Source: Kangiella geojedonensis (GTDB lineage: Bacteria; Pseudomonadota; Gammaproteobacteria; Enterobacterales; Kangiellaceae). Taken from it: a DNA stretch of 64,000 nt. The stretch is from assembly GCF_000981765.1 (NCBI RefSeq), contig NZ_CP010975.1:2170001-2234000 (forward strand), read 5' to 3'. Made by a program: the position numbers and the translations under genes. The stretch's first letter is position 1; the number at the start of each line of letters is the position of its first letter. Positions 1-64,000 of this stretch are shown in pieces. The notes under the pieces are model-generated. The model was not told where the DNA came from and did no database searches. It was given only the letters and a program-made list of their open reading frames with translations.

Positions 1-834
1 ACCAGCAGCTTTTATAATGCAGGTAAACAAGCTGGTCTTCCTGATGGTGTGATTATGGAACTGGCTGGCGTATTCGAGTATGACATTGATTTCGCACTTG
101 AAATTCGAAAGAACGACAGCTTCTCAGTGTTATACGAAGAGAAGTACATTGATGGTAAGAAAGTTGGCTACGGCAACATCTTATCAGCAGAGTTCAATAA
201 CATGGGCGAACATTACGCAGCCGTTCGATATACCGATACCAATAATCGTACTGCTTATTATACGCCGGAAGGTAAAGCGTTAAGAAAATCATTCTTACGT
301 GCACCGCTACAGTTCAACTATGTCAGTTCGAACTTTAATCCGAAGCGTTTCCACCCAATTCAAAAGCGTGTAAAGCCTCATCGCGGAACGGACTACCGTG
401 CACCTATCGGTACACCTGTTCGCGCTGCAGGTGACGGCCGGGTAACTAAATCTGCCTACAATCGCTTTAACGGTAATTATGTGTTCATCCAACACGGTGG
501 CAACATTGTGACCAAATACTTACACTTCTCTAAGCGTGCAGTTAAAGCCGGTCAACGTGTAAAACAAGGTCAAATCATTGGCTACGTGGGCTCTACTGGA
601 ATGTCACAAGCACCACACTTGCATTATGAGTTTGTGGTAAACGGCGTTCACCGCAACCCTCGCAGAGTGAAGTTGCCCCACGCGGCACCCGTTCCAAAAA
701 CAGAAATGGCACGCTTCCAAGAGCTTTCTAAACCGCTTATGGCGCAATTAGAAACCGAGCGTACAACCTACTTCGCTCGTCTGAACGACCAAGAGTCATC
801 AGGTACAGCAAGTAACAGTAAGCTACAAAAATAA
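1..834 (+). CDS. M23 family peptidoglycan endopeptidase (5' partial)
   Basis: The reading frame is open from base 1, so the gene begins upstream and only its C-terminal part is visible. A LytM/M23 zinc-peptidase domain is recognisable by the HxxxD motif in HRGTDYRAP and the HxH motif in HLHYEF; these normally bind the catalytic zinc. Members such as MepM cleave DD-crosslinks in the periplasm to allow wall growth. The preceding region resembles the OapA/LysM-linked N-terminal part of MepM-like proteins. anmK follows after 18 bases, the same order as in Pseudomonas, where the M23 gene lies next to anmK and erpA. Assignment to M23 is firm; the exact orthologue is not settled without the N-terminus. 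Confidence 0.9.
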   Translation, partial: TSSFYNAGKQAGLPDGVIMELAGVFEYDIDFALEIRKNDSFSVLYEEKYIDGKKVGYGNILSAEFNNMGEHYAAVRYTDTNNRTAYYTPEGKALRKSFLRAPLQFNYVSSNFNPKRFHPIQKRVKPHRGTDYRAPIGTPVRAAGDGRVTKSAYNRFNGNYVFIQHGGNIVTKYLHFSKRAVKAGQRVKQGQIIGYVGSTGMSQAPHLHYEFVVNGVHRNPRRVKLPHAAPVPKTEMARFQELSKPLMAQLETERTTYFARLNDQESSGTASNSKLQK

Positions 835-852
835 GGTTGCAGAGTTTAACTC

Positions 853-1965
853 GTGACCTTGTTTATTGGACTTATCTCAGGGACTAGCGTTGACGCCGTT
901 GACGCTGTCCTCTGTGATATCCAGTCTGATAGCAAAATCCAGTTACTCGATTCCCACAGCCACACCATCCCCAATAGCTTACAACAAGCGTTACTTAATT
1001 TTGGCAAGTCGGTTTATGAAAGTGATCCTATCGATCAATTAGGCCAGCTGGATCACCAAGTAGGTTTACTATTCGCAGAAGCGACAAATACGCTGTTAGA
1101 AAAGTCAGGCTATAAGGCTACAGACATTACAGCCATCGGAAGTCACGGCCAAACCGTGCGTCACCGACCACAAGCAAGCTACCCTTTTACGCTGCAAATA
1201 GGTGACCCCAGCATCATCGCCACTAAAACAGAGATAACCACAGTAGCAGACTTTCGCCGACGCGATATGGCGAATGGTGGGCAAGGCGCTCCGTTTGCTC
1301 CAGCCTTTCATCAAGCATTTTTCTCAGATGACAAACAACCAAGAGCCGTCGTTAATCTCGGTGGGATCGCGAATGTTACGATACTGGAACCAGGCAAATC
1401 TCCAGTGGGCTTTGATACAGGGCCAGCCAATACCTTGATGGATCAATGGATTCACACCCATAAACAGCAACATTTTGATGCTGATGGTCAGTGGGCGGCA
1501 AGCGGTTCCGTTATACCCGAGCTGTTACCGTTATTGTTACAAGATCCTTATTTTGAACAGGCGGCCCCTAAAAGCACGGGCTGCGAATACTTTAATATGG
1601 AATGGCTCTCTACTCAAACTGGCTCTGTAGACTTACCCAACTATAAGCCAGAAGACGTACAAAGAACGTTACTTGAGCTCACCGTCATCACTGTATCAGA
1701 TGCCATTAAAGCCAACCTGAAAAAAGCTGATATTTACTTATGCGGTGGCGGTGCACACAACCGACTGTTGAAACAGGAGTTACAAAGGCAATTGCCCAAC
1801 CAGTCAGTTCTCACTAGCTCAAAACTGGGAATCTCTCCCGACTGGGTAGAAGCAATGACCTTTGCCTGGTTTGCTTCAGAGACACTGAATAAACGCCCCA
1901 TATCCCTTTTCAGTATTACTGGTTCTAATCAAAATAGCGTTCTTGGCGGCATATACTTAAGCTAA
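853..1965 (+). CDS. anmK: Anhydro-N-acetylmuramic acid kinase
   Basis: AnmK phosphorylates and opens 1,6-anhydro-MurNAc released during wall turnover, giving MurNAc-6-P for recycling. The N-terminal phosphate loop reads GLISGTSVDAVD, close to the family GLMSGTSxDG, and the sugar-kinase features GSHGQT, FDTGPAN and CGGGAHN follow. The length of 370 residues is normal. The start is GTG at 853; no in-frame ATG lies nearby and the kinase loop begins almost at once. It sits 18 bases after the M23 peptidase gene, and the two probably form a wall-turnover operon. In the loop, the usual Met and Gly around the conserved Asp are Val and Ala, a mild variation. Confidence 0.95.
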   Translation: MTLFIGLISGTSVDAVDAVLCDIQSDSKIQLLDSHSHTIPNSLQQALLNFGKSVYESDPIDQLGQLDHQVGLLFAEATNTLLEKSGYKATDITAIGSHGQTVRHRPQASYPFTLQIGDPSIIATKTEITTVADFRRRDMANGGQGAPFAPAFHQAFFSDDKQPRAVVNLGGIANVTILEPGKSPVGFDTGPANTLMDQWIHTHKQQHFDADGQWAASGSVIPELLPLLLQDPYFEQAAPKSTGCEYFNMEWLSTQTGSVDLPNYKPEDVQRTLLELTVITVSDAIKANLKKADIYLCGGGAHNRLLKQELQRQLPNQSVLTSSKLGISPDWVEAMTFAWFASETLNKRPISLFSITGSNQNSVLGGIYLS

Positions 1966-2006
1966 CAGCAAGTCTTATCAAGTGGTCAGATTAGCCATGC
2001 TTATCT

Positions 2007-2034
2007 AAAATTAATGCATATTTGCATTAATTTT
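2007..2034. repeat. Perfect 12-bp inverted repeat before a diguanylate cyclase gene
   Basis: AAAATTAATGCA (2007-2018) and TGCATTAATTTT (2023-2034) are exact inverted copies separated by TATT. The element ends 14 bases before the ATG at 2049, where no clear Shine-Dalgarno sequence is visible. No T-run follows it, so a terminator is unlikely. It could be an operator or a leader hairpin that limits translation of the cyclase; this is inference. Confidence 0.6.
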
Positions 2035-2048
2035 GTCATACTACTCTC

Positions 2049-3161
2049 ATGAAACTGCTGAATGACATTGGTCAATTTAGTGAATGGGAGAAAGTCCTAG
2101 TAAACTCTATTGATAAAATTATTGTCATATTGGCCATATGTAGTGTGCCTGCAACCATTGCTTCGTTAAGCCGAATGTCGCTTTCAGGCTTTCAAATATC
2201 GATGGGGTCACATGTTGCAATTACCATAAGCTTGGTCACGGCTGCTTTAATACGTCACAAACTTCCCATCAAATTTAAGCTCAACTTAGTTCTTGTCATT
2301 ACCGCCCTAGTATCATTGGTTGGTGTTATGGATTGGGGCTTGCTAGGGAATGGAGTTCTATGGTCCATACTCTCTATCATTTTCGTCACACTCTACTACG
2401 GCATTAAAGCAGGTGCGATTTGTGCTCTTGCTTTTTTTATCTATGTCTCAATTATCGGTTACTTCTACATCAACGGAGTGATTCAGCCTCAAGTAGACCC
2501 TAATTCTTATGTGGTTTCTGTTAGCGGATGGATGACGGGAATTATCGGCGCTCTATTACCGCTCTCGGTTACCATCGTGATTATTGGAACCTTATACGAG
2601 GCAGCTCGGGACTCCCTTATAAAGCTTGAGCGACAACGTGTTGAAATCACCATTCTGGCAGAGCGAGATGATTTAACAGGAATTTATAATGCTCGCGTGT
2701 TTCATAAAATGTTGCAGCAAGCCATCGAACGTTCAAAGCGCCATGATTCTTGGGTTTACTTGATCAATATTGACTTAGATAACTTTAAAAGTATCAACGA
2801 TAATTATGGACATCATGCCGGCGATGCCATTTTATGTTACATCGCAAAACAATTATTAAACGTCACTAGGGGCGAAGACACCCTATGCCGTGTTGGCGGT
2901 GATGAGTTTTTAATGCTTATTGAAAGTCCTGAAAGACACGAGCCACAAGAACTCGAAGCGGTTATCGAGCGCATCAAGACTGCCATAGAAATCCCTTACA
3001 TTTACGAAAAGACCAAGCTCAGCGTTCGAGGTAGTATCGGATTCGCAGAATACAACGCAAAAGCTACGCCCCATCTCAAAAACAAAGATGATATTCTTAA
3101 GGAAGCCGACAAAGCAATGTTCAGGAATAAAGAAGTCTCTCGCACTCAAGAAATCAGTTGA
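2049..3161 (+). CDS. Membrane-bound GGDEF diguanylate cyclase
   Basis: The N-terminal half holds about six hydrophobic segments, and the C-terminal half is a GGDEF domain, so this is a membrane-anchored enzyme making cyclic di-GMP from two GTP in the cytoplasm. The active site GGDEF lies at residues 283-287. An inhibitory RxxD site (RGED, 274-277) is placed exactly five residues upstream, so product feedback is expected. The input region is not a named domain that I recognise; the signal is unknown. The gene interrupts the widespread anmK-erpA neighbourhood, which suggests insertion here. It is preceded by a perfect inverted repeat and may be separately regulated. Confidence 0.93.
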   Translation: MKLLNDIGQFSEWEKVLVNSIDKIIVILAICSVPATIASLSRMSLSGFQISMGSHVAITISLVTAALIRHKLPIKFKLNLVLVITALVSLVGVMDWGLLGNGVLWSILSIIFVTLYYGIKAGAICALAFFIYVSIIGYFYINGVIQPQVDPNSYVVSVSGWMTGIIGALLPLSVTIVIIGTLYEAARDSLIKLERQRVEITILAERDDLTGIYNARVFHKMLQQAIERSKRHDSWVYLINIDLDNFKSINDNYGHHAGDAILCYIAKQLLNVTRGEDTLCRVGGDEFLMLIESPERHEPQELEAVIERIKTAIEIPYIYEKTKLSVRGSIGFAEYNAKATPHLKNKDDILKEADKAMFRNKEVSRTQEIS

Positions 3162-3181
3162 GCGCGAGATTAATGTTTACA

Positions 3182-3508
3182 CTAAATAGAGAATGAAGAA
3201 CCACAGCCACAAGTGGTTTTAGCTTGCGGGTTATTAATAATAAAACGTGAGCCTTGCAGGCCTTCCGTATAATCAACTTCTGAGCCCATCAGGTATTGAA
3301 AACTCAAAGAGTCGATTAAAATTTTAACGCCATCTTTTTCAACGGTCATATCGTTTTCTTTTTGATTTTCATCAAAGGTAAAACCATACTGAAACCCTGA
3401 GCAACCGCCGCCTGTCACGAATACGCGCAACTTAAGCTCCTGATTTTCCTCTTCTTCAATCAGTTGACGAACTTTTTTGCTAGCTGCTTCTGTTACGGTT
3501 ATCGACAT
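3182..3508 (-). CDS. erpA: Iron-sulfur cluster insertion protein ErpA
   Basis: An A-type carrier of 108 residues that delivers Fe-S clusters to apoproteins such as those of isoprenoid synthesis. The three conserved cysteines are present: one in GGGCSGF and two in the C-terminal CGCGSSF. Residues 1-10 fit ErpA ([10 protein letters not shown]). The ATG at 3508 is preceded by AGGTAACA, a good ribosome site. It converges on the cyclase gene with 20 bases between stops and no clear terminator. Together with the bactofilin and DUF6776 genes it keeps the order seen in other gammaproteobacteria. IscA and SufA are alternatives, but the context favours ErpA. Confidence 0.95.
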
Positions 3509-3584
3509 ATTGTTACCTATCTAAACTACACCTTTCTATTATAGCCGAAGATGGGGGTGATACCGCAACATCTCAAGCCCAGTA

Positions 3585-4046
3585 TTAAGCTTTTACTGGT
3601 TCCGCTTCTACCGACTCTTGGTGGTTTTCGTTATCACGGCTCGCAGAATTATCCACTTGAGCCTCTTCTGCTTTGTGCTCGAGCGCCTTTGGATCGCCCA
3701 CAACCACCATTTTACCGTTAACTTCAGCGCCAGCGTTCATTTCGATGACTTTATAATACAAGTCACCGTTAATTTTTGCGCCTGGCTTTAAATCAATCTT
3801 CTCGGTGACATAAACATCACCATCGACCTGACCAAAAATGACGGCGAAAGGCGTCGAGATATTGCCTTTTATTTTGCCGTGTACACCGATGGATAAGACC
3901 GACTGCTTTTCTATGTCGCCTTTAACTTCTCCGTTAATTTCTCCGTCAACAAACAGCGCTCCTGAAAAGCTCATGTCGCCGTTAATACAAGTTCCATCTG
4001 CAATTAAAGTATCCACATTGTTCGATTTACGTTTATTCTTTCGCAT
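3585..4046 (-). CDS. Bactofilin (polymer-forming cytoskeletal protein)
   Basis: Bactofilins polymerise into cytoskeletal filaments or membrane-associated scaffolds that position wall enzymes. The middle of the protein shows the repetitive short-strand pattern of a right-handed beta-helix (GTCINGDMSF, GEINGEVKGD, GKIKGNIST, GDVYVTEK, INGDLYYK, VNGKMVV). Disordered, charged tails flank it: a lysine/arginine-rich N-terminus and an acidic C-terminus. A longer reading frame runs to 4115, but the ATG at 4046 gives the usual N-terminus and has GAGG upstream. This start overlaps the DUF6776 stop by 14 bases, implying translational coupling. Both genes are probably co-transcribed. Confidence 0.9.
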   Translation of the reverse strand: MRKNKRKSNNVDTLIADGTCINGDMSFSGALFVDGEINGEVKGDIEKQSVLSIGVHGKIKGNISTPFAVIFGQVDGDVYVTEKIDLKPGAKINGDLYYKVIEMNAGAEVNGKMVVVGDPKALEHKAEEAQVDNSASRDNENHQESVEAEPVKA

Positions 4047-4773
4047 TAGATTCTGCAACCTCATTGCTCGGATTTGTGGGATTCCAAGTAAAATCTTGGA
4101 GTACTGATTTTGCACCGCGTCCCGATGTCGCTGCCACCACTCTTACAAAACTTGGCTCGAAGCCTTCTGGTAGCTGGAACGTTCCTGTATGTGTCGAAAC
4201 ATAGGTGAAATCAAATGTATTATTATTGCTATCGTTTCCTTGCAGCTGTTCAAAGCTGTAACTTTTCCTTTCGCCGGCTTCCTCGCCAACGACGGATAAT
4301 GTAATGGTTCCTTTTAAAGAACCCGACTGACGTTTTGCCTGAATCAACATTAGGCGGTATCGATAACTATCGCCGACTCCCTGCTCCCAAGCAAAACTAG
4401 CAATCTGCAACCCTGACTCTACCGCATCAGGATCAAAAATACGTTGTAAAGCTTCACGCTCTTTTTCAAGATTTCTATTTTGGCGGTGAAGTTTATCCAG
4501 CTCGGCCTTCAGCTGCTGAGTGATTTCGTGCTCGATTTGATACTGTTGTTGCCAGTGTGTTTGGCCTTCTTGTGCTTCGCTTAGCTGTTCATTAAGCACC
4601 TGAAATTGTTCTTTAGCAGTGGCTGTCATGCCATGTTGACGTTTATTGAGCCAATACCCAAGCGCCATAGCGGCTAATAAGACCAATAAAATGATCAAGG
4701 TCCAAGACCAATACCAAGTGGCCGTGCGACGCTTGCGGATAATATAGTCTGGTTGGTTAGGATCTTTAGTCAT
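4033..4773 (-). CDS. DUF6776 family membrane protein with coiled coil
   Basis: 246 residues: a basic N-terminus, one transmembrane helix at about residues 19-42, then a long heptad-rich stretch (about 45-120) that should form a coiled coil, and a globular C-terminal domain with alternating strands. The topology suggests a bitopic inner-membrane protein with most of its mass in the periplasm. The family has no established function, but it regularly neighbours a bactofilin gene, as here, where the coding regions overlap. By inference it may link bactofilin filaments to the envelope. Family assignment rests on topology and gene order rather than a search. Confidence 0.75.
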   Translation of the reverse strand: MTKDPNQPDYIIRKRRTATWYWSWTLIILLVLLAAMALGYWLNKRQHGMTATAKEQFQVLNEQLSEAQEGQTHWQQQYQIEHEITQQLKAELDKLHRQNRNLEKEREALQRIFDPDAVESGLQIASFAWEQGVGDSYRYRLMLIQAKRQSGSLKGTITLSVVGEEAGERKSYSFEQLQGNDSNNNTFDFTYVSTHTGTFQLPEGFEPSFVRVVAATSGRGAKSVLQDFTWNPTNPSNEVAESNAKE

Positions 4774-4998
4774 AAATCATTGAAATCGTTTGTTCTTTCG
4801 GTCACATTTTCTTATTATGTAAGTCATTGATGACGCTGGCTATTATAATATCGAAAGTGCCTAATAAATTATGGCACATACCGTCTGCAACCAGAAGTCG
4901 ACTCCTGTTGCATTAAAACAGAAATTATAGCCAAAGGGAACAGACTAGGGCTTGTTCCACTTCCATAAAGCGGCCCTAATCACATACTTGAGTGACGA

Positions 4999-6852
4999 AT
5001 GACGCTAATTGATCGTTTAAGATTACGCCTTGGGGGCTTTGATGCTTTAGCCTTAATGGCGGTTATTGGCTTAATTTGCGGTATTTTAGCGGGTGGCTCC
5101 AATATTCTGTTCCGATACTTCACCGAAAGTTCCTACGTGCTGTGGGCGACTGACCAGTCCGGAAATACAGATTTTGAAAATGCCGACTGGTTATTAAAAC
5201 TTTTACTGCCCACTATTGGTGGTTTAATTGTCGGTCTCCTACTGCAACAACTCAACCCAGACACTCGTCGCGTCGGTGTTTCCCATGTCTTAGAGCGCAT
5301 GGCACACCACCAAGGTCATCTGCCTTTAAAAAATGCCATCGTCCAATTTTTCTTGGGGGGGCTAACCATTGCTTCAGGACAGTCGGTTGGTCGAGAAGGC
5401 CCTGGCATCCACTTAGGATCCACCACCGGCAGTCTTATTGGCCAGCGACTCAAGCTACCGAACAACAGCACACGAATCCTAGTCGGCTGCGGTTGTGCCG
5501 CAGCAATTTCTGCCAACTTTAATACGCCATTGGCTGGCGTTGTATTCGCCATGGAAATTGTCATCATGGAGTATGCGGTGGCGAGCTTTATTCCGATTAT
5601 TCTAGCGTCGGTGGCGGGCGCTGTGATGAGTCGCATCTTTTTTGGTTCTGATCCAGCCTTTATCATTCCCTCCTCCATGGACGTCCAGTCTTTGTGGGAA
5701 ATGCCTTACTTCTTACTGCTAGGCTTTATTTGCGGTGTTATCGCAAGCCTGTTTATCATGCTCACCAGTCAAGTACGTCGCCGCTCGAAAGATTGGCCGG
5801 TATGGATTAAAACCACCGTCGGTGGCACCAGTGTGGGCTTAATTGCGCTCGCGGTTCCCCAAGTCATGGGGATTGGTTATGACACCGTGAACTCTTCGCT
5901 ACAGGGTGAACTACTGTTAACCATATTGGCCCTGAGCCTTGCCGGTAAATTTATTGCTACGAGCATTTGTTCTGGCTTATCCATGCCGGGCGGAGTATTA
6001 GGCCCGACGCTTTTCATGGGAGCTATGTTGGGTGGTTTACTGGGGACAGTAGGCAGTCTTATCTTCCCAAACCTTTCAAGTGACACGGGTTTTTATGCCA
6101 TCATCGGTATGGCAACCTTGATGAGCGCCGTACTACAAGCACCGCTTGCTGGGCTGATGGCATTATTGGAATTGACCAATAACCCTAACATTATCCTGCC
6201 CGGTATGTTCTCCATCGTTATCGGTAACATGGTCGTGAGCCAGCTATTTAAGCGCGAATCTTACTGGGAAACCCAGATGAAAGATCGGGGCATGCATTTA
6301 AAAGTCAGCCCAATGAAGCAGGTGTTGCGCAGTATTGGTGTCGCGGGAGTCATGACCCGAAGTATTGCTTTCCTTAAAGAAGAATCAACGCAACAAGAAA
6401 TTTCCGTCGCGTTACAAGACAAACCACGCTGGATATTGATCAAAGACCATGCTGGTGTAGTCATCTCTTTGATGGTTGCCAGTGATTTAGGCCGTTACCT
6501 CATTGAGCAGGAAGAAGAACTTGAGCGACAAAAATCCAAGGTTAAAGCAAAAGATGATGATAATGCTGATGAAGCTCAGCTAGAACCTGAGCAGCAAACA
6601 GAAATCAGCCATGACGAAGATTCTTCAGAGCAGCCGATAAAACTGATGGAAATTCCGGCGAACCGCCAAGATATCGTTGCGATTGATCTACAGGCGACAC
6701 TCGAAGAAGCTTACGACAAAATGGAGCAACGTAAAATTTCAGCTGCTTATGTCTATCGGATCACACATAACAAAGAAGAGCGTATTTACGGTATCGTAAC
6801 CCGCGATATGATTACCGATCAGTACATTTTCTCCAAAACACAAACAGGTTAA
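4999..6852 (+). CDS. ClC-type chloride channel/antiporter with C-terminal CBS domains
   Basis: 617 residues with the many hydrophobic helices of a ClC protein. The gating-glutamate motif is GREGPGIH, and the later anion-binding motif appears as MPGGVLGPTLFMGA. The first motif, GSGIP in E. coli ClcA, is not conserved; the equivalent stretch reads VGVSHVLERM. Two CBS halves occupy roughly residues 450-610 and are split by a highly acidic and glutamine-rich linker (about 505-550), so nucleotide or ionic-strength sensing is possible. Start ATG at 4999 with GAGTGA just upstream. hemJ follows after four bases, suggesting co-transcription. Chloride/proton exchange is family knowledge; selectivity cannot be read directly. 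Confidence 0.92.
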   Translation: MTLIDRLRLRLGGFDALALMAVIGLICGILAGGSNILFRYFTESSYVLWATDQSGNTDFENADWLLKLLLPTIGGLIVGLLLQQLNPDTRRVGVSHVLERMAHHQGHLPLKNAIVQFFLGGLTIASGQSVGREGPGIHLGSTTGSLIGQRLKLPNNSTRILVGCGCAAAISANFNTPLAGVVFAMEIVIMEYAVASFIPIILASVAGAVMSRIFFGSDPAFIIPSSMDVQSLWEMPYFLLLGFICGVIASLFIMLTSQVRRRSKDWPVWIKTTVGGTSVGLIALAVPQVMGIGYDTVNSSLQGELLLTILALSLAGKFIATSICSGLSMPGGVLGPTLFMGAMLGGLLGTVGSLIFPNLSSDTGFYAIIGMATLMSAVLQAPLAGLMALLELTNNPNIILPGMFSIVIGNMVVSQLFKRESYWETQMKDRGMHLKVSPMKQVLRSIGVAGVMTRSIAFLKEESTQQEISVALQDKPRWILIKDHAGVVISLMVASDLGRYLIEQEEELERQKSKVKAKDDDNADEAQLEPEQQTEISHDEDSSEQPIKLMEIPANRQDIVAIDLQATLEEAYDKMEQRKISAAYVYRITHNKEERIYGIVTRDMITDQYIFSKTQTG

Positions 6853-6856
6853 CGCT

Positions 6857-7276
6857 ATGCAATGGGTTAAAACGTTTCACCTTTTCTTTATGGTTGCTTG
6901 GTTTGCAGGAATTTTTTATCTGCCGAGAATCTTTGTTAACTTAGCTCAAACAGAAAACGATGGCGCTTTTAACCAGCTCAATATCATGGCGCGAAAACTC
7001 TATCGGTTTGTTACGCCATTCATGGTACTCACCGTTATCTTTGGGCTTTGGCTGGCCTCTTACAACTGGGAGTATTATCTCAAAGCTGGCTGGTTCCACG
7101 CTAAGATGGCCTTGATCGTTCTACTGATTATTTATCACTTCATCTGCGGCATGTACCAAAAACAATTCGCCGACGGGCGCTGCAACAAAAGCCACACCTA
7201 CTTCCGTGTTTTTAACGAAATCCCTGTACTGATATTGTTAGGCGCCGTGATCTTGGCAGTGATTAAACCCTTTTAG
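6857..7276 (+). CDS. hemJ: Protoporphyrinogen IX oxidase HemJ (CopD/UPF0093 family)
   Basis: 139 residues with four predicted membrane helices. HemJ oxidises protoporphyrinogen IX to protoporphyrin IX in the inner membrane in bacteria that lack HemG/HemY. The conserved histidine of helix 1 (KTFHLFFMVAWF) and the WFHAKMALIV segment containing a conserved His and Lys are present, as is the Arg in LPRIFV. It starts four bases after the ClC gene. Its 3' end overlaps the convergent DUF817 gene by 39 bases. A plain CopD-family membrane protein is the fallback description; the helix-1 and WFHAK signatures make HemJ likely. hemL lies elsewhere in this window, so haem synthesis genes are dispersed. 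Confidence 0.85.
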   Translation: MQWVKTFHLFFMVAWFAGIFYLPRIFVNLAQTENDGAFNQLNIMARKLYRFVTPFMVLTVIFGLWLASYNWEYYLKAGWFHAKMALIVLLIIYHFICGMYQKQFADGRCNKSHTYFRVFNEIPVLILLGAVILAVIKPF

Positions 7277-8111
7277 CCTTGAGAGATCTTTAACCCCTTG
7301 CACCAAGGTCACCATGACGAAGCTGAGTAGCATCAGCAGATACCACGAGGTTAATTTAGACAAGGATACCATTTGCCAGCCGTTGGTTTGATTCGGGTAA
7401 ATCCAAATATTAGCAAAGGTCGCAATGTTTTCAGCGAACCAAATAAACAAAGCGACTAAGAACCAGCCTAACAACAAAGGCATACTTCGGTGTGTTTTAA
7501 TCACCTTAAAGTGTATTCGAGTTTTATAAAACAAAAAGGCTGTGACTAACAGTAAAACCCACCGTAAGTCCCAAATGTAGTGGTGCGTGAAAAAATTAGC
7601 ATAAACGGCAATGACCAATATAACGGTCAACCCCACATTAGGGTAATAAGAGTAGCGGAAATCAAAGATTCGAGACACTCGTGCTAAGTAGCTCCCCACG
7701 GCGCTGTACATAAAGCCCGTAAATAGTGGCACATTACCGATACCAAAAATAAACGCTTCGGGATATTGCCACGACTGAATCGCATCCGAGGTTTTGAATA
7801 ACTCCATCACCGTTGCCACGATATGGAAGAGTAAAATAATGACGGCTTCTTTTAAGGTCTCTAATTTAAATAACAGCAATACCAGCTGGAATAGGACCGC
7901 TGCTACAAAAATAAAATCATAGCGATGCAACGACTCAATCGGATACCAGTATCGCGTTATCAGCATAACCAATAGCAAAAAAACCGCCAAAGATACAGGC
8001 ATAAGCCTGCTTTAAGCCGAAAAGCCAAAACTCGTGCAGATATTTTTTGTATGAGCTTTTGTCTGAGCTATTATGCTTGTTGGACTGAGCTTTATACTTT
8101 GATGATGTCAT
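7238..8111 (-). pseudogene. DUF817 family membrane protein, interrupted by a +1 frameshift
   Basis: Two adjacent frames each carry part of one DUF817 protein. The N-terminal part (8111 down to about 7980) encodes HEFWLFGLKQAYACIFGGFF, the family's hallmark. The rest, from about 7985 to the stop at 7238, continues in the next frame as LLLVMLITRYWYP and several more membrane helices. The break is at a run of seven A on the plus strand (7977-7983). Removing one base restores GGFLLLVMLITRYWYP with no gap. The gene is therefore either truly broken, mis-sequenced at the homopolymer, or expressed by slippage. DUF817 has no known function. The ATG at 8111 is preferred; a GTG lies two codons upstream. 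Confidence 0.82.
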
Positions 8112-8198
8112 CGCCACTTCTTGTTACTTTTCCCTGATAATAAGTCTAAGTTACTGAAGTGGCGAGAGTATTACCAGATTATGTCTAATTATGGCTTA

Positions 8199-9536
8199 TT
8201 AACTTTTGGTGTCAGGCACAAACTCTAACACGGTGGCATTAACACAATACCGTGGTTGCCCGTTTGGGCCATCGTCAAAAACATGACCTAAGTGAATGCC
8301 AGATGATTTGGATCGAATTTCAGTGCGCTCTAAGCCAAAGGCATTGTCTTCGTGATACGTCACTGAACCGTCTACTGCCTTGGTAAAAGATAACCAACCG
8401 GTCTCCGAGTTAAATCTATCTTTAGTATCAAACAAAGGCTGGCCACTTAATTTATCAATAAATAAGCCAGGCGGGGTATCTTTAAAAATATCATACTCTT
8501 TGCAGAAGCGACTATCGGTGCCTTGTTGGAACGCAACATCATACGCTTCACTGTCACCCAGTTTAAACTTACCCAATACCGCATAAAACTCTTCTGGGGT
8601 TAAATAACCTTGATGACCAAACACTTCCTCACCATTTTCTAAAAACAATATCGTCGGCGTCGCCCACGTTTCTGTTTTTACGTCCAGTCCATCCAGCTGA
8701 GTCGCGAAACGCCAGGTTAAGGGAATCGTGCCTTGATAATCATTCGTGACGTTTTCTTTAAACTTTTCACAGTATGGGCAATAGGATTGAGGCTCAATAA
8801 CCACAATCTGTTTTCCTTGTTGCAGGGCAGAGTTATCAACCTTTAGAGCTTTATCTTTGTCGTCGAAAACCACCCCCGTCGAATGGTCAGGACAGTAACC
8901 ATTAGGGTTCTTCACTAAATAATCTTGGTGATATTCTTCGGCTCGATGGAATTCATCAAGGGGTTTAATGATGGTTGCGATTTGACCGAAACCTTCTTCG
9001 CTCATCAGCCGTTGATATTCAGTTTTAATTTTCTCTGCAATATCCTGCTGCTCGAAAGAGTTGGTTAAAATAGTTGAACGGTACTGAGTACCGATGTCAT
9101 TACCTTGGCGGTTTACTTGTGTCGGATCGTGCCCTTCAAAATAATTTTTCAAGATTGCTTCAAGGCTAACCTCGTTACGATTAAAAGTGACTTTAACCAC
9201 TTCAGCGTAATTGTTAGGATCTAAGCGGTATTTCGACTTAATGATTTCACGATACTCAGGCTTTATACCCTCGCCATCAGCGTAACCTGAGACAGCATCT
9301 ACTACCCCAGGAATCGCCGCATAACGCTTCTCAGCCCCCCAGAAACAACCAGCACCTAACACGATAGAATCAAGGTGCTTACTCGCTGGCATATCACCTT
9401 TTACGTCAGCTTTTTGAGTGACTAACTCTGGCGAGCCTGCTCGGTTGAGGCCACCGGTCAAAATATAAGCCACGCCAATGACTGTCGCGACAAAAAGAAT
9501 CGTTTTATATAACAGATTTATACCAATACCTTTCAC
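8199..9536 (-). CDS. msrAB: Trifunctional MsrA-thioredoxin-like-MsrB methionine sulfoxide reductase
   Basis: An N-terminal membrane anchor or signal (about residues 5-30) precedes three domains: MsrA with the catalytic GCFWGAE, a thioredoxin-like domain with YCPYC, and MsrB ending in RYCVNATVLEF with its catalytic cysteine. MsrA and MsrB repair the S and R sulfoxides of methionine, and the middle domain can supply electrons. MsrB lacks the two zinc-binding CxxC pairs and has GWLSF for the usual GWPSF. The order A-thioredoxin-B differs from Neisseria PilB, where thioredoxin comes first. The frame extends to an ATG at 9551, but AGGAAGG lies five bases before GTG at 9536, so that start is preferred. 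Periplasmic location is inferred. Confidence 0.92.
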   Translation of the reverse strand: MKGIGINLLYKTILFVATVIGVAYILTGGLNRAGSPELVTQKADVKGDMPASKHLDSIVLGAGCFWGAEKRYAAIPGVVDAVSGYADGEGIKPEYREIIKSKYRLDPNNYAEVVKVTFNRNEVSLEAILKNYFEGHDPTQVNRQGNDIGTQYRSTILTNSFEQQDIAEKIKTEYQRLMSEEGFGQIATIIKPLDEFHRAEEYHQDYLVKNPNGYCPDHSTGVVFDDKDKALKVDNSALQQGKQIVVIEPQSYCPYCEKFKENVTNDYQGTIPLTWRFATQLDGLDVKTETWATPTILFLENGEEVFGHQGYLTPEEFYAVLGKFKLGDSEAYDVAFQQGTDSRFCKEYDIFKDTPPGLFIDKLSGQPLFDTKDRFNSETGWLSFTKAVDGSVTYHEDNAFGLERTEIRSKSSGIHLGHVFDDGPNGQPRYCVNATVLEFVPDTKS

Positions 9537-9562
9537 AATTACCTTCCTCATTAAAAGATTGC

Positions 9563-9578
9563 CTCACTCAAGAGTGAG
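9563..9578. repeat. Inverted repeat between msrAB and the ybjQ gene
   Basis: CTCACTC and GAGTGAG are separated by AA, 27 bases upstream of the msrAB start. On the minus strand it is followed by GCAATCTTTT, so it may be a weak terminator for the sigma/anti-sigma/YbjQ operon or an operator of msrAB. The sequence does not decide between these. Confidence 0.4.
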
Positions 9579-9655
9579 CGAGTTACCTTTAATTTAGAGT
9601 AACTCTCACTGTGTATAGATGATGTGAAGGAGGAATTGTTACAACTACAGGATGG

Positions 9656-9991
9656 CTAATCTGCTTTACTTAGCACCACCGCCGTACCAAAGACCAGTAA
9701 CTCAGCCGCAGAACTGGCGACCATGGAAGTGGTAAAACGCGTTCCGATAACAGCATTCGCGCCAAGTAGCCGCGCCTCATCCAGTAAACGGTCTATCGCT
9801 TGTTCACGGCTTTCCGCCATTAGCTTGGTATATTCGCTCACTTCACCACCCACAATGTTGCGCAGCCCCGCTAAAATATCTCGCCCGACATGACGTGCTC
9901 TAACCGTGTTACCTCGAACCAACCCCAAAACCTTTTCGACTTTGTAACCCGGTACCTCTTCCAATGTGTACAACTCGATATCATGACTCAT
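9656..9991 (-). CDS. ybjQ: YbjQ/UPF0145 family protein
   Basis: 111 residues matching the YbjQ family: a small pentameric domain once called heavy-metal binding, of unproven function. Typical elements are the VRGNTVRARHVGRD stretch, the central helix with EYTKLMAESREQAIDRL, and LGANAVIGTRF. There are no cysteines, so classical metal chelation is not supported. Its ATG overlaps the anti-sigma stop in ATGA, so translation is coupled to the upstream sigma/anti-sigma pair, and it is probably part of that stress response unit. Confidence 0.88.
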   Translation of the reverse strand: MSHDIELYTLEEVPGYKVEKVLGLVRGNTVRARHVGRDILAGLRNIVGGEVSEYTKLMAESREQAIDRLLDEARLLGANAVIGTRFTTSMVASSAAELLVFGTAVVLSKAD

Positions 9992-10425
9992 AATTTTACG
10001 TTCCTATATTTATCAGTTTTTCTTGCAATTAACCGCTGACGCAACACGCTTAGGAATAATCCCAGCACGGCTAACTCAATCAGTAGCACCCCAATCTTTG
10101 CCCATGTTGGCACCGCTGGTTGTGTGTAAAAAGTAAAAGCCTGCCACCCCATAAAACCAATCAAACCTATAATGAGCAGAACCCAACCCACAATTCCTAA
10201 CATCTTTGACACAGGTTCATTCATGATTCTCTCCTGTTTAGCTTCCTCGCACTCAGGGTATTGTAACTGCCCCATTTCTTTTCGGATGGCGAGCAAGTCT
10301 TGGTAAACGTTTCGGCACTTGTCGCAACTTTCGATGTGCAGCCTGACACGCTGCGCTTTCTGCTGCGACAACTCTTGGTCAATATAACCGCTAATAAGCG
10401 CTTCAATATCATGACAGTGATTCAT
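9988..10425 (-). CDS. Anti-sigma factor with N-terminal zinc-finger (zf-HC2)
   Basis: 145 residues. The N-terminal anti-sigma zinc-binding motif is seen as HxxxCxxC (residues HIESCDKC), preceded by MNHCHDIEALISGYIDQEL, a typical sigma-binding helix region. Two hydrophobic segments at about residues 75-97 and 105-127 anchor it in the inner membrane. It overlaps the sigma gene and ybjQ by ATGA on either side, so the three genes form a tightly coupled operon. By family knowledge it holds the ECF sigma factor inactive until a signal, often redox or envelope stress, is sensed. The actual signal is unknown. Confidence 0.88.
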   Translation of the reverse strand: MNHCHDIEALISGYIDQELSQQKAQRVRLHIESCDKCRNVYQDLLAIRKEMGQLQYPECEEAKQERIMNEPVSKMLGIVGWVLLIIGLIGFMGWQAFTFYTQPAVPTWAKIGVLLIELAVLGLFLSVLRQRLIARKTDKYRNVKL

Positions 10426-10928
10426 TGGTTACCTCGTTCTTGCTGTATATCACTCAAGGATTCTCTTAAAGCCAATCGCGCGCGATGCAGGCGCGACATC
10501 ACAGTTCCTTTCGCAATCGATAAAATCTCAGCGATATCGTCATAACTATGTCCGTGGTAGTCGCGAAGCACGACTAACTCTCGATGATGCACCGGAAGCA
10601 AATTAAGCGCTTCTCTTAAACGCTGTTTGATTTGTTGATTCACCAACTGCTTTTCAGGAGATGAATTTTCAGCTATCGATGCTGCCGAATCTTCTAAAGG
10701 CATTTCTCGCGATTGCTTACGCAGATGGTCAATCGAAGCATTGCGCACCACCCGGTACAGCCACTTCTGTAAATCAATCCCCCCCTTGGGAGCTTTTGGA
10801 TGCGACAACGCTTTCTCAAGACTCGCTTGAACCACGTCTTCGGCATCGGACTGATCACCCAGCAACTGCACAGCAAAGACCAAGCTTTTGCGACAGTAGT
10901 CATCAAGTTGTGGCACAGCATTCGACAA
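10422..10928 (-). CDS. ECF-type RNA polymerase sigma factor
   Basis: 168 residues with only sigma regions 2 and 4. Region 2 contains DAEDVVQASLEKAL and the WLYRVVRNASIDHLR segment that binds the -10 element; region 4 is a helix-turn-helix with SYDDIAEILSIAKGTVMSRL. The start is TTG at 10928, supported by AAGGAG six to seven bases upstream; no ATG lies near. The cognate anti-sigma gene follows with an ATGA overlap. ECF factors redirect polymerase to a small stress regulon. I could not identify a convincing self-controlled promoter upstream. Confidence 0.93.
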   Translation of the reverse strand: MSNAVPQLDDYCRKSLVFAVQLLGDQSDAEDVVQASLEKALSHPKAPKGGIDLQKWLYRVVRNASIDHLRKQSREMPLEDSAASIAENSSPEKQLVNQQIKQRLREALNLLPVHHRELVVLRDYHGHSYDDIAEILSIAKGTVMSRLHRARLALRESLSDIQQERGNQ

Positions 10929-11196
10929 TAACGGCTCCTTATTTCTACGTTTCTACGGAATACTAGTTTCCGCAGAGATTACTTGATTTCTAATTTAACG
11001 AAGAACTCGAGGTTTTATTCCAATCGTGTTGTTAATAACAGTTATATCACGGCATTTCACAAATCCTAAGCACGTAATACACCCCGGTAGGCCACCAATG
11101 CAAACGGCTCATAGCAGCTATTCACATCGCTCAATTGACACTTTAGGGGTGTTAGCGCTTCAATGGTTCTATCAATTCTTCAATCTAGGTATCATC

Positions 11197-12081
11197 ATGA
11201 GCAACGATAGTAATCACACTGATAACGGATATACGCCACCCAAAGTATGGACTTGGAACCCTGGCAATGGTGGCGAGTGGGCGAGTATCAACCGACCAAC
11301 AGCAGGCGCTCGCCATGAGCAAAAGCTTCCCAAGGGCGAACACCCCTTCCAGCTATATTCACTAGCCACTCCTAATGGGCAAAAGGTGACCATCATGCTG
11401 GAAGAACTTTTGGCGTTAGGCCACAACCAAGCAGAGTATGATGCTCACCTGATTAAGATTGGTGATGGCGATCAGTTTGGTAGTGACTTCGTCGATATTA
11501 ACCCTAACTCTAAGATCCCTGCGATATTGGATTATAGCGATGGCCTGGCTGAAAAGCCGCAAAGGATTTTCGAGTCTGGCGCTATTCTGCTGTACCTTTC
11601 AGAGAAGTTTGATGCGCTCCTACCCAAAGAACACAGCACGCGTACGGAAGCGATGTCATGGTTATTCTGGCAAATGGGTAGCGCGCCTTATATTGGCGGT
11701 GGCTTTGGTCACTTCTATAGCTATGCGCCGTATCCTATGGAATACCCTATCGATCGATTTACCATGGAAGCCAAGCGTCAATTAGATGTGCTAGATAAGC
11801 ATTTAGCCAATAACGAGTATATGGCGGGCAAAGAATACTCGATTGCCGATATCGCGATTTGGCCTTGGTACGGCAATTTAGTACTAGGCAATGCTTACGA
11901 CGCGGTCGAGTTTTTGGAGGCGGCGTCTTACAAAAATCTCTTACGTTGGGCGAAACAGATCGAGAGTCGAGAAGCCGTACAGCGTGGCAGGGTAGTTAAT
12001 CGTACTTGGGGCGAAGATCATGAACAGCTGCATGAGCGACACAGCGCAGCTGACATTGATCAAAAGTTGAAGGATAATTAA
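11197..12081 (+). CDS. yghU: Glutathione S-transferase family protein YghU
   Basis: The sequence closely follows YghU, a nu-class GST-like disulfide-bond reductase that uses glutathione: PPKVWTWNPGNGGEWASINRP, then the thioredoxin-fold core with LYSLATPNGQKVTIMLEELL and NPNSKIPAI. The long frame begins at 11026, but the first 57 codons are not YghU-like. The ATG at 11197 gives MSNDSNHTDNGY, matching the family start, with AGG upstream. 294 residues is normal. A second, unrelated GST gene follows after 31 bases, so both may be expressed together as a thiol-stress pair. No sequence is lost relative to the family. Confidence 0.93.
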   Translation: MSNDSNHTDNGYTPPKVWTWNPGNGGEWASINRPTAGARHEQKLPKGEHPFQLYSLATPNGQKVTIMLEELLALGHNQAEYDAHLIKIGDGDQFGSDFVDINPNSKIPAILDYSDGLAEKPQRIFESGAILLYLSEKFDALLPKEHSTRTEAMSWLFWQMGSAPYIGGGFGHFYSYAPYPMEYPIDRFTMEAKRQLDVLDKHLANNEYMAGKEYSIADIAIWPWYGNLVLGNAYDAVEFLEAASYKNLLRWAKQIESREAVQRGRVVNRTWGEDHEQLHERHSAADIDQKLKDN

Positions 12082-12112
12082 GAGAATCACACACAAAAAC
12101 AAGGTTTTTGAC

Positions 12113-12721
12113 ATGAAGGTATACGGCGATATACGGTCTGGAAACTGTTATAAAATTAAACTCATCATGTCGTTGTTGGATATTCAGCATGAATGGATAG
12201 ATATCAATATTCTTAAGGGTGACAACCTTAGTGATGCCTTTAAAGCTAAAAACCCAAGTGGCAAAATCCCCGTACTAGAGCTTGATGATGGCCGTTGTTT
12301 GTCCGAATCTAACGCCATCATTAACTATCTAGCCGCTGGTTCAGTTTATTACCCTACCGAACGATTCCTGCATGCCGAAGTGTTGCAATGGCAATTCTTT
12401 GAGCAATACAGTCATGAACCTTATATTGCCGTTGCACGCTTCATTGCCAAATACTTGGGCATGCCGGAAGAACGAAGGGACGAATTCCTATCCAAACAAG
12501 AAGGTGGCCATAAGGCACTTAGCCTTATGGAACAAAAACTCGGCAACAATGATTACTTAGTCAATAATCAGCTAACCACCGCTGATATTGCATTGTTCGC
12601 TTACACCCATGTTGCAGATGACGGTGGCTTCGATCTCAACCAATACCCTGCGATCCAGCGTTGGATTGAGCGAATCGAATCACAGCCTAAATTTTACCCC
12701 ATGGGCTCAGACCCAAATTAA
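12113..12721 (+). CDS. Glutathione S-transferase family protein
   Basis: 202 residues with an N-terminal thioredoxin-like GST domain (NPSGKIPVLELDDGRCLSES carries the cis-proline and the glutathione-binding SES triad) and an all-helical C-terminal domain with TADIALFAY. The residue after the first strand, in DIRSGNCYKIKL, is a Ser, suggesting a beta or theta-like catalytic residue. Start ATG at 12113 with AAGG upstream, 31 bases after yghU. It probably conjugates or reduces electrophiles with glutathione in the cytosol. The substrate cannot be read from the sequence. Confidence 0.88.
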   Translation: MKVYGDIRSGNCYKIKLIMSLLDIQHEWIDINILKGDNLSDAFKAKNPSGKIPVLELDDGRCLSESNAIINYLAAGSVYYPTERFLHAEVLQWQFFEQYSHEPYIAVARFIAKYLGMPEERRDEFLSKQEGGHKALSLMEQKLGNNDYLVNNQLTTADIALFAYTHVADDGGFDLNQYPAIQRWIERIESQPKFYPMGSDPN

Positions 12722-12727
12722 GATAAG

Positions 12728-12750
12728 AAAGCCTCCGCATGAGAGGCTTT
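12728..12750. terminator. Hairpin terminator between the GST and the Hcp-like gene
   Basis: AAAGCCTC (12728-12735) pairs with GAGGCTTT (12743-12750) around a seven-base loop. It lies seven bases after the GST stop and 24 bases before the convergent gene's stop, so it can serve both strands. The T-runs are short (TTT on either side), which makes it moderate in strength. Confidence 0.6.
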
Positions 12751-12774
12751 GCATAATATAATCACTGTTTTTGG

Positions 12775-13296
12775 TTAATTATTTCGACATTGACGACCGC
12801 TAATAGTCGCTGTCACTCTATCGCCGAAAGAACCATCTGCCCTTTGTTGCAAATAACTATACTCAACCTCTTCGAAATTGAAACTCACTTGTTCAGTCAC
12901 AGGGGCACCATCGGAACCACCTGTGTTAAAGGTTTCAATCCGTACGTTCTTAAAATTCAAGGTTAAGTACTCAAAACGAGAGCGGTTACTGTCACCATCA
13001 TGCTCCACACTCAACCGAGCCTCAGGGTAAACTTCCTGTGTCAGTTGCCCCATCAAGATCGGCGGTGAGCTGACATCAATTGGTTTGACAAAATGGAAAT
13101 CTCGAACACACCCTCTTCGGCGATTGGACTCAGTCCCCCAAGACCAACTTAAGACATCAATTTCGTCTTGATGCCCATTTGCTTGGCTCTCGCCCTTGAT
13201 GTCCCCAATTTTCAAATATGCCGCTGACCATGCCGTACCGCTCAAACCTAAAACGAGGCTTGTAGCTATAGTGACTAATAAGACCTTTACATTCAT
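12775..13296 (-). CDS. Orphan Hcp-family (T6SS tube-like) protein with Sec signal peptide
   Basis: After a hydrophobic signal peptide (about residues 1-25, ending AWSA), the mature part carries the Hcp pattern: YLKIGDIKGESQ, EIDVLSWSWG, a DFHFVKPID strand, and VSFNFEEVEYSY near the C-terminus. Hcp proteins form hexameric rings that stack as the type VI secretion tube and are normally cytoplasmic without signal peptides. No other T6SS gene lies in this window. The frame opens at 13323, but ATG at 13296 has AGGAGA seven bases upstream and gives a clean signal peptide. A secreted ring-forming protein with a role outside T6SS is a reasonable inference; the function is unknown. Confidence 0.75.
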   Translation of the reverse strand: MNVKVLLVTIATSLVLGLSGTAWSAAYLKIGDIKGESQANGHQDEIDVLSWSWGTESNRRRGCVRDFHFVKPIDVSSPPILMGQLTQEVYPEARLSVEHDGDSNRSRFEYLTLNFKNVRIETFNTGGSDGAPVTEQVSFNFEEVEYSYLQQRADGSFGDRVTATISGRQCRNN

Positions 13297-13385
13297 GACG
13301 TATCTCCTGTTCCGTTTGACCATTTGTCAGAATACGCTTATCCGCAAAGCCCTGCCACTGTTGATAATTCTTACAGTTTTGACAC

Positions 13386-13419
13386 AAAAAAACCTCCTTG
13401 AAGGAGGTTCTTTTTTTTT
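13386..13419. terminator. Bidirectional intrinsic terminator
   Basis: AACCTCCT (13391-13398) pairs with AGGAGGTT (13402-13409) around TGA. On the plus strand nine T follow at 13411-13419; on the minus strand the seven A at 13386-13392 give a T-run. It ends the rubredoxin transcript on the minus strand and would stop any readthrough from the left. Confidence 0.88.
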
Positions 13420-13435
13420 GTATAAAAACCGTGGT

Positions 13436-13624
13436 TTATAGGCTTTTCTTAAACTCGTCAGTCATCAGCTCGAAGTCTTCTTTGCCCACACCGCAATCTG
13501 GACAGTACCAGTCCTCAGGAACATCTTCCCAGCGCGTGCCTGGGGCAATACCGTCTTCTTCCCAGCCTAACTCTTCGTCATAAATAAAGTCACAGACTAA
13601 ACAACGATACTTTTTATATTCCAC
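13436..13624 (-). CDS. Rubredoxin
   Basis: 62 residues with two iron-binding pairs, CLVC near the N-terminus and CPDCG near the C-terminus, and the typical [16 protein letters not shown] and WYCPDC surroundings. Rubredoxin is a small one-iron electron carrier, serving for example alkane hydroxylases or oxygen/peroxide reductases. The partner is not visible nearby. The start is GTG at 13624 with GAGG seven bases upstream. It is transcribed away from pyrB and is followed by a strong terminator, so it is likely a single-gene unit. Confidence 0.96.
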
Positions 13625-13783
13625 AAATAACCTCTAAACTTGGCTGTTTTATAAATTTCGTGCCCATTTTAAGCATTTCTGGCTGAATTTCCACTTTCAA
13701 ACCGGTAATTTTAGCTACATCTGGCGCAGTTCGTGTTAGAATTGCGTCCCAAGTAACTTGTCACTAAGAATTTGGGTAAACGA

Positions 13784-14797
13784 ATGGTATTTCAAGGGCA
13801 GCACATACTTTCGATTGATCAGCTGGACAAAGAAGCGGTCGAGCGAATTATCCAAGTTGCTGATGAAATGACACCTTACGCCACTCGCGTAAAGTGCTGC
13901 AATATTCTTGATGGTGCTATTCTGGCTAACCTTTTCTTCGAACCAAGCACCCGAACTCGAATCAGTTTTGGCACGGCCTTCAATCTTCTAGGCGGTCACG
14001 TCCGCGAAACTGTCGGTATGACGACCTCGTCATTGTCCAAAGGTGAATCCCTTTACGATACCGCTCGCGTTACCGCAAACTACGCAGATGTCGTTGCTAT
14101 GCGCCACCCTGAAATAGGCTCAGTAGCAGAATTTGCCCGTGGTAGTAATGTCCCCGTCATCAACGGTGGCGATGGGCCTAATGAACACCCGACGCAAGCC
14201 CTTCTTGATTTATACACCATCTATAACGAGTTGGAAGCCCTTGGTAAAGACAAAGGCACTATCAAGATCGCGATGATAGGTGACCTTAAGAATGGGCGCA
14301 CAGTTCATTCTTTAACACGACTCCTGAGCCTGTTCCCGAATATCCAATTTACTTTTATCTCGCCACAGGCTTTAGCCATGCCGGATAAAGTATTAACCGC
14401 TTGTGATAATGCGGGGCTTAACTACAGTATTTCAGAAGATTTCCACTATGGTCTAAAAGGCCAAGATGTTATATACCTAACCCGCGTCCAAGAAGAACGC
14501 TTCACCACCCAGGAAGAAGCCAATTTATATCGCGGCAAATACTGTCTCAACCAAAGCTTATACAAGCAACACTGCGATAAGAACACGATCATCATGCATC
14601 CGCTACCACGCGATTCGCGTCCTGAAGCTAACGAGCTTAGCGATGACATGAACGATAATCCAAATCTTGCTATCTTCCGCCAAACTCACTACGGCGTTAA
14701 AGTTCGTATGGCGTTATTCGCCTTAGTCCTCGGCGTAGAAGATAAGCTCACCCAATTTGAAAAACCGATGAACTGGTATTCGCCACGTCACTCTTAG
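13784..14797 (+). CDS. pyrB: Aspartate carbamoyltransferase catalytic subunit
   Basis: PyrB joins carbamoyl phosphate and aspartate in pyrimidine synthesis. The carbamoyl-phosphate motif STRTR, the HPTQALLD loop and HPLPR near the C-terminus are present. At about 337 residues it is somewhat longer than E. coli PyrB, chiefly at the C-terminus. ATG at 13784 is preferred because MVFQGQHILSIDQL matches the family start; a TTG lies four codons upstream. There is no pyrI regulatory subunit or pyrC beside it. The gene is divergent from rubredoxin and is followed by hemL after a 56-base gap. Confidence 0.94.
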   Translation: MVFQGQHILSIDQLDKEAVERIIQVADEMTPYATRVKCCNILDGAILANLFFEPSTRTRISFGTAFNLLGGHVRETVGMTTSSLSKGESLYDTARVTANYADVVAMRHPEIGSVAEFARGSNVPVINGGDGPNEHPTQALLDLYTIYNELEALGKDKGTIKIAMIGDLKNGRTVHSLTRLLSLFPNIQFTFISPQALAMPDKVLTACDNAGLNYSISEDFHYGLKGQDVIYLTRVQEERFTTQEEANLYRGKYCLNQSLYKQHCDKNTIIMHPLPRDSRPEANELSDDMNDNPNLAIFRQTHYGVKVRMALFALVLGVEDKLTQFEKPMNWYSPRHS

Positions 14798-14853
14798 GCC
14801 CTCAAACTCCAAGACTCGGTTACCCATTCAGCAAATAGAATAGCGTGAAGATT

Positions 14854-16131
14854 ATGACCATTTCCGAAGAACTTTATACTCGTGCCCAGCAGCATATTCC
14901 TGGTGGCGTTAACTCTCCTGTTCGAGCCTTTAATGGCGTTGGCGGCACTCCTGTTTTTATTAAGTCTGCCGATGGTGCCTATTTTACCTCGGCCTCAGAT
15001 AAGCAGTACCTTGACTATGTTGCTTCTTGGGGCCCCATGATTTTGGGCCACAACCACCCAGCCGTTTTAGACGCAGTGATTGATGCAGCCAAGCGTGGCT
15101 TGAGCTATGGCGCACCAACCGAAGTCGAAACTGAAATGGCTGAAAAAATCTGCGAGCTGATTCCGTCAATTGACATGGTGCGTATGGTTAATTCCGGCAC
15201 TGAAGCAACCATGAGCGCGATTCGTTTAGCACGCGGCTATACCGGCAAAGACAAAATCATTAAATTCGAAGGTTGTTACCACGGCCACGCCGACTGCTTA
15301 TTAGTCAAAGCGGGATCGGGGGCTTTGACCTTAGGTGAACCGACTTCGCCAGGCGTTCCTGCCGATTTCGCTAAACACACGCTAACCGCAGACTTTAATG
15401 ATCTGGACAGCGTTGAAGCATTGCTCCAAGCCAATAAAGACCAGGTCGCTTGTATTATCGTCGAGCCGGTCGCTGGTAATATGAACTGTATCCCGCCCGT
15501 TGACGGCTTTCTTCAAGGCTTGCGCGATCTTTGCGACCAATACGGTGCGGTATTAATTTTCGACGAAGTCATGTCAGGATTCCGCATGGGCGTTGATGGT
15601 GCGCAAGGCTATTACAAGGTTCAGCCAGACCTCACGACGCTGGGCAAAGTTATTGGTGGCGGCATGCCGGTCGGTGCATTTGGTGGTAAAAAAGCCATCA
15701 TGGATTATATGGCCCCTGTTGGCCCTGTCTATCAGGCTGGCACCTTATCAGGTAACCCAGTAGCAATGGCCGCTGGATTAGCAGCTTTGAAGGAATTATC
15801 TAAGCCCGGTTTCTACGAGCCACTGTTTGCCTACACAGAAGCTTTGGTTAACGGTATGCGCGAGATTGCATCACAAAAAGGCATTCCATTCACCACCAAT
15901 CATGTTGGTTCCATGTTCGGATTTTTCTTTAACGATGCCGAAACAGTGACCAGTTTTAAACAAGTAACGCAAGGCGACATGGAACGCTTCAAACGTTTCT
16001 ATCATGCGATGTTGGATGAGGGAGTCTATCTTTCACCGTCGGCTTTTGAAGCAGGCTTTGTTTCAGCCTCCCACGGTGATCAAGAGTTGAAGAAAACGCT
16101 GGAAGCTTTTGAGCGCGCGCTAAGCAGGTAA
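14854..16131 (+). CDS. hemL: Glutamate-1-semialdehyde 2,1-aminomutase
   Basis: HemL converts glutamate-1-semialdehyde to 5-aminolevulinate, the C5 route to haem, using PLP. The PLP-binding lysine lies in [18 protein letters not shown], and the aminotransferase III signatures [17 protein letters not shown] and FDEVMSGFR are intact. Length, about 425 residues, is normal. A GTG three codons upstream (14845) is possible, but ATG at 14854 gives [12 protein letters not shown], which matches the family start. Nothing beside it belongs to haem synthesis; hemJ is about 8 kb away on the same strand. Confidence 0.96.
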
Positions 16132-16211
16132 TTTCACAATTTTTTTGATATATTGGGCCTAAGGCACTGTACAATCCTTAACCTTTAACCGATAAGGAAT
16201 TAGCCGTACTA

Positions 16212-17906
16212 ATGAGCCTAGGCCCATTTTTGAAATCGAAGCGTTCGATCCTTTTGTGGATAGCGATAATCAGCGTTGTCCTTTCTGGCTTTTTCTACCA
16301 AAAATATCGCGACCTAGACAAAAACTACAGCATTATTCCAGCTACTGGCGAAACGCCGATTTACGCCGCCGATACCATCAAATGGCTCACTCGGCACCAA
16401 CACCCTGATGGCTACTTTGTGAATAACCCTGATCTCTTTGATGAGCCCTCTATTCTCAATAAAGAGAGCGTAAGGCTATCGCGCTACGCTGTTGAGACTT
16501 TGGTCAAGCTAGGAGCCTCTGAGCAGATTAACCGCTCTGGCATTATTAATTTTGTACTCAATAATTACCAGCCCCCGAGTAATGCCATCGGAAATCTAAA
16601 AGGTTTTTCAGCGCTTCCTAATAGCGAAGTAAATATTCGCGCCACCATGGACTCCGTCATTATCTTAGAGCAACTTGATGCTCTGGGGACCATCGACACT
16701 GAAGCTGTGGCTCAGCTGATACTTGCTTATCAAAACAATGATGGCGGCTTCTGGGATCCGGGCTATCCTGAGTTCGGACAACAGTCAACAGTGAAAGCAA
16801 CATCGTTTGCAGTACGCGCCCTCCATCATATGGGCAAGCTTAACTCACAAGTTGTAAGCGATGAGCGACAACAGAGAATTAACCAATTCATACAAAACTC
16901 TTGGTCCGAAGACACCAAGACCTTTGCACCCTTCCCTGGGCACCCGGCAATCAGCAGTTATGATGCCTATCGCGCATGGGTCAGTATTCATTACTTACCC
17001 ATCAATCAGCAGAACAGGGAATCAATTGAAACCATGATGCACCTCGATGAACTGATTGTTAGTTTAAATGAAACCTTTAGAACAAGTGACAAGGTTTATA
17101 GCGAAGAAGGCCACTCTGAAAGAAGCTCACTAAAAGCGACATATTTAGTGGTTGCTATGCTGGATAAATTGAACTATTTAAAAGCTATTTCAGTCCCTGA
17201 AGTTGTGCAGTTTGTAAAAGGTTACCGTGACCCCAGCGGAGGTTTTTCCGGCGATATCTACTCCGTGTATTCTGCCGTGGACATACTCAGTCACCTTTCT
17301 TCAACCCGTATGACGAAGCAATTACGTATTTATCAAGTATTAACTTATAGCGCTATTTTAATAGCGCTTTTAGCCAGTTTAATCTTGTTAGCGTTACATC
17401 GCAGGGTTGAATCTCGAAAACACAGTGCGTTGGTGAGGCGCGCTCAGACTGATCGTCTAACAGGGCTTCACAATAGAGAGTATCTTGAGCAACGCCACAG
17501 CACATTCAAAGATAACTACTCGCACTTGGCATTTATCTTGCTGGACGTCGACCACTTCAAGTCTATTAATGACAACCATGGCCACCTCGCCGGCGATGAA
17601 GTCCTTATTGAGTTATCCGCCCTTCTTAGCAACAACATTCGCAAGACTGATACGCTCGCTCGCTGGGGTGGCGAAGAATTTGCCATACTGTGTCCTGCTA
17701 CCGAACCCGGCCATGCTCGGGAGTTTTCTGAAAAGCTTCGTGCTTTGATTGAAGCCCACACATTTACACCAGTTGATAACTTAACTTGCAGTTTTGGTGT
17801 CGCTTGCGCTGGCAAAAATGAAACACTGCGAGATCTGTATATAAAGGCCGACAAGGCACTTTATCAATCAAAACGTGATGGCCGTAATAAAGTCACCTAT
17901 CTATAA
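16212..17906 (+). CDS. Diguanylate cyclase with periplasmic prenyltransferase-like toroid sensor region
   Basis: 564 residues: a membrane helix at about 13-32, a predicted periplasmic region of about 340 residues, a second helix at about 378-398, and a cytoplasmic GGDEF domain. The active site is GGEEF (486-490), with an RxxD inhibitory site (RKTD, 477-480) five residues before it. The periplasmic part repeats the pattern helix-DGxF/GGF-helix: IKWLTRHQHPDGYF, LILAYQNNDGGFW and FVKGYRDPSGGFSG. This resembles the alpha-alpha barrel of protein prenyltransferase beta subunits and terpene cyclases. It probably binds a hydrophobic or isoprenoid ligand, or a partner protein, and tunes c-di-GMP; this is inference. 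I know of no named sensor of this layout. Confidence 0.85.
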   Translation: MSLGPFLKSKRSILLWIAIISVVLSGFFYQKYRDLDKNYSIIPATGETPIYAADTIKWLTRHQHPDGYFVNNPDLFDEPSILNKESVRLSRYAVETLVKLGASEQINRSGIINFVLNNYQPPSNAIGNLKGFSALPNSEVNIRATMDSVIILEQLDALGTIDTEAVAQLILAYQNNDGGFWDPGYPEFGQQSTVKATSFAVRALHHMGKLNSQVVSDERQQRINQFIQNSWSEDTKTFAPFPGHPAISSYDAYRAWVSIHYLPINQQNRESIETMMHLDELIVSLNETFRTSDKVYSEEGHSERSSLKATYLVVAMLDKLNYLKAISVPEVVQFVKGYRDPSGGFSGDIYSVYSAVDILSHLSSTRMTKQLRIYQVLTYSAILIALLASLILLALHRRVESRKHSALVRRAQTDRLTGLHNREYLEQRHSTFKDNYSHLAFILLDVDHFKSINDNHGHLAGDEVLIELSALLSNNIRKTDTLARWGGEEFAILCPATEPGHAREFSEKLRALIEAHTFTPVDNLTCSFGVACAGKNETLRDLYIKADKALYQSKRDGRNKVTYL

Positions 17907-17930
17907 GACGCGATAGCCCATTTCAGTCCC

Positions 17931-17962
17931 TGCTTAAATATGCTTAAATATTCTTTTTAAGC
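17931..17962. repeat. 10-bp tandem repeat and hairpin before the kynurenine cluster
   Basis: TGCTTAAATA occurs twice head to tail (17931-17940 and 17941-17950). The second copy also pairs with TTTAAGC (17956-17962) to form a seven-bp hairpin. The SDR start codon is 18 bases downstream. The hairpin may end the preceding cyclase transcript, or the tandem copies may be a regulator-binding site for the catabolic genes. Confidence 0.5.
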
Positions 17963-17979
17963 AATGTAAAGATATTACT

Positions 17980-18771
17980 ATGAACTTATCGCTAATCGGA
18001 AAAACAGCTTTAGTTTGCGGCTCTAGCCAAGGCATGGGTAAAGCTATCGCCAAACAATTATCAGAACAAGGCGCTAACGTAGTACTGCTCGCTAGAAACC
18101 AAGAAAAGCTTGAAGCTGTTCAAAATGAACTTGATCACTCGCAAGGCCAAGATCATCATATTTTAGTCGCTGACTTCACTAATCCAGACAACGTCAAACA
18201 GGTCGTTTACGATTATTTGCAGGAGCCAGAAGCAGCTATCCATATTCTAGTCAATAACACCGGTGGTCCAGCTCCTGGTCCAGCAAACGCGGCTAACACT
18301 GCTGACTTCCTTGCTGCATTTAATCAGCACCTTGTCTGTAACCACGAATTGATGAAGCTGGCCTTACCGAGCATGAAAGAAGCTAAGTTTGGACGTATCG
18401 TGAATGTCATTTCAACTTCTGTAAAGCAACCGCTGGATGGTTTAGGAGTATCAAACACGGTTCGCGGCGCCGTAGCAAACTGGGCAAAAACACTGGCTAA
18501 CGAACTAGGACAGTTTAATATTACCGTTAATAATGTCCTACCAGGCGCGACCAACACCGTCAGATTGGAAGCTATTATTCAGAACAAAGCCAAGAAAAAA
18601 GGCGTATCGATCGAAGAAATGGAGCAGGAAGAAAAATCGATCATTCCAATGAAACGCTTTGGAACTGCTCAAGAATTTGCGAATGCCGTGGGCTTCCTAG
18701 CATCGCCTGCAGCTGGTTATATCACAGGAGTTAACTTACCTGTCGATGGCGGCCGTACAAGCTGTTTATAA
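17980..18771 (+). CDS. SDR family oxidoreductase lacking the usual YxxxK
   Basis: 263 residues with a Rossmann fold: the cofactor motif GSSQGMGKAIA (residues 14-24), NNTGGPAPG where NNAG is usual, and the C-terminal GYITGVNLPVDGG. The catalytic YxxxK is replaced: the aligned stretch SNTVR (158-162) has Ser and Arg at the Tyr and Lys positions. A related SDR subgroup shows this change, so an altered chemistry or an isomerase-like role is possible. It is 18 bases before the aldehyde dehydrogenase gene and begins the 3-hydroxyanthranilate catabolic block, so a substrate from that pathway is likely. The exact step is unknown. Confidence 0.8.
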   Translation: MNLSLIGKTALVCGSSQGMGKAIAKQLSEQGANVVLLARNQEKLEAVQNELDHSQGQDHHILVADFTNPDNVKQVVYDYLQEPEAAIHILVNNTGGPAPGPANAANTADFLAAFNQHLVCNHELMKLALPSMKEAKFGRIVNVISTSVKQPLDGLGVSNTVRGAVANWAKTLANELGQFNITVNNVLPGATNTVRLEAIIQNKAKKKGVSIEEMEQEEKSIIPMKRFGTAQEFANAVGFLASPAAGYITGVNLPVDGGRTSCL

Positions 18772-18789
18772 GCTGACGAGGACGCTTCA

Positions 18790-20232
18790 ATGCAAATCAT
18801 AAGAAACTATGTTGGCGGTGAATTAGTCGAGCCTATACAAGGGAAGTATATTGATAATGTTGAGCCAGCAACAGGTCAGGTCTATAGCCAACTCCCAGAG
18901 TCGACAGAAGAAGATCTTGAGCGAGCGGTAGAAGCCGCCGAAAAAGCACAGCCTGAGTGGGCGGCTTTATCGCTAGAGGAACGTGCTGCGATCTTGACTA
19001 AACTTGCTAACACTATCGACTACCATTCAAATCAACTGGCAAAAGCTGAAGCCGTGGATAACGGCAAACCATTCACACTGGCTAAAAATGTGGATATTTA
19101 CCGTTCAGCCGCTAATATTCGTTTCTTTGCACAAGCCATCACGCAATTTTCAAGCGAAAGCCACGCCATGAGCAACGAAGCAATTAACTATACGCTTCGT
19201 GATCCCATTGGTGTTGTGGGCTGTATTTCCCCTTGGAACCTCCCCCTTTATTTGTTCACATGGAAAATTGCTCCCGCTTTAGCAGCCGGCAATACCGTTA
19301 TCGCGAAACCTTCTGAAATAACACCGATGACCGCTTATCTTTTTTCAAAGATATGTATCGAAGCAGGCTTACCTGCGGGTGTATTGAATATCTTACACGG
19401 TACTGGGCCTTCAATAGGTAACCCGCTCACAACTCACCCCAAGATTAAGGCGATTAGCTTTACCGGTGGCACTGCAACGGGTGCTCATATCAGCAAGGTC
19501 ACTGCTGCTATGTTTAAAAAGTTGTCTCTTGAACTTGGTGGGAAAAATCCAACCTTGGTCTTCGCTGATTGTGATTTTGAAGACACGGTTGATAACGTGG
19601 TTCGTTCAGCTTTCTCTAACCAAGGGCAAATCTGTTTATGTGGCTCAAGAATTTATATCGAACGTCCGATTTACCAGAAGTTTAAAGAGGCGTTTGTCAA
19701 AAGAGTCAAAACATTAAAGCTCGGGGACCCGCTTAAAGACACGACACAATTTGGAGCGCTGGTGTCAAAGCCACATATGGATAAAGTCCTCTCTTATATC
19801 GAGCTCGCTCAAGAAGAAGGTGGACGCATCTTAACGGGTGGAAAACAGACCAAGCTCCAAGGTCGTTGCCAGAATGGCTTCTTTGTAGAGCCCACTGTCA
19901 TAGAAGGGCTGGATAATAACTGCCGAACCAACCAAGAAGAGATCTTCGGTCCAGTCTGTACCATCATGCCGTTTGATAATGACCAAGAAGCCGTCTCACT
20001 GGCCAATGGTACTCAGTACGGACTTGCTTCGAGTGTCTGGACCAGTGACTTGAAGCGAGCGCATCGAGTTGCTAAGCAGATAGAAGCAGGTATCGTCTGG
20101 ATCAACTGCTGGTTACTGCGAGATCTTAGAACGCCGTTTGGTGGCGTTAAAAGTTCCGGTGTTGGGCGTGAAGGTGGTTTAGAAGCACTGCGCTTCTTTA
20201 CTGAACCAAAAAATGTATGCATTAAATATTAA
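18790..20232 (+). CDS. 2-aminomuconate (2-hydroxymuconate) semialdehyde dehydrogenase
   Basis: 480 residues of the NAD-dependent aldehyde dehydrogenase superfamily. The N-terminal NYVGGELVEP, catalytic-glutamate motif LELGGKNP and catalytic-cysteine stretch NQGQICLCGSR are present, with FGPVCTIMPF further on. The overall pattern is close to the 2-hydroxymuconic/2-aminomuconic semialdehyde dehydrogenases (DmpC/NbaE type). In the cluster it would oxidise 2-aminomuconate semialdehyde, produced by the ACMSD encoded downstream, to 2-aminomuconate. GAGGA precedes the ATG. Substrate choice rests on context and family resemblance. Confidence 0.87.
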   Translation: MQIIRNYVGGELVEPIQGKYIDNVEPATGQVYSQLPESTEEDLERAVEAAEKAQPEWAALSLEERAAILTKLANTIDYHSNQLAKAEAVDNGKPFTLAKNVDIYRSAANIRFFAQAITQFSSESHAMSNEAINYTLRDPIGVVGCISPWNLPLYLFTWKIAPALAAGNTVIAKPSEITPMTAYLFSKICIEAGLPAGVLNILHGTGPSIGNPLTTHPKIKAISFTGGTATGAHISKVTAAMFKKLSLELGGKNPTLVFADCDFEDTVDNVVRSAFSNQGQICLCGSRIYIERPIYQKFKEAFVKRVKTLKLGDPLKDTTQFGALVSKPHMDKVLSYIELAQEEGGRILTGGKQTKLQGRCQNGFFVEPTVIEGLDNNCRTNQEEIFGPVCTIMPFDNDQEAVSLANGTQYGLASSVWTSDLKRAHRVAKQIEAGIVWINCWLLRDLRTPFGGVKSSGVGREGGLEALRFFTEPKNVCIKY

Positions 20233-20286
20233 TCCAGTTACCATTAGGCCCATTAACATTACAAAAATATTGACAGGAAAAATACC

Positions 20287-20772
20287 ATGCCATCTTTTGA
20301 TATAGTTTCTGAAGTCGATAAGCATGAAATCACGAATACCGTAGACAATGCAAATCGCGAACTAACCACACGTTTCGATTTTCGTGGCGTAGACGCTAGC
20401 TTTGAACAAACTGGCGACAGCGTAAAAGTTACGGCTGAAGCTGACTTCCAAGTCGATCAGATGATCGATATCTTCTATCGTAGTTGTACCAAGCGTAATA
20501 TTGACGTTAATGCTCTCGATATTTCTGATGACGCAACACACTCAGGAAAGACCTTTTATAAAACCGTTACTTTTAAGCAGGGCATCGACAAAGAGACCGC
20601 TAAAAAGATCACAAAACTCATTAAGGAATCAAAGCTTAAAGTACAAGCCTCAATACAAGGCGAACAGGTTCGCGTTACTGGAAAGAAACGTGATGACCTA
20701 CAAGCAGCTATGGGTATTGTACGTCAAGCAGAGCTAGGGCAGCCCTTCCAGTTTAATAACTTCCGCGATTAA
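20287..20772 (+). CDS. yajQ: YajQ family nucleotide-binding protein
   Basis: 161 residues matching YajQ (DUF520): [26 protein letters not shown] and TRFDFRG at the start, and [12 protein letters not shown] with QFNNFRD at the end. It has two ferredoxin-like domains. In Xanthomonas the homologue binds c-di-GMP and acts as a transcriptional co-regulator; in E. coli the role is unclear. It lies inside the catabolic block but is a housekeeping-type gene, separated from RidA by a strong terminator. AGGA precedes the ATG. Because this window encodes two diguanylate cyclases, a c-di-GMP receptor role is plausible but unproven. Confidence 0.95.
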
Positions 20773-20778
20773 TACGCC

Positions 20779-20820
20779 AAGCAAGGGAGTTACCTCTCTT
20801 GCTTGTTATACCTTTTTTTT
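20779..20820 (+). terminator. Intrinsic terminator after yajQ
   Basis: AAGCAAGGGAG (20779-20789) pairs with CTCTCTTGCTT (20794-20804), an 11-bp stem with one G-T pair and a TTAC loop. A spacer GTTATACC leads to eight T at 20813-20820. TATACC and GGTATA also flank the T-run as a small inverted repeat. It separates yajQ from the RidA-led operon. Confidence 0.78.
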
Positions 20821-21067
20821 GGTATAAATAGCCTCATGCATTACTTTCCACACCAAAAAACATCAGGGTTTATCTTCGCTCATCAGGGCGGATGTAAGTG
20901 GATCCTCGATAAGTAAAGCTCTCCCTTTCTTATGTTAGGCGTTTGCACACGCCTGAAATACCGAGTATTTTTTATACATTGCTATAACAGCAACCCATTA
21001 TTTGATCAGCTCCTTGACCTCTATTCGTTGTGTGACTGGTCTATACAATTAAAGACTTGAGGATTTT
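20821..21067 (+). other. Leader/promoter region of the kynurenine operon
   Basis: There is no gene here. Two small hairpins are visible: AGGCGT/ACGCCT around TTGCAC (about 20937-20954), and AAATAC/GTATTT around CGA (20956-20970) followed by TTT. Further on are TTGACC (21013-21018) and TATACAAT (about 21039-21046), but their spacing (22) is too long for an ordinary sigma-70 promoter. AGGA lies before the RidA start. The hairpins could be an attenuator-like leader; that is a guess. Confidence 0.35.
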
Positions 21068-21487
21068 ATGTCAGAAAAGTTCGTATCCAGTAAGGCTCCT
21101 GAACCCGTCGGTTTATACCCTCATGCTCGACGCGTGGGTAATTTATTATTCTTATCTGGTGTTGGCCCTCGCCAAAAAGGCAGTAAAGAGATTCCTGGGG
21201 TGACACTCGATCAAGATGGCAACATTACCGATTATTGCATTGAAACCCAGTGCCGTAGTGTGTTCGATAATATTCGATGGATTTTGGAAGAGTCAGGCTC
21301 AAGTTGGGATCAATTAGTTGATGTACAAGTTTTCTTAACCAACATGAAAGATGACTTTAAAACTTACAACAAAATCTACGCGGAATACTTCGCTGATAAT
21401 CAGCCTTGTCGCACCACCATTGAAATAAGCTCATTGCCAACACCAATTGCGATTGAGCTTAAATGTATCGCAACCATTGATGAATAA
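21068..21487 (+). CDS. RidA/YjgF family deaminase, probable 2-aminomuconate deaminase
   Basis: 139 residues of the trimeric RidA family. The carboxylate-binding arginine lies in QPCRTTIEISSLP, and the C-terminal IELKCIATI matches the family end. RidA proteins hydrolyse enamines/imines; a sub-branch (NbaF/AmnE-like) removes ammonia from 2-aminomuconate to give 4-oxalocrotonate. Position directly before HAAO and ACMSD, and after a semialdehyde dehydrogenase, supports that role. GAGGA sits upstream of the ATG. General RidA housekeeping function remains the alternative. Confidence 0.82.
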   Translation: MSEKFVSSKAPEPVGLYPHARRVGNLLFLSGVGPRQKGSKEIPGVTLDQDGNITDYCIETQCRSVFDNIRWILEESGSSWDQLVDVQVFLTNMKDDFKTYNKIYAEYFADNQPCRTTIEISSLPTPIAIELKCIATIDE

Positions 21488-21502
21488 GGAAAGGAGTTAC
21501 CC

Positions 21503-22045
21503 ATGAGCGAGTCACTCAGTAAGCCAGTTCCGCCCTTCAACTTTCAGAAGTGGATTGATGAGCATCGACACTTATTAAAACCCCCGGTCTGCAACAAACA
21601 AGTTTTTGAACAAGATGATTTTATCGTGATGGTGGTCGGTGGGCCTAATGGTCGTCGCGACTTTCACTATGATGAAGGTCCTGAATTTTTCTACCAGCTA
21701 GAAGGTGAAATGGAGTTACGAACGATTCAAGAGGGTAAACGTGTGGACTACCCAATAAAGGCTGGTGAAATTTTCTTATTGCCACCCAAAGTCCCTCACT
21801 CTCCAGTTCGTTTTGAAAACTCTATTGGTCTTGTGGTGGAGCGCAAAAGGCTTGACCACGAAAAAGATGGACTCATGTGGTTCTGTGAAAAGTGTGACCA
21901 TAAACTTTACGAAGAGTACTTCCAACTAACGAATGTTGAGAAAGACTTTTTGCCGGTTTTTGAACGCTTCTTAGAAAGCGAAGAGCATCGCACTTGTAGC
22001 CACTGTGGTGAAGTAATGCCTAAAGAAAACAAATTGGATCTGTAA
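21503..22045 (+). CDS. nbaC: 3-hydroxyanthranilate 3,4-dioxygenase
   Basis: 180 residues of the bacterial HAAO type, which opens 3-hydroxyanthranilate to 2-amino-3-carboxymuconate semialdehyde with O2 and Fe(II). The cupin iron site is visible as the His and Glu in [18 protein letters not shown] and the later His in [11 protein letters not shown]. The C-terminal rubredoxin-like iron site, present in bacterial enzymes, is intact as CEKC and CSHC. AGGAAAGGAG precedes the ATG. It lies 15 bases after the RidA gene and three before ACMSD. Confidence 0.96.
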
Positions 22046-22048
22046 TTT

Positions 22049-23068
22049 ATGAACCAACTGAAAATTGATATACATACACACATACTTCCTGAAAACTGGC
22101 CAGACTTAAAAGAGCGTTACGGTTACGGTGGCTTTGTACAACTCGACCACCATAAGTGTGGTTGTGCGCGCATGATGGTTGATGGGAAATTCTTCCGTGA
22201 AATTGAAGAGAACTGCTGGTCACCAGAAGTACGCATGAAAGAGTGTGATGTTCATGGCGTTCATGTTCAGGTTCTATCAACAGTACCCGTCATGTTCAAT
22301 TACTGGGCAAAACCTGCTGATACTCACGACCTTTCACGTTATTTAAACGACCATATCGCTAGTGTCGTTAAGCAATATCCAAAACGCTTTATTGGCTTGG
22401 GAACCCTGCCAATGCAAGCGCCGGACTTAGCTATTCAAGAGCTAGAGCGCTGCGTAAAAGAAATTGGATTAGCTGGCGTCCAAATTGGTTCTCACATTAA
22501 CGATTGGAACCTTAATGCGCCAGAACTCGCTGAGTTCTTTGCTGCGGCTGAAGAATTAGACGCCGCAATATTTGTGCACCCATGGGACATGGTCGGCAAA
22601 GAGAAGATGCAAAAGTATTGGATGCCATGGTTAGTCGGCATGCCTGCAGAAACGTCGTTAGCGATTAACTCAATGATATTTGGTGGCGTCCTAGAGCGAC
22701 ATCCAAACCTGAGGGTCGCCTTTGCTCATGGTGGAGGCAGCTTCCCTGCCACGATTGGTCGTATTGAGCACGCCTACAATGTTAGACCGGACTTAATGAC
22801 CGTGGATAACCCCCACAATCCTCGCAAATATTTAAAGCAAATTTACTTAGATACACTGGTTCATGATAAAGGAATGTTGGATTACGTGGTGAACTTGATG
22901 GGGCCTGAAAAGCTCGCCCTTGGTACTGACTACCCATTCCCTCTCGGTGAATTAGAGCCTGGAAAGTTAATCGCCTCGATGGATTACGATGCCAGCGTCG
23001 AAGATCGCTTATTACATGGAACCGCTCTCGAATGGCTAAAGCTGAATAAACAGGACTTCCTGCCATGA
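22049..23068 (+). CDS. nbaD: 2-amino-3-carboxymuconate-6-semialdehyde decarboxylase
   Basis: 339 residues of the amidohydrolase superfamily. ACMSD decarboxylates the HAAO product to 2-aminomuconate semialdehyde and diverts it from spontaneous quinolinate formation. The metal ligands are visible: HTH at the N-terminus (DIHTHILPENWP), His in FVHPWDM, and Asp in GTDYPFPLGE. The product is acted on by the dehydrogenase encoded upstream. The cyclase gene overlaps its stop by ATGA. Length and motifs match the bacterial and mammalian ACMSD closely. Confidence 0.95.
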   Translation: MNQLKIDIHTHILPENWPDLKERYGYGGFVQLDHHKCGCARMMVDGKFFREIEENCWSPEVRMKECDVHGVHVQVLSTVPVMFNYWAKPADTHDLSRYLNDHIASVVKQYPKRFIGLGTLPMQAPDLAIQELERCVKEIGLAGVQIGSHINDWNLNAPELAEFFAAAEELDAAIFVHPWDMVGKEKMQKYWMPWLVGMPAETSLAINSMIFGGVLERHPNLRVAFAHGGGSFPATIGRIEHAYNVRPDLMTVDNPHNPRKYLKQIYLDTLVHDKGMLDYVVNLMGPEKLALGTDYPFPLGELEPGKLIASMDYDASVEDRLLHGTALEWLKLNKQDFLP

Positions 23069-23907
23069 ATCCTTTTGTTGAGTTTGACGGTATTGAGTAT
23101 CAACTGGAGTTATCGCAGGCTTGCTCTATTGCAATCCCGTTAACCTTTGATCAACATCAGCCGAATCATTTTGGTGCGGATAAAGCTCAGTCCAACGTCT
23201 TGGAGGCTGGAGGTTTTGTTGGTGATACCCGTCGTGGTGGCAGTTGTAATGTCCAATCTATTTCAATGGTCCCACACTGTAACGGCACACACACTGAAAC
23301 GGTTCAGCACATTGTTAATCAAGGGGTTCCTGTAGGCGATTCATTATCCAGCTCGCTAACCAGTTGTTATGTGCTGTCAGTAACGCCAATCAAAGCCAGC
23401 GAGACTCAAGAAAGCTACTATCCTGGTCTGGCTGATACCGATCAGGTCATTACCAAGCAAGCTTTGCAACAACAAGTTTCCAATGAAGACTTAGATTTAA
23501 TGGGTGCTGTCGCTATCAGAACCTTACCTAATAACGATAGCAAAACATCACAAGTCTATGGCCATGATGCGCAACCACCTTTCTTCACTACGGAGGCTAT
23601 CGAGTGGTTGAGCCAATCAAACATCCACCACTTGTTGGTGGACTTTCCTTCTATCGACAAGATGTACGACGAAGGTCATTTGCATAATCACCACTTGTTC
23701 TGGAATGTGCCTGTGGGTAGCCATGAATTAACGGACACCACTCTTGTACATCGCACCATTACAGAAATGATCTTTATCAATGATGACATCACCGATGGAT
23801 TGTATTGGTTAAACCTACAAGTACCACATTTTCAACTGGACGCAGCTCCTAGCCGACCAGTTCTTTACCCTTTAACTGACGTTTCTGATTTAGAAAGTGA
23901 CGAATAA
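23065..23907 (+). CDS. Cyclase family protein, candidate kynurenine formamidase
   Basis: 280 residues of the cyclase/KynB fold. The metal motif HxGTHxD appears as HCNGTHTE: the last Asp is Glu, and a Cys-Asn occupies the variable positions. A second region with HLHNHHLFWNVPVGSHEL is histidine-rich. KynB-type enzymes hydrolyse N-formylkynurenine to kynurenine. Overlap with the ACMSD stop (ATGA) and position 12 bases before kynU support that role. It is longer than typical KynB (about 210 residues), so it belongs to a diverged branch and the substrate is inferred from context. Confidence 0.75.
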   Translation: MNPFVEFDGIEYQLELSQACSIAIPLTFDQHQPNHFGADKAQSNVLEAGGFVGDTRRGGSCNVQSISMVPHCNGTHTETVQHIVNQGVPVGDSLSSSLTSCYVLSVTPIKASETQESYYPGLADTDQVITKQALQQQVSNEDLDLMGAVAIRTLPNNDSKTSQVYGHDAQPPFFTTEAIEWLSQSNIHHLLVDFPSIDKMYDEGHLHNHHLFWNVPVGSHELTDTTLVHRTITEMIFINDDITDGLYWLNLQVPHFQLDAAPSRPVLYPLTDVSDLESDE

Positions 23908-23919
23908 GTTGGACTACAC

Positions 23920-25209
23920 ATGAGTAATTTATTTTCCTTAGAACACGCACAACAACTCGATTCACAAGATCCTTTAAAGCATATTCGCGACGAGTTTCAC
24001 ATCCCCAAACAAGACAATGGCGATGAAGAAATTTATCTTTGCGGAAACTCTTTAGGGTTACAACCAAGGTTGGCCGCCGAATACGTGAATGATGAGTTAT
24101 CACAATGGCAAAAGCTCGGTGTTAAGGGTCACTTTTCAGGTGATTATCCTTGGATGCCCTATCATGAGTTTTTGAGTGAAGGTTTTGCCGATTTGGTGGG
24201 CGCAAAGATTAAAGAAGTCGTTAGCATGAATACACTAACCGCTAACCTTCATTTTATGATGGTCAGTTTTTACCGTCCAACCACTCAACGTCATAAAATC
24301 ATTATTGAAGATCACGCCTTTCCTTCCGATCATTATGCGGTTGAATCACAAATTAAATATCATGGATTTGATCCCGAGCAAAGCATGGTTTTATTAAAGC
24401 CTCGCGACGGTGAAGAAACTTTGCGCGACGATGATATTTTGGCTGCCATTAAAGAGCATGGCGAAAGCACAGCCCTGATTATGCTGCCTGGCGTTCAGTA
24501 CTACACCGGGCAAGTCCTCGACATGAAAAGTATCACTGAAGCCGGCCACGCCCAAGGTTGTAACGTTGGTTTTGACCTAGCTCATGCCGCAGGTAACATT
24601 CCAATGCAGCTTCATGACTGGGGCGTCGATTTCGCTGCTTGGTGCACCTATAAATATTTGAATTCAGGGCCAGGCTCAGTCGCTGGTTGCTTTGTTCATG
24701 AACGCCATCATAGCAACAAAGATCTGCCTCGGTTTGCAGGTTGGTGGGGCCATGACAAAGACTCTCGCTTTAAGATGGAGAATCATTTTGTTCCAATGGA
24801 AAGCGCTGAAGCATGGCAGTTATCAAACCCACCAATCTTGTCTTTAGCAGCGATACGTGGCTCGCTTGATACCATAAAAAAAGCTGGCGGCATTCATCAG
24901 TTACGTCATAAATCGCTCAAACTAACCAGCTATTTACGCCAGTTACTTGAGCAAGAACTTCCGCAAACCATTAACATCTTGACACCAGAAGACACTAAGG
25001 CGTCAGGTGCGCAGTTGTCCCTAACGGTTAATCTGGATGGCGCTGATGGTAAGCAGATATTTGATGCCATTGAAAAAGCAGGGGTTACCTGCGACTTCCG
25101 TCATCCAAACGTTATTCGTGTTGCTCCAGCGCCACAGTACAATTCGTTTGAGGATTGCTATCGCTTTGTGAGTATCCTCAAGAAGTCGATTGAAGGAGCT
25201 GTTTCATGA
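23920..25209 (+). CDS. kynU: Kynureninase
   Basis: 429 residues, PLP-dependent, cleaving 3-hydroxykynurenine (or kynurenine) to 3-hydroxyanthranilate (or anthranilate) and alanine. Family signatures are CGNSLGLQPR, EDHAFPSDHYA, FDLAHAAGN and the PLP lysine in WCTYKYLNSGPGS. The kmo gene overlaps its stop by ATGA, so a 3-hydroxykynurenine substrate is likely in vivo. The fit to the family is full length with no gaps. Confidence 0.97.
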   Translation: MSNLFSLEHAQQLDSQDPLKHIRDEFHIPKQDNGDEEIYLCGNSLGLQPRLAAEYVNDELSQWQKLGVKGHFSGDYPWMPYHEFLSEGFADLVGAKIKEVVSMNTLTANLHFMMVSFYRPTTQRHKIIIEDHAFPSDHYAVESQIKYHGFDPEQSMVLLKPRDGEETLRDDDILAAIKEHGESTALIMLPGVQYYTGQVLDMKSITEAGHAQGCNVGFDLAHAAGNIPMQLHDWGVDFAAWCTYKYLNSGPGSVAGCFVHERHHSNKDLPRFAGWWGHDKDSRFKMENHFVPMESAEAWQLSNPPILSLAAIRGSLDTIKKAGGIHQLRHKSLKLTSYLRQLLEQELPQTINILTPEDTKASGAQLSLTVNLDGADGKQIFDAIEKAGVTCDFRHPNVIRVAPAPQYNSFEDCYRFVSILKKSIEGAVS

Positions 25210-26570
25210 GTCAACACATCACCATGATCGGAGCCGGTTTAGTCGGTTCTTTAATGAGTATTTATCTAGGACAACGTGGGTATAAAGTCGATGTTTATGA
25301 CAAGCTTCCGGATATCCGACAAGCAAGTATCCCTGCCGGACGCTCTATTAATTTAGCTCTAGCCAATCGCGGTATTCGAGCGCTTCAACAAGTTGGGGTG
25401 ATGGATAAAGTTAACCAGCTTCTTATACCAATGAAAGGCAGAATGCTGCATGATGTTACCGGAAAACTCACTCTTCAACCTTATGGGCAAAAACCTGAAG
25501 AAGTGATTTACTCAGTTTCACGCGCGGGCTTAGTCAGCTTACTGCGCGACGAAGCGGAAGCGACTAACAATGTCACTTTTCATTTTGAAACGAAATTGGT
25601 TGATATCGATCCTGAGAATCAAACCATTAACTTAAAGAATGAGCAAAACGATGATGTTATGACTCATCAGTACGATATTTTGCTCGGTACTGATGGCGCT
25701 GGTTCTAAGACTCGTCGTTCCTTAGAAAGCTTAGGCTTGACTGGCTTTAGTTCCGATCTGCTTGAGCATTCTTACAAGGAACTAACGATCCCCGCGGGTG
25801 ACGTCAACCAGTTCCAAATTGACAAAGAAGCGCTGCACATTTGGCCTCGTGGCGGCTACATGTTGATTGCACTGCCCAATCTAGATGGCTCTTTCACAGT
25901 AACCTTATTCATGCCCAATAAAGGGCCAATCAGCTTTGAAGCGTTTAGTGACAAAAAAGCCGTTGAGCGCTTTTTTAAAGAACAATTCAGCGACGTGTTG
26001 GAGTTAATCCCTAACCTAGCAGACGATTACTTTACCAACCCCACAGGCATTCTCGGCACCGTACGCGCAAAAAACTGGGCTCATGGCAATATCTTACTGT
26101 TTGGTGATGCGTCACACGCCATTGTCCCTTTTCATGGCCAAGGCATGAATTGTGGCTTTGAGGATTGCTCCGAACTCTATCGCTTGTTAAACAAACACTC
26201 TGATGATTGGAGCAAAGTTATTTCTGAGTTTACCTCGGCCAGACGAGACAATGCTGATGCTATTGCAGACATGGCACTAGAAAACTATGTTGAAATGCGC
26301 GATTCCGTTCGCGATCCACAGTTCCAACTAAAAAAAGCGATCGCCTTCAAACTAGAGCAGCATTACCCGACTCAGTTTATTCCTCGTTATTCCATGGTCA
26401 TGTTCCATCACATCCCTTACGCTGACGCTTATCGCCGAGGAAAGGTTCAAGCTGACATACTAACGCAACTATCCTCAGGTAATGATAATATCGACGACAT
26501 TGATTGGCAGCTTGCTGCTCAGTTAGTGCAAGATAAATTAGAACCAATCTCTAAGGAGTTTCTACATTGA
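25206..26570 (+). CDS. kmo: Kynurenine 3-monooxygenase
   Basis: 454 residues, an FAD- and NADPH-dependent hydroxylase. The Rossmann motif is GAGLVGSLMSIYLGQRG, followed by PAGRSINLALANRG and the FAD-binding GDASHAIVPFHGQGMNCGFEDC region characteristic of KMO. It forms 3-hydroxykynurenine, which kynU and HAAO then degrade. It starts within the kynU stop (ATGA) and its own stop is overlapped by the peptidase start (TTGA), so translation is coupled across the three genes. No C-terminal membrane anchor is obvious. Confidence 0.97.
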   Translation: MSQHITMIGAGLVGSLMSIYLGQRGYKVDVYDKLPDIRQASIPAGRSINLALANRGIRALQQVGVMDKVNQLLIPMKGRMLHDVTGKLTLQPYGQKPEEVIYSVSRAGLVSLLRDEAEATNNVTFHFETKLVDIDPENQTINLKNEQNDDVMTHQYDILLGTDGAGSKTRRSLESLGLTGFSSDLLEHSYKELTIPAGDVNQFQIDKEALHIWPRGGYMLIALPNLDGSFTVTLFMPNKGPISFEAFSDKKAVERFFKEQFSDVLELIPNLADDYFTNPTGILGTVRAKNWAHGNILLFGDASHAIVPFHGQGMNCGFEDCSELYRLLNKHSDDWSKVISEFTSARRDNADAIADMALENYVEMRDSVRDPQFQLKKAIAFKLEQHYPTQFIPRYSMVMFHHIPYADAYRRGKVQADILTQLSSGNDNIDDIDWQLAAQLVQDKLEPISKEFLH

Positions 26571-27622
26571 AGATCACACACTTATTAGCCTTGGCTTTTA
26601 CAGTATCTCTGGCTAGCCATACCTTAGCTGCACAAGATAATGATAACGCCAACGATCATGCCAAAGATAATAATGAACTGGCTGACCAGTGGATGAACTA
26701 CCTTGCTAGTGATGAACGCCAAGGGCGCTTAACAGGCAGCACAGAAAATACGGAAGTTCAGTCTTGGCTTATTGAGCGCTTTAAAGAAATCGGGTTACAA
26801 AAAATCCCAGAGCAAGACTCTTATTTACAGAAGTTTACTGCTCACAACCGAGATGGGGAACCACTACAAGCGGCCAATGTGATTGGTTATATTCCTTGTA
26901 ACTGTAAATCAGATCGTTATTTCATCGTAGGCGCACATTACGACCATGTAGGCGTAAATCCTAAACTCGAAGGCGATCAAATTTTTAATGGCGCTGATGA
27001 TGATGCTAGTGGCGTTGTGGCCTCATTAATTTTCGCGAAAACGTTAAAGCAATATAAGCAGTTACCTTTCAACGTTATTATCGCAGCTTGGGATGCCGAA
27101 GAAATGGGCTTGCAGGGTTCAAAGTATTTTGCGCAAAACCCTTGGCTACCATTGAACAAAATCGAAAGCGGCTTCATGTTCGAGTTAGTTGGCGTACCAC
27201 TAAAAGATAAGTTAAACAGTGCTTGGATGACAGGGGAAAAATACTCCACACTTTACCCAACACTGAAAGCCGAATTGGAAAAGCAGGGTTGGCAACTTGA
27301 TCCTGTTTTAGATCCTCGTATGGGTCTGTTTTTCCGCTCTGACAACGCCCCCTTTGCAATGCTAGATGCCTCAAACGAGGATATAAAGAAAGCGTTTCAA
27401 AACAAAGAAAAAGCTAAGGTTACGGGAATACCGATGCACGCCATCTCCGTTTGGCGTGGTCAACCACATTATCATCAACCTAATGATGATGCTTCAATTA
27501 TTCATATCCCTAACCTGGTCTCGCTGGCTGAGTCTCTAGGGAAAGCATTTCACGAATTGCCATCAAACACGCAAATCGAATGGCTTGAGAACGAGCAGTT
27601 CCAGTTTTCGCGCCCTAATTAA
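26567..27622 (+). CDS. Exported M28 family aminopeptidase
   Basis: 351 residues with a signal peptide (MKITHLLALAFTVSLASHTLAA) and an M28 zinc-peptidase core: GAHYDHVG, NGADDDASG and WDAEEMGLQGS carry the metal ligands and catalytic acid. The start is TTG at 26567, overlapping the kmo stop in TTGA. AAGGAG nine bases upstream and the clean signal peptide support it. An asparagine/aspartate-rich linker follows the signal. It probably trims peptides in the periplasm or outside and so feeds amino acids to catabolism, a functional tie to the kynurenine genes that is inferred from co-transcription. Confidence 0.9.
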   Translation: MKITHLLALAFTVSLASHTLAAQDNDNANDHAKDNNELADQWMNYLASDERQGRLTGSTENTEVQSWLIERFKEIGLQKIPEQDSYLQKFTAHNRDGEPLQAANVIGYIPCNCKSDRYFIVGAHYDHVGVNPKLEGDQIFNGADDDASGVVASLIFAKTLKQYKQLPFNVIIAAWDAEEMGLQGSKYFAQNPWLPLNKIESGFMFELVGVPLKDKLNSAWMTGEKYSTLYPTLKAELEKQGWQLDPVLDPRMGLFFRSDNAPFAMLDASNEDIKKAFQNKEKAKVTGIPMHAISVWRGQPHYHQPNDDASIIHIPNLVSLAESLGKAFHELPSNTQIEWLENEQFQFSRPN

Positions 27623-28053
27623 TTATTGTAAGCGCGATAATGTTGGTGGTTGCTAAGTACTTTATTAACCTTAGCAACCATCTCCTCTAAATCTTCTTTC
27701 CCATACGCTACTGACGCAACTTTCCCCCAAACAGGGGCTGGCCAAGCCGCATCATTTTTATAGCGCACAACGTGATGAATATGTAATTGCGGCACCATAT
27801 TACCAAGCGCAGCTTGATTCATCTTATCGGCTTTAAAAGTATCATTCAGGGCTTTCAGTACATAATGAGACTCATCCATTAATTGCAACTGTTGTGAATC
27901 GGACAGCTCAAAAACTTCACGCACACCATCAACTTGTGGCACCAAAATCAGCCACGGGTAATTGGCATCGTTCATCAACAACACTCGGCACAGCTCAAAC
28001 TGCCCAAGCTGGATGCAATCCGCGGCTAATACTGGATGTAACTTAAAGGCCAA
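27619..28053 (-). CDS. HIT domain protein (nucleotide hydrolase family)
   Basis: About 144 residues with the histidine triad motif in QLHIHHVVRY. HIT proteins hydrolyse dinucleoside polyphosphates or nucleoside phosphoramidates. The frame extends to 28149, inside the PBP gene, but TTG at 28053 gives MAFKLHPVLAADC, the family start. GAGGAG lies seven bases upstream, inside the PBP gene's 3' end, so the two coding regions overlap by 11 bases. The stop overlaps the convergent peptidase stop by four bases (TTAA). Substrate is not known. Confidence 0.88.
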   Translation of the reverse strand: MAFKLHPVLAADCIQLGQFELCRVLLMNDANYPWLILVPQVDGVREVFELSDSQQLQLMDESHYVLKALNDTFKADKMNQAALGNMVPQLHIHHVVRYKNDAAWPAPVWGKVASVAYGKEDLEEMVAKVNKVLSNHQHYRAYNN

Positions 28054-30364
28054 AGAATGACTCCTCTTCCTCTGGTTCACAGGGCGCATACTCTCTCGGA
28101 GCTGTCCCACGAATAAACGGAATTTCGACCGATTCCTCACAGTAGTCATTGGCTAATAATCCACTTTTAGCATCAATAAGCTTCCACTCAATATTCTCTT
28201 CGTAACCCAACCTTAAGGTTTCTGTTGGTATACCGTTAAAAATATCCGTAAATACTGGAAGCGCTGCTGATGACCCTGTAATGTTTGCTTCCTTACTGTC
28301 ATCACGACCGACCCAAACGACCGCCAAGTGTTCGCCTGAGAAGCCTGCAAACCACGAATCTTTCAAGTCATTCGTGGTGCCTGTTTTTCCTGCGAATTTA
28401 GTGAAAGGGTTTTGGTTATGTAAATAACGCGCGGTTCCTTTTTCAACCACTAGCTGCATCCCCGCCTTCACTAAATAGGTATTTAGCTCTGACGCAATAC
28501 GCTCAGACTGAATAGGATAGCGCTCTAATAGCACCCCTTGATTATCCGTTACAGCAGTAATCGCGGCTGGTTTAATCTTTAGTCCGCCACTCGCTAAAGA
28601 CTGATATAAACCGGCTAGCTCAACTGGCGTTAGTTCCAAAACTCCTAAAGGTAACGCATCTAAGGCTCTTACCTCACCGTCGACACCAGCCTGCTCAATA
28701 AAGTCCGCCACCGTATCAATCCCTACCTGCTGTCCTAAACGCGCCATAGCAATGTTGTATGACTTCATCAAAGCAACGAACAAAGGCACTTGCCCGTGAT
28801 ACTCGCGGTCATAGTTTCTTGGCTGCCATAAAGTACCATCTTGCTGTTTCAACGATAGCGGCTCATCACTGATAATCGTTGCCAAATCATACTTATCACT
28901 TTTCTCTAATGCCGCTAGAACAACATAAGGTTTAATTACTGAACCAATCTGTCGCTTCGCATCAATCGCGCGATTAAACCCTGCTTTGTCCGAATAACGA
29001 TCACCGACTAAAGCCAAAATATTACCGGTCTGACTCGAAGTAATGATCACGGCTGTTTGTAATGAATCGTCTTCAATGCCTTTGGACTTTTCAATACGGG
29101 ATAAAGTCTTTGCGACCTTTTCTTCCGTGTAACGTTGCATCACTGGATCAAGTGTGGTGAAAATACGAAGTCCTTCTGACTTTAACTCGTCTTCTGAATA
29201 AGAGTCCTGCAAGCGGCGGCGCACGAGATCCATAAATGCAGGCACTCGTGATAATTTCAATTCAGGCTTGTTAACCACCGATAATGTGGTTTCACGCTGT
29301 TGCTCGTACTCTTGTTCAGTGAGGTGCTTTTGCTCATACATTAACCGCAACACCTGGTTCCGACGCTTCAAAGCGGCTTCTTTTTTCCGGCGAGGATTGT
29401 AACCACTAGGGCTCTTAAGCATACCCACTAACATTGCTGATTGCGCAGGAGTTAAGTCACGAACACGTTTATCAAAAAAGTACTGACTGGCTAAGCCAAC
29501 ACCATGGATGGCACGGCCACCATCTTGTCCAAAATATACTTCATTATAATAGGCCTGCAAGATATCGTCTTTTTCATAACGAACTTCGAGTATCACTGAC
29601 ATGATGGCTTCTTTAAATTTTCGCCATAAGGTTCTGTCGTTGGTTAAGAAGTAGTTTTTAACCAACTGCTGGGTAATGGTGCTACCACCTTGAGAACGTC
29701 CCTCACTGGTGATGTTGTGCCACAAAGCACGCATAATGGCTTTTGGTGACACACCGCTATGCTCATAAAAAGCACGATCTTCCACAGTTAATAAAGCTTG
29801 CTTGAAATGCTCAGGGACGTCATCAAGATGTACTAAAATTCGGTCTTCCAATCGGTTCGGATGGAACTGACCAATTAACAAGGGGTCCAAACGCGCCATC
29901 TGTAACGTTTCACCAGTTTCACGATTCTTTAGACCAGCAATACGGCCTGACTGGATAGTAAAGGAAACCGGTAACGATTCTTGTTGGCCGTCCCAAAACT
30001 GGAATTCACGAATATGGATAAAGAAAGAACCTTGATAATTCTCATAATCACCTTGGCGTGTGGCTTTGACCACTTTGCGATAACCCAGAAGCTCTAGCTC
30101 CTGTCGCAAACGCGTTCGCGTCATGGGCTTGCCATTAGCCAGCTCTAACGATTGTGCGTACACTCTAGCAGGCAGTTGCCAACGGTTTTCTTTAAACTTG
30201 CTTTGAATGACGGAGTCTAGATAAAGTGTAAAGCCTGCCAGCAATACGACAAAAATAAGGGAAAGCTTCCAAAACAGTGAGCGCCACTTTTTTCGTCGAG
30301 CCTGTTTCGCTTTGGAATTTTTGCTTATGGGTTTACTGGTTTTCTTTTTTGGTTTTTTTGACAT
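28043..30364 (-). CDS. mrcB: Bifunctional penicillin-binding protein 1B
   Basis: 773 residues: a very basic cytoplasmic tail, one transmembrane helix at about 28-48, a glycosyltransferase GT51 domain (EDRAFYEHSGVSPKA, then GGSTITQQLVKNYFL) and a transpeptidase domain with the active serine in SVIKP, the SYN triplet and KTGTTND. It polymerises and crosslinks peptidoglycan from the periplasmic face. Length and the short N-terminal region fit PBP1b rather than PBP1a. The HIT gene overlaps its 3' end. It is divergent from thpR. Confidence 0.94.
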   Translation of the reverse strand: MSKKPKKKTSKPISKNSKAKQARRKKWRSLFWKLSLIFVVLLAGFTLYLDSVIQSKFKENRWQLPARVYAQSLELANGKPMTRTRLRQELELLGYRKVVKATRQGDYENYQGSFFIHIREFQFWDGQQESLPVSFTIQSGRIAGLKNRETGETLQMARLDPLLIGQFHPNRLEDRILVHLDDVPEHFKQALLTVEDRAFYEHSGVSPKAIMRALWHNITSEGRSQGGSTITQQLVKNYFLTNDRTLWRKFKEAIMSVILEVRYEKDDILQAYYNEVYFGQDGGRAIHGVGLASQYFFDKRVRDLTPAQSAMLVGMLKSPSGYNPRRKKEAALKRRNQVLRLMYEQKHLTEQEYEQQRETTLSVVNKPELKLSRVPAFMDLVRRRLQDSYSEDELKSEGLRIFTTLDPVMQRYTEEKVAKTLSRIEKSKGIEDDSLQTAVIITSSQTGNILALVGDRYSDKAGFNRAIDAKRQIGSVIKPYVVLAALEKSDKYDLATIISDEPLSLKQQDGTLWQPRNYDREYHGQVPLFVALMKSYNIAMARLGQQVGIDTVADFIEQAGVDGEVRALDALPLGVLELTPVELAGLYQSLASGGLKIKPAAITAVTDNQGVLLERYPIQSERIASELNTYLVKAGMQLVVEKGTARYLHNQNPFTKFAGKTGTTNDLKDSWFAGFSGEHLAVVWVGRDDSKEANITGSSAALPVFTDIFNGIPTETLRLGYEENIEWKLIDAKSGLLANDYCEESVEIPFIRGTAPREYAPCEPEEEESFFGL

Positions 30365-30423
30365 ACTATCAGTAAAGTTCGTTTCATTAGCGCCATCTTA
30401 GCAAATAAACCATCAAAGATTAT

Positions 30424-31011
30424 ATGTCATCTATTACAAATTCTGTTAAAAAAAAGGCGAGACTGTTTTTTGCTATAGAGCTCTCTCAAGAGCTTAAAAA
30501 CCAGCTTGAGGTTTTACAGCAATCTAACCCAGTATTTGTGGGACGTCCCGTAAAGCCCCACAATTTCCACATCACCTTACAGTTCTTGGGTTCTGTCGAA
30601 CACCAGCTTATTCACGATCTGATTGATTGTGTTGAAATTCCTGGGATTAAACCCTTTTTAGGCTCTATTGAACATTATGCTTATTACCCTAAGAATGAGA
30701 TTGGTTGTGTCGAAGTACAGAAAGGAAAACAACGACTTAGCGCTCTCAAGTCACATCTAAGTCGTTGCCTAGCCAATGAAGGGCTTTATTTTGCAAAAGA
30801 CAAACACAGCTTTCGTCCTCACATCACCCTATACCGTGAATGTCAGCCACTCGGGGATATTCAACAAGTTCTCAATCTAGAATTTAAGGTTGAACGCTTC
30901 TGCCTCATGGAATCGATACAGAATGACAAAGGTGTTTATTATGAAGTGCTTGAAGAATGGTCGGTCTACGAGCCGAGTATCAAGGAACAGTTTTTTGGAA
31001 TTAAAGACTAG
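30424..31011 (+). CDS. thpR: RNA 2',3'-cyclic phosphodiesterase (2'-5' RNA ligase family)
   Basis: 195 residues with the two HxTx motifs of the 2H phosphoesterases: HITLQFLG near residue 55 and HITLYRE near residue 140. ThpR opens 2',3'-cyclic phosphate RNA ends and can ligate tRNA halves in vitro. ATG at 30424 lies 60 bases from the divergent PBP gene. No strong ribosome site is visible. The next gene, pepB, is convergent across a small hairpin. Confidence 0.92.
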   Translation: MSSITNSVKKKARLFFAIELSQELKNQLEVLQQSNPVFVGRPVKPHNFHITLQFLGSVEHQLIHDLIDCVEIPGIKPFLGSIEHYAYYPKNEIGCVEVQKGKQRLSALKSHLSRCLANEGLYFAKDKHSFRPHITLYRECQPLGDIQQVLNLEFKVERFCLMESIQNDKGVYYEVLEEWSVYEPSIKEQFFGIKD

Positions 31012-31028
31012 GTGGGCCAAAGCCCACC
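31011..31028. terminator. Hairpin between convergent thpR and pepB
   Basis: GGTGGGC (31011-31017) pairs with GCCCACC (31022-31028) around CAAA, beginning at the last base of the thpR stop. It is GC-rich, but the T-runs are short on both strands. It is likely a shared terminator of moderate strength. Confidence 0.6.
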
Positions 31029-31038
31029 TTATGTCCGA

Positions 31039-32310
31039 TTAGCTTTTCAACAGTTTTGCAGCGATACTTCTAAAGCCTAGACCGGTACCACCCGCGGACC
31101 ACTTAGGCGTTGGGCTGTCGTTATAAGCAGAGGCTAAATCAATATGCACCCAACCTTGCCCATTATTTGGTACAAAGCGGGATAGGAAGCCTGCGGCATT
31201 ACTCGCTCCGCCTGGACCACCACCTTTTACCGCTCGGCTGTTAGCCGTATCAGCAAAGTGCGATGGGCAACGGTGGGCATGGAATGGCTCTAACGGCAAC
31301 GGCCAGTGGCGCTCGTTCTCTGTTTTAGAAATCGCTAAAAATTCGTCGCTCGCATCTTTATCAAGCGCAAACACAGCATTGTAGTCACCGCCTACGGCAG
31401 TCACGGCTGCGCCAGTCAAAGTCGCCGCATCAATAATCGTTTTAGCGCCAGACTGTCCAGCCAGCAATAAACCATCAGCCATCACTACACGGCCTTCGGC
31501 ATCAGTATTCTGAATTTCTACCGTGACGCCATTCGGGTACGTCAAAATATCACCCAGCTTGTAGGCATGCCCGCTGATTAAGTTTTCTGCGCAACACAGG
31601 TACAGATCGACCGGCTTGTCTAAACCACGCAAAATGGCTAACGCTAAACCGCCCGTTACCGTGGCTGCGCCGCCCATATCGGCTTTCATGTGCAGCATGC
31701 CAGCACTTGGCTTGATGCTGTAACCACCGCTATCAAAAGTAATCCCCTTACCCACTAACGCGGCGACGGGAGCGCTCTTATCGCCCTTAGGATCAAACTT
31801 AAGTTTTAACAATGCTGGCGGACGAGTTGAACCACGTCCCACTTCCCAAGTGCCAATATGCCCCTGTTTTTCCAAGTCTTCGCCGGAAATAATGTCATAA
31901 GTGACATGGTCTGGCGCTAAACCTTGAATAAATTGAGCAGCTTCTTGTGCCAAAACTTCTGGCGCCAATACTTCTGGCGTTTCGTTGACCATTGAACGCA
32001 TCCAGCGACTGACTTGTATACGAGCATCTAACTCTTGACTATCGCTTTCACTCAGCTCTGCAAAATCAATCTGAACATCCAGTTTAGGCTCGTAAGCTCC
32101 CTGAAAGAATGCCCACTGCTGCTCAAGCTGCCAGTCGCCTTTTAAAGTGAAGAATGACAAACCTTGTGTCATTAAACGACGCGCTGCAACTTGAATAAGC
32201 TCTGCATTGTCAGCATGAATGGTTGCGCGGTCATCTTTAAAGCTCAGCAAAGCACCTTCACCCCATTGCTCGGGCGCACTATCGCTGGAAAGATAAATCT
32301 CTAAAGTCAT
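31039..32310 (-). CDS. pepB: M17 leucyl aminopeptidase, PepB-like
   Basis: 423 residues. The C-terminal M17 domain shows VGKGITFDSGGYSIKP, MKADMGGAA and the signature NTDAEGRVVMADGL, which bring the two metal ions and catalytic Lys/Arg. Peptidase B removes N-terminal residues from peptides in the cytosol. The N-terminal third is unlike PepA and follows the PepB layout. AAGGATACTT precedes the ATG. With the exported M28 and M48 peptidases nearby it fits a cell living largely on peptides and amino acids, which is inference. Confidence 0.9.
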   Translation of the reverse strand: MTLEIYLSSDSAPEQWGEGALLSFKDDRATIHADNAELIQVAARRLMTQGLSFFTLKGDWQLEQQWAFFQGAYEPKLDVQIDFAELSESDSQELDARIQVSRWMRSMVNETPEVLAPEVLAQEAAQFIQGLAPDHVTYDIISGEDLEKQGHIGTWEVGRGSTRPPALLKLKFDPKGDKSAPVAALVGKGITFDSGGYSIKPSAGMLHMKADMGGAATVTGGLALAILRGLDKPVDLYLCCAENLISGHAYKLGDILTYPNGVTVEIQNTDAEGRVVMADGLLLAGQSGAKTIIDAATLTGAAVTAVGGDYNAVFALDKDASDEFLAISKTENERHWPLPLEPFHAHRCPSHFADTANSRAVKGGGPGGASNAAGFLSRFVPNNGQGWVHIDLASAYNDSPTPKWSAGGTGLGFRSIAAKLLKS

Positions 32311-32349
32311 AAGTATCCTTATTTGATTAAAGCTGGGCGAATCGTGTGT

Positions 32350-32931
32350 TTAGAACAGGTGCCCTAGCTTCGATTGTTTGGTTGATAGATACATAGCATT
32401 GTGGGGGTTTTGCCCAAATTTCAAGGGCACACGTTCAACCACGTCAATACCAGCGTCTTTCATTGAGCTCACTTTTCGCGGATTATTGGTCATCAGTCGA
32501 ATTTTCGACACGCCTAAAATATCCAGCGCATCAGACGCAACTTTAAAATCACGTTCGTCCGCCCCAAACCCTAGGTGCTCATTAGCCTGCACCGTATCCA
32601 TACCTTGATCTTGCAAGGAGTAAGCACGAATTTTATTGGTCAAACCGATACCTCGGCCTTCTTGGCGCAAATACAGCAACACACCACTACCTTCTTCAGC
32701 AATTTTTTCTAACGCTGCACGAAGTTGAAAGCCACAGTCGCAACGCAAACTAAACAGTGCGTCACCGGTTAAACACTCAGAGTGAATTCTTGCCAATACG
32801 GCCTGTTCTTTGTCCCACTCGCCAAAAGTCATGGCAATATGCTCTTTACCATCATCGGTTTCAAGCGCATGGATCACAAAATCTCCCCAAGGAGTTGGGA
32901 GCTTGGCCTGTAGGCTATCTTGCTGGTTCAT
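32350..32931 (-). CDS. ribA: GTP cyclohydrolase II
   Basis: 193 residues. RibA begins riboflavin synthesis by opening GTP. The zinc-binding cysteines lie in [18 protein letters not shown], and the GTP-binding RQEGRGIGL motif follows. NNPRKV near the C-terminus is also typical. This is the stand-alone form, not fused to RibB. It lies 40 bases upstream of pepB on the same strand, and the two may be co-transcribed. Confidence 0.97.
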
Positions 32932-33016
32932 TCGGTTTGTATACCACTAATTTTGAGAACATTGCCATTTTACACGATGTGTCAACTAATCGACACCCTG
33001 TATATTGAGCCTTTGG

Positions 33017-33835
33017 TCAGGCCGCCTTTTCTGGTTTTATAATGTCTGACACTTTAACCCAGAACTCATCCCAATCGTCAGGCGTATCGGCATGTCCGGT
33101 CGAGTATATCTGATGCTCTGCATCCTGTTTGGCCGCTAATAACTTGGTTAATGCATCAATAGGAACGGTTCTATCCGCCTCACCATGCACTAAATAAGCA
33201 CGACCCTTATAGTTTTTCAGAGCTGAGACATTATCGAACGGGTCGCGCACCAAGAAGCGTGGTACCCAGCGTTTCTTGGCTAAGTCCATCACGCTGGAAT
33301 AAGTCGACATCAAAATAACCGCATGTGGGGTTTTGTCAGACAAAATGCTCAATACAGCACCGCCACCCATCGAACGCCCTAGTAATGAAATATGCTCATG
33401 ATCAAACTGAGGTTGCTGCTCAATCCAATCATAAGCGTTCAACATGCATTCTTTGATGGTTCTATAGCTTGGCCTACCGTCGGAGCGACCATAACCAGGG
33501 TACTCAGCTAAAACCACACTAAAGCCTTGCCCACGAATATAATCCAGTCTTGGCGCCCAGTCATCAATGATGTTGCCATTACCATGAGCCAGCATGACAA
33601 CTGGAGAACGCTCACCATAAACATCCTTTAACGGTGCAAGATAAGCCAATTCAAATTCACCCTGAGAAAAAGATAGCCGCACAAGCTCACCACCAGCTTG
33701 AGTGATAAGTTCGGCATTATGAGCCGGCAATTCATGGACTGGAAACAGCAAGCGGCGCTGTAATACATAAAAAAACAGCACATACAGGATATAAAATCCT
33801 ACGATTGAGATGAGGCCCCATATAACAATTTGCAT
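33017..33835 (-). CDS. Membrane-anchored alpha/beta hydrolase
   Basis: 272 residues, beginning with one hydrophobic helix (about 5-25). The hydrolase fold shows HGNGNIIDDW (oxyanion region), the nucleophile elbow GRSMGGG, an Asp in HGEADRTVP and a likely catalytic His in STGHADTPDDW. It resembles the YfhR/Bem46-type family of peptidase-like or esterase-like enzymes of unknown substrate. The gene is divergent from the Rieske protein and probably monocistronic. Confidence 0.85.
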   Translation of the reverse strand: MQIVIWGLISIVGFYILYVLFFYVLQRRLLFPVHELPAHNAELITQAGGELVRLSFSQGEFELAYLAPLKDVYGERSPVVMLAHGNGNIIDDWAPRLDYIRGQGFSVVLAEYPGYGRSDGRPSYRTIKECMLNAYDWIEQQPQFDHEHISLLGRSMGGGAVLSILSDKTPHAVILMSTYSSVMDLAKKRWVPRFLVRDPFDNVSALKNYKGRAYLVHGEADRTVPIDALTKLLAAKQDAEHQIYSTGHADTPDDWDEFWVKVSDIIKPEKAA

Positions 33836-33989
33836 AAATCTAAATATTGCGTCTACTATTTATACTGTTAGAATTTCTACATTCTAACATCAAGCTCGCG
33901 GAATACAGCAGGTTTATCAGGGTATCGCCAGCTTGGGTTATGTTAAAATAGCGATATATTACTTAATGGGGTTTCTTAAAGGACTCAGT

Positions 33990-34319
33990 ATGTCACATTT
34001 ATGTTTAGTTACAGACATCAAAGACGGTCAAGCCAAAGCATTTCCACACCCTTCGCCGAGCGAAGACCGCGACCTGATCATCGTCCGCCGCGGACTTAAC
34101 GTCTATGGCTACGTCAACCGCTGCCCTCACGCCGGAACCAACCTAAACTGGCAAGAAGACGAGTTTATGACGGATGACGAACAATACCTCATGTGCTTTA
34201 CCCACGGCGCCCTATTTGAACCCGACACAGGACGCTGCGTCGCAGGCCCCTGCGCTGGCGCTCACCTAAGTGAAGTGAACCTAGAAGTCGAAAACGGCAA
34301 AGTGTTTTATGGGGAGTAA
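33990..34319 (+). CDS. Rieske [2Fe-2S] protein
   Basis: About 109 residues. The two cluster-binding boxes are CPHAG and CFTHGALF, giving the two Cys and two His ligands. It resembles the small NirD/ferredoxin-like soluble Rieske proteins. The frame begins at 33933, but ATG at 33990 has AAGGA upstream and yields MSHLCLVTD, a normal start. No partner oxygenase is adjacent. In related genomes such a gene often lies near sfsA, and here the two are separated by the AT-rich secretion island, marking a likely insertion point. Confidence 0.9.
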   Translation: MSHLCLVTDIKDGQAKAFPHPSPSEDRDLIIVRRGLNVYGYVNRCPHAGTNLNWQEDEFMTDDEQYLMCFTHGALFEPDTGRCVAGPCAGAHLSEVNLEVENGKVFYGE

Positions 34320-34359
34320 ACTGTAGATGCTTAAATAACAAGTCCACAAACCGCTGCTA

Positions 34360-36474
34360 CTATAGGTTCGTTAGCTCAAATAATCTATTATCTCTTAATT
34401 CAAGTACACGGTCAGCCATTGATATGGTTTGAGGCCTGTGCGCAATAATAATTCTAGTTATATTTAACGCTTTTACTGTATCATTAACTTTGCGCTCTAA
34501 GTCTACATCTAAACTTGAAGTAGCTTCATCCAAAAATAAAATACTGGGGTTATTATACAATGCCCGAGCAAGCAAAACTCTTTGCTTCTGCCCCCCAGAT
34601 AAATTACTACCCATATCTCCTATATATGAATAATAACTCATTGGCATTTTTATTATATCATCGTGAATAAAAGCTCTCTTAGCACATGACTCAACCTTCG
34701 AACGGTCTATGTTAGGATCAAAAAAAGATATATTGTCAGCTATACACCCTGAGAATAACTGATCATCTTGCATTACAGAGCCTATGGACATTCTATACTG
34801 CTTCAGTCCTAAATGGTTAATATTAATGCCAGAGCTTCTTACTTCTCCTGTTTCTGGCTGTAACAAACCCAGCATAACTTTCATTAAAGTTGTTTTGCCG
34901 CTACCTGACGCACCCACTATCGCAATCGACTCCCCCTTTCTAATTCTAAGGTTTATATCCTTGAAAATGAAGTTATCGTGTTCACTATACTTAAAGCTTA
35001 CATTGTCTAGAGCAAGCTCTCCTGAGTCATTCTGAATCTCTCCTCCAAGCTTCTCCAAATTGAACTCCGCATCTGTTTGAGTTATGTCTCCTAATCTCTC
35101 TAGATGCAGAGATAGCATTTTAAACTGGATAAGCTTTTCGACTAAAGCTCCAATTTTTTCGATAAACTGGCCCTTATAGGACATATATGTATAAAGCATA
35201 CCTATCGTCATAGCAGCGCTCATTACCTCTAAAGCAGCTATGTATATAATTATAATGTTTTCAATACCAAATATTGAACTTTTTATAAATGAGAAAGTAA
35301 TATTGAATCTTCCCAGTTTAATCCCACTATTTATACTTTCCGCAAAATGGTTCTGCCAAACTGAATGCCTTTCTGCCTCCTTTCCAAATAGCTTTATACT
35401 CTGGACTCCCTTAACTGATTCCATAAAGTTTGATTCTTCTTTAGCATCTAGCACAAGAAGTTCTTCGTTTAACTGTCTATACCTTCTGTAAAGGGAAAGC
35501 CTGATCAATAAATATATAAAGGATATAATTAGAACTAATGTACTCAATAAAGGACTATAAAAGTACATCACTATTATCAATCCAACAGCTAAGAAACCAT
35601 CAACGAGAACCTCTATCACCCCTGTTGTAAGCAAATTCTTTATATAGTCAATAGAGCCGAATCTTGAAATAACATCACCAATATGCCTACTTTCAAAATA
35701 TTTCATTGGTAATCTTAAAAGGTGTCTAAATAAATTAGATGCCATTTCAGCACTAAGCTGACTACCAAGGAATAAAATCACTAGCCCTCGAACAGCAGCT
35801 ATTAACACTTTGAGAATCACTAAAAAACCAAACCCAATTGCTAAAATGCTAAGTAGTTGATAATCTTGGTTAATCAACACCTCATCGATCACCAGCTGCA
35901 TATATAATGGACTTAACAGACTTATTAGCTGTAGTGCTACTGAAAACAAAAGAATTTTCAGCATTGCTGGTCTTAGTCCTCTAATTGAGGACCACAAATC
36001 AGAAATATTTGTTTTTTTTGTGATCTTCTTTTTTGTAAAACTACTTGAAGGTTTTATCTCTACTGCAACTCCAGTAAAATGCTTTGAAACTATTTCAAAA
36101 GACAACTCTCGCCTACCAGTTGCGGGGTCATGTATCACTATTCCTTTTTTTGTAACAGACTCTAGAACAACAAAATGGTTTAAATCCCAGTGTAATATAC
36201 AAGGAGTTTTCAACTGTTTTAATTCATCAATCTCAAGTCTGACGGCTCTCGCCGCCATACCTATATAGTCAAAAATATTAATTATACCTTTTAATGTTTG
36301 TCCTTTTAATGAACTAGAATAATTCGCACGCAAACTATTTAAGTCTATACAGTAACCATAGAATGTAGCTACCATTGAAACACATGCCAGTCCACATTCA
36401 GCAATCTCTGTCTGCAATACAACTGGGAGAGAACTTTTATTTTTAAATTTTAAAAGAGATGAAATTGAAATCAT
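34360..36474 (-). CDS. Peptidase-containing ABC transporter for a double-glycine peptide
   Basis: 704 residues. The N-terminal C39 peptidase domain has the catalytic Cys27 in QTEIAECGLAC, His100 in LNHFVVLE and Asp116 in IHDPATG. Then come six membrane helices and an ATPase with GASGSGKTT, LSGGQKQR and ILFLDEATS. Such transporters cut the leader after Gly-Gly and export the peptide, as CvaB does for colicin V. It is the last gene of the island: precursor, CPBP protease, HlyD adaptor, exporter. Only four bases separate it from the adaptor stop. The stretch is strongly AT-rich and uses A/T-ending codons, unlike its neighbours, suggesting acquisition by transfer. Confidence 0.96.
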   Translation of the reverse strand: MISISSLLKFKNKSSLPVVLQTEIAECGLACVSMVATFYGYCIDLNSLRANYSSSLKGQTLKGIINIFDYIGMAARAVRLEIDELKQLKTPCILHWDLNHFVVLESVTKKGIVIHDPATGRRELSFEIVSKHFTGVAVEIKPSSSFTKKKITKKTNISDLWSSIRGLRPAMLKILLFSVALQLISLLSPLYMQLVIDEVLINQDYQLLSILAIGFGFLVILKVLIAAVRGLVILFLGSQLSAEMASNLFRHLLRLPMKYFESRHIGDVISRFGSIDYIKNLLTTGVIEVLVDGFLAVGLIIVMYFYSPLLSTLVLIISFIYLLIRLSLYRRYRQLNEELLVLDAKEESNFMESVKGVQSIKLFGKEAERHSVWQNHFAESINSGIKLGRFNITFSFIKSSIFGIENIIIIYIAALEVMSAAMTIGMLYTYMSYKGQFIEKIGALVEKLIQFKMLSLHLERLGDITQTDAEFNLEKLGGEIQNDSGELALDNVSFKYSEHDNFIFKDINLRIRKGESIAIVGASGSGKTTLMKVMLGLLQPETGEVRSSGININHLGLKQYRMSIGSVMQDDQLFSGCIADNISFFDPNIDRSKVESCAKRAFIHDDIIKMPMSYYSYIGDMGSNLSGGQKQRVLLARALYNNPSILFLDEATSSLDVDLERKVNDTVKALNITRIIIAHRPQTISMADRVLELRDNRLFELTNL

Positions 36475-36478
36475 AAAG

Positions 36479-37714
36479 CTATAAACTTTCTCTTAATTGA
36501 TATAAGGGCTTTAATATCCAGTCAATCAGTAGCCTTTCTTCCAAGACGACTGTTGCTGATAAACTCATACCGGCTCTTAGTTGATAGGTTTTTCCTAAGG
36601 TCTCAACACTTTGTTTATTAAGTTTCACTTTTACTATATACATAGGCGACTTAAGATTTACAGGTGCATCAATATCAGCTGGCGCAAGAGGAGTATCAGA
36701 CACACTTATAACTGTGCCTTCATATACACCAAAGTGCTCATATGGGAAGGAGTCATATCGTATTTTTACAGAAAGTCCAGGCTTCACAAATCCAACTGCT
36801 CTAGAAGGCAAGTAAATTTCTGCCACTAACTGCATATCTACAGGAATAATAGTCGCCAACAATTTATTTGGTGAAACATTATGTCCCACTTCAGAATTTA
36901 TCGTCGTCAAAGAACCACTAATAGGAGCTTTGATTAGATACTGAGAGCCCCTTTTAAGCTCAATCAACCTTTCATCTAGTTTATTAATTGAGGACTTTAT
37001 AGTATTAGTATTAATTTCATTTTCTAGTGGGAGTGATTTCAGTTTAGAGCGAGCTTCAGACAACTTAAGATCGTGTGCAAGGAAAGATGCTTGGTAGTTC
37101 TCCAAAGCTGACCTAGCACTTAAATAAGCTTCTTTTGCTTGTGTTAGCTCTGTTTCAGTGATTAACTCCCTCTTCCTAAATAACTCATATTCTTTAAGAG
37201 TTTCTTTCCTAAGTTTTTTTGCATCAGTTAAAGAAAAAAGCCTTTTTTCCATAAGTCTTTTCTGCTCAAGCAAGCCTACCTCTTGAGCTTTCAAATTACG
37301 CAGTTTTTCTTCATATTGTTTTTTTTCAATTAATAGTTCTTCTTGCTTTTTCATGAGTTGCTCTTTAACATTCAATATCAAAAGCATATTGGCAGAACTT
37401 TCATCTAATTTTTTACTAGTATCAATAGAAAATAATTTATCACCCTTATTTACTTTATATCCCTTTCTAGCATGACTATTCACTATTATACCGGCATCAT
37501 TACCATAAACTTTTACAACCCCACTTTTAGGAACCAACTGCCCTACAGCGACCTGCTTCTTAGCATACTTCTTTGTGCAGATTAGGAATATAGCCAGCGC
37601 TATAACTAGAAATAACAAGTACATCCAGTAAGAAGAGAATCCATGCTTAATTATTACAACATCCCCCTCTAATTTTTTACTCTTACTTTCTAACACTTCC
37701 TTTCTAAAAAGCAT
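36479..37714 (-). CDS. HlyD/CvaA-type membrane fusion protein of the peptide exporter
   Basis: 411 residues: a short cytoplasmic part, one transmembrane helix at about 31-49, a beta-barrel/lipoyl half around residues 60-100, a long coiled-coil hairpin of about 130 residues, and the return lipoyl half with KAPISGSLTTINSEVGHNVS. This protein would bridge the ABC transporter and an outer-membrane TolC-type channel. The TolC partner is not in the window. The start overlaps the CPBP stop by 11 bases, so translation is coupled. AT-rich like the rest of the island. Confidence 0.93.
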   Translation of the reverse strand: MLFRKEVLESKSKKLEGDVVIIKHGFSSYWMYLLFLVIALAIFLICTKKYAKKQVAVGQLVPKSGVVKVYGNDAGIIVNSHARKGYKVNKGDKLFSIDTSKKLDESSANMLLILNVKEQLMKKQEELLIEKKQYEEKLRNLKAQEVGLLEQKRLMEKRLFSLTDAKKLRKETLKEYELFRKRELITETELTQAKEAYLSARSALENYQASFLAHDLKLSEARSKLKSLPLENEINTNTIKSSINKLDERLIELKRGSQYLIKAPISGSLTTINSEVGHNVSPNKLLATIIPVDMQLVAEIYLPSRAVGFVKPGLSVKIRYDSFPYEHFGVYEGTVISVSDTPLAPADIDAPVNLKSPMYIVKVKLNKQSVETLGKTYQLRAGMSLSATVVLEERLLIDWILKPLYQLRESL

Positions 37715-38510
37715 TTTTATACCAACTTAACGCCCTATCTATAAATGAGTACACAATCAAAATAAATGCCAAAACAGAAAGATCAAATCTAATACTGGAA
37801 ATAGCAGTATCAAACGAATTATTGTTATAGTCGTCTTTAATTATTATAGAAGAGGGGCTATCTACACCTGTAAAAATAACCACCATATTGAAAAGCAAAT
37901 GAAGTCCCACTGCAAAAGATATCGACCGGAAAAGATAGGTTACATACGAATACAACAATGCTGATACTATCAAGAACCAAGAGTTTTTAAGATCGATTGA
38001 ATGCCAAAGTGCAAATAATATAGCGGAAACCAAGCAGCTTATAATAAGCTTCATCCCTAAAGCTTGAGATAACTCTACTAAATACTTCCTAAAGAATAAC
38101 TCTTCAAATATTACCACTATAAAAACAGAGTAAATTAGTAGTAGGCTATCTACTTTCAGGTCACCTAAATTACCCAAACCATCATCAAATATTATGCTCC
38201 TTAAATAACTCACAACAAAACAAGTAAATATACCAGACAAGAATAAGAGATAAGTTCTTTTATCTTTTAGGCTATTCAGTAAATTTTTTTTCAATTGTAT
38301 CCGATATACTAGTATAAGACCTATTACACATAATGAATAAAATATTGTATCCATTATTATTAAATCTTCATTCCCTAGCAGAGGCTCCCTAGCGCTTCCC
38401 CCCAGTATATTGACGCCTATGAAATACGATATAAGTATTATAAGAAAGAATATAACTAGATAAGTCAATGCTGATAGCAACCATTTTTTTACGTAATTAT
38501 TATTTTTCAA
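37704..38510 (-). CDS. CPBP (Abi) family intramembrane protease in the bacteriocin operon
   Basis: 268 residues with about seven membrane helices. The three CPBP motifs are visible: EExxxR as EELFFR (136-141), FALWH (166-170) and HxxxN as HLLFN (204-208). CPBP proteins are Rce1-like glutamate proteases, and in bacteriocin clusters some act in self-immunity. The start is TTG at 38510, the first possible codon after an in-frame stop, with GAG six bases before; this start is uncertain. It lies between the precursor and the exporter genes, so it may provide immunity, process the peptide further, or be a maturation partner. The sequence does not tell which. Confidence 0.85.
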   Translation of the reverse strand: MKNNNYVKKWLLSALTYLVIFFLIILISYFIGVNILGGSAREPLLGNEDLIIMDTIFYSLCVIGLILVYRIQLKKNLLNSLKDKRTYLLFLSGIFTCFVVSYLRSIIFDDGLGNLGDLKVDSLLLIYSVFIVVIFEELFFRKYLVELSQALGMKLIISCLVSAILFALWHSIDLKNSWFLIVSALLYSYVTYLFRSISFAVGLHLLFNMVVIFTGVDSPSSIIIKDDYNNNSFDTAISSIRFDLSVLAFILIVYSFIDRALSWYKNAF

Positions 38511-38613
38511 TCTTTTCTCAATCAGTTAATTCTAGTAATGGAAGCTTACTAGTCTTCCAGCGAATATTAAGACTTAATAATGTGAGTTCATCATCACTAA
38601 ATATCAAAATAGA

Positions 38614-38633
38614 AGGAGACCGATAGGTCTCCT
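38614..38633 (-). terminator. Hairpin between the precursor gene and the export genes
   Basis: AGGAGACC (38614-38621) pairs perfectly with GGTCTCCT (38626-38633) around GATA. Reading the minus strand, TCTATTTTGAT follows, a weak T-run. It lies 13 bases after the precursor stop. A leaky terminator here would give more precursor than exporter, as is common in bacteriocin operons. Confidence 0.65.
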
Positions 38634-38645
38634 AAAAAATGACCA

Positions 38646-38834
38646 CTACTTTTCTTTCTGTTCGTCATCTTCTTTCTTTTCGTCATCGCCGCTTGAGATC
38701 CAGCCCCAAATTAATTCTCCAGCAAAAACAATCCAGCCCCAACGACCACCAGGTCTTTTCTTTGGTCGCTCTACCGGACCATCATCATTACCTCCAGACA
38801 CCAAATCTAACTCTTGATCGAGTAATTCTCTCAT
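38646..38834 (-). CDS. Double-glycine leader peptide precursor (microcin/class II bacteriocin-like)
   Basis: 62 residues. The first 15, MRELLDQELDLVSGG, match the colicin V-type leader (MRTLTLNELDSVSGG) and end in the Gly-Gly cleavage site. The predicted mature peptide has 47 residues: a Pro/Lys/Arg-rich start (16-31), a hydrophobic, tryptophan-rich core (32-48) in which WGWI occurs twice (32-35 and 43-46), and a very acidic/lysine-rich tail (50-62). There are no cysteines. AGGAGA lies seven bases before the ATG. The exporter genes follow on the same strand. A second GG (29-30) is a less likely cut site. Antibacterial activity is inferred; the mature sequence resembles no peptide I know. Confidence 0.85.
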   Translation of the reverse strand: MRELLDQELDLVSGGNDDGPVERPKKRPGGRWGWIVFAGELIWGWISSGDDEKKEDDEQKEK

Positions 38835-39138
38835 TAGAAATCTCCTATTAATTTAATCTTTTCTCCATGTTTCCATGTCGAAGTTATGTTTATAAAAATT
38901 GTTAAAGCGCTTCAACGATGCGAAATATATCTCAAGTCACTTTAGACTTACAACTAAATTTAAGTATCAGTTTGTATCGGCTTAGATGATTGAGAAATAA
39001 GGCACATATGCATTAATATATATTTATGCTAGCATTATTCTTTGTACATTAAGATAGAAGCAGTATAGAGTACTTTTTTAACAATACGAGCTCTACATTT
39101 CTATAAGATTTTATTATAGATAATTTTAAGGACTTAAC
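38835..39138. other. Intergenic region between the precursor gene and sfsA
   Basis: These 304 bases hold no gene that I can support. On the minus strand they contain the ribosome site and a possible promoter for the precursor; on the plus strand they must hold the sfsA promoter, of which only poor candidates are visible. The stretch is very AT-rich, with TATA-like runs around 39010-39030, and probably contains the right edge of the inserted island. No direct repeat or tRNA end marks the junction. Confidence 0.5.
38924..38953 (-). promoter_or_regulatory. Candidate sigma-70 promoter of the microcin-like operon
   Basis: On the minus strand, TTGTAA (38953-38948) and TATATT (38929-38924) are 18 bases apart; they match four and five of six consensus bases. 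Transcription would start near 38917, giving a leader of about 80 bases. The region is AT-rich, so chance matches are likely. Confidence 0.35.
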
Positions 39139-39879
39139 TTGAAATTCTCTCCACCATTAATAAAAACCACTTTACTCAAACGCTACAAACGCTTTTTGGC
39201 GGATGTGGTGAGCAATGAGCATGGTGAATTTACGGCGCATTGTCCGAATACAGGTTCGATGAAAAACTGCTGGCAAGAAGGTGATACGGCTTGGTTGTTG
39301 GACTCACAAAACCCGAAGCGTAAGTATTTATACACTTGGGTGTTGAATCAGAATATTCAGGGCGATTGGATTTGCATCAATACACACTTGGCTAATCAGG
39401 TGGTCAGCGAGGGCATCGAAAACGGAGTATTAGAGGAGCTGCAAGGTTATGAGTCTTTGCGCCAAGAAGTTAAGTACGGTGAAGAGAATAGTCGGATAGA
39501 TTTGCTCTTAACAGATCCCAATAAGCCAGATTGTTATGTGGAGATTAAAACCGTGACATTGCTTGAGTCTGGCGACAACCCCGACTCAGGCGAGCTATTT
39601 GAGCCTGGCGCAGGCTATTTTCCAGACGCCGTCAGCACTCGCGGTCAAAAGCATATTCGTGAATTAGTCAGCATGGTTGAGCAGGGTCATCGTGCGGTTT
39701 TATTGTTCCTCGTACAGCATACCGGCATCCGCTCAGTCAGCCCTGCGGCCCATATTGACCATAAATATGCTGAATTATTGTACGATGCAGCACAAAAAGG
39801 GGTTGAAATTTATGCATATAATACCCATATCAGTGCCGCAGAGATTAAGCTGCAACAGGCCTTACCAGTAATTTTGTAG
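39139..39879 (+). CDS. sfsA: SfsA family DNA/RNA nuclease (sugar fermentation stimulation protein)
   Basis: 246 residues close to SfsA: KFSPPLIKTTLLKRYKRFLADV, HCPNTGSMK and VEIKTVTL. Its nuclease-like fold binds DNA; the role in maltose metabolism of E. coli is old and uncertain. The start is TTG at 39139; AAGGA lies eight bases upstream, and the E. coli start aligns exactly. The sfsA-dksA-gluQ order is conserved in many gammaproteobacteria. GC content returns to normal at this gene, which marks the end of the island. Confidence 0.95.
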   Translation: MKFSPPLIKTTLLKRYKRFLADVVSNEHGEFTAHCPNTGSMKNCWQEGDTAWLLDSQNPKRKYLYTWVLNQNIQGDWICINTHLANQVVSEGIENGVLEELQGYESLRQEVKYGEENSRIDLLLTDPNKPDCYVEIKTVTLLESGDNPDSGELFEPGAGYFPDAVSTRGQKHIRELVSMVEQGHRAVLLFLVQHTGIRSVSPAAHIDHKYAELLYDAAQKGVEIYAYNTHISAAEIKLQQALPVIL

Positions 39880-39910
39880 AAATATCAACTGGTTAGCTCA
39901 AATTTAAGAA

Positions 39911-39935
39911 AAATTTGGCTGATTTTGCCAAATTT
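39911..39935 (+). terminator. Hairpin after sfsA
   Basis: AAATTTGGC (39911-39919) pairs perfectly with GCCAAATTT (39927-39935) around TGATTTT. GGCTTTTC follows, so the T-run is short. It lies 32 bases after the sfsA stop and is a probable weak terminator. Confidence 0.5.
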
Positions 39936-39975
39936 GGCTTTTCAATTGGTACATAGAGGGCTAATATCCCTCTTT

Positions 39976-40015
39976 CACTTTTTCAAAAGCTTGTCAATGC
40001 ACAAGTGAAAAAGTG
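39976..40015 (+). promoter_or_regulatory. Compound hairpin in the dksA leader
   Basis: CACTTTTTCA (39976-39985) is complementary to TGAAAAAGTG (40006-40015). Inside it, CTTGT (39990-39994) pairs with ACAAG (40001-40005). It lies about 50 bases before the dksA start. It may be a leader structure that affects dksA expression; no T-run follows. Confidence 0.5.
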
Positions 40016-40066
40016 GGCTGACTTTAAGTCAGAAGTTACCATAAAGTTAATGGAGCATTGAATTAG

Positions 40067-40513
40067 ATGCCACGTAAAAAAACAGTTACAAATACAACCT
40101 TACAAAAGTTGGGAATTGAGCCTTATAAAGAAAAAAAAGGCGAAGAGTATATGAACGATGCTCAATATGAGCATTTCCGTCATATCTTAAACGAATGGAA
40201 ACGTCAGTTGATGGAGGAAGTGGATCGTACTGTGCATCATATGCAAGACGAAGCAGCCAACTTCCCAGATCCTGTTGACCGAGCGTCACAAGAAGAAGAG
40301 TTCTCACTTGAGCTACGTACTCGCGATCGTGAGCGTAAGCTACTAAAGAAAATCATTCAGTCTATCGGTAAGATTGATGATGATGAATACGGTTACTGCG
40401 AGTCTTGCGGTATTGAAATCGGTATTCGTCGTTTAGAAGCCCGTCCAACTGCAGAGCTTTGTATTGACTGCAAAACTCTCGACGAAATTAAAGAGCGTCA
40501 ATACGGCAGTTAA
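40067..40513 (+). CDS. dksA: RNA polymerase-binding transcription factor DksA
   Basis: 148 residues. DksA enters the polymerase secondary channel and works with ppGpp in the stringent response. The coiled coil carries FPDPVDRASQEEEF with the two tip aspartates region, and the C-terminal zinc finger is CESCG ... CIDC. The N-terminal extension is typical. The gluQ start overlaps its stop by one base (TAATG). The leader contains a compound hairpin. Confidence 0.98.
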   Translation: MPRKKTVTNTTLQKLGIEPYKEKKGEEYMNDAQYEHFRHILNEWKRQLMEEVDRTVHHMQDEAANFPDPVDRASQEEEFSLELRTRDRERKLLKKIIQSIGKIDDDEYGYCESCGIEIGIRRLEARPTAELCIDCKTLDEIKERQYGS

Positions 40514-41481
40514 TGCCCGCAACACCGAAGAACGCCTCACAAGATTCCCGAGCTCAACCTAACGCTGAGCTCGGACAATCCAACTCTCTCCCTGCGAAAC
40601 CATACCTTCGAGGACGATTTGCGCCCTCGCCTTCTGGCCCTTTGCACTTTGGCTCATTGGTTGCAGCCGTTGGTAGTTACTTAATCGCAAAATACTATGG
40701 CGCTGAATGGCAAGTTCGCATTGAGGATATCGATCCTCCTCGTGAAATCGAAGGTGCAGCTGATACGATTCTGCGTCAGTTAGAAGCGTTTGGTTTGCAC
40801 TGGGACGGCCCGATCATTTACCAAAGCGAGAGTATTCCTCGATTTAACGAGATTTTAGAAGAATTAAAACAACAAGACTTATTGTATGCCTGCGACTGCA
40901 CACGAAAGAAAATCAATAAACTCAGTGAAGATGGTCGCTACCCGAATATATGCCAAGATAAAAACCTAAGCTTTGACGGTGAAGTTGCATGGAAACTCAG
41001 GCATCGTCAGGATGATTATCATTTTTATGATCAGATTCAAGGCCAGTGTGAGTTTGAGACCAGCCTTTACCGAGAAGACTTCACCGTAAAACGCAAAGAC
41101 GGCTTAATGGCGTATCAGTTAGCGGTTGTGGTCGATGATATTAATGCAGGGATTGATCATGTGGTGCGTGGCATTGATTTACTCGACTCCACACCCCGTC
41201 AACTGCGTCTGTATCAAGTGTTAGGAAAACCAGCGCCACTTTGGTACCACCTACCATTAGCCATCAACGATGATGGCAACAAGCTTTCCAAACAGAACCA
41301 CGCTCCTTCCATAGACTCCCAAAACCCTAGTAAACAGTTGCATCAAGCCATCGCCTTTTTAGGCCAAAAGCCCCCCGTGGCGCTAAGGCAAGAAGCTCCC
41401 GAAATCATTATCGACTGGGCAGTGGAGCATTTTTCTTTGGAAAGCATCCCTCGCCAACAACAAATACCTTATTTTGACTAG
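40513..41481 (+). CDS. gluQ: Glutamyl-Q tRNA(Asp) synthetase
   Basis: 322 residues. GluQ attaches glutamate to queuosine at position 34 of tRNA(Asp). The class I signature is APSPSGPLHFGSL (HIGH-like), with KLSKQN as the KMSKS-like loop and CDCTRKKI in a zinc-binding region. It lacks the anticodon-binding domain of GltX, as expected. An N-terminal extension of about 30 residues is not conserved; the start overlaps dksA, which supports it. Classic dksA-gluQ operon. Confidence 0.95.
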   Translation: MPATPKNASQDSRAQPNAELGQSNSLPAKPYLRGRFAPSPSGPLHFGSLVAAVGSYLIAKYYGAEWQVRIEDIDPPREIEGAADTILRQLEAFGLHWDGPIIYQSESIPRFNEILEELKQQDLLYACDCTRKKINKLSEDGRYPNICQDKNLSFDGEVAWKLRHRQDDYHFYDQIQGQCEFETSLYREDFTVKRKDGLMAYQLAVVVDDINAGIDHVVRGIDLLDSTPRQLRLYQVLGKPAPLWYHLPLAINDDGNKLSKQNHAPSIDSQNPSKQLHQAIAFLGQKPPVALRQEAPEIIIDWAVEHFSLESIPRQQQIPYFD

Positions 41482-41533
41482 GGTCTGTGCTATTATTGCA
41501 GCATAGAAAGTAACCTAAGACTTATGATACCTA

Positions 41534-42868
41534 TTGATTTCAACAATAAAGCAGTGGTTTTCTGGAACACAGAACAAAAAACACAGTGACGCAATCTCTG
41601 ACATGAAACAACCAGACCACATCATTCCACGTGACCAGCACACAGTATCACGCAAAGACATCAGCGATAACGCGCTGAAAGTTCTTTATCGCCTCAATAA
41701 AGCTGGCTATGACGCATTCCTCGTTGGTGGCGGTGTTCGTGACATTCTTTTAGGACTGCATCCTAAAGATTTTGATATCACCACTAATGCCACACCAGAG
41801 CAAATCCGCAGTCTATTCCGCAACAGTCGAATTATCGGCCGACGCTTTAAGTTAGTACATATTATGTTTGGTCGCGACATTATCGAAGTTGCAACTTTCC
41901 GCGCACATTGCGACAGCAATATTCAGCAGGCTAAAGAGGGCATGATATTACGGGATAATGTTTATGGCACGGTTGAAGAAGACGCCGAGCGCCGTGACTT
42001 TACCGTGAATGCGCTTTATTACAACGTAAGAGACTTTAGTGTTCACGATTACTGTAACGGCCTAACCGACCTTCGCAAGCGTCAGTTGCGCATGATTGGC
42101 GATCCTGAAACACGCTATCGAGAAGATCCGGTGCGAATGTTGCGTGCCGTTCGTTTAGCGACCAAATTAGATTTAACCATTGAGCCAAACACGCTTGAAC
42201 CCATTACCCAGCTAGCTCATTTAATGGAGCAGGTTCCAGCAGCACGTCTGTTCGAAGAGTATCGCAAGATGTTCTTGTCTGGCAGGGGTGAAGAGACGTT
42301 TAAAGCTCTGCAAGAGTTAGGGCTACTACAAAAGCTGTTCCCTGCGACCGATGCCTTATTAGCCGAACACCAAGAGTTTGAAGGCTTTATCCATGCCGCG
42401 CTAGAAAATACCGACAAAAGAATTGCTAGCGACAATACAGTCAATCCTGCTTTCTTAATTGCTGTATTCTTATGGCAGCCTTTATTAGAACGCGCTCACC
42501 AACTTGAAACCAAAGGCATGAACTTTAACGATGCTTTCTTCAAAAGTATGGGTTACATGTTAAGCGAGCAAAGTCGTTATATCTCGATTCCTAAACGTTA
42601 CAGTTTAGTCATCCGTGATATTTGGGCTTTACAGGTGCGCTTACCGCAGCGCTTTGGTAAAAAAGTCTGGTCTGTGCTGAGTCACCCTAGATTCCGAGCG
42701 GCTTACGACTTCTTAATGTTACGCGCAGAATCCGACCCGTCGCTACGCGAAGTCGCGGATTGGTGGACCAAGTTTCAAGATGCCGATAAGGCCGCACAAC
42801 AAGCTATGCTGCCCAAGAATAAACGCGGTAAAGGCAAACGTCGCCGCAAACCCAAAGGCAACGATTAG
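41534..42868 (+). CDS. pcnB: Poly(A) polymerase I
   Basis: 444 residues of the class II nucleotidyltransferase family. The nucleotide site is LVGGGVRDILLG with the DFDITTNA carboxylates, and RRDFTVNAL is the conserved motif of the tRNA/poly(A) polymerase superfamily. A lysine/arginine-rich tail (KNKRGKGKRRRKPK) is typical of PcnB. It adds 3' poly(A) tails that promote RNA decay. The TTG at 41534 has only a weak ribosome site; ATG at 41603 is the alternative. The order pcnB-folK-panBC is conserved. Confidence 0.93.
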   Translation: MISTIKQWFSGTQNKKHSDAISDMKQPDHIIPRDQHTVSRKDISDNALKVLYRLNKAGYDAFLVGGGVRDILLGLHPKDFDITTNATPEQIRSLFRNSRIIGRRFKLVHIMFGRDIIEVATFRAHCDSNIQQAKEGMILRDNVYGTVEEDAERRDFTVNALYYNVRDFSVHDYCNGLTDLRKRQLRMIGDPETRYREDPVRMLRAVRLATKLDLTIEPNTLEPITQLAHLMEQVPAARLFEEYRKMFLSGRGEETFKALQELGLLQKLFPATDALLAEHQEFEGFIHAALENTDKRIASDNTVNPAFLIAVFLWQPLLERAHQLETKGMNFNDAFFKSMGYMLSEQSRYISIPKRYSLVIRDIWALQVRLPQRFGKKVWSVLSHPRFRAAYDFLMLRAESDPSLREVADWWTKFQDADKAAQQAMLPKNKRGKGKRRRKPKGND

Positions 42869-42877
42869 GATCAATAC

Positions 42878-43390
42878 ATGCAGCAACCCAGGGTTAGCTA
42901 CATCGCCTTAGGCAGTAATTTAGGCAATCCAACTCAGCAGTTACACGAAGCCTTGTTAGCCATCGATCAGCTCCATGAAACCTACCTTTTAGCCTATTCG
43001 AGCTTTTACCAAAGTGCTCCTATGGGCCCTAAAGATCAGCCCGCTTATATTAATGCAGTAGCAAAAATACACACCCAACTCTCTCCTTTAACGCTTCTCG
43101 ATAAACTTCAAGCTATTGAAAATCAACAGGGTCGTGAGAGGAAAGAACATTGGGGAGCGCGTACAATTGATTTGGATATTGTGCTGTACGATCATACAAT
43201 CATGCAAACAGAGCGCTTAACCCTTCCGCATTATGGTGCTAAAGAACGCGACTTTGTGTTAACGCCACTGGCCGAAATCAGCCCTGAGCTGGTCTTTCCC
43301 GATGGCGAAAGCATCAGCCAAGCGCTAAAAAACTGTACTCACTATGATTTAATGAAACTTGATTTAGATAAGATAACGATAAAAGACTAG
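42878..43390 (+). CDS. folK: 2-amino-4-hydroxy-6-hydroxymethyldihydropteridine diphosphokinase
   Basis: 170 residues. FolK pyrophosphorylates the pterin in folate synthesis. Motifs are IALGSNLGNPTQQL at the start, and the HPPK signature in HWGARTIDLDIVLYD with the two magnesium-binding aspartates. It follows pcnB after nine bases and lies 16 bases before the kinase gene, in a clear operon. Confidence 0.96.
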   Translation: MQQPRVSYIALGSNLGNPTQQLHEALLAIDQLHETYLLAYSSFYQSAPMGPKDQPAYINAVAKIHTQLSPLTLLDKLQAIENQQGRERKEHWGARTIDLDIVLYDHTIMQTERLTLPHYGAKERDFVLTPLAEISPELVFPDGESISQALKNCTHYDLMKLDLDKITIKD

Positions 43391-43406
43391 GAGACGGCAA
43401 GTCAGT

Positions 43407-44054
43407 ATGAACATCAAGATCCCCCATAATTTTATTGCGGTTGAAGGACCGATTGGTGTTGGTAAAACGACTTTGGCCCGGAAATTGTCAGAGGTACTCG
43501 GTAGTGAGCTGATCCTTGAAGAAGCTGAAGAGAATCCTTTTTTAGAACGCTTTTATCAAGACCCTAAATCGGGAGCCTTACCAACCCAGCTCTACTTTTT
43601 ATTCCAAAGAGCGAGACAGTTACAAGAAGTTCGCCAGTCGGATATGTTTACGCCGCTCCGTGTGGCAGACTATCTGATGGACAAAGATCGCCTATTCGCA
43701 CGTTCCACGCTTGATCCCGAAGAGTTAAGGCTTTATGAGCAAGTGTTTGATAACCTGACCATTGATGCACCTAAGCCTGACTTGGTGATTTACTTACAAG
43801 CGCCTGTTACCGTCTTAGCAGAGCGCATCAAGAAACGTGGCCGTCGTGAAGAGTCGCCAATTAGCCAAGAATATTTGCAGACAATTTGTGACGCTTACAC
43901 AGATTTCTTCTACTACTATCACGAGTCGCCACTGTTGATTGTGAATGCTTCAGGGATCGACTTGGTGGAAAATGAAAAAGACTTTGAGATGCTCCTAGAG
44001 CAAATCCACGCGACTACGTCTGGCCGGAATTATTTTAATCCGCATCCGGTTTAG
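43407..44054 (+). CDS. Deoxynucleoside kinase
   Basis: 215 residues of the dNK family (deoxyadenosine/deoxycytidine kinase type). The P-loop is GPIGVGKTTLA; YLMDKDRLFA and RIKKRGRREE provide the DR(S/Y) region and the LID. It salvages deoxynucleosides to monophosphates. Such a kinase sits between folK and panB in several proteobacteria. Nucleoside preference cannot be judged here. Confidence 0.9.
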   Translation: MNIKIPHNFIAVEGPIGVGKTTLARKLSEVLGSELILEEAEENPFLERFYQDPKSGALPTQLYFLFQRARQLQEVRQSDMFTPLRVADYLMDKDRLFARSTLDPEELRLYEQVFDNLTIDAPKPDLVIYLQAPVTVLAERIKKRGRREESPISQEYLQTICDAYTDFFYYYHESPLLIVNASGIDLVENEKDFEMLLEQIHATTSGRNYFNPHPV

Positions 44055-44098
44055 CCCTAGTCAGCGCTCTTAACCGAATTTATAAAGCTGAGATACTG

Positions 44099-44893
44099 AT
44101 GAAATTTACAAGCATTAGCCATATCGAAAAATTGAAAGCCAGTGGTGAAAAGTTTAGTTGTTTAACGGCTTACGATGCCTCTTTTGCCAATGTAATGTCA
44201 GAAGTGGGCATTGATATGATCCTCGTCGGCGACTCTCTGGGGAATGTCGTCCAAGGGCAGAAAACAACGGTTCCAGTGACTTTAGAGCAAATGGAATACC
44301 ATATTGAGTGCGTCTCACGCGGTAACGAAAATTGCCTTATCGTCGGTGACATGCCTTACATGAGCTACAGCACACCTGAAGAAGCTTACGACACAGCGCG
44401 TCGCATCATGCAAGCTGGCGCACAAATGGTCAAGCTTGAAGGCGGAGCATGGCTATTAGATACCATCCAAGGCCTCACCGTTCGCGGGATCCCAGTATGC
44501 ACTCACTTAGGCTTAACGCCACAATCTGTGGATGCTTTGGGCGGCTTTAAAGTTCAAGGTCGAGATAGTGATGGCGCTCAGGCCATGATTGATGATGCGA
44601 AAAGTCTAGAGGCTGCTGGTGCCCGAATGTTAGTACTGGAATGTGTGCCGAGTGACTTAGCCAAACAAATCGCACAAGAGCTAACCATTCCTGTTATGGG
44701 TATTGGGGCGGGCGTCGATGTTGATGGCCAAGTTTTGGTGTTGCATGACATGCTCGGGATTTCATCCTTCCAAGCTAAGTTTGTTCGCAACTTTATGGCC
44801 GATGCCAAAGGCAACATCAAAGATGCGATCAAGCTTTATCACGATGAAGTCAAGGCTGAACGCTTCCCCGCTTCTGAACACTCCTTTGAATAA
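44099..44893 (+). CDS. panB: 3-methyl-2-oxobutanoate hydroxymethyltransferase
   Basis: 264 residues. PanB makes ketopantoate for coenzyme A synthesis. The family blocks are LTAYDASFA, GDSLGNVVQGQ, KLEGG and GIGAGVDVDGQVLVLHDMLG. Metal ligands are the Asp in VGDSLG and the later Asp in VGDMPY. panC follows after 12 bases. Confidence 0.97.
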   Translation: MKFTSISHIEKLKASGEKFSCLTAYDASFANVMSEVGIDMILVGDSLGNVVQGQKTTVPVTLEQMEYHIECVSRGNENCLIVGDMPYMSYSTPEEAYDTARRIMQAGAQMVKLEGGAWLLDTIQGLTVRGIPVCTHLGLTPQSVDALGGFKVQGRDSDGAQAMIDDAKSLEAAGARMLVLECVPSDLAKQIAQELTIPVMGIGAGVDVDGQVLVLHDMLGISSFQAKFVRNFMADAKGNIKDAIKLYHDEVKAERFPASEHSFE

Positions 44894-44905
44894 GTAACCA
44901 GCACT

Positions 44906-45769
44906 ATGATGATCGTTAATACCATTGCTGAGTTGCAAAATGCTTTATCCAAACATCGCCAGGCTGGCAGAACCATTGGCTTTGTCCCAACCATGGGTAA
45001 TCTTCATCAAGGCCACTTAAGTCTGCTTGATAAAGCGAAAGAGTTATCCGACGTGGTTGTCGTAAGCTTGTTCGTCAACCCCACACAGTTTGGGCCAAAC
45101 GAAGACTTTGATTCTTACCCGCGTACTTTTGATGCAGACTGCGAAAAATTGCAGCATCATGATGCTGATATCATTTTTGCGCCAAGTGTCGAAGAAGTTT
45201 ACCCTGGATACCTACAGAAGAAAGCCCAACCCAATCTGACTACAATTCATGTTGCTGAACTGGGCAACGATCATTGTGGCGCCTCTCGCCCCGGCCACTT
45301 TGATGGCGTCACCACCGTAGTGACGAAATTGTTTAACATGGTGCGTCCTGATATTGCCGTATTTGGGCAAAAAGACTTCCAACAATTAGCCATCATCCGC
45401 CGTATGGTGCAAGACTTAAATATTCCCGTGACCATTATCGGCGCTCCCATATTGCGCGAATCTAATGGCCTCGCCATGAGTTCTCGGAATGGTTACTTGT
45501 CACAAGAGCAAAAAGATCAGGCGGCAGGCATTTTCCGAGTATTAAGCTGGGCTAAAGAGCAGTTAATGACACATAAACTAAGCTTTGATGAGGTCGAGCA
45601 AAAAGCTGTGAAACAGCTTGAAGAGCAAGGTTTTAGAGTCGATTACTTCAATATTGCTAACGCCGATTCCCTGCAAGTTGCCGAAACTTCCGATACAAAT
45701 ATCGTCATCCTAGCCGCAGCCTTTCTTGGCAAAGTGCGCTTGATCGACAATGTCACCCTGACGCTCTAA
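44906..45769 (+). CDS. panC: Pantothenate synthetase
   Basis: 287 residues. PanC joins pantoate and beta-alanine with ATP. Motifs: FVPTMGNLHQGHLSL (HxGH), SLFVNPTQFGPNEDF, FGQKDFQQLAIIRRM and SSRNGYLS. The order panB-panC is conserved; panD is not adjacent. After the stop there is only a long-loop inverted repeat AACGCCT/AGGCGTT, not a convincing terminator. Confidence 0.97.
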   Translation: MMIVNTIAELQNALSKHRQAGRTIGFVPTMGNLHQGHLSLLDKAKELSDVVVVSLFVNPTQFGPNEDFDSYPRTFDADCEKLQHHDADIIFAPSVEEVYPGYLQKKAQPNLTTIHVAELGNDHCGASRPGHFDGVTTVVTKLFNMVRPDIAVFGQKDFQQLAIIRRMVQDLNIPVTIIGAPILRESNGLAMSSRNGYLSQEQKDQAAGIFRVLSWAKEQLMTHKLSFDEVEQKAVKQLEEQGFRVDYFNIANADSLQVAETSDTNIVILAAAFLGKVRLIDNVTLTL

Positions 45770-45895
45770 CGCCTGTGAGCTGATTCAGTAGGCGTTATTA
45801 CCGCTTGGTGCTTTCGCCTTTTAACAATTTGTTTTATGCTGACCTTTCAGTTTACTCTGAGAATATAAAAAGATTAATCATTACAGGAGTCAGCA

Positions 45896-47827
45896 ATGTC
45901 AGAGGTGAAAACCTATCCCATTATCAACAATCCTCAGCATAAACCGCATATTGACGAGGATACTTACCACCGCATGTACCAACAATCGGTACAGGATCCA
46001 GACAAATTCTGGTCACGGATGGCGCACCAGTTTGTCGACTGGTTTGAGCCATGGGAAGAAGTCAGTAACGTTGATTATCACAAAGCTGACATTAGCTGGT
46101 TTAAAGGCGGAAAGCTCAACGCTTCATATAACTGCATTGATCGTCATTTAAAAGATAAAGCCGATCACACGGCGATTATTTGGGAAGGCGATGAACCTGA
46201 TCAACAGCGTTATATTAGCTTCCAAGAATTGCATGATGAAGTCTGTCTTTTTGCCAATGCGTTAAAAGAGCGCGGTGTCAAAAAAGGGGACCGCGTTTGT
46301 ATTTACATGCCCATGATCCCCGAGGTGGGTTATGCCATGTTGGCTTGTGCTCGTATTGGTGCCATTCACTCGGTCGTGTTTGGCGGTTTCTCACCGGAAG
46401 CGCTGAAAAGCCGTATTCTTGATAGCGACTGTCAGGTTTTAATCACCGCGGATGCTGGCGTTCGTGGTGGGAAACAAGTCCCCCTAAAAGCCAATGCTGA
46501 TGAGGCTTTACAAGGTTGCCCAGACGTTCACACGGTGATGGTAATCAAAAGTCAAAATAACGAGATTAACTGGAATAGTGATCGTGACGTTGATTACAAT
46601 CAATTTAAGCAAAAGATGGAGCCTGAATGCGCGCCAGAAGTTATGGACGCCGAAGACCCATTATTTATTTTGTACACATCAGGATCGACAGGCACGCCGA
46701 AGGGCGTCATGCACACGACTGGTGGCTACCTGCTGTATACCGCCATGACCCACAAATATATTTTTGATTACCATGACGATGATATTTATTGGTGCACTGC
46801 TGACGCTGGCTGGATTACTGGTCATTCATACATTTTTTATGGCCCACTAGCCAATGGCGCCACCACCCTGATGTTCGAAGGAGTGCCGAACTACCCGACC
46901 ACGTCTCGGTTCTGGGAGATTGTTGATAAACATAAAGTTAGTTTATTCTATACCGCACCAACGGCTATTCGCGCGCTGATGGCTGGTGGCGACGAGCCTG
47001 TAACCAAAACCTCTCGACAGTCATTACGAGTTCTTGGCACTGTTGGTGAACCCATTAACCCTGAAGCATGGGAATGGTACTTTAATGTAGTCGGTGAACA
47101 GCGCTGCCCTATTGTCGATACCTGGTGGCAAACCGAAACGGGGGGCATCTTGATTACCCCACTACCGGGAGCAACACCTTTAAAGCCAGGCTCTGCTACA
47201 CGCCCTTTCTTTGGAATCCAACCGGCACTCCTCGATACCGATGCTAATGAGCTGGATGGTGTGGCCAGCGGCAGTCTGGTTATGAAACATTCATGGCCTG
47301 GGCAAATGCGCTCCGTATGGGGTGATCACCAACGTTTTTACGATACTTATTTTTCACAATTCCCAGGCTATTATTTTTCAGGTGATGGTGCACAACGTGA
47401 TGGCGATGGCTTTTATTGGATCACAGGTCGCATGGACGACGTCTTAAATGTTTCGGGCCACCGGATGGGCACAGCAGAAATCGAAAGTGCGCTGGTGTTA
47501 CATGATGCTGTTGCCGAAGCCGCGGTCGTAGGCTACCCTCATGACATCAAGGGACAAGGAATATACGTTTACGTCAGTTTAATGGCAGGTCAGCAAAGTT
47601 CTGATGACTTAAAAGCTGAGCTCATCGCCCATGTAGCAAAAGAGATAGGTCCCATCGCTAAACCGGATAAACTTCAGTTCGCTGACGATCTTCCAAAAAC
47701 TCGCTCAGGGAAAATTATGCGCCGCATTTTGCGCAAAATTGCAGAAGACGATATTGAAAATATCGGTGATACATCGACCTTGGCGGAACCTGCGGTGGTC
47801 GAAAAACTAATTAAAGAAAAACTGTAA
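45896..47827 (+). CDS. acs: Acetyl-coenzyme A synthetase
   Basis: 643 residues of the AMP-forming acyl-CoA synthetases. The P-loop [14 protein letters not shown], the acetate-pocket region with WWQTETGG, and the C-terminal acetylation-site lysine in [11 protein letters not shown] are intact. Acs activates acetate scavenged at low concentration. AGGAG precedes the ATG by seven bases. It is a single gene with a likely terminator that lies inside the 3' end of the convergent DUF1853 gene. Confidence 0.98.
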
Positions 47828-47844
47828 CCTCAATAAAACCAAGC

Positions 47845-48717
47845 TTAAGCCCAAGTTTTAGAAACTCGGGCTTTGGCTTTTTCTAACCATTCCTCAGTCA
47901 CGACAAAGCCACGCATAATTTCGGTACTGTCTTGTATCCCAACGACCTGCTGTATTCTTTGAAATTCATACCGCTCATTGTGCCCGTGGGTCAAAATGGT
48001 TTTATCATCCAGTAACGTTAATAACTCAACCTCATCACCAGTAACCGCTGACAGCCAATATGGCTTAGGTAATAAGTACCAATCAATATTAGAGCTTAAT
48101 TGCAAATGAGCAAACTCTTCCCAAGTCGTCCAAAAACCTTTTAAGTGTTGTGGGTTTACTTCACGCGGGAAGCGAAACAACTCCTGCATAAAGTTTTCTA
48201 GCGGATAAAATAAACGCCCGCGAGTCAACAGCTTCACATGATCAATCATGATACTTTGCTCACTAAGCCACTGCCTAATCGTTGTTTGCTTTGATAACGT
48301 CAGCTGATGGTCAAACAATCGTTGATACTTACTATCAAAGCGATCCCTAAGGTTCGGCCCAACCCAGTGACTTAATTGCTCGCCGCTTCCGATCTGCAAG
48401 TAGAATTTAACCGCTAGTTCACAATGAAGCGTTGCATCAAGAACATTGTCTCGAATGATTGAATCAAACTCGCCAAGCGTGTGTTTATCAATAATGACTT
48501 GAAGGTTGTGTTTGATAACATCCAAACTGTTACAGTTTCTGGTGAGGTGTTGCCACAGTTGCTCAAAATAAACGCCAAGACGATACGTTTCTTTATAATC
48601 AAACCCCTGGTAACTGACCATACGACTCATTAGCTCATCGGTACTCATCTGCCGAGTAAGAGCCAATAACTCAGGTGAATGCAGCATCCAATCAAGGTCA
48701 TTATTATGGCGCGTCAT
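47845..48717 (-). CDS. DUF1853 family protein
   Basis: 290 residues that follow the DUF1853 pattern: DLDWMLHSPELL near the start, NLQVIIDKHTLGEFDSII, LHCELAVKFYLQ, GPNLRDRFDSKYQRLFDHQLTLS and GRLFYPLENF. The conserved ELAVKFY and acidic positions around GEFDSII recall a nuclease-like fold, but no function is established. ATG at 48717; a strong minus-strand hairpin with a T-run lies about 70 bases upstream in its leader. It converges on acs. Confidence 0.82.
   Translation of the reverse strand: MTRHNNDLDWMLHSPELLALTRQMSTDELMSRMVSYQGFDYKETYRLGVYFEQLWQHLTRNCNSLDVIKHNLQVIIDKHTLGEFDSIIRDNVLDATLHCELAVKFYLQIGSGEQLSHWVGPNLRDRFDSKYQRLFDHQLTLSKQTTIRQWLSEQSIMIDHVKLLTRGRLFYPLENFMQELFRFPREVNPQHLKGFWTTWEEFAHLQLSSNIDWYLLPKPYWLSAVTGDEVELLTLLDDKTILTHGHNERYEFQRIQQVVGIQDSTEIMRGFVVTEEWLEKAKARVSKTWA
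47847..47883 (+). terminator. acs terminator embedded in the DUF1853 gene
   Basis: AAGCCC (47847-47852), a mismatched A, and AGTTT (47854-47858) pair with AAACT (47862-47866), a mismatched C, and GGGCTT (47868-47873) around TAG. TGGCTTTTT follows. It starts 20 bases after the acs stop but lies in the last codons of the convergent gene. Confidence 0.6.
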
Positions 48718-48785
48718 TAAGGTCCAATGTTTAACGTTCCGTCAAAGTTTGAGTTATCATAGCAGAAAAGCTATCTCTGAATGTT

Positions 48786-48810
48786 AAAAAAAGACCGCCC
48801 GAGGGCGGCC
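48786..48810 (-). terminator. Strong minus-strand intrinsic terminator upstream of DUF1853 gene
   Basis: On the minus strand GGCCGCC, loop CTCG, and GGCGGTC are followed at once by seven T (complement of A at 48786-48792). The core is five G-C pairs. There is no protein gene to its right on this strand before the divergent cpxR-like gene, so it ends a short untranslated transcript or acts as a leader attenuator. Confidence 0.75.
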
Positions 48811-49006
48811 TGTTTCACTAGAGGTATGAATTTCATAGGGGTAGTCTAATCAAGGAGAGAAAATCCATACTAGGGCTGAAATCACTAAGGGGTAAATAAT
48901 GTTCTCAGCGCTTGATTAAAACTATACCGAAAATAAGTGTTAGAATATGCATGGTTTCGGTAAAACTCAGAAAAGTTATGTAAAGGCCACTGACTATTCT
49001 TTACAC

Positions 49007-49035
49007 TTGACGCATGCCCCTCGTGGTAATATTAC
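49007..49035 (+). promoter_or_regulatory. Candidate promoter of the CpxRA-like operon
   Basis: TTGACG (49007-49012) and TATTAC (49030-49035) are 17 bases apart and match five and four of the six consensus bases. Two GTAAA boxes (48960-48964 and 48980-48984), like the CpxR half-site, lie just upstream. This suggests autoregulation. Transcription would begin near 49042, so the GTTGATT/AATCAAC palindrome would lie at the 5' end of the mRNA. Confidence 0.55.
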
Positions 49036-49109
49036 AAATAACTGGTTGATTCTAATCAACTAACTTAGCCGATTCAGTTTAAACAGGACACCGACTTAAC
49101 AGGACCGCT

Positions 49110-49808
49110 ATGGCCAAACTATTATTAGCCGACGATGACATCGAACTTTGCCAACTTCTTCATGAGTATCTTTCTCAGGAAGGCTTTGAGATTACCCTAG
49201 CCCATGACGGCGCCTCCGCGGCAAAACTGATTTTAAATGATAGTTTTGACTTGATGGTGTTAGACGTCATGTTGCCTAATCTCAATGGTTTTGATGTATT
49301 AAAGGAAGTGCGCAAAGAGTCTCAGGTCCCTATCTTGATGTTGACGGCTCGCGGTGATGAGATCGACCGTATTGTTGGGCTAGAGTTAGGAGCCGATGAT
49401 TACATTGGCAAGCCTTGCAATCCTCGCGAACTCACAGCAAGGATTCGCTCTATTTTACGTCGAACCGAAGCGGACTACAGCCGCAAGAAGAAAAAGCTAC
49501 GCTCCATCCATCTCGACGACCTCTATATAAACCCTGGTTCACGCGAAGCATTGGTTAATAATCAAGCCATGAAACTAACGGCAACTGAGTTTGATATTCT
49601 TTACTTACTCGCAAACCAAGCTGGAGAATTGGTAAAGCGGGACGTCCTTTCTGAGAAATGCCTAGGCCGCTCTTTAGAAGCTTACGACCGCAGTATTGAT
49701 ATGCATATCAGCAATCTACGTCGCAAGCTCGGAACCGACATTAAAGGCGAAGAACGTATAAAAACAGTCCGTGGTGTTGGCTATCAGTATGTTTCACACG
49801 ATACGTAA
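49110..49808 (+). CDS. cpxR: CpxR-like OmpR-family response regulator
   Basis: 232 residues. The receiver domain has the acidic pair DDD near the N-terminus, the phosphorylated Asp in DLMVLDVMLPN, the Thr in LTARG and the Lys in IGKPCNP; CpxR has KPF there, so the Cys is a slight change. The C-terminal winged helix ends VRGVGYQYV. The sequence SQVPILMLTARGDEIDR and GLELGADD are very close to CpxR. By analogy it controls envelope stress genes. The sensor gene overlaps its 3' end by 20 bases. Confidence 0.88.
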   Translation: MAKLLLADDDIELCQLLHEYLSQEGFEITLAHDGASAAKLILNDSFDLMVLDVMLPNLNGFDVLKEVRKESQVPILMLTARGDEIDRIVGLELGADDYIGKPCNPRELTARIRSILRRTEADYSRKKKKLRSIHLDDLYINPGSREALVNNQAMKLTATEFDILYLLANQAGELVKRDVLSEKCLGRSLEAYDRSIDMHISNLRRKLGTDIKGEERIKTVRGVGYQYVSHDT

Positions 49809-51213
49809 GCTCGCCAAGCCCAATCTTTTCTGGAAGATATTTTTATGGTTCTGGCTAGCAACATTATTAACCCTAACCAGTGTCATTTTTCTCTACAGCA
49901 TGACCTCGAAAGACACGAGGTTAGTACCGATTACCGCCAAAGAATCTGAGCAGTTACGACAAACAGCTATCACTATTCAGCTGCGTCATGTGATTGAAGA
50001 GTATCAGAATGGCTTACCCATACAGCCTAATGGCACGGGTAAAGAGCTTGATAATACGTTTATCATCAACAATCAAGGCTACGAAATTTCGGGCAAAGTT
50101 GTGCCCGAAGTTATATATCAACTCAGTGCCTTTTATAAACAACGCAACCGCGCCGCCACAGTTACCATCAACAACTACTCCTATTCAGGGCCAGAAATTG
50201 TATTCAGCCGTGGTCAATATTACTTGCTGTTTATTAAGCAAAAGAGCCAGCAACACTTCAGCACTTTAGTGTCTGAATTTTTCCACTCGGTCAGTATTTG
50301 GCAAATTTTAGCGGCACTTGGAATAAGCTTCTTAGTCTGCTTTGCTTTAGCTTGGTATTTAACTCGCCCTATCCATCAGCTGCAAAAAGCCACAAAAGCT
50401 ATTGCCAAAGGTGACTTGCAGGCTCGAGCGAAAGATTTTATCGGCAAACGTGCGGATGAGTTTCATGACTTAGCCGAAGACTTTGACTTAATGGCCGATC
50501 GTATTAATCGAATCATTATGTCTCAAAAGCGCCTCTTGAGCGACGTTTCTCACGAGCTACGCTCACCACTGACACGAATGCAAATTGCTGCCAGTTTAGC
50601 GCAAAAGCATAATCAGGCCACCGATGATCCATCCAACTGTTCTCATCATATTGAACGAATTGAAGTCGAAGTTGAACGACTTGATGAATTGATCGGCGAG
50701 CTATTACAAGTTGCGGCCTTAGAGCGTGGACAACAACATCAGCAGGTCGACACCTTTGTGGTCAATGATCTGCTAGACGTCATCATCAGCGATGCTCAGT
50801 TTGAAGCCACGGCCAATAACAAAGAAGTTGTTTTTGTTGAGAGTCCGATGATTCACTTCAAAGGTTACTATAATCTGCTCGCTCGTTCGGTTGAAAACGT
50901 TATTCGTAACGCTATCCGTCATACGCCAGAAGGCACTAGGGTAACGGTAGCTATCAAGGACGCCGGCCCACATTTTTCGATTATTATTGAAGACGAAGGT
51001 CAAGGCATCGACGAATCACACTTAGACAAAATCTTTGAGCCTTTTTACAGGCCAACTGAAGCACGAGAGCGTAGCTCAGGGGGCACAGGGTTAGGGCTGA
51101 CCATCGCTAAGCGCGGCGTGGAGGTTAACGACGGAACGATCAAGGCCACCAATAGTAGTAATGGTGGCTTATTGGTCACCATCACATTGAAAAAGAATCG
51201 TCGCGTTAATTAA
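49789..51213 (+). CDS. cpxA: CpxA-like sensor histidine kinase
   Basis: About 474 residues: a helix at about 15-35, a periplasmic domain of about 125 residues, a second helix at about 165-185, HAMP, the phosphoacceptor His in SDVSHELRSPLTRMQ, and an ATPase domain with N box NVIRNAIRHT, DEGQGID and GTGLGL. SHELRSPLTR matches CpxA. The longer frame begins at 49771, but ATG at 49789 gives MFHTIRKLAKPNLF, a normal start. No CpxP gene is divergent here, unlike enteric bacteria. Its stop overlaps the convergent LysE stop by eight bases. Confidence 0.88.
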   Translation: MFHTIRKLAKPNLFWKIFLWFWLATLLTLTSVIFLYSMTSKDTRLVPITAKESEQLRQTAITIQLRHVIEEYQNGLPIQPNGTGKELDNTFIINNQGYEISGKVVPEVIYQLSAFYKQRNRAATVTINNYSYSGPEIVFSRGQYYLLFIKQKSQQHFSTLVSEFFHSVSIWQILAALGISFLVCFALAWYLTRPIHQLQKATKAIAKGDLQARAKDFIGKRADEFHDLAEDFDLMADRINRIIMSQKRLLSDVSHELRSPLTRMQIAASLAQKHNQATDDPSNCSHHIERIEVEVERLDELIGELLQVAALERGQQHQQVDTFVVNDLLDVIISDAQFEATANNKEVVFVESPMIHFKGYYNLLARSVENVIRNAIRHTPEGTRVTVAIKDAGPHFSIIIEDEGQGIDESHLDKIFEPFYRPTEARERSSGGTGLGLTIAKRGVEVNDGTIKATNSSNGGLLVTITLKKNRRVN

Positions 51214-51886
51214 TAATACTCCAAAGTAGAAATAACGCTAAAGCAATCAAGAAACCACCTAAAATACGGTCAATCCAGTGTCCGAACTGAGCGAAAAAGC
51301 CTCTAACTTTGTTACTGGCCAATATATACGACAAGAAAACAAACCATGCGGCGGTAACAACCGCCATCCATATCCCATAAAAGCTTTGCACCGCCAAAGG
51401 CGTGGTAGCGTCAACTAAAGTGGTAAACAGCGACAAGAAGAACAGTGTTGCTTTAGGGTTCAATACATTCGTTACAAACCCCTGACGAAACGCTTTTCTA
51501 TCGGTCATGATGTTTCTTTTGTCCAACGCTTTCGCTTTGCCTGACTGACTAGCCGCATTAGCACTTGAGTTATCCGGCTTTGCCTGTAGCGCACTATAAC
51601 CAATGTAAATTAAATACCCCGCACCCGCTAATTGTATTAACTTAAATAGCCATTCTGTGCTTTGAATCAATAACCCAATGCCTAACACGGCATAAGCTAC
51701 GTGCACGAATATTGCCAGGCCGATACCAAGACTGGTAATGATGGCAAATCGTTTTCCAAAAACCAGAGACTGCCTCATCACAATCGCAAAATCAGGTCCA
51801 GGACTCATCACCGCTAACAAATGTGCAGAAGCTATTAGCAAAAACTGCTGCCAGTAATCTCCGATATTGTGTATGAATTCTTGCAC
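51206..51886 (-). CDS. LysE/RhtB family amino-acid exporter
   Basis: 226 residues with five or six membrane helices and the family pattern SPGPDFAIVMRQSL near residue 30 and NPKATLFFLSLF in the middle. It exports amino acids or related metabolites from the cytoplasm. The start is GTG at 51886, with AGGT located in the last codons of the dedA gene, five bases away, so both are translated from one mRNA. The middle loop contains a hydrophilic insert of about 25 residues (Ser/Ala/Lys-rich). Substrate not known. Confidence 0.9.
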   Translation of the reverse strand: MQEFIHNIGDYWQQFLLIASAHLLAVMSPGPDFAIVMRQSLVFGKRFAIITSLGIGLAIFVHVAYAVLGIGLLIQSTEWLFKLIQLAGAGYLIYIGYSALQAKPDNSSANAASQSGKAKALDKRNIMTDRKAFRQGFVTNVLNPKATLFFLSLFTTLVDATTPLAVQSFYGIWMAVVTAAWFVFLSYILASNKVRGFFAQFGHWIDRILGGFLIALALFLLWSIIN

Positions 51887-51891
51887 AACAG

Positions 51892-52743
51892 TTAACCTAT
51901 CACTTCAACGATTTTCTTTGACAGTTCGATCATTAAGGGCCCATACGTGCTGAATGCCAAGAAAACAATAATTGCGAAAAAGATCGACAAACAGAGGGGG
52001 AGTTTCAGCCAAAAATAGTTGCTGAGTTGGTACAGCTCATTATTTTTTTGCGCCTTATTATGAGCAATGAGCTGACGAACATAGCCTTCCAGTAGCCACA
52101 AACAAACCGCCATAGCGATTAGACAACTGACCAATATAATGACTTCAAGCTTCTCAAACGTCAAAGCAGCACCCAAAACCACGCCGGGCATCAAATAAAC
52201 AGGAGCCCATATCAAGGTGGCAATAACAACGGCAAGTAAGAATTTTTTTGCAGGCATATCTAGTATCCCTGCAATAAGTGAGATGACGGCACGAATTGGG
52301 CCAATAAACTGGCCAATCAAAATACCAGCAAAACCATGCTTCTTGAAAAAGGTTTCTGAGCGATGCAATAAATTTTGATGACGCTCTACCCACGGCCAGT
52401 GATGAACGCGCTCCTTAAATGCAGTACCCACTAGATAAGAGACAGCTTGCCCCAAAGTTGCCCCAGCAAAGCAAAAAAACGCAATCGGCCAAAAACCTAA
52501 AGTCCCAGCGCCAATAAGGCTACCCACACCAACCAACAATAGCCAACCGGGCATGGCTAGACCAATAATGGCTAGCGACTCTAGAAATGCAATAGCGAAC
52601 ACCGCAATTCCCGCCCAATGGGGGTTTGCGCGAATCCACTCAATAATATTATTTACGATCTCTTCCATGGGAGCTAATAATGAATAAACTTCCAGCAAAA
52701 GTCGATCTATTTTTGTAAGCTCTTGTGACTCATCACTTATCAC
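51892..52743 (-). CDS. DedA family membrane protein
   Basis: 283 residues, with the SNARE-associated/VTT domain. Signatures: FLESLAIIGLAMPGWLLLVGVGSLIG, then FFKKHGFAGILIGQFIGPIRAVISLIAGI, with the conserved Gly and Arg of the GxxxRxxP-like motif as GPIRAVIS. DedA proteins are thought to translocate lipids (undecaprenyl phosphate or phospholipids). GTG at 52743 is the longest start; ATG at 52668 gives MEEIVNNIIEWI, a more usual N-terminus, but neither has a good ribosome site. It is co-transcribed with lysE. Confidence 0.88.
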   Translation of the reverse strand: MISDESQELTKIDRLLLEVYSLLAPMEEIVNNIIEWIRANPHWAGIAVFAIAFLESLAIIGLAMPGWLLLVGVGSLIGAGTLGFWPIAFFCFAGATLGQAVSYLVGTAFKERVHHWPWVERHQNLLHRSETFFKKHGFAGILIGQFIGPIRAVISLIAGILDMPAKKFLLAVVIATLIWAPVYLMPGVVLGAALTFEKLEVIILVSCLIAMAVCLWLLEGYVRQLIAHNKAQKNNELYQLSNYFWLKLPLCLSIFFAIIVFLAFSTYGPLMIELSKKIVEVIG

Positions 52744-52821
52744 CCACCATAACTTGCTTATTTTTCAGGGCTCGTTTATCGTTTGCCTATCTACTTTTGT
52801 CTATTACGGATCTACAAACCC

Positions 52822-53268
52822 ATGAGCGACAGCTATAAAACCATTATTCAGCAACGCCAACCTGAGGACGTTGAAATCTTTCATAATGTTCATCCTGATG
52901 TAAAACCACCGAAAACCGATTTGGATGATCTTTACCATAAGCATCAGGAAATTAATGATTACCGTTCATCTGGCGAGTTAATTCGAAGTTTAGCTAATAC
53001 TATTAAGAAATGGCGAAAACACATGCCGAAGGATGCAGAACCAACCATTGTGGCCATGTTAAACGGTGGTTTACAAATACAAGTCGCACGATTAGTGCAA
53101 GAGTCTTTTCATGGAATTCGTATTGAAGGGACTGCCGGTGGCAACCCGTGCATGGTCTTATCGCACCAAAATAACGTAGAACTTCTATGTTACGTACAAA
53201 AAGTTCCTGAAGAAGAACCAGAACGACGCATCGGCTTCGTTATTGATGGCGAAGAAACCGAAGAATAA
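52822..53268 (+). CDS. Conserved hypothetical protein
   Basis: About 149 residues, acidic, without signal peptide or membrane helix. I do not recognise a named domain, though the sequence has the look of a conserved gammaproteobacterial hypothetical protein. Sequence features are the basic central helix SLANTIKKWRKHMP, the strand-like TIVAMLNGGLQIQVARL and the segment GIRIEGTAGGNPCMVL, then an acidic tail. The frame opens at 52783; ATG at 52822 (MSDSYKTI) is preferred, with GGA 11 bases upstream. No function is offered. Confidence 0.75.
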   Translation: MSDSYKTIIQQRQPEDVEIFHNVHPDVKPPKTDLDDLYHKHQEINDYRSSGELIRSLANTIKKWRKHMPKDAEPTIVAMLNGGLQIQVARLVQESFHGIRIEGTAGGNPCMVLSHQNNVELLCYVQKVPEEEPERRIGFVIDGEETEE

Positions 53269-53286
53269 AAGAATAGTTGGTGTGAC

Positions 53287-53323
53287 GTTACGGGAGCTGT
53301 TTACCTAAATAGCTTCCTGTAAC
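53287..53323. terminator. Hairpin between convergent genes
   Basis: GTTACGGGAGCT (53287-53298) pairs with AGCTTCCTGTAAC (53311-53323), with one G-T pair and a one-base bulge, around a 12-base loop. It covers the stop codon of the minus-strand gene. No T-run follows on either strand, so it may be a processing or stabilising hairpin. Confidence 0.4.
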
Positions 53324-53901
53324 TCTTCTTCGTCAAAGTTCACGACCAAGTGTACATCTAGCTTCTCGGCGAGTAGCTGCAATTCACTTTCGACTTCATC
53401 AATATCGAAAATATAATCCGTAGACACTTGCAACCTAACTTTATAAGCCTTTTTCCCCTTATCACAGATGTAACTCTTACGACTCAGTTCATCCACCACC
53501 AGTTGGTTATTAGCTAAAGTACGTAACAATTCAACATCGACAACTTTGTCTCTAAGACCATATAGCTCAATTTCAAAGCTGATCTTATCGTTGGAAAAAA
53601 CATTGTCCGAAGAATTAGCGGGGGAAAACTCAAAATGCAATCGTTCTGAGTTTAAGCTCTCAAGGCATGCCCGAAATGGGCCGAAGTAGGCGAGATTGAT
53701 TGAAATATAAAACAATCCATTAAAAGCCTTGTCGATTCTATTGAACCGAGAAGCCTGTAACCGTCCGTTAAAACGGTTAATGATTTCAGAGAGGGTTACA
53801 ATAATTAACTCGTTATCACTTCCTGTCACAGAAACGATTACTTCCATGTCTTCCTGCTCTGAATACCGCACACTGTCACCACGTTCAGTTTCGTTGCGCA
53901 T
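53305..53901 (-). CDS. GcvR-like tandem ACT-domain protein
   Basis: About 198 residues, acidic. Two ACT-like halves can be seen. The first has SVTGSDNELIIVTLSEIINR, then QASRFNRIDKAFNGLFYISI; the second has FEIELYGLRDKVVDVELLRTL and YKVRLQVSTDYIFDIDEVE. GcvR, the repressor partner of the glycine cleavage system, has this arrangement and length. The usual DxPGI/V turn is weak (GSDNELI), so the protein is diverged. ATG at 53901 has GGAG nine bases upstream and is preferred over 53916. The role is a guess from fold pattern alone; regulation by an amino acid is possible. Confidence 0.5.
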   Translation of the reverse strand: MRNETERGDSVRYSEQEDMEVIVSVTGSDNELIIVTLSEIINRFNGRLQASRFNRIDKAFNGLFYISINLAYFGPFRACLESLNSERLHFEFSPANSSDNVFSNDKISFEIELYGLRDKVVDVELLRTLANNQLVVDELSRKSYICDKGKKAYKVRLQVSTDYIFDIDEVESELQLLAEKLDVHLVVNFDEEELQEAI

Positions 53902-54059
53902 TCTATAACACTCCATTTATTCCACCAGCACACTAAAAAATTACTACATTTAGGGTTGTGATGCAAATAACAAAGCTTTGTTAAATGTTACAGTTGATTA
54001 TTGCCAAGCCTTGTCGCAACTCCTAATATGTTGATATAGCAGAGCAAAGGAGTCGCAAC

Positions 54060-54860
54060 ATGAAAAAATTTGTACTGACCTTAGCAACAGCAGCACTCAT
54101 CAGTGCATGCGCTACATCGCCAACGGGGCGAAACCAAGTAACATTGTTCCCTGAGTCGCAAATGTCCCAAATGGGCTCGGCGGCTTTTACTTCGATGAAG
54201 AAAAGTGAGCAAGTGTCCACAAACTCTGGGCATAATCGTTACGTCAACTGCATTGTTAATGCTTTAATCCCGGAACTTAACACCGTAGCCCCAGATATGC
54301 GCTCTACGCGTTGGGAAACTAAAGTGTTCGTTGATGATAGCGCTAACGCTTTTGCACTTCCTGGTGGCAAGATAGGTGTACATACAGGCATGTTTAAGGT
54401 CGCTGACAATGCTAGCCAGTTGGCATCAGTACTTGGTCATGAAATTGGCCATGTTTGGGCGCGACATGGTAATGAGCGTGTTTCTCACCAGTACCTTGGC
54501 ACAGCAGGTTTACAGTTAGCCTCAGTATTAGCAGGTGAGCCGACACAACAGAAACAACAAATTCTCGGCTTGTTAGGCGTTGGGACACAAGTTGGCGTAT
54601 TGAAGTTTAGCCGTACCCATGAGTCTGAGGCTGATGAAATTGGCTTAGAGTTAATGGCACGAGCTGGCTTTGACCCTAGAGAAAGCGTGGAGTTATGGAA
54701 AAATATGGCCAAACAAGGTGGCGGTAACGCCCCTGAGTTTTTGTCTACACACCCAGCAACAGACACGAGAATCAGAGACTTACAAGCGCAAATGAATGAC
54801 GCTTTAACGTTATACCAACAAGCAAAAGCTCAAGGAAAACGACCTAACTGCCGTCTGTAA
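54060..54860 (+). CDS. M48 family metallopeptidase lipoprotein (LoiP-like)
   Basis: 266 residues with a lipoprotein signal (ISAC lipobox, Cys17). The M48 zinc site is HEIGHVWARH with the downstream Glu in ESEADEIGLELMARAG. NAFALPGGKIGVHTGMF is a typical M48 segment. It resembles LoiP/YggG, outer-membrane associated proteases that respond to envelope or osmotic stress. The Ser at position +2 is absent (CATSP has Ala), so outer-membrane sorting is likely. AAAGGAG precedes the ATG. Confidence 0.93.
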   Translation: MKKFVLTLATAALISACATSPTGRNQVTLFPESQMSQMGSAAFTSMKKSEQVSTNSGHNRYVNCIVNALIPELNTVAPDMRSTRWETKVFVDDSANAFALPGGKIGVHTGMFKVADNASQLASVLGHEIGHVWARHGNERVSHQYLGTAGLQLASVLAGEPTQQKQQILGLLGVGTQVGVLKFSRTHESEADEIGLELMARAGFDPRESVELWKNMAKQGGGNAPEFLSTHPATDTRIRDLQAQMNDALTLYQQAKAQGKRPNCRL

Positions 54861-54901
54861 TTAACTGCTTCACACGTCAATTATTTTCAATAACAAAAAT
54901 A

Positions 54902-54921
54902 AAGGGGCTAACTAGCCCCTT
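54902..54921. terminator. Bidirectional hairpin terminator
   Basis: AAGGGGCT (54902-54909) pairs with AGCCCCTT (54914-54921) around AACT. ATTTATT follows on the plus strand, and the minus strand has T after the stem too. It serves the convergent M48 and GST genes. Confidence 0.7.
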
Positions 54922-54956
54922 ATTTATTGATTAATAACTTATCACCAATTTTATAG

Positions 54957-55619
54957 TTACTGATCGGCCAAGTAACCAGCTCGCTCGTAAATACCTTCCA
55001 TATACAAATCGTCAAAGTCTTCGACTACAGACTTTTGGACTTCTGGCAGCGACAACAAGTTATCACGCCATTTAGAAATTTTCTTATAATCACTGACTGG
55101 GTCAATACCGATATTATCAGCAACAATTTTAGAGCGCATCAAAAATGGTGCGAAAGCACTATCCACCAAACTGAATGACTTCCCTTCAAAGAAGCCATCA
55201 TTACCAATCTTGCGCTCTAGCGGCGCTAATTTCTTGGTTAAGTCTTCTTCAATTTTCAGGTAAGTTTCTTCACGTCTAGCCTGCGTTAATTGATGTTGGG
55301 CATTAAATAGGCTGCTGCTAAATTCGATCCAGGCACGGTGCTCAGCTTTTTCTAGCGGATCTTTAGGAAGCATTGGGTCACCGTGAGTCTCATCAAGATA
55401 TTCATTAATGACCGCTGACTCAAACAACACATGATCTCTCACGCGTAGTAATGGTACTTTACCAAGCGGAGAGATTTCCAAAAACCAATCTGGTTTTTTC
55501 TGTAAATTGATGTACTCGATGGTGAAATCAATCTTCTTGTGCAATAAGGTGATAACTGCTCTTTGTACAAAAGGGCATAGCTTAAAGCTTATTAAAATTG
55601 GTTGTTCTAAAGAAGTCAT
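54957..55619 (-). CDS. Glutathione S-transferase (omega-like)
   Basis: About 220 residues. The N-terminal thioredoxin fold has CPFVQRA, where an omega-type catalytic Cys is expected, and LGKVPLLRVRDHVLFESAVI with the cis-proline and the Glu-Ser pair. The helical domain follows. It probably acts in glutathione-dependent thiol transfer or dehalogenation-type reactions; the substrate is unknown. The frame starts with a GTG at 55625; ATG at 55619 is the more likely start. Confidence 0.87.
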   Translation of the reverse strand: MTSLEQPILISFKLCPFVQRAVITLLHKKIDFTIEYINLQKKPDWFLEISPLGKVPLLRVRDHVLFESAVINEYLDETHGDPMLPKDPLEKAEHRAWIEFSSSLFNAQHQLTQARREETYLKIEEDLTKKLAPLERKIGNDGFFEGKSFSLVDSAFAPFLMRSKIVADNIGIDPVSDYKKISKWRDNLLSLPEVQKSVVEDFDDLYMEGIYERAGYLADQ

Positions 55620-55707
55620 ATCCACAACTTTAAGTTAGTATCTAAGGCTAATGTAAAACGGTTTTGCTAGAAAAGCAACTAACCTTTTAGCTTTTGAAGC
55701 TCACATA

Positions 55708-55735
55708 AAAAAGGCTTTCCGAAGAAAGCCTTTTT
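55708..55735 (-). terminator. slyD intrinsic terminator
   Basis: AAAAAGGCTTTC (55708-55719) and GAAAGCCTTTTT (55724-55735) form a perfect 12-bp stem around CGAA. On the minus strand the stem ends in five T. It lies five bases after the slyD stop and may also act on the opposite strand. Confidence 0.88.
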
Positions 55736-55740
55736 AAATT

Positions 55741-56223
55741 TTAGTGCTCGTGACCACCAGCGCCATGAACGTGACCATGCGATAATTCTTCTTCGCTTGG
55801 CTCTCGAACTTCAACGACTTTAACATCGAAGTTCAATGTAACGCCTGCTAGCGGATGGTTACCATCAACAGTGACTGTATCGCCTTCAACTTTAGTCACA
55901 GTGATTAACTGAGGGCCTTGTGGTGATTCAGCGTTAAACTGCATACCCGGCTCAACTTTATCGACGCCTTGGAACGCCTGCATAGGAACTTCTTTGATCA
56001 ATTGTTCGTGGCGCTCGCCATACGCTTCTTCAGGCGTTACTGTTACTGATAACTCATCTTCAACAGTTTTACCCACTAAAGCATTTTCCAAGCCTGGAAT
56101 AATGTTCTTATGACCATGCAAATAGGCCAATGGCTCATTACCTTCAGATGTATCAACCAACACACCCTCTTCTGTTTTCACTGTGTATTCAATTAATACG
56201 ACTTTGTTTTCTTCAATTTGCAT
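55741..56223 (-). CDS. slyD: FKBP-type peptidyl-prolyl isomerase SlyD
   Basis: 160 residues. It combines an FKBP domain (EYTVKTEEGVLVDTSEG, AYLHGHKNIIPGLENAL) with an inserted IF chaperone loop (TPEEAYGERHEQLIKEVP) and a histidine-rich tail (HGHVHGAGGHEH) that can bind nickel. It helps folding and may supply metal for hydrogenase-like enzymes. The start ATG at 56223 has GTGAG upstream; an in-frame TTG lies two codons before. Confidence 0.95.
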   Translation of the reverse strand: MQIEENKVVLIEYTVKTEEGVLVDTSEGNEPLAYLHGHKNIIPGLENALVGKTVEDELSVTVTPEEAYGERHEQLIKEVPMQAFQGVDKVEPGMQFNAESPQGPQLITVTKVEGDTVTVDGNHPLAGVTLNFDVKVVEVREPSEEELSHGHVHGAGGHEH

Positions 56224-56498
56224 AATCAACTCACTTTCTATCTATAAAATTTTACCCGGACATCACGCCTCAATGACGCAAGCTGCCGAGTACGGAATAC
56301 TTAACTCTGGGAAATAAAAGAATATGAAGGGGACGCTACAGGGAAACTCTTAAGCAGAGTGGCTCTTCTATAAGAGCAAACAAATTTTGACTAGTTTATC
56401 ACTAGAAATAGACATGGGGGTGGTAACCTTAATTACAACCCCAGTTTTACATACTCTTAGCAATCAAAATAACGCAGCTATAAGGTAAAAGGCCGCTT

Positions 56499-57497
56499 TT
56501 AGCTAACTTTCTGGCCTGCCGCCTGCTGATCCGCATGATACGACGATCTCACCATCGGCCCACTCGCCACATTCGTGAAACCTAAATCTTCAGCGATCTT
56601 ACCTAACTCATCAAATTCTTTTGGTGGCATAAAGCGCATCACCGGATGGTGATACTTACTTGGCTGTAGGTACTGACCAAGCGTTAGCATGTCAACACCG
56701 TGCGCTCGCAAGTCTTTCAAGACCTCGATAATCTCTTCGTTAGTCTCGCCTAAACCAATCATTAAACCTGATTTGGTCGGGATGCCAGGATAACGCTCTT
56801 TAAATTTCTTAAGCAGATCAAGCGACCATTGATAATCAGCACCTGGACGCGCCTGTTTATATAAACGCGGCACTGTCTCTAGGTTGTGGTTAAAGACGTC
56901 CGGTAAACCGGCTTCCATCTTATCTAACGCGACTTCCATACGACCACGGAAGTCAGGCACCAATACTTCAATCTTTAAACCCGGATTTTGTTCACGAGCT
57001 ACGCGCACACAATCACTGATATGTTCAGAACCACCATCGCGCAAGTCATCACGATCAACCGATGTGATCACGACATAGTTCAAGCCCATCGACTTCACTG
57101 AGTCCGCTAGGTTCTGTGGCTCTTCAGGATCAAGCGCTAAAGGACGACCGTGCGCAACATCGCAGAAAGGACAACGACGAGTACAAATATCACCCATGAT
57201 CATGAAGGTTGCAGTACCGTGACCAAAACACTCTGGCAGGTTCGGACAAGAAGCTTCCTCACATACAGTGTGCAGCTTGTTGTCACGCAACATGTCCTTA
57301 ATTTTAGTGATTTGGTTGCCGTTCGGTAAACGCACACGAATCCAGTCCGGTTTACGTGGCATCTCTTCGGTCGGCATAATTTTCACTGGTATGCGCGCCA
57401 TTTTCTCTTCAGCACGCATCTTATGACCCGGCACGACTTTTCCTGTAACTTTTTTCTTACGAGGAGTAGCCTGTGCAACAGACTCAGGTTTTGACAT
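56499..57497 (-). CDS. lipA: Lipoyl synthase
   Basis: About 332 residues. LipA inserts two sulfurs into octanoyl groups. The auxiliary cluster motif is [12 protein letters not shown], and the radical-SAM motif is CTRRCPFC, followed by the C-terminal serine motif RSSYHA. ATG at 57497 is preferred to a GTG at 57506. It is in the conserved order lipA-lipB-ybeD-dat, transcribed toward smaller coordinates; 24 bases lie between lipB's stop and lipA. Confidence 0.98.
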
Positions 57498-57521
57498 AAA
57501 AAGCACTCAAACCTTACCCAA

Positions 57522-58175
57522 TTACTCAGGTAGGCCCTTCATTTCTAGACGGCTATTATAGCCTAGTTTGCCGCATAATTGATCCACTAAATCTGGTTGA
57601 ACACGCTCCAGAGTTTCAGGACCACCACGCTCGGCGATGTGCGTCATCGCCATTCCTTGATAACCACAAGGATTGATCCGAGCAAACGGCTCAAGATCCA
57701 TATTAACATTCAAAGCCAAGCCATGAAACGACTTGCCCTTTCGAATTCTTAACCCTAACGAGCAAATTTTTGCCTCATCAGTATAAACACCCGGTGCATC
57801 GGAGCGCGCATATGCCTCAATTCCATACATCGCCATGGTGTCCACGACCGCATCTTCAATTGCCGACACCAAATCTCTAGGCCCCATACTCTTACGACGT
57901 AAATCGATCATAAAATAAGCAACCAATTGACCGGGGCCATGATAAGTGACTTGGCCGCCACGATCCACCTGTACCACAGGAATATCGCCAGGGAACAGCA
58001 AATGTTCGGGTTTTCCAGCCTGTCCCTGCGTAAACACTGGGTCATGCTCGACTAACCAAATTTCATCAGTCGTCTCATCATCACGCTCATCAGTAAAGCG
58101 CTGCATCCGTTTCCACACCGGTACATAGGTTTCATGTCCCAGCTCACGGATAATAATCGTATTGTCGTTACTCAT
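57522..58175 (-). CDS. lipB: Octanoyltransferase
   Basis: 217 residues. LipB moves octanoate from acyl carrier protein to lipoyl domains. The catalytic Cys is in INPCGYQGM and the catalytic Lys in [12 protein letters not shown]. The family block [18 protein letters not shown] is intact. It follows ybeD after 41 bases. Confidence 0.97.
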
Positions 58176-58216
58176 AGAATGTTGGCCATCAAGGCTAAAG
58201 AAGAAAATTATGCCCT

Positions 58217-58483
58217 CTACAGGGTCATTTTAACGCCTTCAACCGTAAATACGTCTTTGTACATCGCGTCCACTTGGTCACGGTTTTCAACAGTAACCAT
58301 GAATGACAACGACACATAATTACCGTCTCGGCTCAATTTCGAGGTTGGCGAATAATCATTCGGCGCATGTCGATTGACGACTTCCGCCACTTCCATATCA
58401 ATACCATCACGGTTGGCAGCCATAACTTTAAAGCAAATTTCGCACGGAAACTCCCATACTTTATCGCGATCATATTGTGTCAT
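58217..58483 (-). CDS. ybeD: DUF493 family protein YbeD
   Basis: 88 residues with the YbeD pattern: [11 protein letters not shown] near the start, a central SxxxKYxxSxx-like segment ([18 protein letters not shown]) and [11 protein letters not shown] at the end. It has an ACT-like fold. Its role is unclear, although it is nearly always found next to lipB. The start overlaps the aminotransferase stop by ATGA. Confidence 0.95.
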
Positions 58484-59367
58484 AACGCTGCCTCATCACT
58501 AATTTGTCCCAAGTATAACTGCTCTTTCAGCTCTTGGTAATATTGATACATTCGGCACCACACAGGACCTGCGACGCCTTCACCTATTGTAACACCATTT
58601 ACTCGAATCACTGGGCGGATTTCCTTGGTTGAGCTGGTTAGCCAGACTTCATCCGCTAACTCTAACTCATGCTCAGGTATCGCGCGTTCTTCAAAAGGAA
58701 TCTCGTGGCGGCTGGCTAATGCCAAAATAAACTCACGAGTGACCCCTGCCAGTAAATGCTCACTCAACGGCGGCGTAATAATAACACCATCACGCACAAT
58801 AAACAGGTTGCTTGATGTTGCTTCGCTCGCTTCGTTGTTGCGAACTAATATGGTGTCATCAGCGCCAGATTCAAGCGCCTTTTGTTTCAGCATGCAGTTT
58901 GCCAGTAATGTGATCGCTTTAATATCACAGCGCTGCCACCGAATGTCTTCTTCGGTAATGACCGAATAGCTTTTAATATCAGCAACTTGCCAGTCTTTTT
59001 TTACCGGCGGTAATGGCGATATCATAGCAAACACAGTTGGCGTATCTAACGCTGGGATGTCGTGATGACGGTCAATGTAACTGCCCCGAGTCACTTGTAA
59101 GTAAATCGAAGCGTTATCAAGCTCATTCTGCGCGATCAACTCTTCGCATATCCTAAGCCACTCTGACTCCGACAGCTCAAACGACATCAAAATTGCAGAT
59201 AAACTTTTATGTAAACGCTTGATATGGCTCGAAAAACGAAATGGTTTCCCTGCATATACGGGGATCACTTCATAAACCCCATCACCAAACAAAAAGCCCC
59301 GATCTAAGACCGGGACTGTTGCTTGTTCAAGGTTTTGAAACTCGCCGTTTAAATAAGCTACCGACAT
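58480..59367 (-). CDS. dat: D-alanine transaminase (class IV aminotransferase)
   Basis: 295 residues with the class IV fold: YLNGEFQNLEQATVPVLDRGFLFGDGVYEV at the start (quoted in parts: YLNGEF, VLDRGFLFGDG), the PLP lysine in RCDIKAITLL, the conserved SNLFIVRDG, and EVWLTSSTKEI. It probably makes D-glutamate or D-alanine for wall synthesis from alpha-keto acids. It lies between dacA and ybeD, as in other gammaproteobacteria. Branched-chain aminotransferase and aminodeoxychorismate lyase are less likely given the context. Confidence 0.9.
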   Translation of the reverse strand: MSVAYLNGEFQNLEQATVPVLDRGFLFGDGVYEVIPVYAGKPFRFSSHIKRLHKSLSAILMSFELSESEWLRICEELIAQNELDNASIYLQVTRGSYIDRHHDIPALDTPTVFAMISPLPPVKKDWQVADIKSYSVITEEDIRWQRCDIKAITLLANCMLKQKALESGADDTILVRNNEASEATSSNLFIVRDGVIITPPLSEHLLAGVTREFILALASRHEIPFEERAIPEHELELADEVWLTSSTKEIRPVIRVNGVTIGEGVAGPVWCRMYQYYQELKEQLYLGQISDEAAL

Positions 59368-59432
59368 TTTTCATCTTATTTCAGTTAGTTATCATTTATA
59401 GCGGTTTGATCTTATCGCTTTAGTCTTCACGC

Positions 59433-60596
59433 TTAGTCCTCAAACCAAAGCGCCATAGAATCCCACATACGACCAAAGAAGCCAGCTTCTTCAACTTTGT
59501 CTAAAGCCACCATTGGCATCCGCTTAACAACCTTATCCCCCATCTGGAAATAGACTTCACCGACAACTTGGCCCTTCTGAATTGGTGCCATTAATTTACC
59601 GTTTAACTTATAGTTAGCTTTTAGCTGATCTTTCTCGCTTTTCAACACCGTTAACACAGCATCTTGCGCTAAACCAACACCCACTAACTCTTCCTCGCCT
59701 TTCCACACTTCAGCTTGCTTTAGCGACTTACCGGCGGTGAAAGCCTTAACGTTGGTGTAAAAACGAAAGCCATAATTCAGTAATTTACGACTCTCACTCG
59801 CACGCGAGCCCATACTGTCGGTACCCATAACGACTGAAATCAAACGCATGCCCTGTTTTTCTGCCGAAGACACTAAACAGTAACCTGCTGCTTCTGTATG
59901 CCCGGTTTTGATTCCATCCACACCTAGCGTCGTGTCACCCAATAGTTCATTACGGTTTTGCTGGGTGATGCCGTTGTACTTAAATTCACGCTCAGCATAG
60001 AGGCTATAATCTTCTGGGAAATCAATGATTAAAGCTCTTGCTAACTTGGCCAAGTCGCGTGCAGTTGTGTTGTGCTGCTCGTGCGGCAAGCCAGTGCTGT
60101 TCATAAAATGTGTACTGTTCATGCCAAGGCGTTTCGCGTATTGATTCATCAAATCAGCGAACGCTTCTTCGCTACCGGCAATATGCTCTGCCATGGCGAT
60201 ACTCGCATCGTTACCCGACTGAATCACAATACCGCGGTGTAGATCTTCCACCGTCACATACTTATTAACCTCAACAAACATCAAGGAGCTTCCTTTAAGC
60301 TTTGGGTTTTGGGCCCAAGCATTCTCACTAATCAGCACCTTGTCTTGTTCACTGATATTGCCCTTATGCAATTGATCCGCAATGATGTAGCTGGTCATCA
60401 TTTTAGTTAAGCTTGCCGGAGGGAGCTGTTGATCCGCATTTTCCTCGATAATGATCTGCCCAGTCTCAAAGTCCATCAGTAACCATGAGCTCGCATCAAC
60501 ACTTGGCTTAGCCGGTTGAATAGCCGCTGCTACGCCCGAACAAGCCCATAAAACCAACCCTAATACCACGATGTTTACATAATTACGCTTCATCAT
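59433..60596 (-). CDS. dacA: D-Ala-D-Ala carboxypeptidase (PBP5/6)
   Basis: About 387 residues. A signal peptide precedes the penicillin-binding domain with the active serine in PPASLTKMMT, the SGND triad and KTGHTE. The C-terminal beta-domain ends in an amphipathic helix (GFFGRMWDSMALWF) that anchors the protein to the inner membrane. It trims the pentapeptide to control crosslinking. Two adjacent ATGs (60596 and 60593) are possible starts; no clear ribosome site. It is followed by dat. Confidence 0.96.
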   Translation of the reverse strand: MMKRNYVNIVVLGLVLWACSGVAAAIQPAKPSVDASSWLLMDFETGQIIIEENADQQLPPASLTKMMTSYIIADQLHKGNISEQDKVLISENAWAQNPKLKGSSLMFVEVNKYVTVEDLHRGIVIQSGNDASIAMAEHIAGSEEAFADLMNQYAKRLGMNSTHFMNSTGLPHEQHNTTARDLAKLARALIIDFPEDYSLYAEREFKYNGITQQNRNELLGDTTLGVDGIKTGHTEAAGYCLVSSAEKQGMRLISVVMGTDSMGSRASESRKLLNYGFRFYTNVKAFTAGKSLKQAEVWKGEEELVGVGLAQDAVLTVLKSEKDQLKANYKLNGKLMAPIQKGQVVGEVYFQMGDKVVKRMPMVALDKVEEAGFFGRMWDSMALWFED

Positions 60597-60699
60597 TTTC
60601 AACACTATCTATTTATTTGAATACTTCATTGATACTCGACTGAGCTTTTTGCCAGTCACGACGATTCTATATCATTTCTTCAGCGCGATAACTCGACGA

Positions 60700-61590
60700 C
60701 TAGTCGGTAACAACACGCGGAGAACCAAAGCTATACTGTTTTAACTGCGATAAAATCGCTTCTGCCGCACGGGCATCTTCTAAAGGCCCAATGCGTACAC
60801 GCTGTAACCGCTGACCATTAATCTCGATCGGGGTCAAACTGATCGGCTGACGGAAATGTTCACGTAAACGCGAGGCTAAAGTATCTGCCTTCATCTCATC
60901 GGCAAAAGCTCCAACCTGTACATACAGTTCAGCATTATCCTGCTGCTGTTCCATCGGTGGAATTTCTAGCTCACCATCAGAGTTGCTAGCTTTTTGTGCG
61001 CCATCTGGAGAGGCCAAAACTTTAACCTCGACACGCGCTGTTCCACGTTTTTCATAACCAAGTTTCTTTGCAGCAGCATACGATAAGTCAATGATACGAT
61101 TTTTAGCGAATGGGCCACGATCGTTAATTTTCACGATCACCGAATCACCGGTATCAATATTCGTTACTCGAGCATAACTCGGTAACGGCAGAGTTTTATG
61201 AGCAGCGGTATATTGATACATGTCATACACCTCTCCCGAAGAGGTGCGACGGCCATGAAACTTTTGTCCGTACCAACTAGCGATGCCTTCTTCAGTGTAA
61301 CCGTAACCATTGGCAAGGACGTGATAAACCACACCATCGACCTCATAGTAAGGAGGATTACCAAAAGGGCTTTTTTCCTCAACGCGTGGTGTTGGCTCTG
61401 ACGCAGGTCCGTCTTGGAACGAGCTTGCAGTGCCATCGGGAGCATAGTCTGGAATCTTACGGTCCGCAGCACTCCCATACTCAGGTGCGTCATCGTCAGA
61501 TTCACGCCCACCACTAGTCGTGGTACAGGCACTCAAAACACCTAATAACGTTAATGCGCTAATGAATTGTGTTGTCTGCTTTATTAACAT
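60700..61590 (-). CDS. rlpA: RlpA family septal-ring lytic transglycosylase
   Basis: 296 residues. A lipoprotein signal (lipobox LSAC, Cys22) is followed by a proline/acidic linker, the double-psi beta-barrel domain (GIASWYGQKFHGRRTSSGE, VKINDRGPF with the catalytic Asp) and a C-terminal SPOR domain (about 220-296) that binds denuded glycans at the septum. It cleaves glycan strands lacking stem peptides, which DacA and amidases help to make. It sits between mltB and dacA in the elongation cluster. Confidence 0.96.
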   Translation of the reverse strand: MLIKQTTQFISALTLLGVLSACTTTSGGRESDDDAPEYGSAADRKIPDYAPDGTASSFQDGPASEPTPRVEEKSPFGNPPYYEVDGVVYHVLANGYGYTEEGIASWYGQKFHGRRTSSGEVYDMYQYTAAHKTLPLPSYARVTNIDTGDSVIVKINDRGPFAKNRIIDLSYAAAKKLGYEKRGTARVEVKVLASPDGAQKASNSDGELEIPPMEQQQDNAELYVQVGAFADEMKADTLASRLREHFRQPISLTPIEINGQRLQRVRIGPLEDARAAEAILSQLKQYSFGSPRVVTD

Positions 61591-61632
61591 TTTGTCTACC
61601 TAAACAGTTCTTTATCAACAGTTTTATAAAAA

Positions 61633-62664
61633 CTATGACTCACTTTTATTCGTTGCTTCTTTTGCAGCTAATGCTCTTTGTTGCTTTACGTCATACTCAG
61701 CCTTGATTTCTTGGCTTAATTGATAAACCGCCATAGCATACATAGGGCTACGATTATAACGAGTAATCACATAAAAGTTGTGGAAGCCTAGCCAATAATC
61801 ATAGCGATCTTCCTGCTTATAGTGATAGATACCAGTAACATCCTGATCACTCGCTTTCCCTTGATACTTCAGCCCTGCTTGCTTGAGGTCAGAGACTTTA
61901 AACTTTGGCTTGAGCTGATCGTTTTTAAATTGGTTCGCCATGCTTTCATCAACATCAACAAATTCAGCCACCGGCTCGCCTAAACGCCAGCCGTGCATTT
62001 TGAAGTAATTGGCCACACTGCCTATAGCATCAGCCTTACTATCGAATAAGTTAATTTTGCCATCACCATCGAAGTCTACTGTGTAATGACGGTACGAGGT
62101 TGGAATAAATTGCCCCATGCCCATGGCGCCAGCATAGGATCCTTTAGGCTCATCTAACTTCCAACCTTGCTCACGAGCTAACACGAAATACTCCGCTAAC
62201 TCACCAGCAAAAAACTTGCCGCGTTTCGGGTAGTGGAACGCTAGGGTGCTGATAGCATCGATTACTGGATAGCTTCCCTGAATCCGACCGTAATAAGTTT
62301 CAACGCCAATAATCGCAGTGATGATTTCTGCCGGAACCTGAAATTCTTGCTCAGCTTTTTCAAGCAACTCTCGGTTCGCTTCTAAAAATTCAACCCCTTG
62401 CTTAATGCGTTTTTGTTGCACAAAAATAGGACGATACTGATACCAGTCTTTACCTTCTGCGGGGCGACTGATGGCATCCAAAATACTTTGACGCTTTTCA
62501 GCTTTGCCCAATACGGTGGAAATATAACTCTCTGTAAATCCATGCTCTTTTGCCATGTATTTAGCAAACGCGTCTTTATCAGTGGGTGCCTCACCCGCAT
62601 TTGCGGCTAAACCAAACAAGCCAAGCCCTGAACTCAATAACATTGTCGCTAGCATTTTTTTCAT
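61633..62664 (-). CDS. mltB: Membrane-bound lytic murein transglycosylase B
   Basis: 343 residues with a signal peptide (cleaved near NAGEAP). The catalytic Glu is in GVETYYGRIQGSYPV, and GAMGMGQFIPTSYRHY follows. It cleaves glycan strands to 1,6-anhydro-MurNAc products, which AnmK, encoded at the other end of this window, can recycle. AGGAGAG lies before the ATG. No lipobox is present, unlike E. coli MltB, so a soluble periplasmic form is likely. Confidence 0.93.
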   Translation of the reverse strand: MKKMLATMLLSSGLGLFGLAANAGEAPTDKDAFAKYMAKEHGFTESYISTVLGKAEKRQSILDAISRPAEGKDWYQYRPIFVQQKRIKQGVEFLEANRELLEKAEQEFQVPAEIITAIIGVETYYGRIQGSYPVIDAISTLAFHYPKRGKFFAGELAEYFVLAREQGWKLDEPKGSYAGAMGMGQFIPTSYRHYTVDFDGDGKINLFDSKADAIGSVANYFKMHGWRLGEPVAEFVDVDESMANQFKNDQLKPKFKVSDLKQAGLKYQGKASDQDVTGIYHYKQEDRYDYWLGFHNFYVITRYNRSPMYAMAVYQLSQEIKAEYDVKQQRALAAKEATNKSES

Positions 62665-62715
62665 TGAACTCTCCTGGAGCCAGTTATTTTTGTATTAATA
62701 ACGATAACTAATCTT

Positions 62716-63840
62716 TTAAGCCGAATGTAGACGTCGATGGGTTTGTATCGACATTAATATGCCAAAACTCGCCATCAAGGTCACGATCGAGGTACCGCCA
62801 TAACTGATCAATGGCAATGGTAACCCGACCACCGGTAACAAACCACTGACCATGCCTATATTTACGAACAAATAAACAAAAAACGTTAAGGTTAACGCTG
62901 CGCCCAGTAGGCGACTAAAACTATCTTGACCCTGCAAACTGATGTAAAGACCACGCCAAATCACAAACAGGTAAAGTGCAAGCAAAATGATAATGCCAAT
63001 TAATCCAAACTCTTCGCCTAAGACCGCAAAAATAAAATCGGTATGGCGCTCGGGCAAAAACTCTAACTGAGACTGAGTACCATTGAGCCAACCTTTGCCA
63101 TAAATCCCCCCCGAACCAATCGCAATTTGTGACTGGATAATGTGATAGCCCGAACCTAAGGGATCACTTTCAGGGTTCAAAAAAGTCAGTACACGCCCTT
63201 TCTGGTACTCCTCCATCGTGAAGTACCACATGATGGGCGCTAAAATCATACCGATGCCAAGCGCGCCGACAATATAACGCCACTTCAAACCGGCGAAGAA
63301 AATCACGAAAAACCCAGAAGCCGCAATTAATAATGAGGTTCCTAAATCTGGCTGAATCATAATTAACACGGTAGGCGTTAACACTAAAATCAAACTCACC
63401 AACAAGTGTTTTAACGTCGGTGGTAGCGCTTTATCCGCCAAGTAAGCTGCCACCATAATAGGCACCGCCAACTTCATGATTTCCGATGGCTGAAAGCGCA
63501 CCCCTAAATCAATCCAACGCTGAGCGCCTTTGCTCGACTCGCCGAAGAATATGACCGCCAGCAAAAACACGATGCCGACTAAAAAGAATAAGGGGGCCCA
63601 CTCTTTTAACGTCCTCGGAGCCACTTGAGCTAGCAAAAACATCACGGTTAAGCCAGCGCCGAAACGGATCACTTGTCGCTCGACTAACGCCAAGCTTTCA
63701 CCACCCGCGCTGTAGACCACTAACAAACTGAACGCCATAAGCGCTAGCAAGCCTAATAAAAGAGGCACATCAATGTGTAAACGCCAAAGCAAACTTCTGC
63801 GTGCTTTATGAGTATTAGCCGCACTAGTTCGCAGCGCCAT
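62716..63840 (-). CDS. rodA: Peptidoglycan glycosyltransferase RodA
   Basis: 374 residues with about ten membrane helices of the SEDS family. RodA polymerises glycan strands for elongation together with PBP2. Typical elements are [16 protein letters not shown] at the C-terminus, [10 protein letters not shown] in the middle, and [15 protein letters not shown] precedes the ATG. The start overlaps the 3' end of the PBP2 gene by 17 bases. Confidence 0.97.
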
Positions 63841-64000
63841 TGTTGCTCTCCTCGTCAGTGCTTGCTGTCTCAGCCTGGTTAACCTTTAAAACCTCTAACA
63901 AATAATAATCCATAATTTCGCGAGCTAAAGGCGCAGCGTTAGAACCACCGCCACCAGCGTTTTCCATCATTACTGCCAACGCAATCTTCGGCTGTTCAAA
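63824..64000 (-). CDS. mrdA: Penicillin-binding protein 2, C-terminal end (partial)
   Basis: Only the last 58 codons are visible; the gene continues beyond base 64000. Translated, it reads [16 protein letters not shown], then [15 protein letters not shown], which fits the C-terminal strand and helix of PBP2 transpeptidases. The tail is acidic and extends past the rodA start, giving a 17-base overlap. Position directly before rodA confirms the assignment. Confidence 0.9.

Follow-up and report, generated by a model that had tools for sequence, protein, structure and literature searches.

Only about ten class II microcins have been verified, mostly from Escherichia coli (PMC9746304). Those of class IIa act at the inner membrane, and the verified class II immunity proteins are 51-216 aa long and have no sequence in common (PMC10233263). 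The colicin V/microcin V operon (CvaA, CvaB, CvaC and Cvi; class IIa) combines a double-glycine leader with a C39 ABC exporter, an HlyD adaptor and a TolC-type protein of the host. Related loci are in print for Aliivibrio wodanis, where AWOD_p920_61-66 on pAWOD920 encodes a double-glycine precursor, a C39 transport peptidase, an HlyD protein and a CAAX/Abi protease proposed for self-immunity (PMC4462113), and for Bacteroides sp. 2_1_56FAA, where a CPBP protein accompanies a C39 transporter and a peptide (PMC4573289). CPBP proteins have been reported as bacteriocin immunity proteins, including CPBP/Abi proteins that go with Gram-positive class II bacteriocins (Kjos 2010). The Cdz system of Caulobacter crescentus has two glycine-zipper proteins of 84-86 aa, which form surface aggregates, and a three-helix protein CdzI (PMC5380434).

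Here we characterize a chromosomal locus of Kangiella geojedonensis which we read, with a probability of roughly 0.7, as a class II-microcin-like bacteriocin operon whose CPBP protein most likely provides immunity. The operon is real and probably working; it almost certainly yields a secreted double-glycine peptide, and there is a good chance that this peptide is antibacterial. The original prediction called the locus undescribed, which holds for the peptide and is overstated for the kind of locus, because like loci have been published in A. wodanis and Bacteroides and we found at least two further intact four-gene sets. The novelty is thus confined to the peptide core, while the kind of system is already known. 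A literature search for Kangiella together with microcin or bacteriocin showed no such locus. The locus adds a candidate microcin with an unrelated core from a marine-type gammaproteobacterium, and its main interest lies in a testable claim of CPBP immunity in Gram-negative bacteria.

Locus layout and export machinery

All positions refer to the window, i.e. the whole 64-kb stretch of DNA that was analysed. Open reading frames and Pfam domains placed the four genes on the minus strand where they had been predicted, transcribed in the order precursor, hairpin, CPBP, HlyD adaptor and ABC exporter (Table 1).

Table 1. Features of the locus and its flanks
Feature	Position	Strand	Basis or remark
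Rieske gene	33933-34319		flank of insert
AT-rich insert, Rieske-sfsA spacer	34320-39138	no strand	G+C, comparison with genus
ABC exporter (C39-TMD-NBD, CvaB type), 704 aa	34360-36474	minus	ORF, Pfam
HlyD/CvaA-type membrane-fusion adaptor, 411 aa	36479-37714	minus	ORF, Pfam; 11-nt overlap with CPBP gene
CPBP (Rce1/Abi-type) membrane protease, 268 aa, TTG start	37704-38510	minus	PF02517, motifs; candidate immunity protein
Terminator-like hairpin, precursor/CPBP interval	38614-38633	minus	terminator scan
Double-glycine precursor, 62 aa	38646-38834	minus	ORF, leader motif, leader profile
Ribosome-binding site AGGAGA, 6 nt 5' of precursor ATG	38841-38846	minus	sequence
sfsA	39139-39879		flank of insert

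Three 2-kb windows over the insert have a G+C content of 34-38%, compared with 41-48% in the remaining windows of the 64-kb stretch, and the four-gene set was probably acquired by the genome. Neither a tRNA in the 64-kb window nor border-like repeats flanking the insert were found. A 41-nt inverted pair (34792-34832 and 39029-39069, 71%) was judged a chance match and not the border of a mobile element. Scanning 34200-39300 for terminators returned a single site, the hairpin between the precursor and CPBP genes; shuffles of the region average 2.7 such sites, so the scan by itself is no evidence of hairpin function. The hairpin may nevertheless attenuate read-through, which would give an excess of precursor over transporter. 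The promoter scan was uninformative since it returned 11 sites compared with 19.8 in shuffles.

The exporter carries the Pfam domains Peptidase_C39, ABC_membrane and ABC_tran and the adaptor carries HlyD_3. Alignment to CvaB matches exporter residues Cys27, His100 and Asp116 with the C39 triad Cys32, His105 and Asp121, and the Walker A, signature and Walker B motifs are intact. With 295 of 691 aligned residues identical to CvaB (42.7%) and 99 of 400 to CvaA (24.8%), exporter and adaptor are of the CvaB/CvaA type, as had been proposed. The best solved relatives of the exporter are PCAT-type transporters. Its family is wide, with 2429 plasmid records at E <= 1e-50 that include haemolysin-type exporters. 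Four outer-membrane efflux proteins, each with both OEP repeats, are encoded in open frames elsewhere in the genome. The locus shares with class II microcin systems the double-glycine leader, a C39 exporter with its triad, an adjacent HlyD gene and a TolC-type protein in the genome. It differs from colicin V in an unrelated and shorter core (47 aa), in having a CPBP gene in place of a Cvi-like immunity gene, and in being chromosomal and arranged as one operon with the precursor first.

The A. wodanis locus, in contrast to the one described here, has two extra mceI/mceJ-like maturation genes, and its Gly/Ser-rich precursor of 112 aa has a core unrelated to that of K. geojedonensis. The A. wodanis protease gene is absent from the PLSDB gene table and only fragments of it were found in frames. 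Looking for the same four-gene set in other genomes, as had been suggested, was successful in two gammaproteobacteria (G042, locus L121; G409, locus L128). Both sets lie entirely on one strand and share with ours the M-R-x-L...-E-I leader, CPBP, C39 ABC exporter and HlyD protein, but the cores differ and the gene orders are HlyD-precursor-CPBP-ABC (L121) and precursor-CPBP-ABC-HlyD (L128).

The precursor consists of a 15-aa double-glycine leader (MRELLDQELDLVSGG) followed by the predicted core. The published Gram-negative leader motif M(R/K)ELX3E(I/L)X2(I/V)XG(G/A), as quoted in PMC4462113, matches once in the 64-kb window, at this precursor; when the 4.8-kb insert was shuffled 300 times with its dinucleotides kept, no match arose. 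Loosening the leader rule and combining it with a ribosome-binding site again gave one match in the window (mean of 0.01 per shuffle). At 10 of 15 residues the leader is identical to that of colicin V, the sequence of which was taken from an E. coli plasmid, in line with the colicin V type assigned to it earlier. A leader profile was built from 13 leaders and searched against 20 genomes of the genus, scoring the precursor at E 8e-6 and two precursors of a congener (G011) at 1e-5 and 4e-5, with a background match of 0.58 in G018. Because this profile held its own targets, it was rebuilt from 10 leaders, all from outside the genus. The precursor was then the sole match in its own genome at E <= 1 (E 0.0115), and one of the two G011 precursors was found (E 0.0019) and the other missed, with background at 0.51 in G004 and 0.79 in G007. 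Leader matches clearly above background are thus restricted to the two of the 20 genomes that encode the exporter. Judged by this sequence evidence, the precursor frame is not a chance match.

The Rieske-sfsA spacer in the genus

Both flanks of the insert are readable in 18 of the 20 genus genomes, own included. The spacer measures 11-26 nt in six of these 18 and at least 190 nt in the other 12, the own genome counted. By homology search (E <= 1e-60), exactly two of the 20 genomes have the exporter, i.e. K. geojedonensis (G000) and G011. In case of G011, the exporter (58% identical) and adaptor (36% identical) lie at the same site (L036) next to two precursors of 80 and 89 aa, whose leaders, taken with the first four core residues, are identical to our precursor at 9 and 10 of 19 positions. 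This locus has no CPBP gene and also encodes a protein of 102 aa whose N-terminus is signal-like; a homologue of this protein (33%, E 5e-11) stands alone at the same site in G009 (L042). G008 carries at this site (L037) a lone CPBP homologue (43% over 75 aa and 53% over 144 aa) with a frameshift that could be a sequencing error. The varied content of the spacer among congeners marks it as a cargo site, at which peptide loci are gained and lost, and so are candidate immunity genes on their own. A GGDEF/EAL-like gene, its domain names read from sequence, also lies at the site in three congeners and in G011.

According to the original prediction, chance would show as exporter relatives without a precursor, or as a frame that is not conserved at protein level. 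In G011, which has the closest exporter relative, the exporter does adjoin two other double-glycine precursors, so that the type of frame is kept, but none of the relatives found shares the core sequence.

The CPBP protein and its proposed role in immunity of the producer

The CPBP protein matches PF02517 (Rce1-like) at 49.5 bits (cut-off 22.4, E 5.5e-13) and contains the motifs EELFFR, FALWH and HLLFN, following the EExxxR, FxxxH and HxxxN pattern. It shares its family and catalytic motifs with the CPBP/Abi proteins described as giving immunity to class II bacteriocins of Gram-positive bacteria (Kjos 2010), but is encoded in a Gram-negative operon with an HlyD adaptor, where its immunity role is a candidate one. 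The absence of a visible immunity gene, as claimed originally, is probably wrong because CPBP is the natural candidate. It is the sole adjacent gene that could serve. At 268 aa, the protein is longer than the verified class II microcin immunity proteins, which counts against immunity, and it exceeds the 250-aa ceiling for immunity proteins in genome-mining rules (PMC9746304). It is a concrete Gram-negative immunity candidate which such rules would miss.

At E <= 1e-12, a match to the protein occurred in two of 394 genomes of the order (own genome and G008); none were found on plasmids or in viral contigs, and a sequence search against solved structures gave none at E <= 0.1. To describe its association with exporters, two sets of exporter loci were surveyed. 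The genome_contigs set yielded 23 loci, five of which (L072-L076) matched part of the exporter only and were left out of the counts. Among the 18 near-full loci, eight have a leader-type precursor within reach and none has the CPBP motif near the exporter. In the second set, 20 exporter loci from 369 genomes of the class (own excluded), CPBP was confirmed by Pfam in two, L121 (66.9 bits) and L128 (37 bits), in both cases directly after the precursor, and leader-type precursors were seen in eight, one of them weak (L133). These class counts are lower bounds, since three candidates were scored per genome; several contigs also end near the exporter. The CPBP motif search gave further lines in L118, L127, L129 and L130 and another in L128, all of which were set aside as apparent antisense frames of G+C-rich genes. 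Our CPBP aligns with that of L121 at 22% over 95 aa and has no significant alignment with that of L128.

CPBP is thus separable from the exporter and tied to certain peptides. Being absent at most exporter loci and adjoining the precursor where present, it shows the pattern expected of a gene that either confers immunity or encodes an enzyme specific to the peptide. The latter would make the peptide a bacteriocin and CPBP a second processing protease or a production factor, with immunity encoded elsewhere or not needed. There is precedent in SilX, a CPBP protein of Streptococcus anginosus which according to PMC9298176 is dispensable for immunity but required for the bacteriocin to be active; the catalytic motifs here are intact, and the overlap of the CPBP and HlyD genes ties CPBP to the export genes. 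However, the lack of CPBP at the G011 locus and, by motif, at all 18 genome_contigs loci indicates that export of such peptides does not require it, and G008 has retained CPBP alone at the site, as might be the case for an orphan immunity gene. We consider a role in processing or production unlikely, though it is the strongest of the alternatives. Immunity is favoured by the known function of CPBP proteins in bacteriocin immunity together with the lone CPBP kept in G008, within a genus distribution that rests on three congeners, and we assign CPBP as the immunity protein of the producer with moderate confidence.

More tentatively, CPBP membrane proteases may recur in Gram-negative operons of the class II microcin-like type as an immunity module that can be exchanged, moving with the peptide rather than the exporter and surviving as orphans at a cargo hot spot once the peptide genes are gone; the Trp-rich core, being unrelated to others, could then be the founding example of its own microcin family.

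The predicted core peptide

The predicted core has 47 residues, a mass of 5.4 kDa, a pI of 4.8 and no Cys, with 9 K+R and 12 D+E. It is laid out as a Trp-rich hydrophobic stretch and a charged tail of acidic and basic residues. The stretch WGWIVFAGELIWGWISSG has a mean Kyte-Doolittle hydropathy of 0.88 over 18 residues and a low hydrophobic moment, which suggests a membrane-inserting peptide over an amphipathic surface helix.

That the mature peptide has no close relative, as predicted, was borne out by all searches. Pfam gave no match to the precursor, and NCBIfam one weak line (12.1 bits, cut-off 32) that covers the leader only. Nothing credible was found in viral contigs and plasmids, in 61 related genomes (matches at E <= 1 in seven, own included; best other E 0.14) or in 369 genomes of the class (matches in four, own included; others E 0.003-0.015). 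Unrelated genes account for two of the three class matches, which lie in or against one for a 544-aa secreted repeat protein and one for a transporter; the third (L079) has internal stops.

An improbable alternative is that the peptide serves as a signal (pheromone) or adheres to surfaces instead of being antibacterial; C39 exporters also handle peptides of these kinds. Double-glycine exporters serve antimicrobial and signalling peptides alike (PMC6363468), and the core is not strongly cationic. Yet the operon is without sensor kinase or regulator, the middle of the core is hydrophobic, and the patchy distribution, with cores varying among congeners at one site, resembles that of bacteriocins. 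Very improbable is a contact-dependent system like Cdz, in which the exported peptide would stay on the producer surface and kill on contact. Cdz uses the same type I secretion for its small proteins and has a small membrane immunity protein (PMC5380434), and glycine-rich hydrophobic cores adjoin some exporter relatives (L056, L121 and L127); the locus described here, however, has one precursor compared with two in Cdz, and its core lacks the Gly-rich zipper pattern. That the locus is a decaying remnant which no longer makes the peptide, as the frameshifted lone CPBP in G008 and the bare spacers in six genomes might suggest, can be practically dismissed given four open frames and intact catalytic and ATPase motifs.

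Under the favoured reading of a class II-microcin-like bacteriocin, the C39 domain of the exporter would bind the precursor by its leader and cut after Gly-Gly, and the core would leave by way of exporter and HlyD adaptor together with one of the TolC-type outer-membrane proteins of the cell. The core, a short hydrophobic Trp-rich stretch flanked by charged ends, would most likely act on competitors that are close relatives of the producer, at their inner membrane, while CPBP, translated together with the exporter genes, would most likely protect the producer. The core ends in DDEKKEDDEQKEK, where the Ser/Gly-rich C-terminal siderophore motif of class IIb microcins is absent, and its predicted mass lies within the class II microcin range of about 5-10 kDa.

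A variable site between the Rieske gene and sfsA

Within the genus, the spacer between the Rieske gene and sfsA (window 34320-39138; loci L036-L053 in the other genomes) is a variable cargo site. Its length is only 11-26 nt in 6 of the 18 genomes with both flanks readable and at least 190 nt in the other 12. In G018 it is filled by two frames, both with hydrophobic N-termini.

Features read in other genomes
Feature	Genome	Locus	Position
Two frames, 332 and 282 aa, filling the spacer	G018	L041	5406-7295
Small protein, signal-like N-terminus, in island	G011	L036	9796-10104
Small protein, signal-like N-terminus, orphan at the site	G009	L042	7550-7864
Two precursors	G011	L036	10119-10714
15 consecutive tiny GG-leader frames	Colwellia sp. 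TT2012	L058	11425-17558

The precursors and small protein of G011

The small protein shared by the G011 island and G009 is a candidate periplasmic immunity protein; a Pfam search with it returned no family over the cut-off. Both G011 precursors carry a CDSG(S/N)VDS motif and a second cysteine, and because of these common features they may represent a related, disulfide-bearing pair.

A precursor array in Colwellia

The precursor-type frames of Colwellia sp. TT2012 are located downstream of an exporter with 54% identity, and several of them are exact duplicates.
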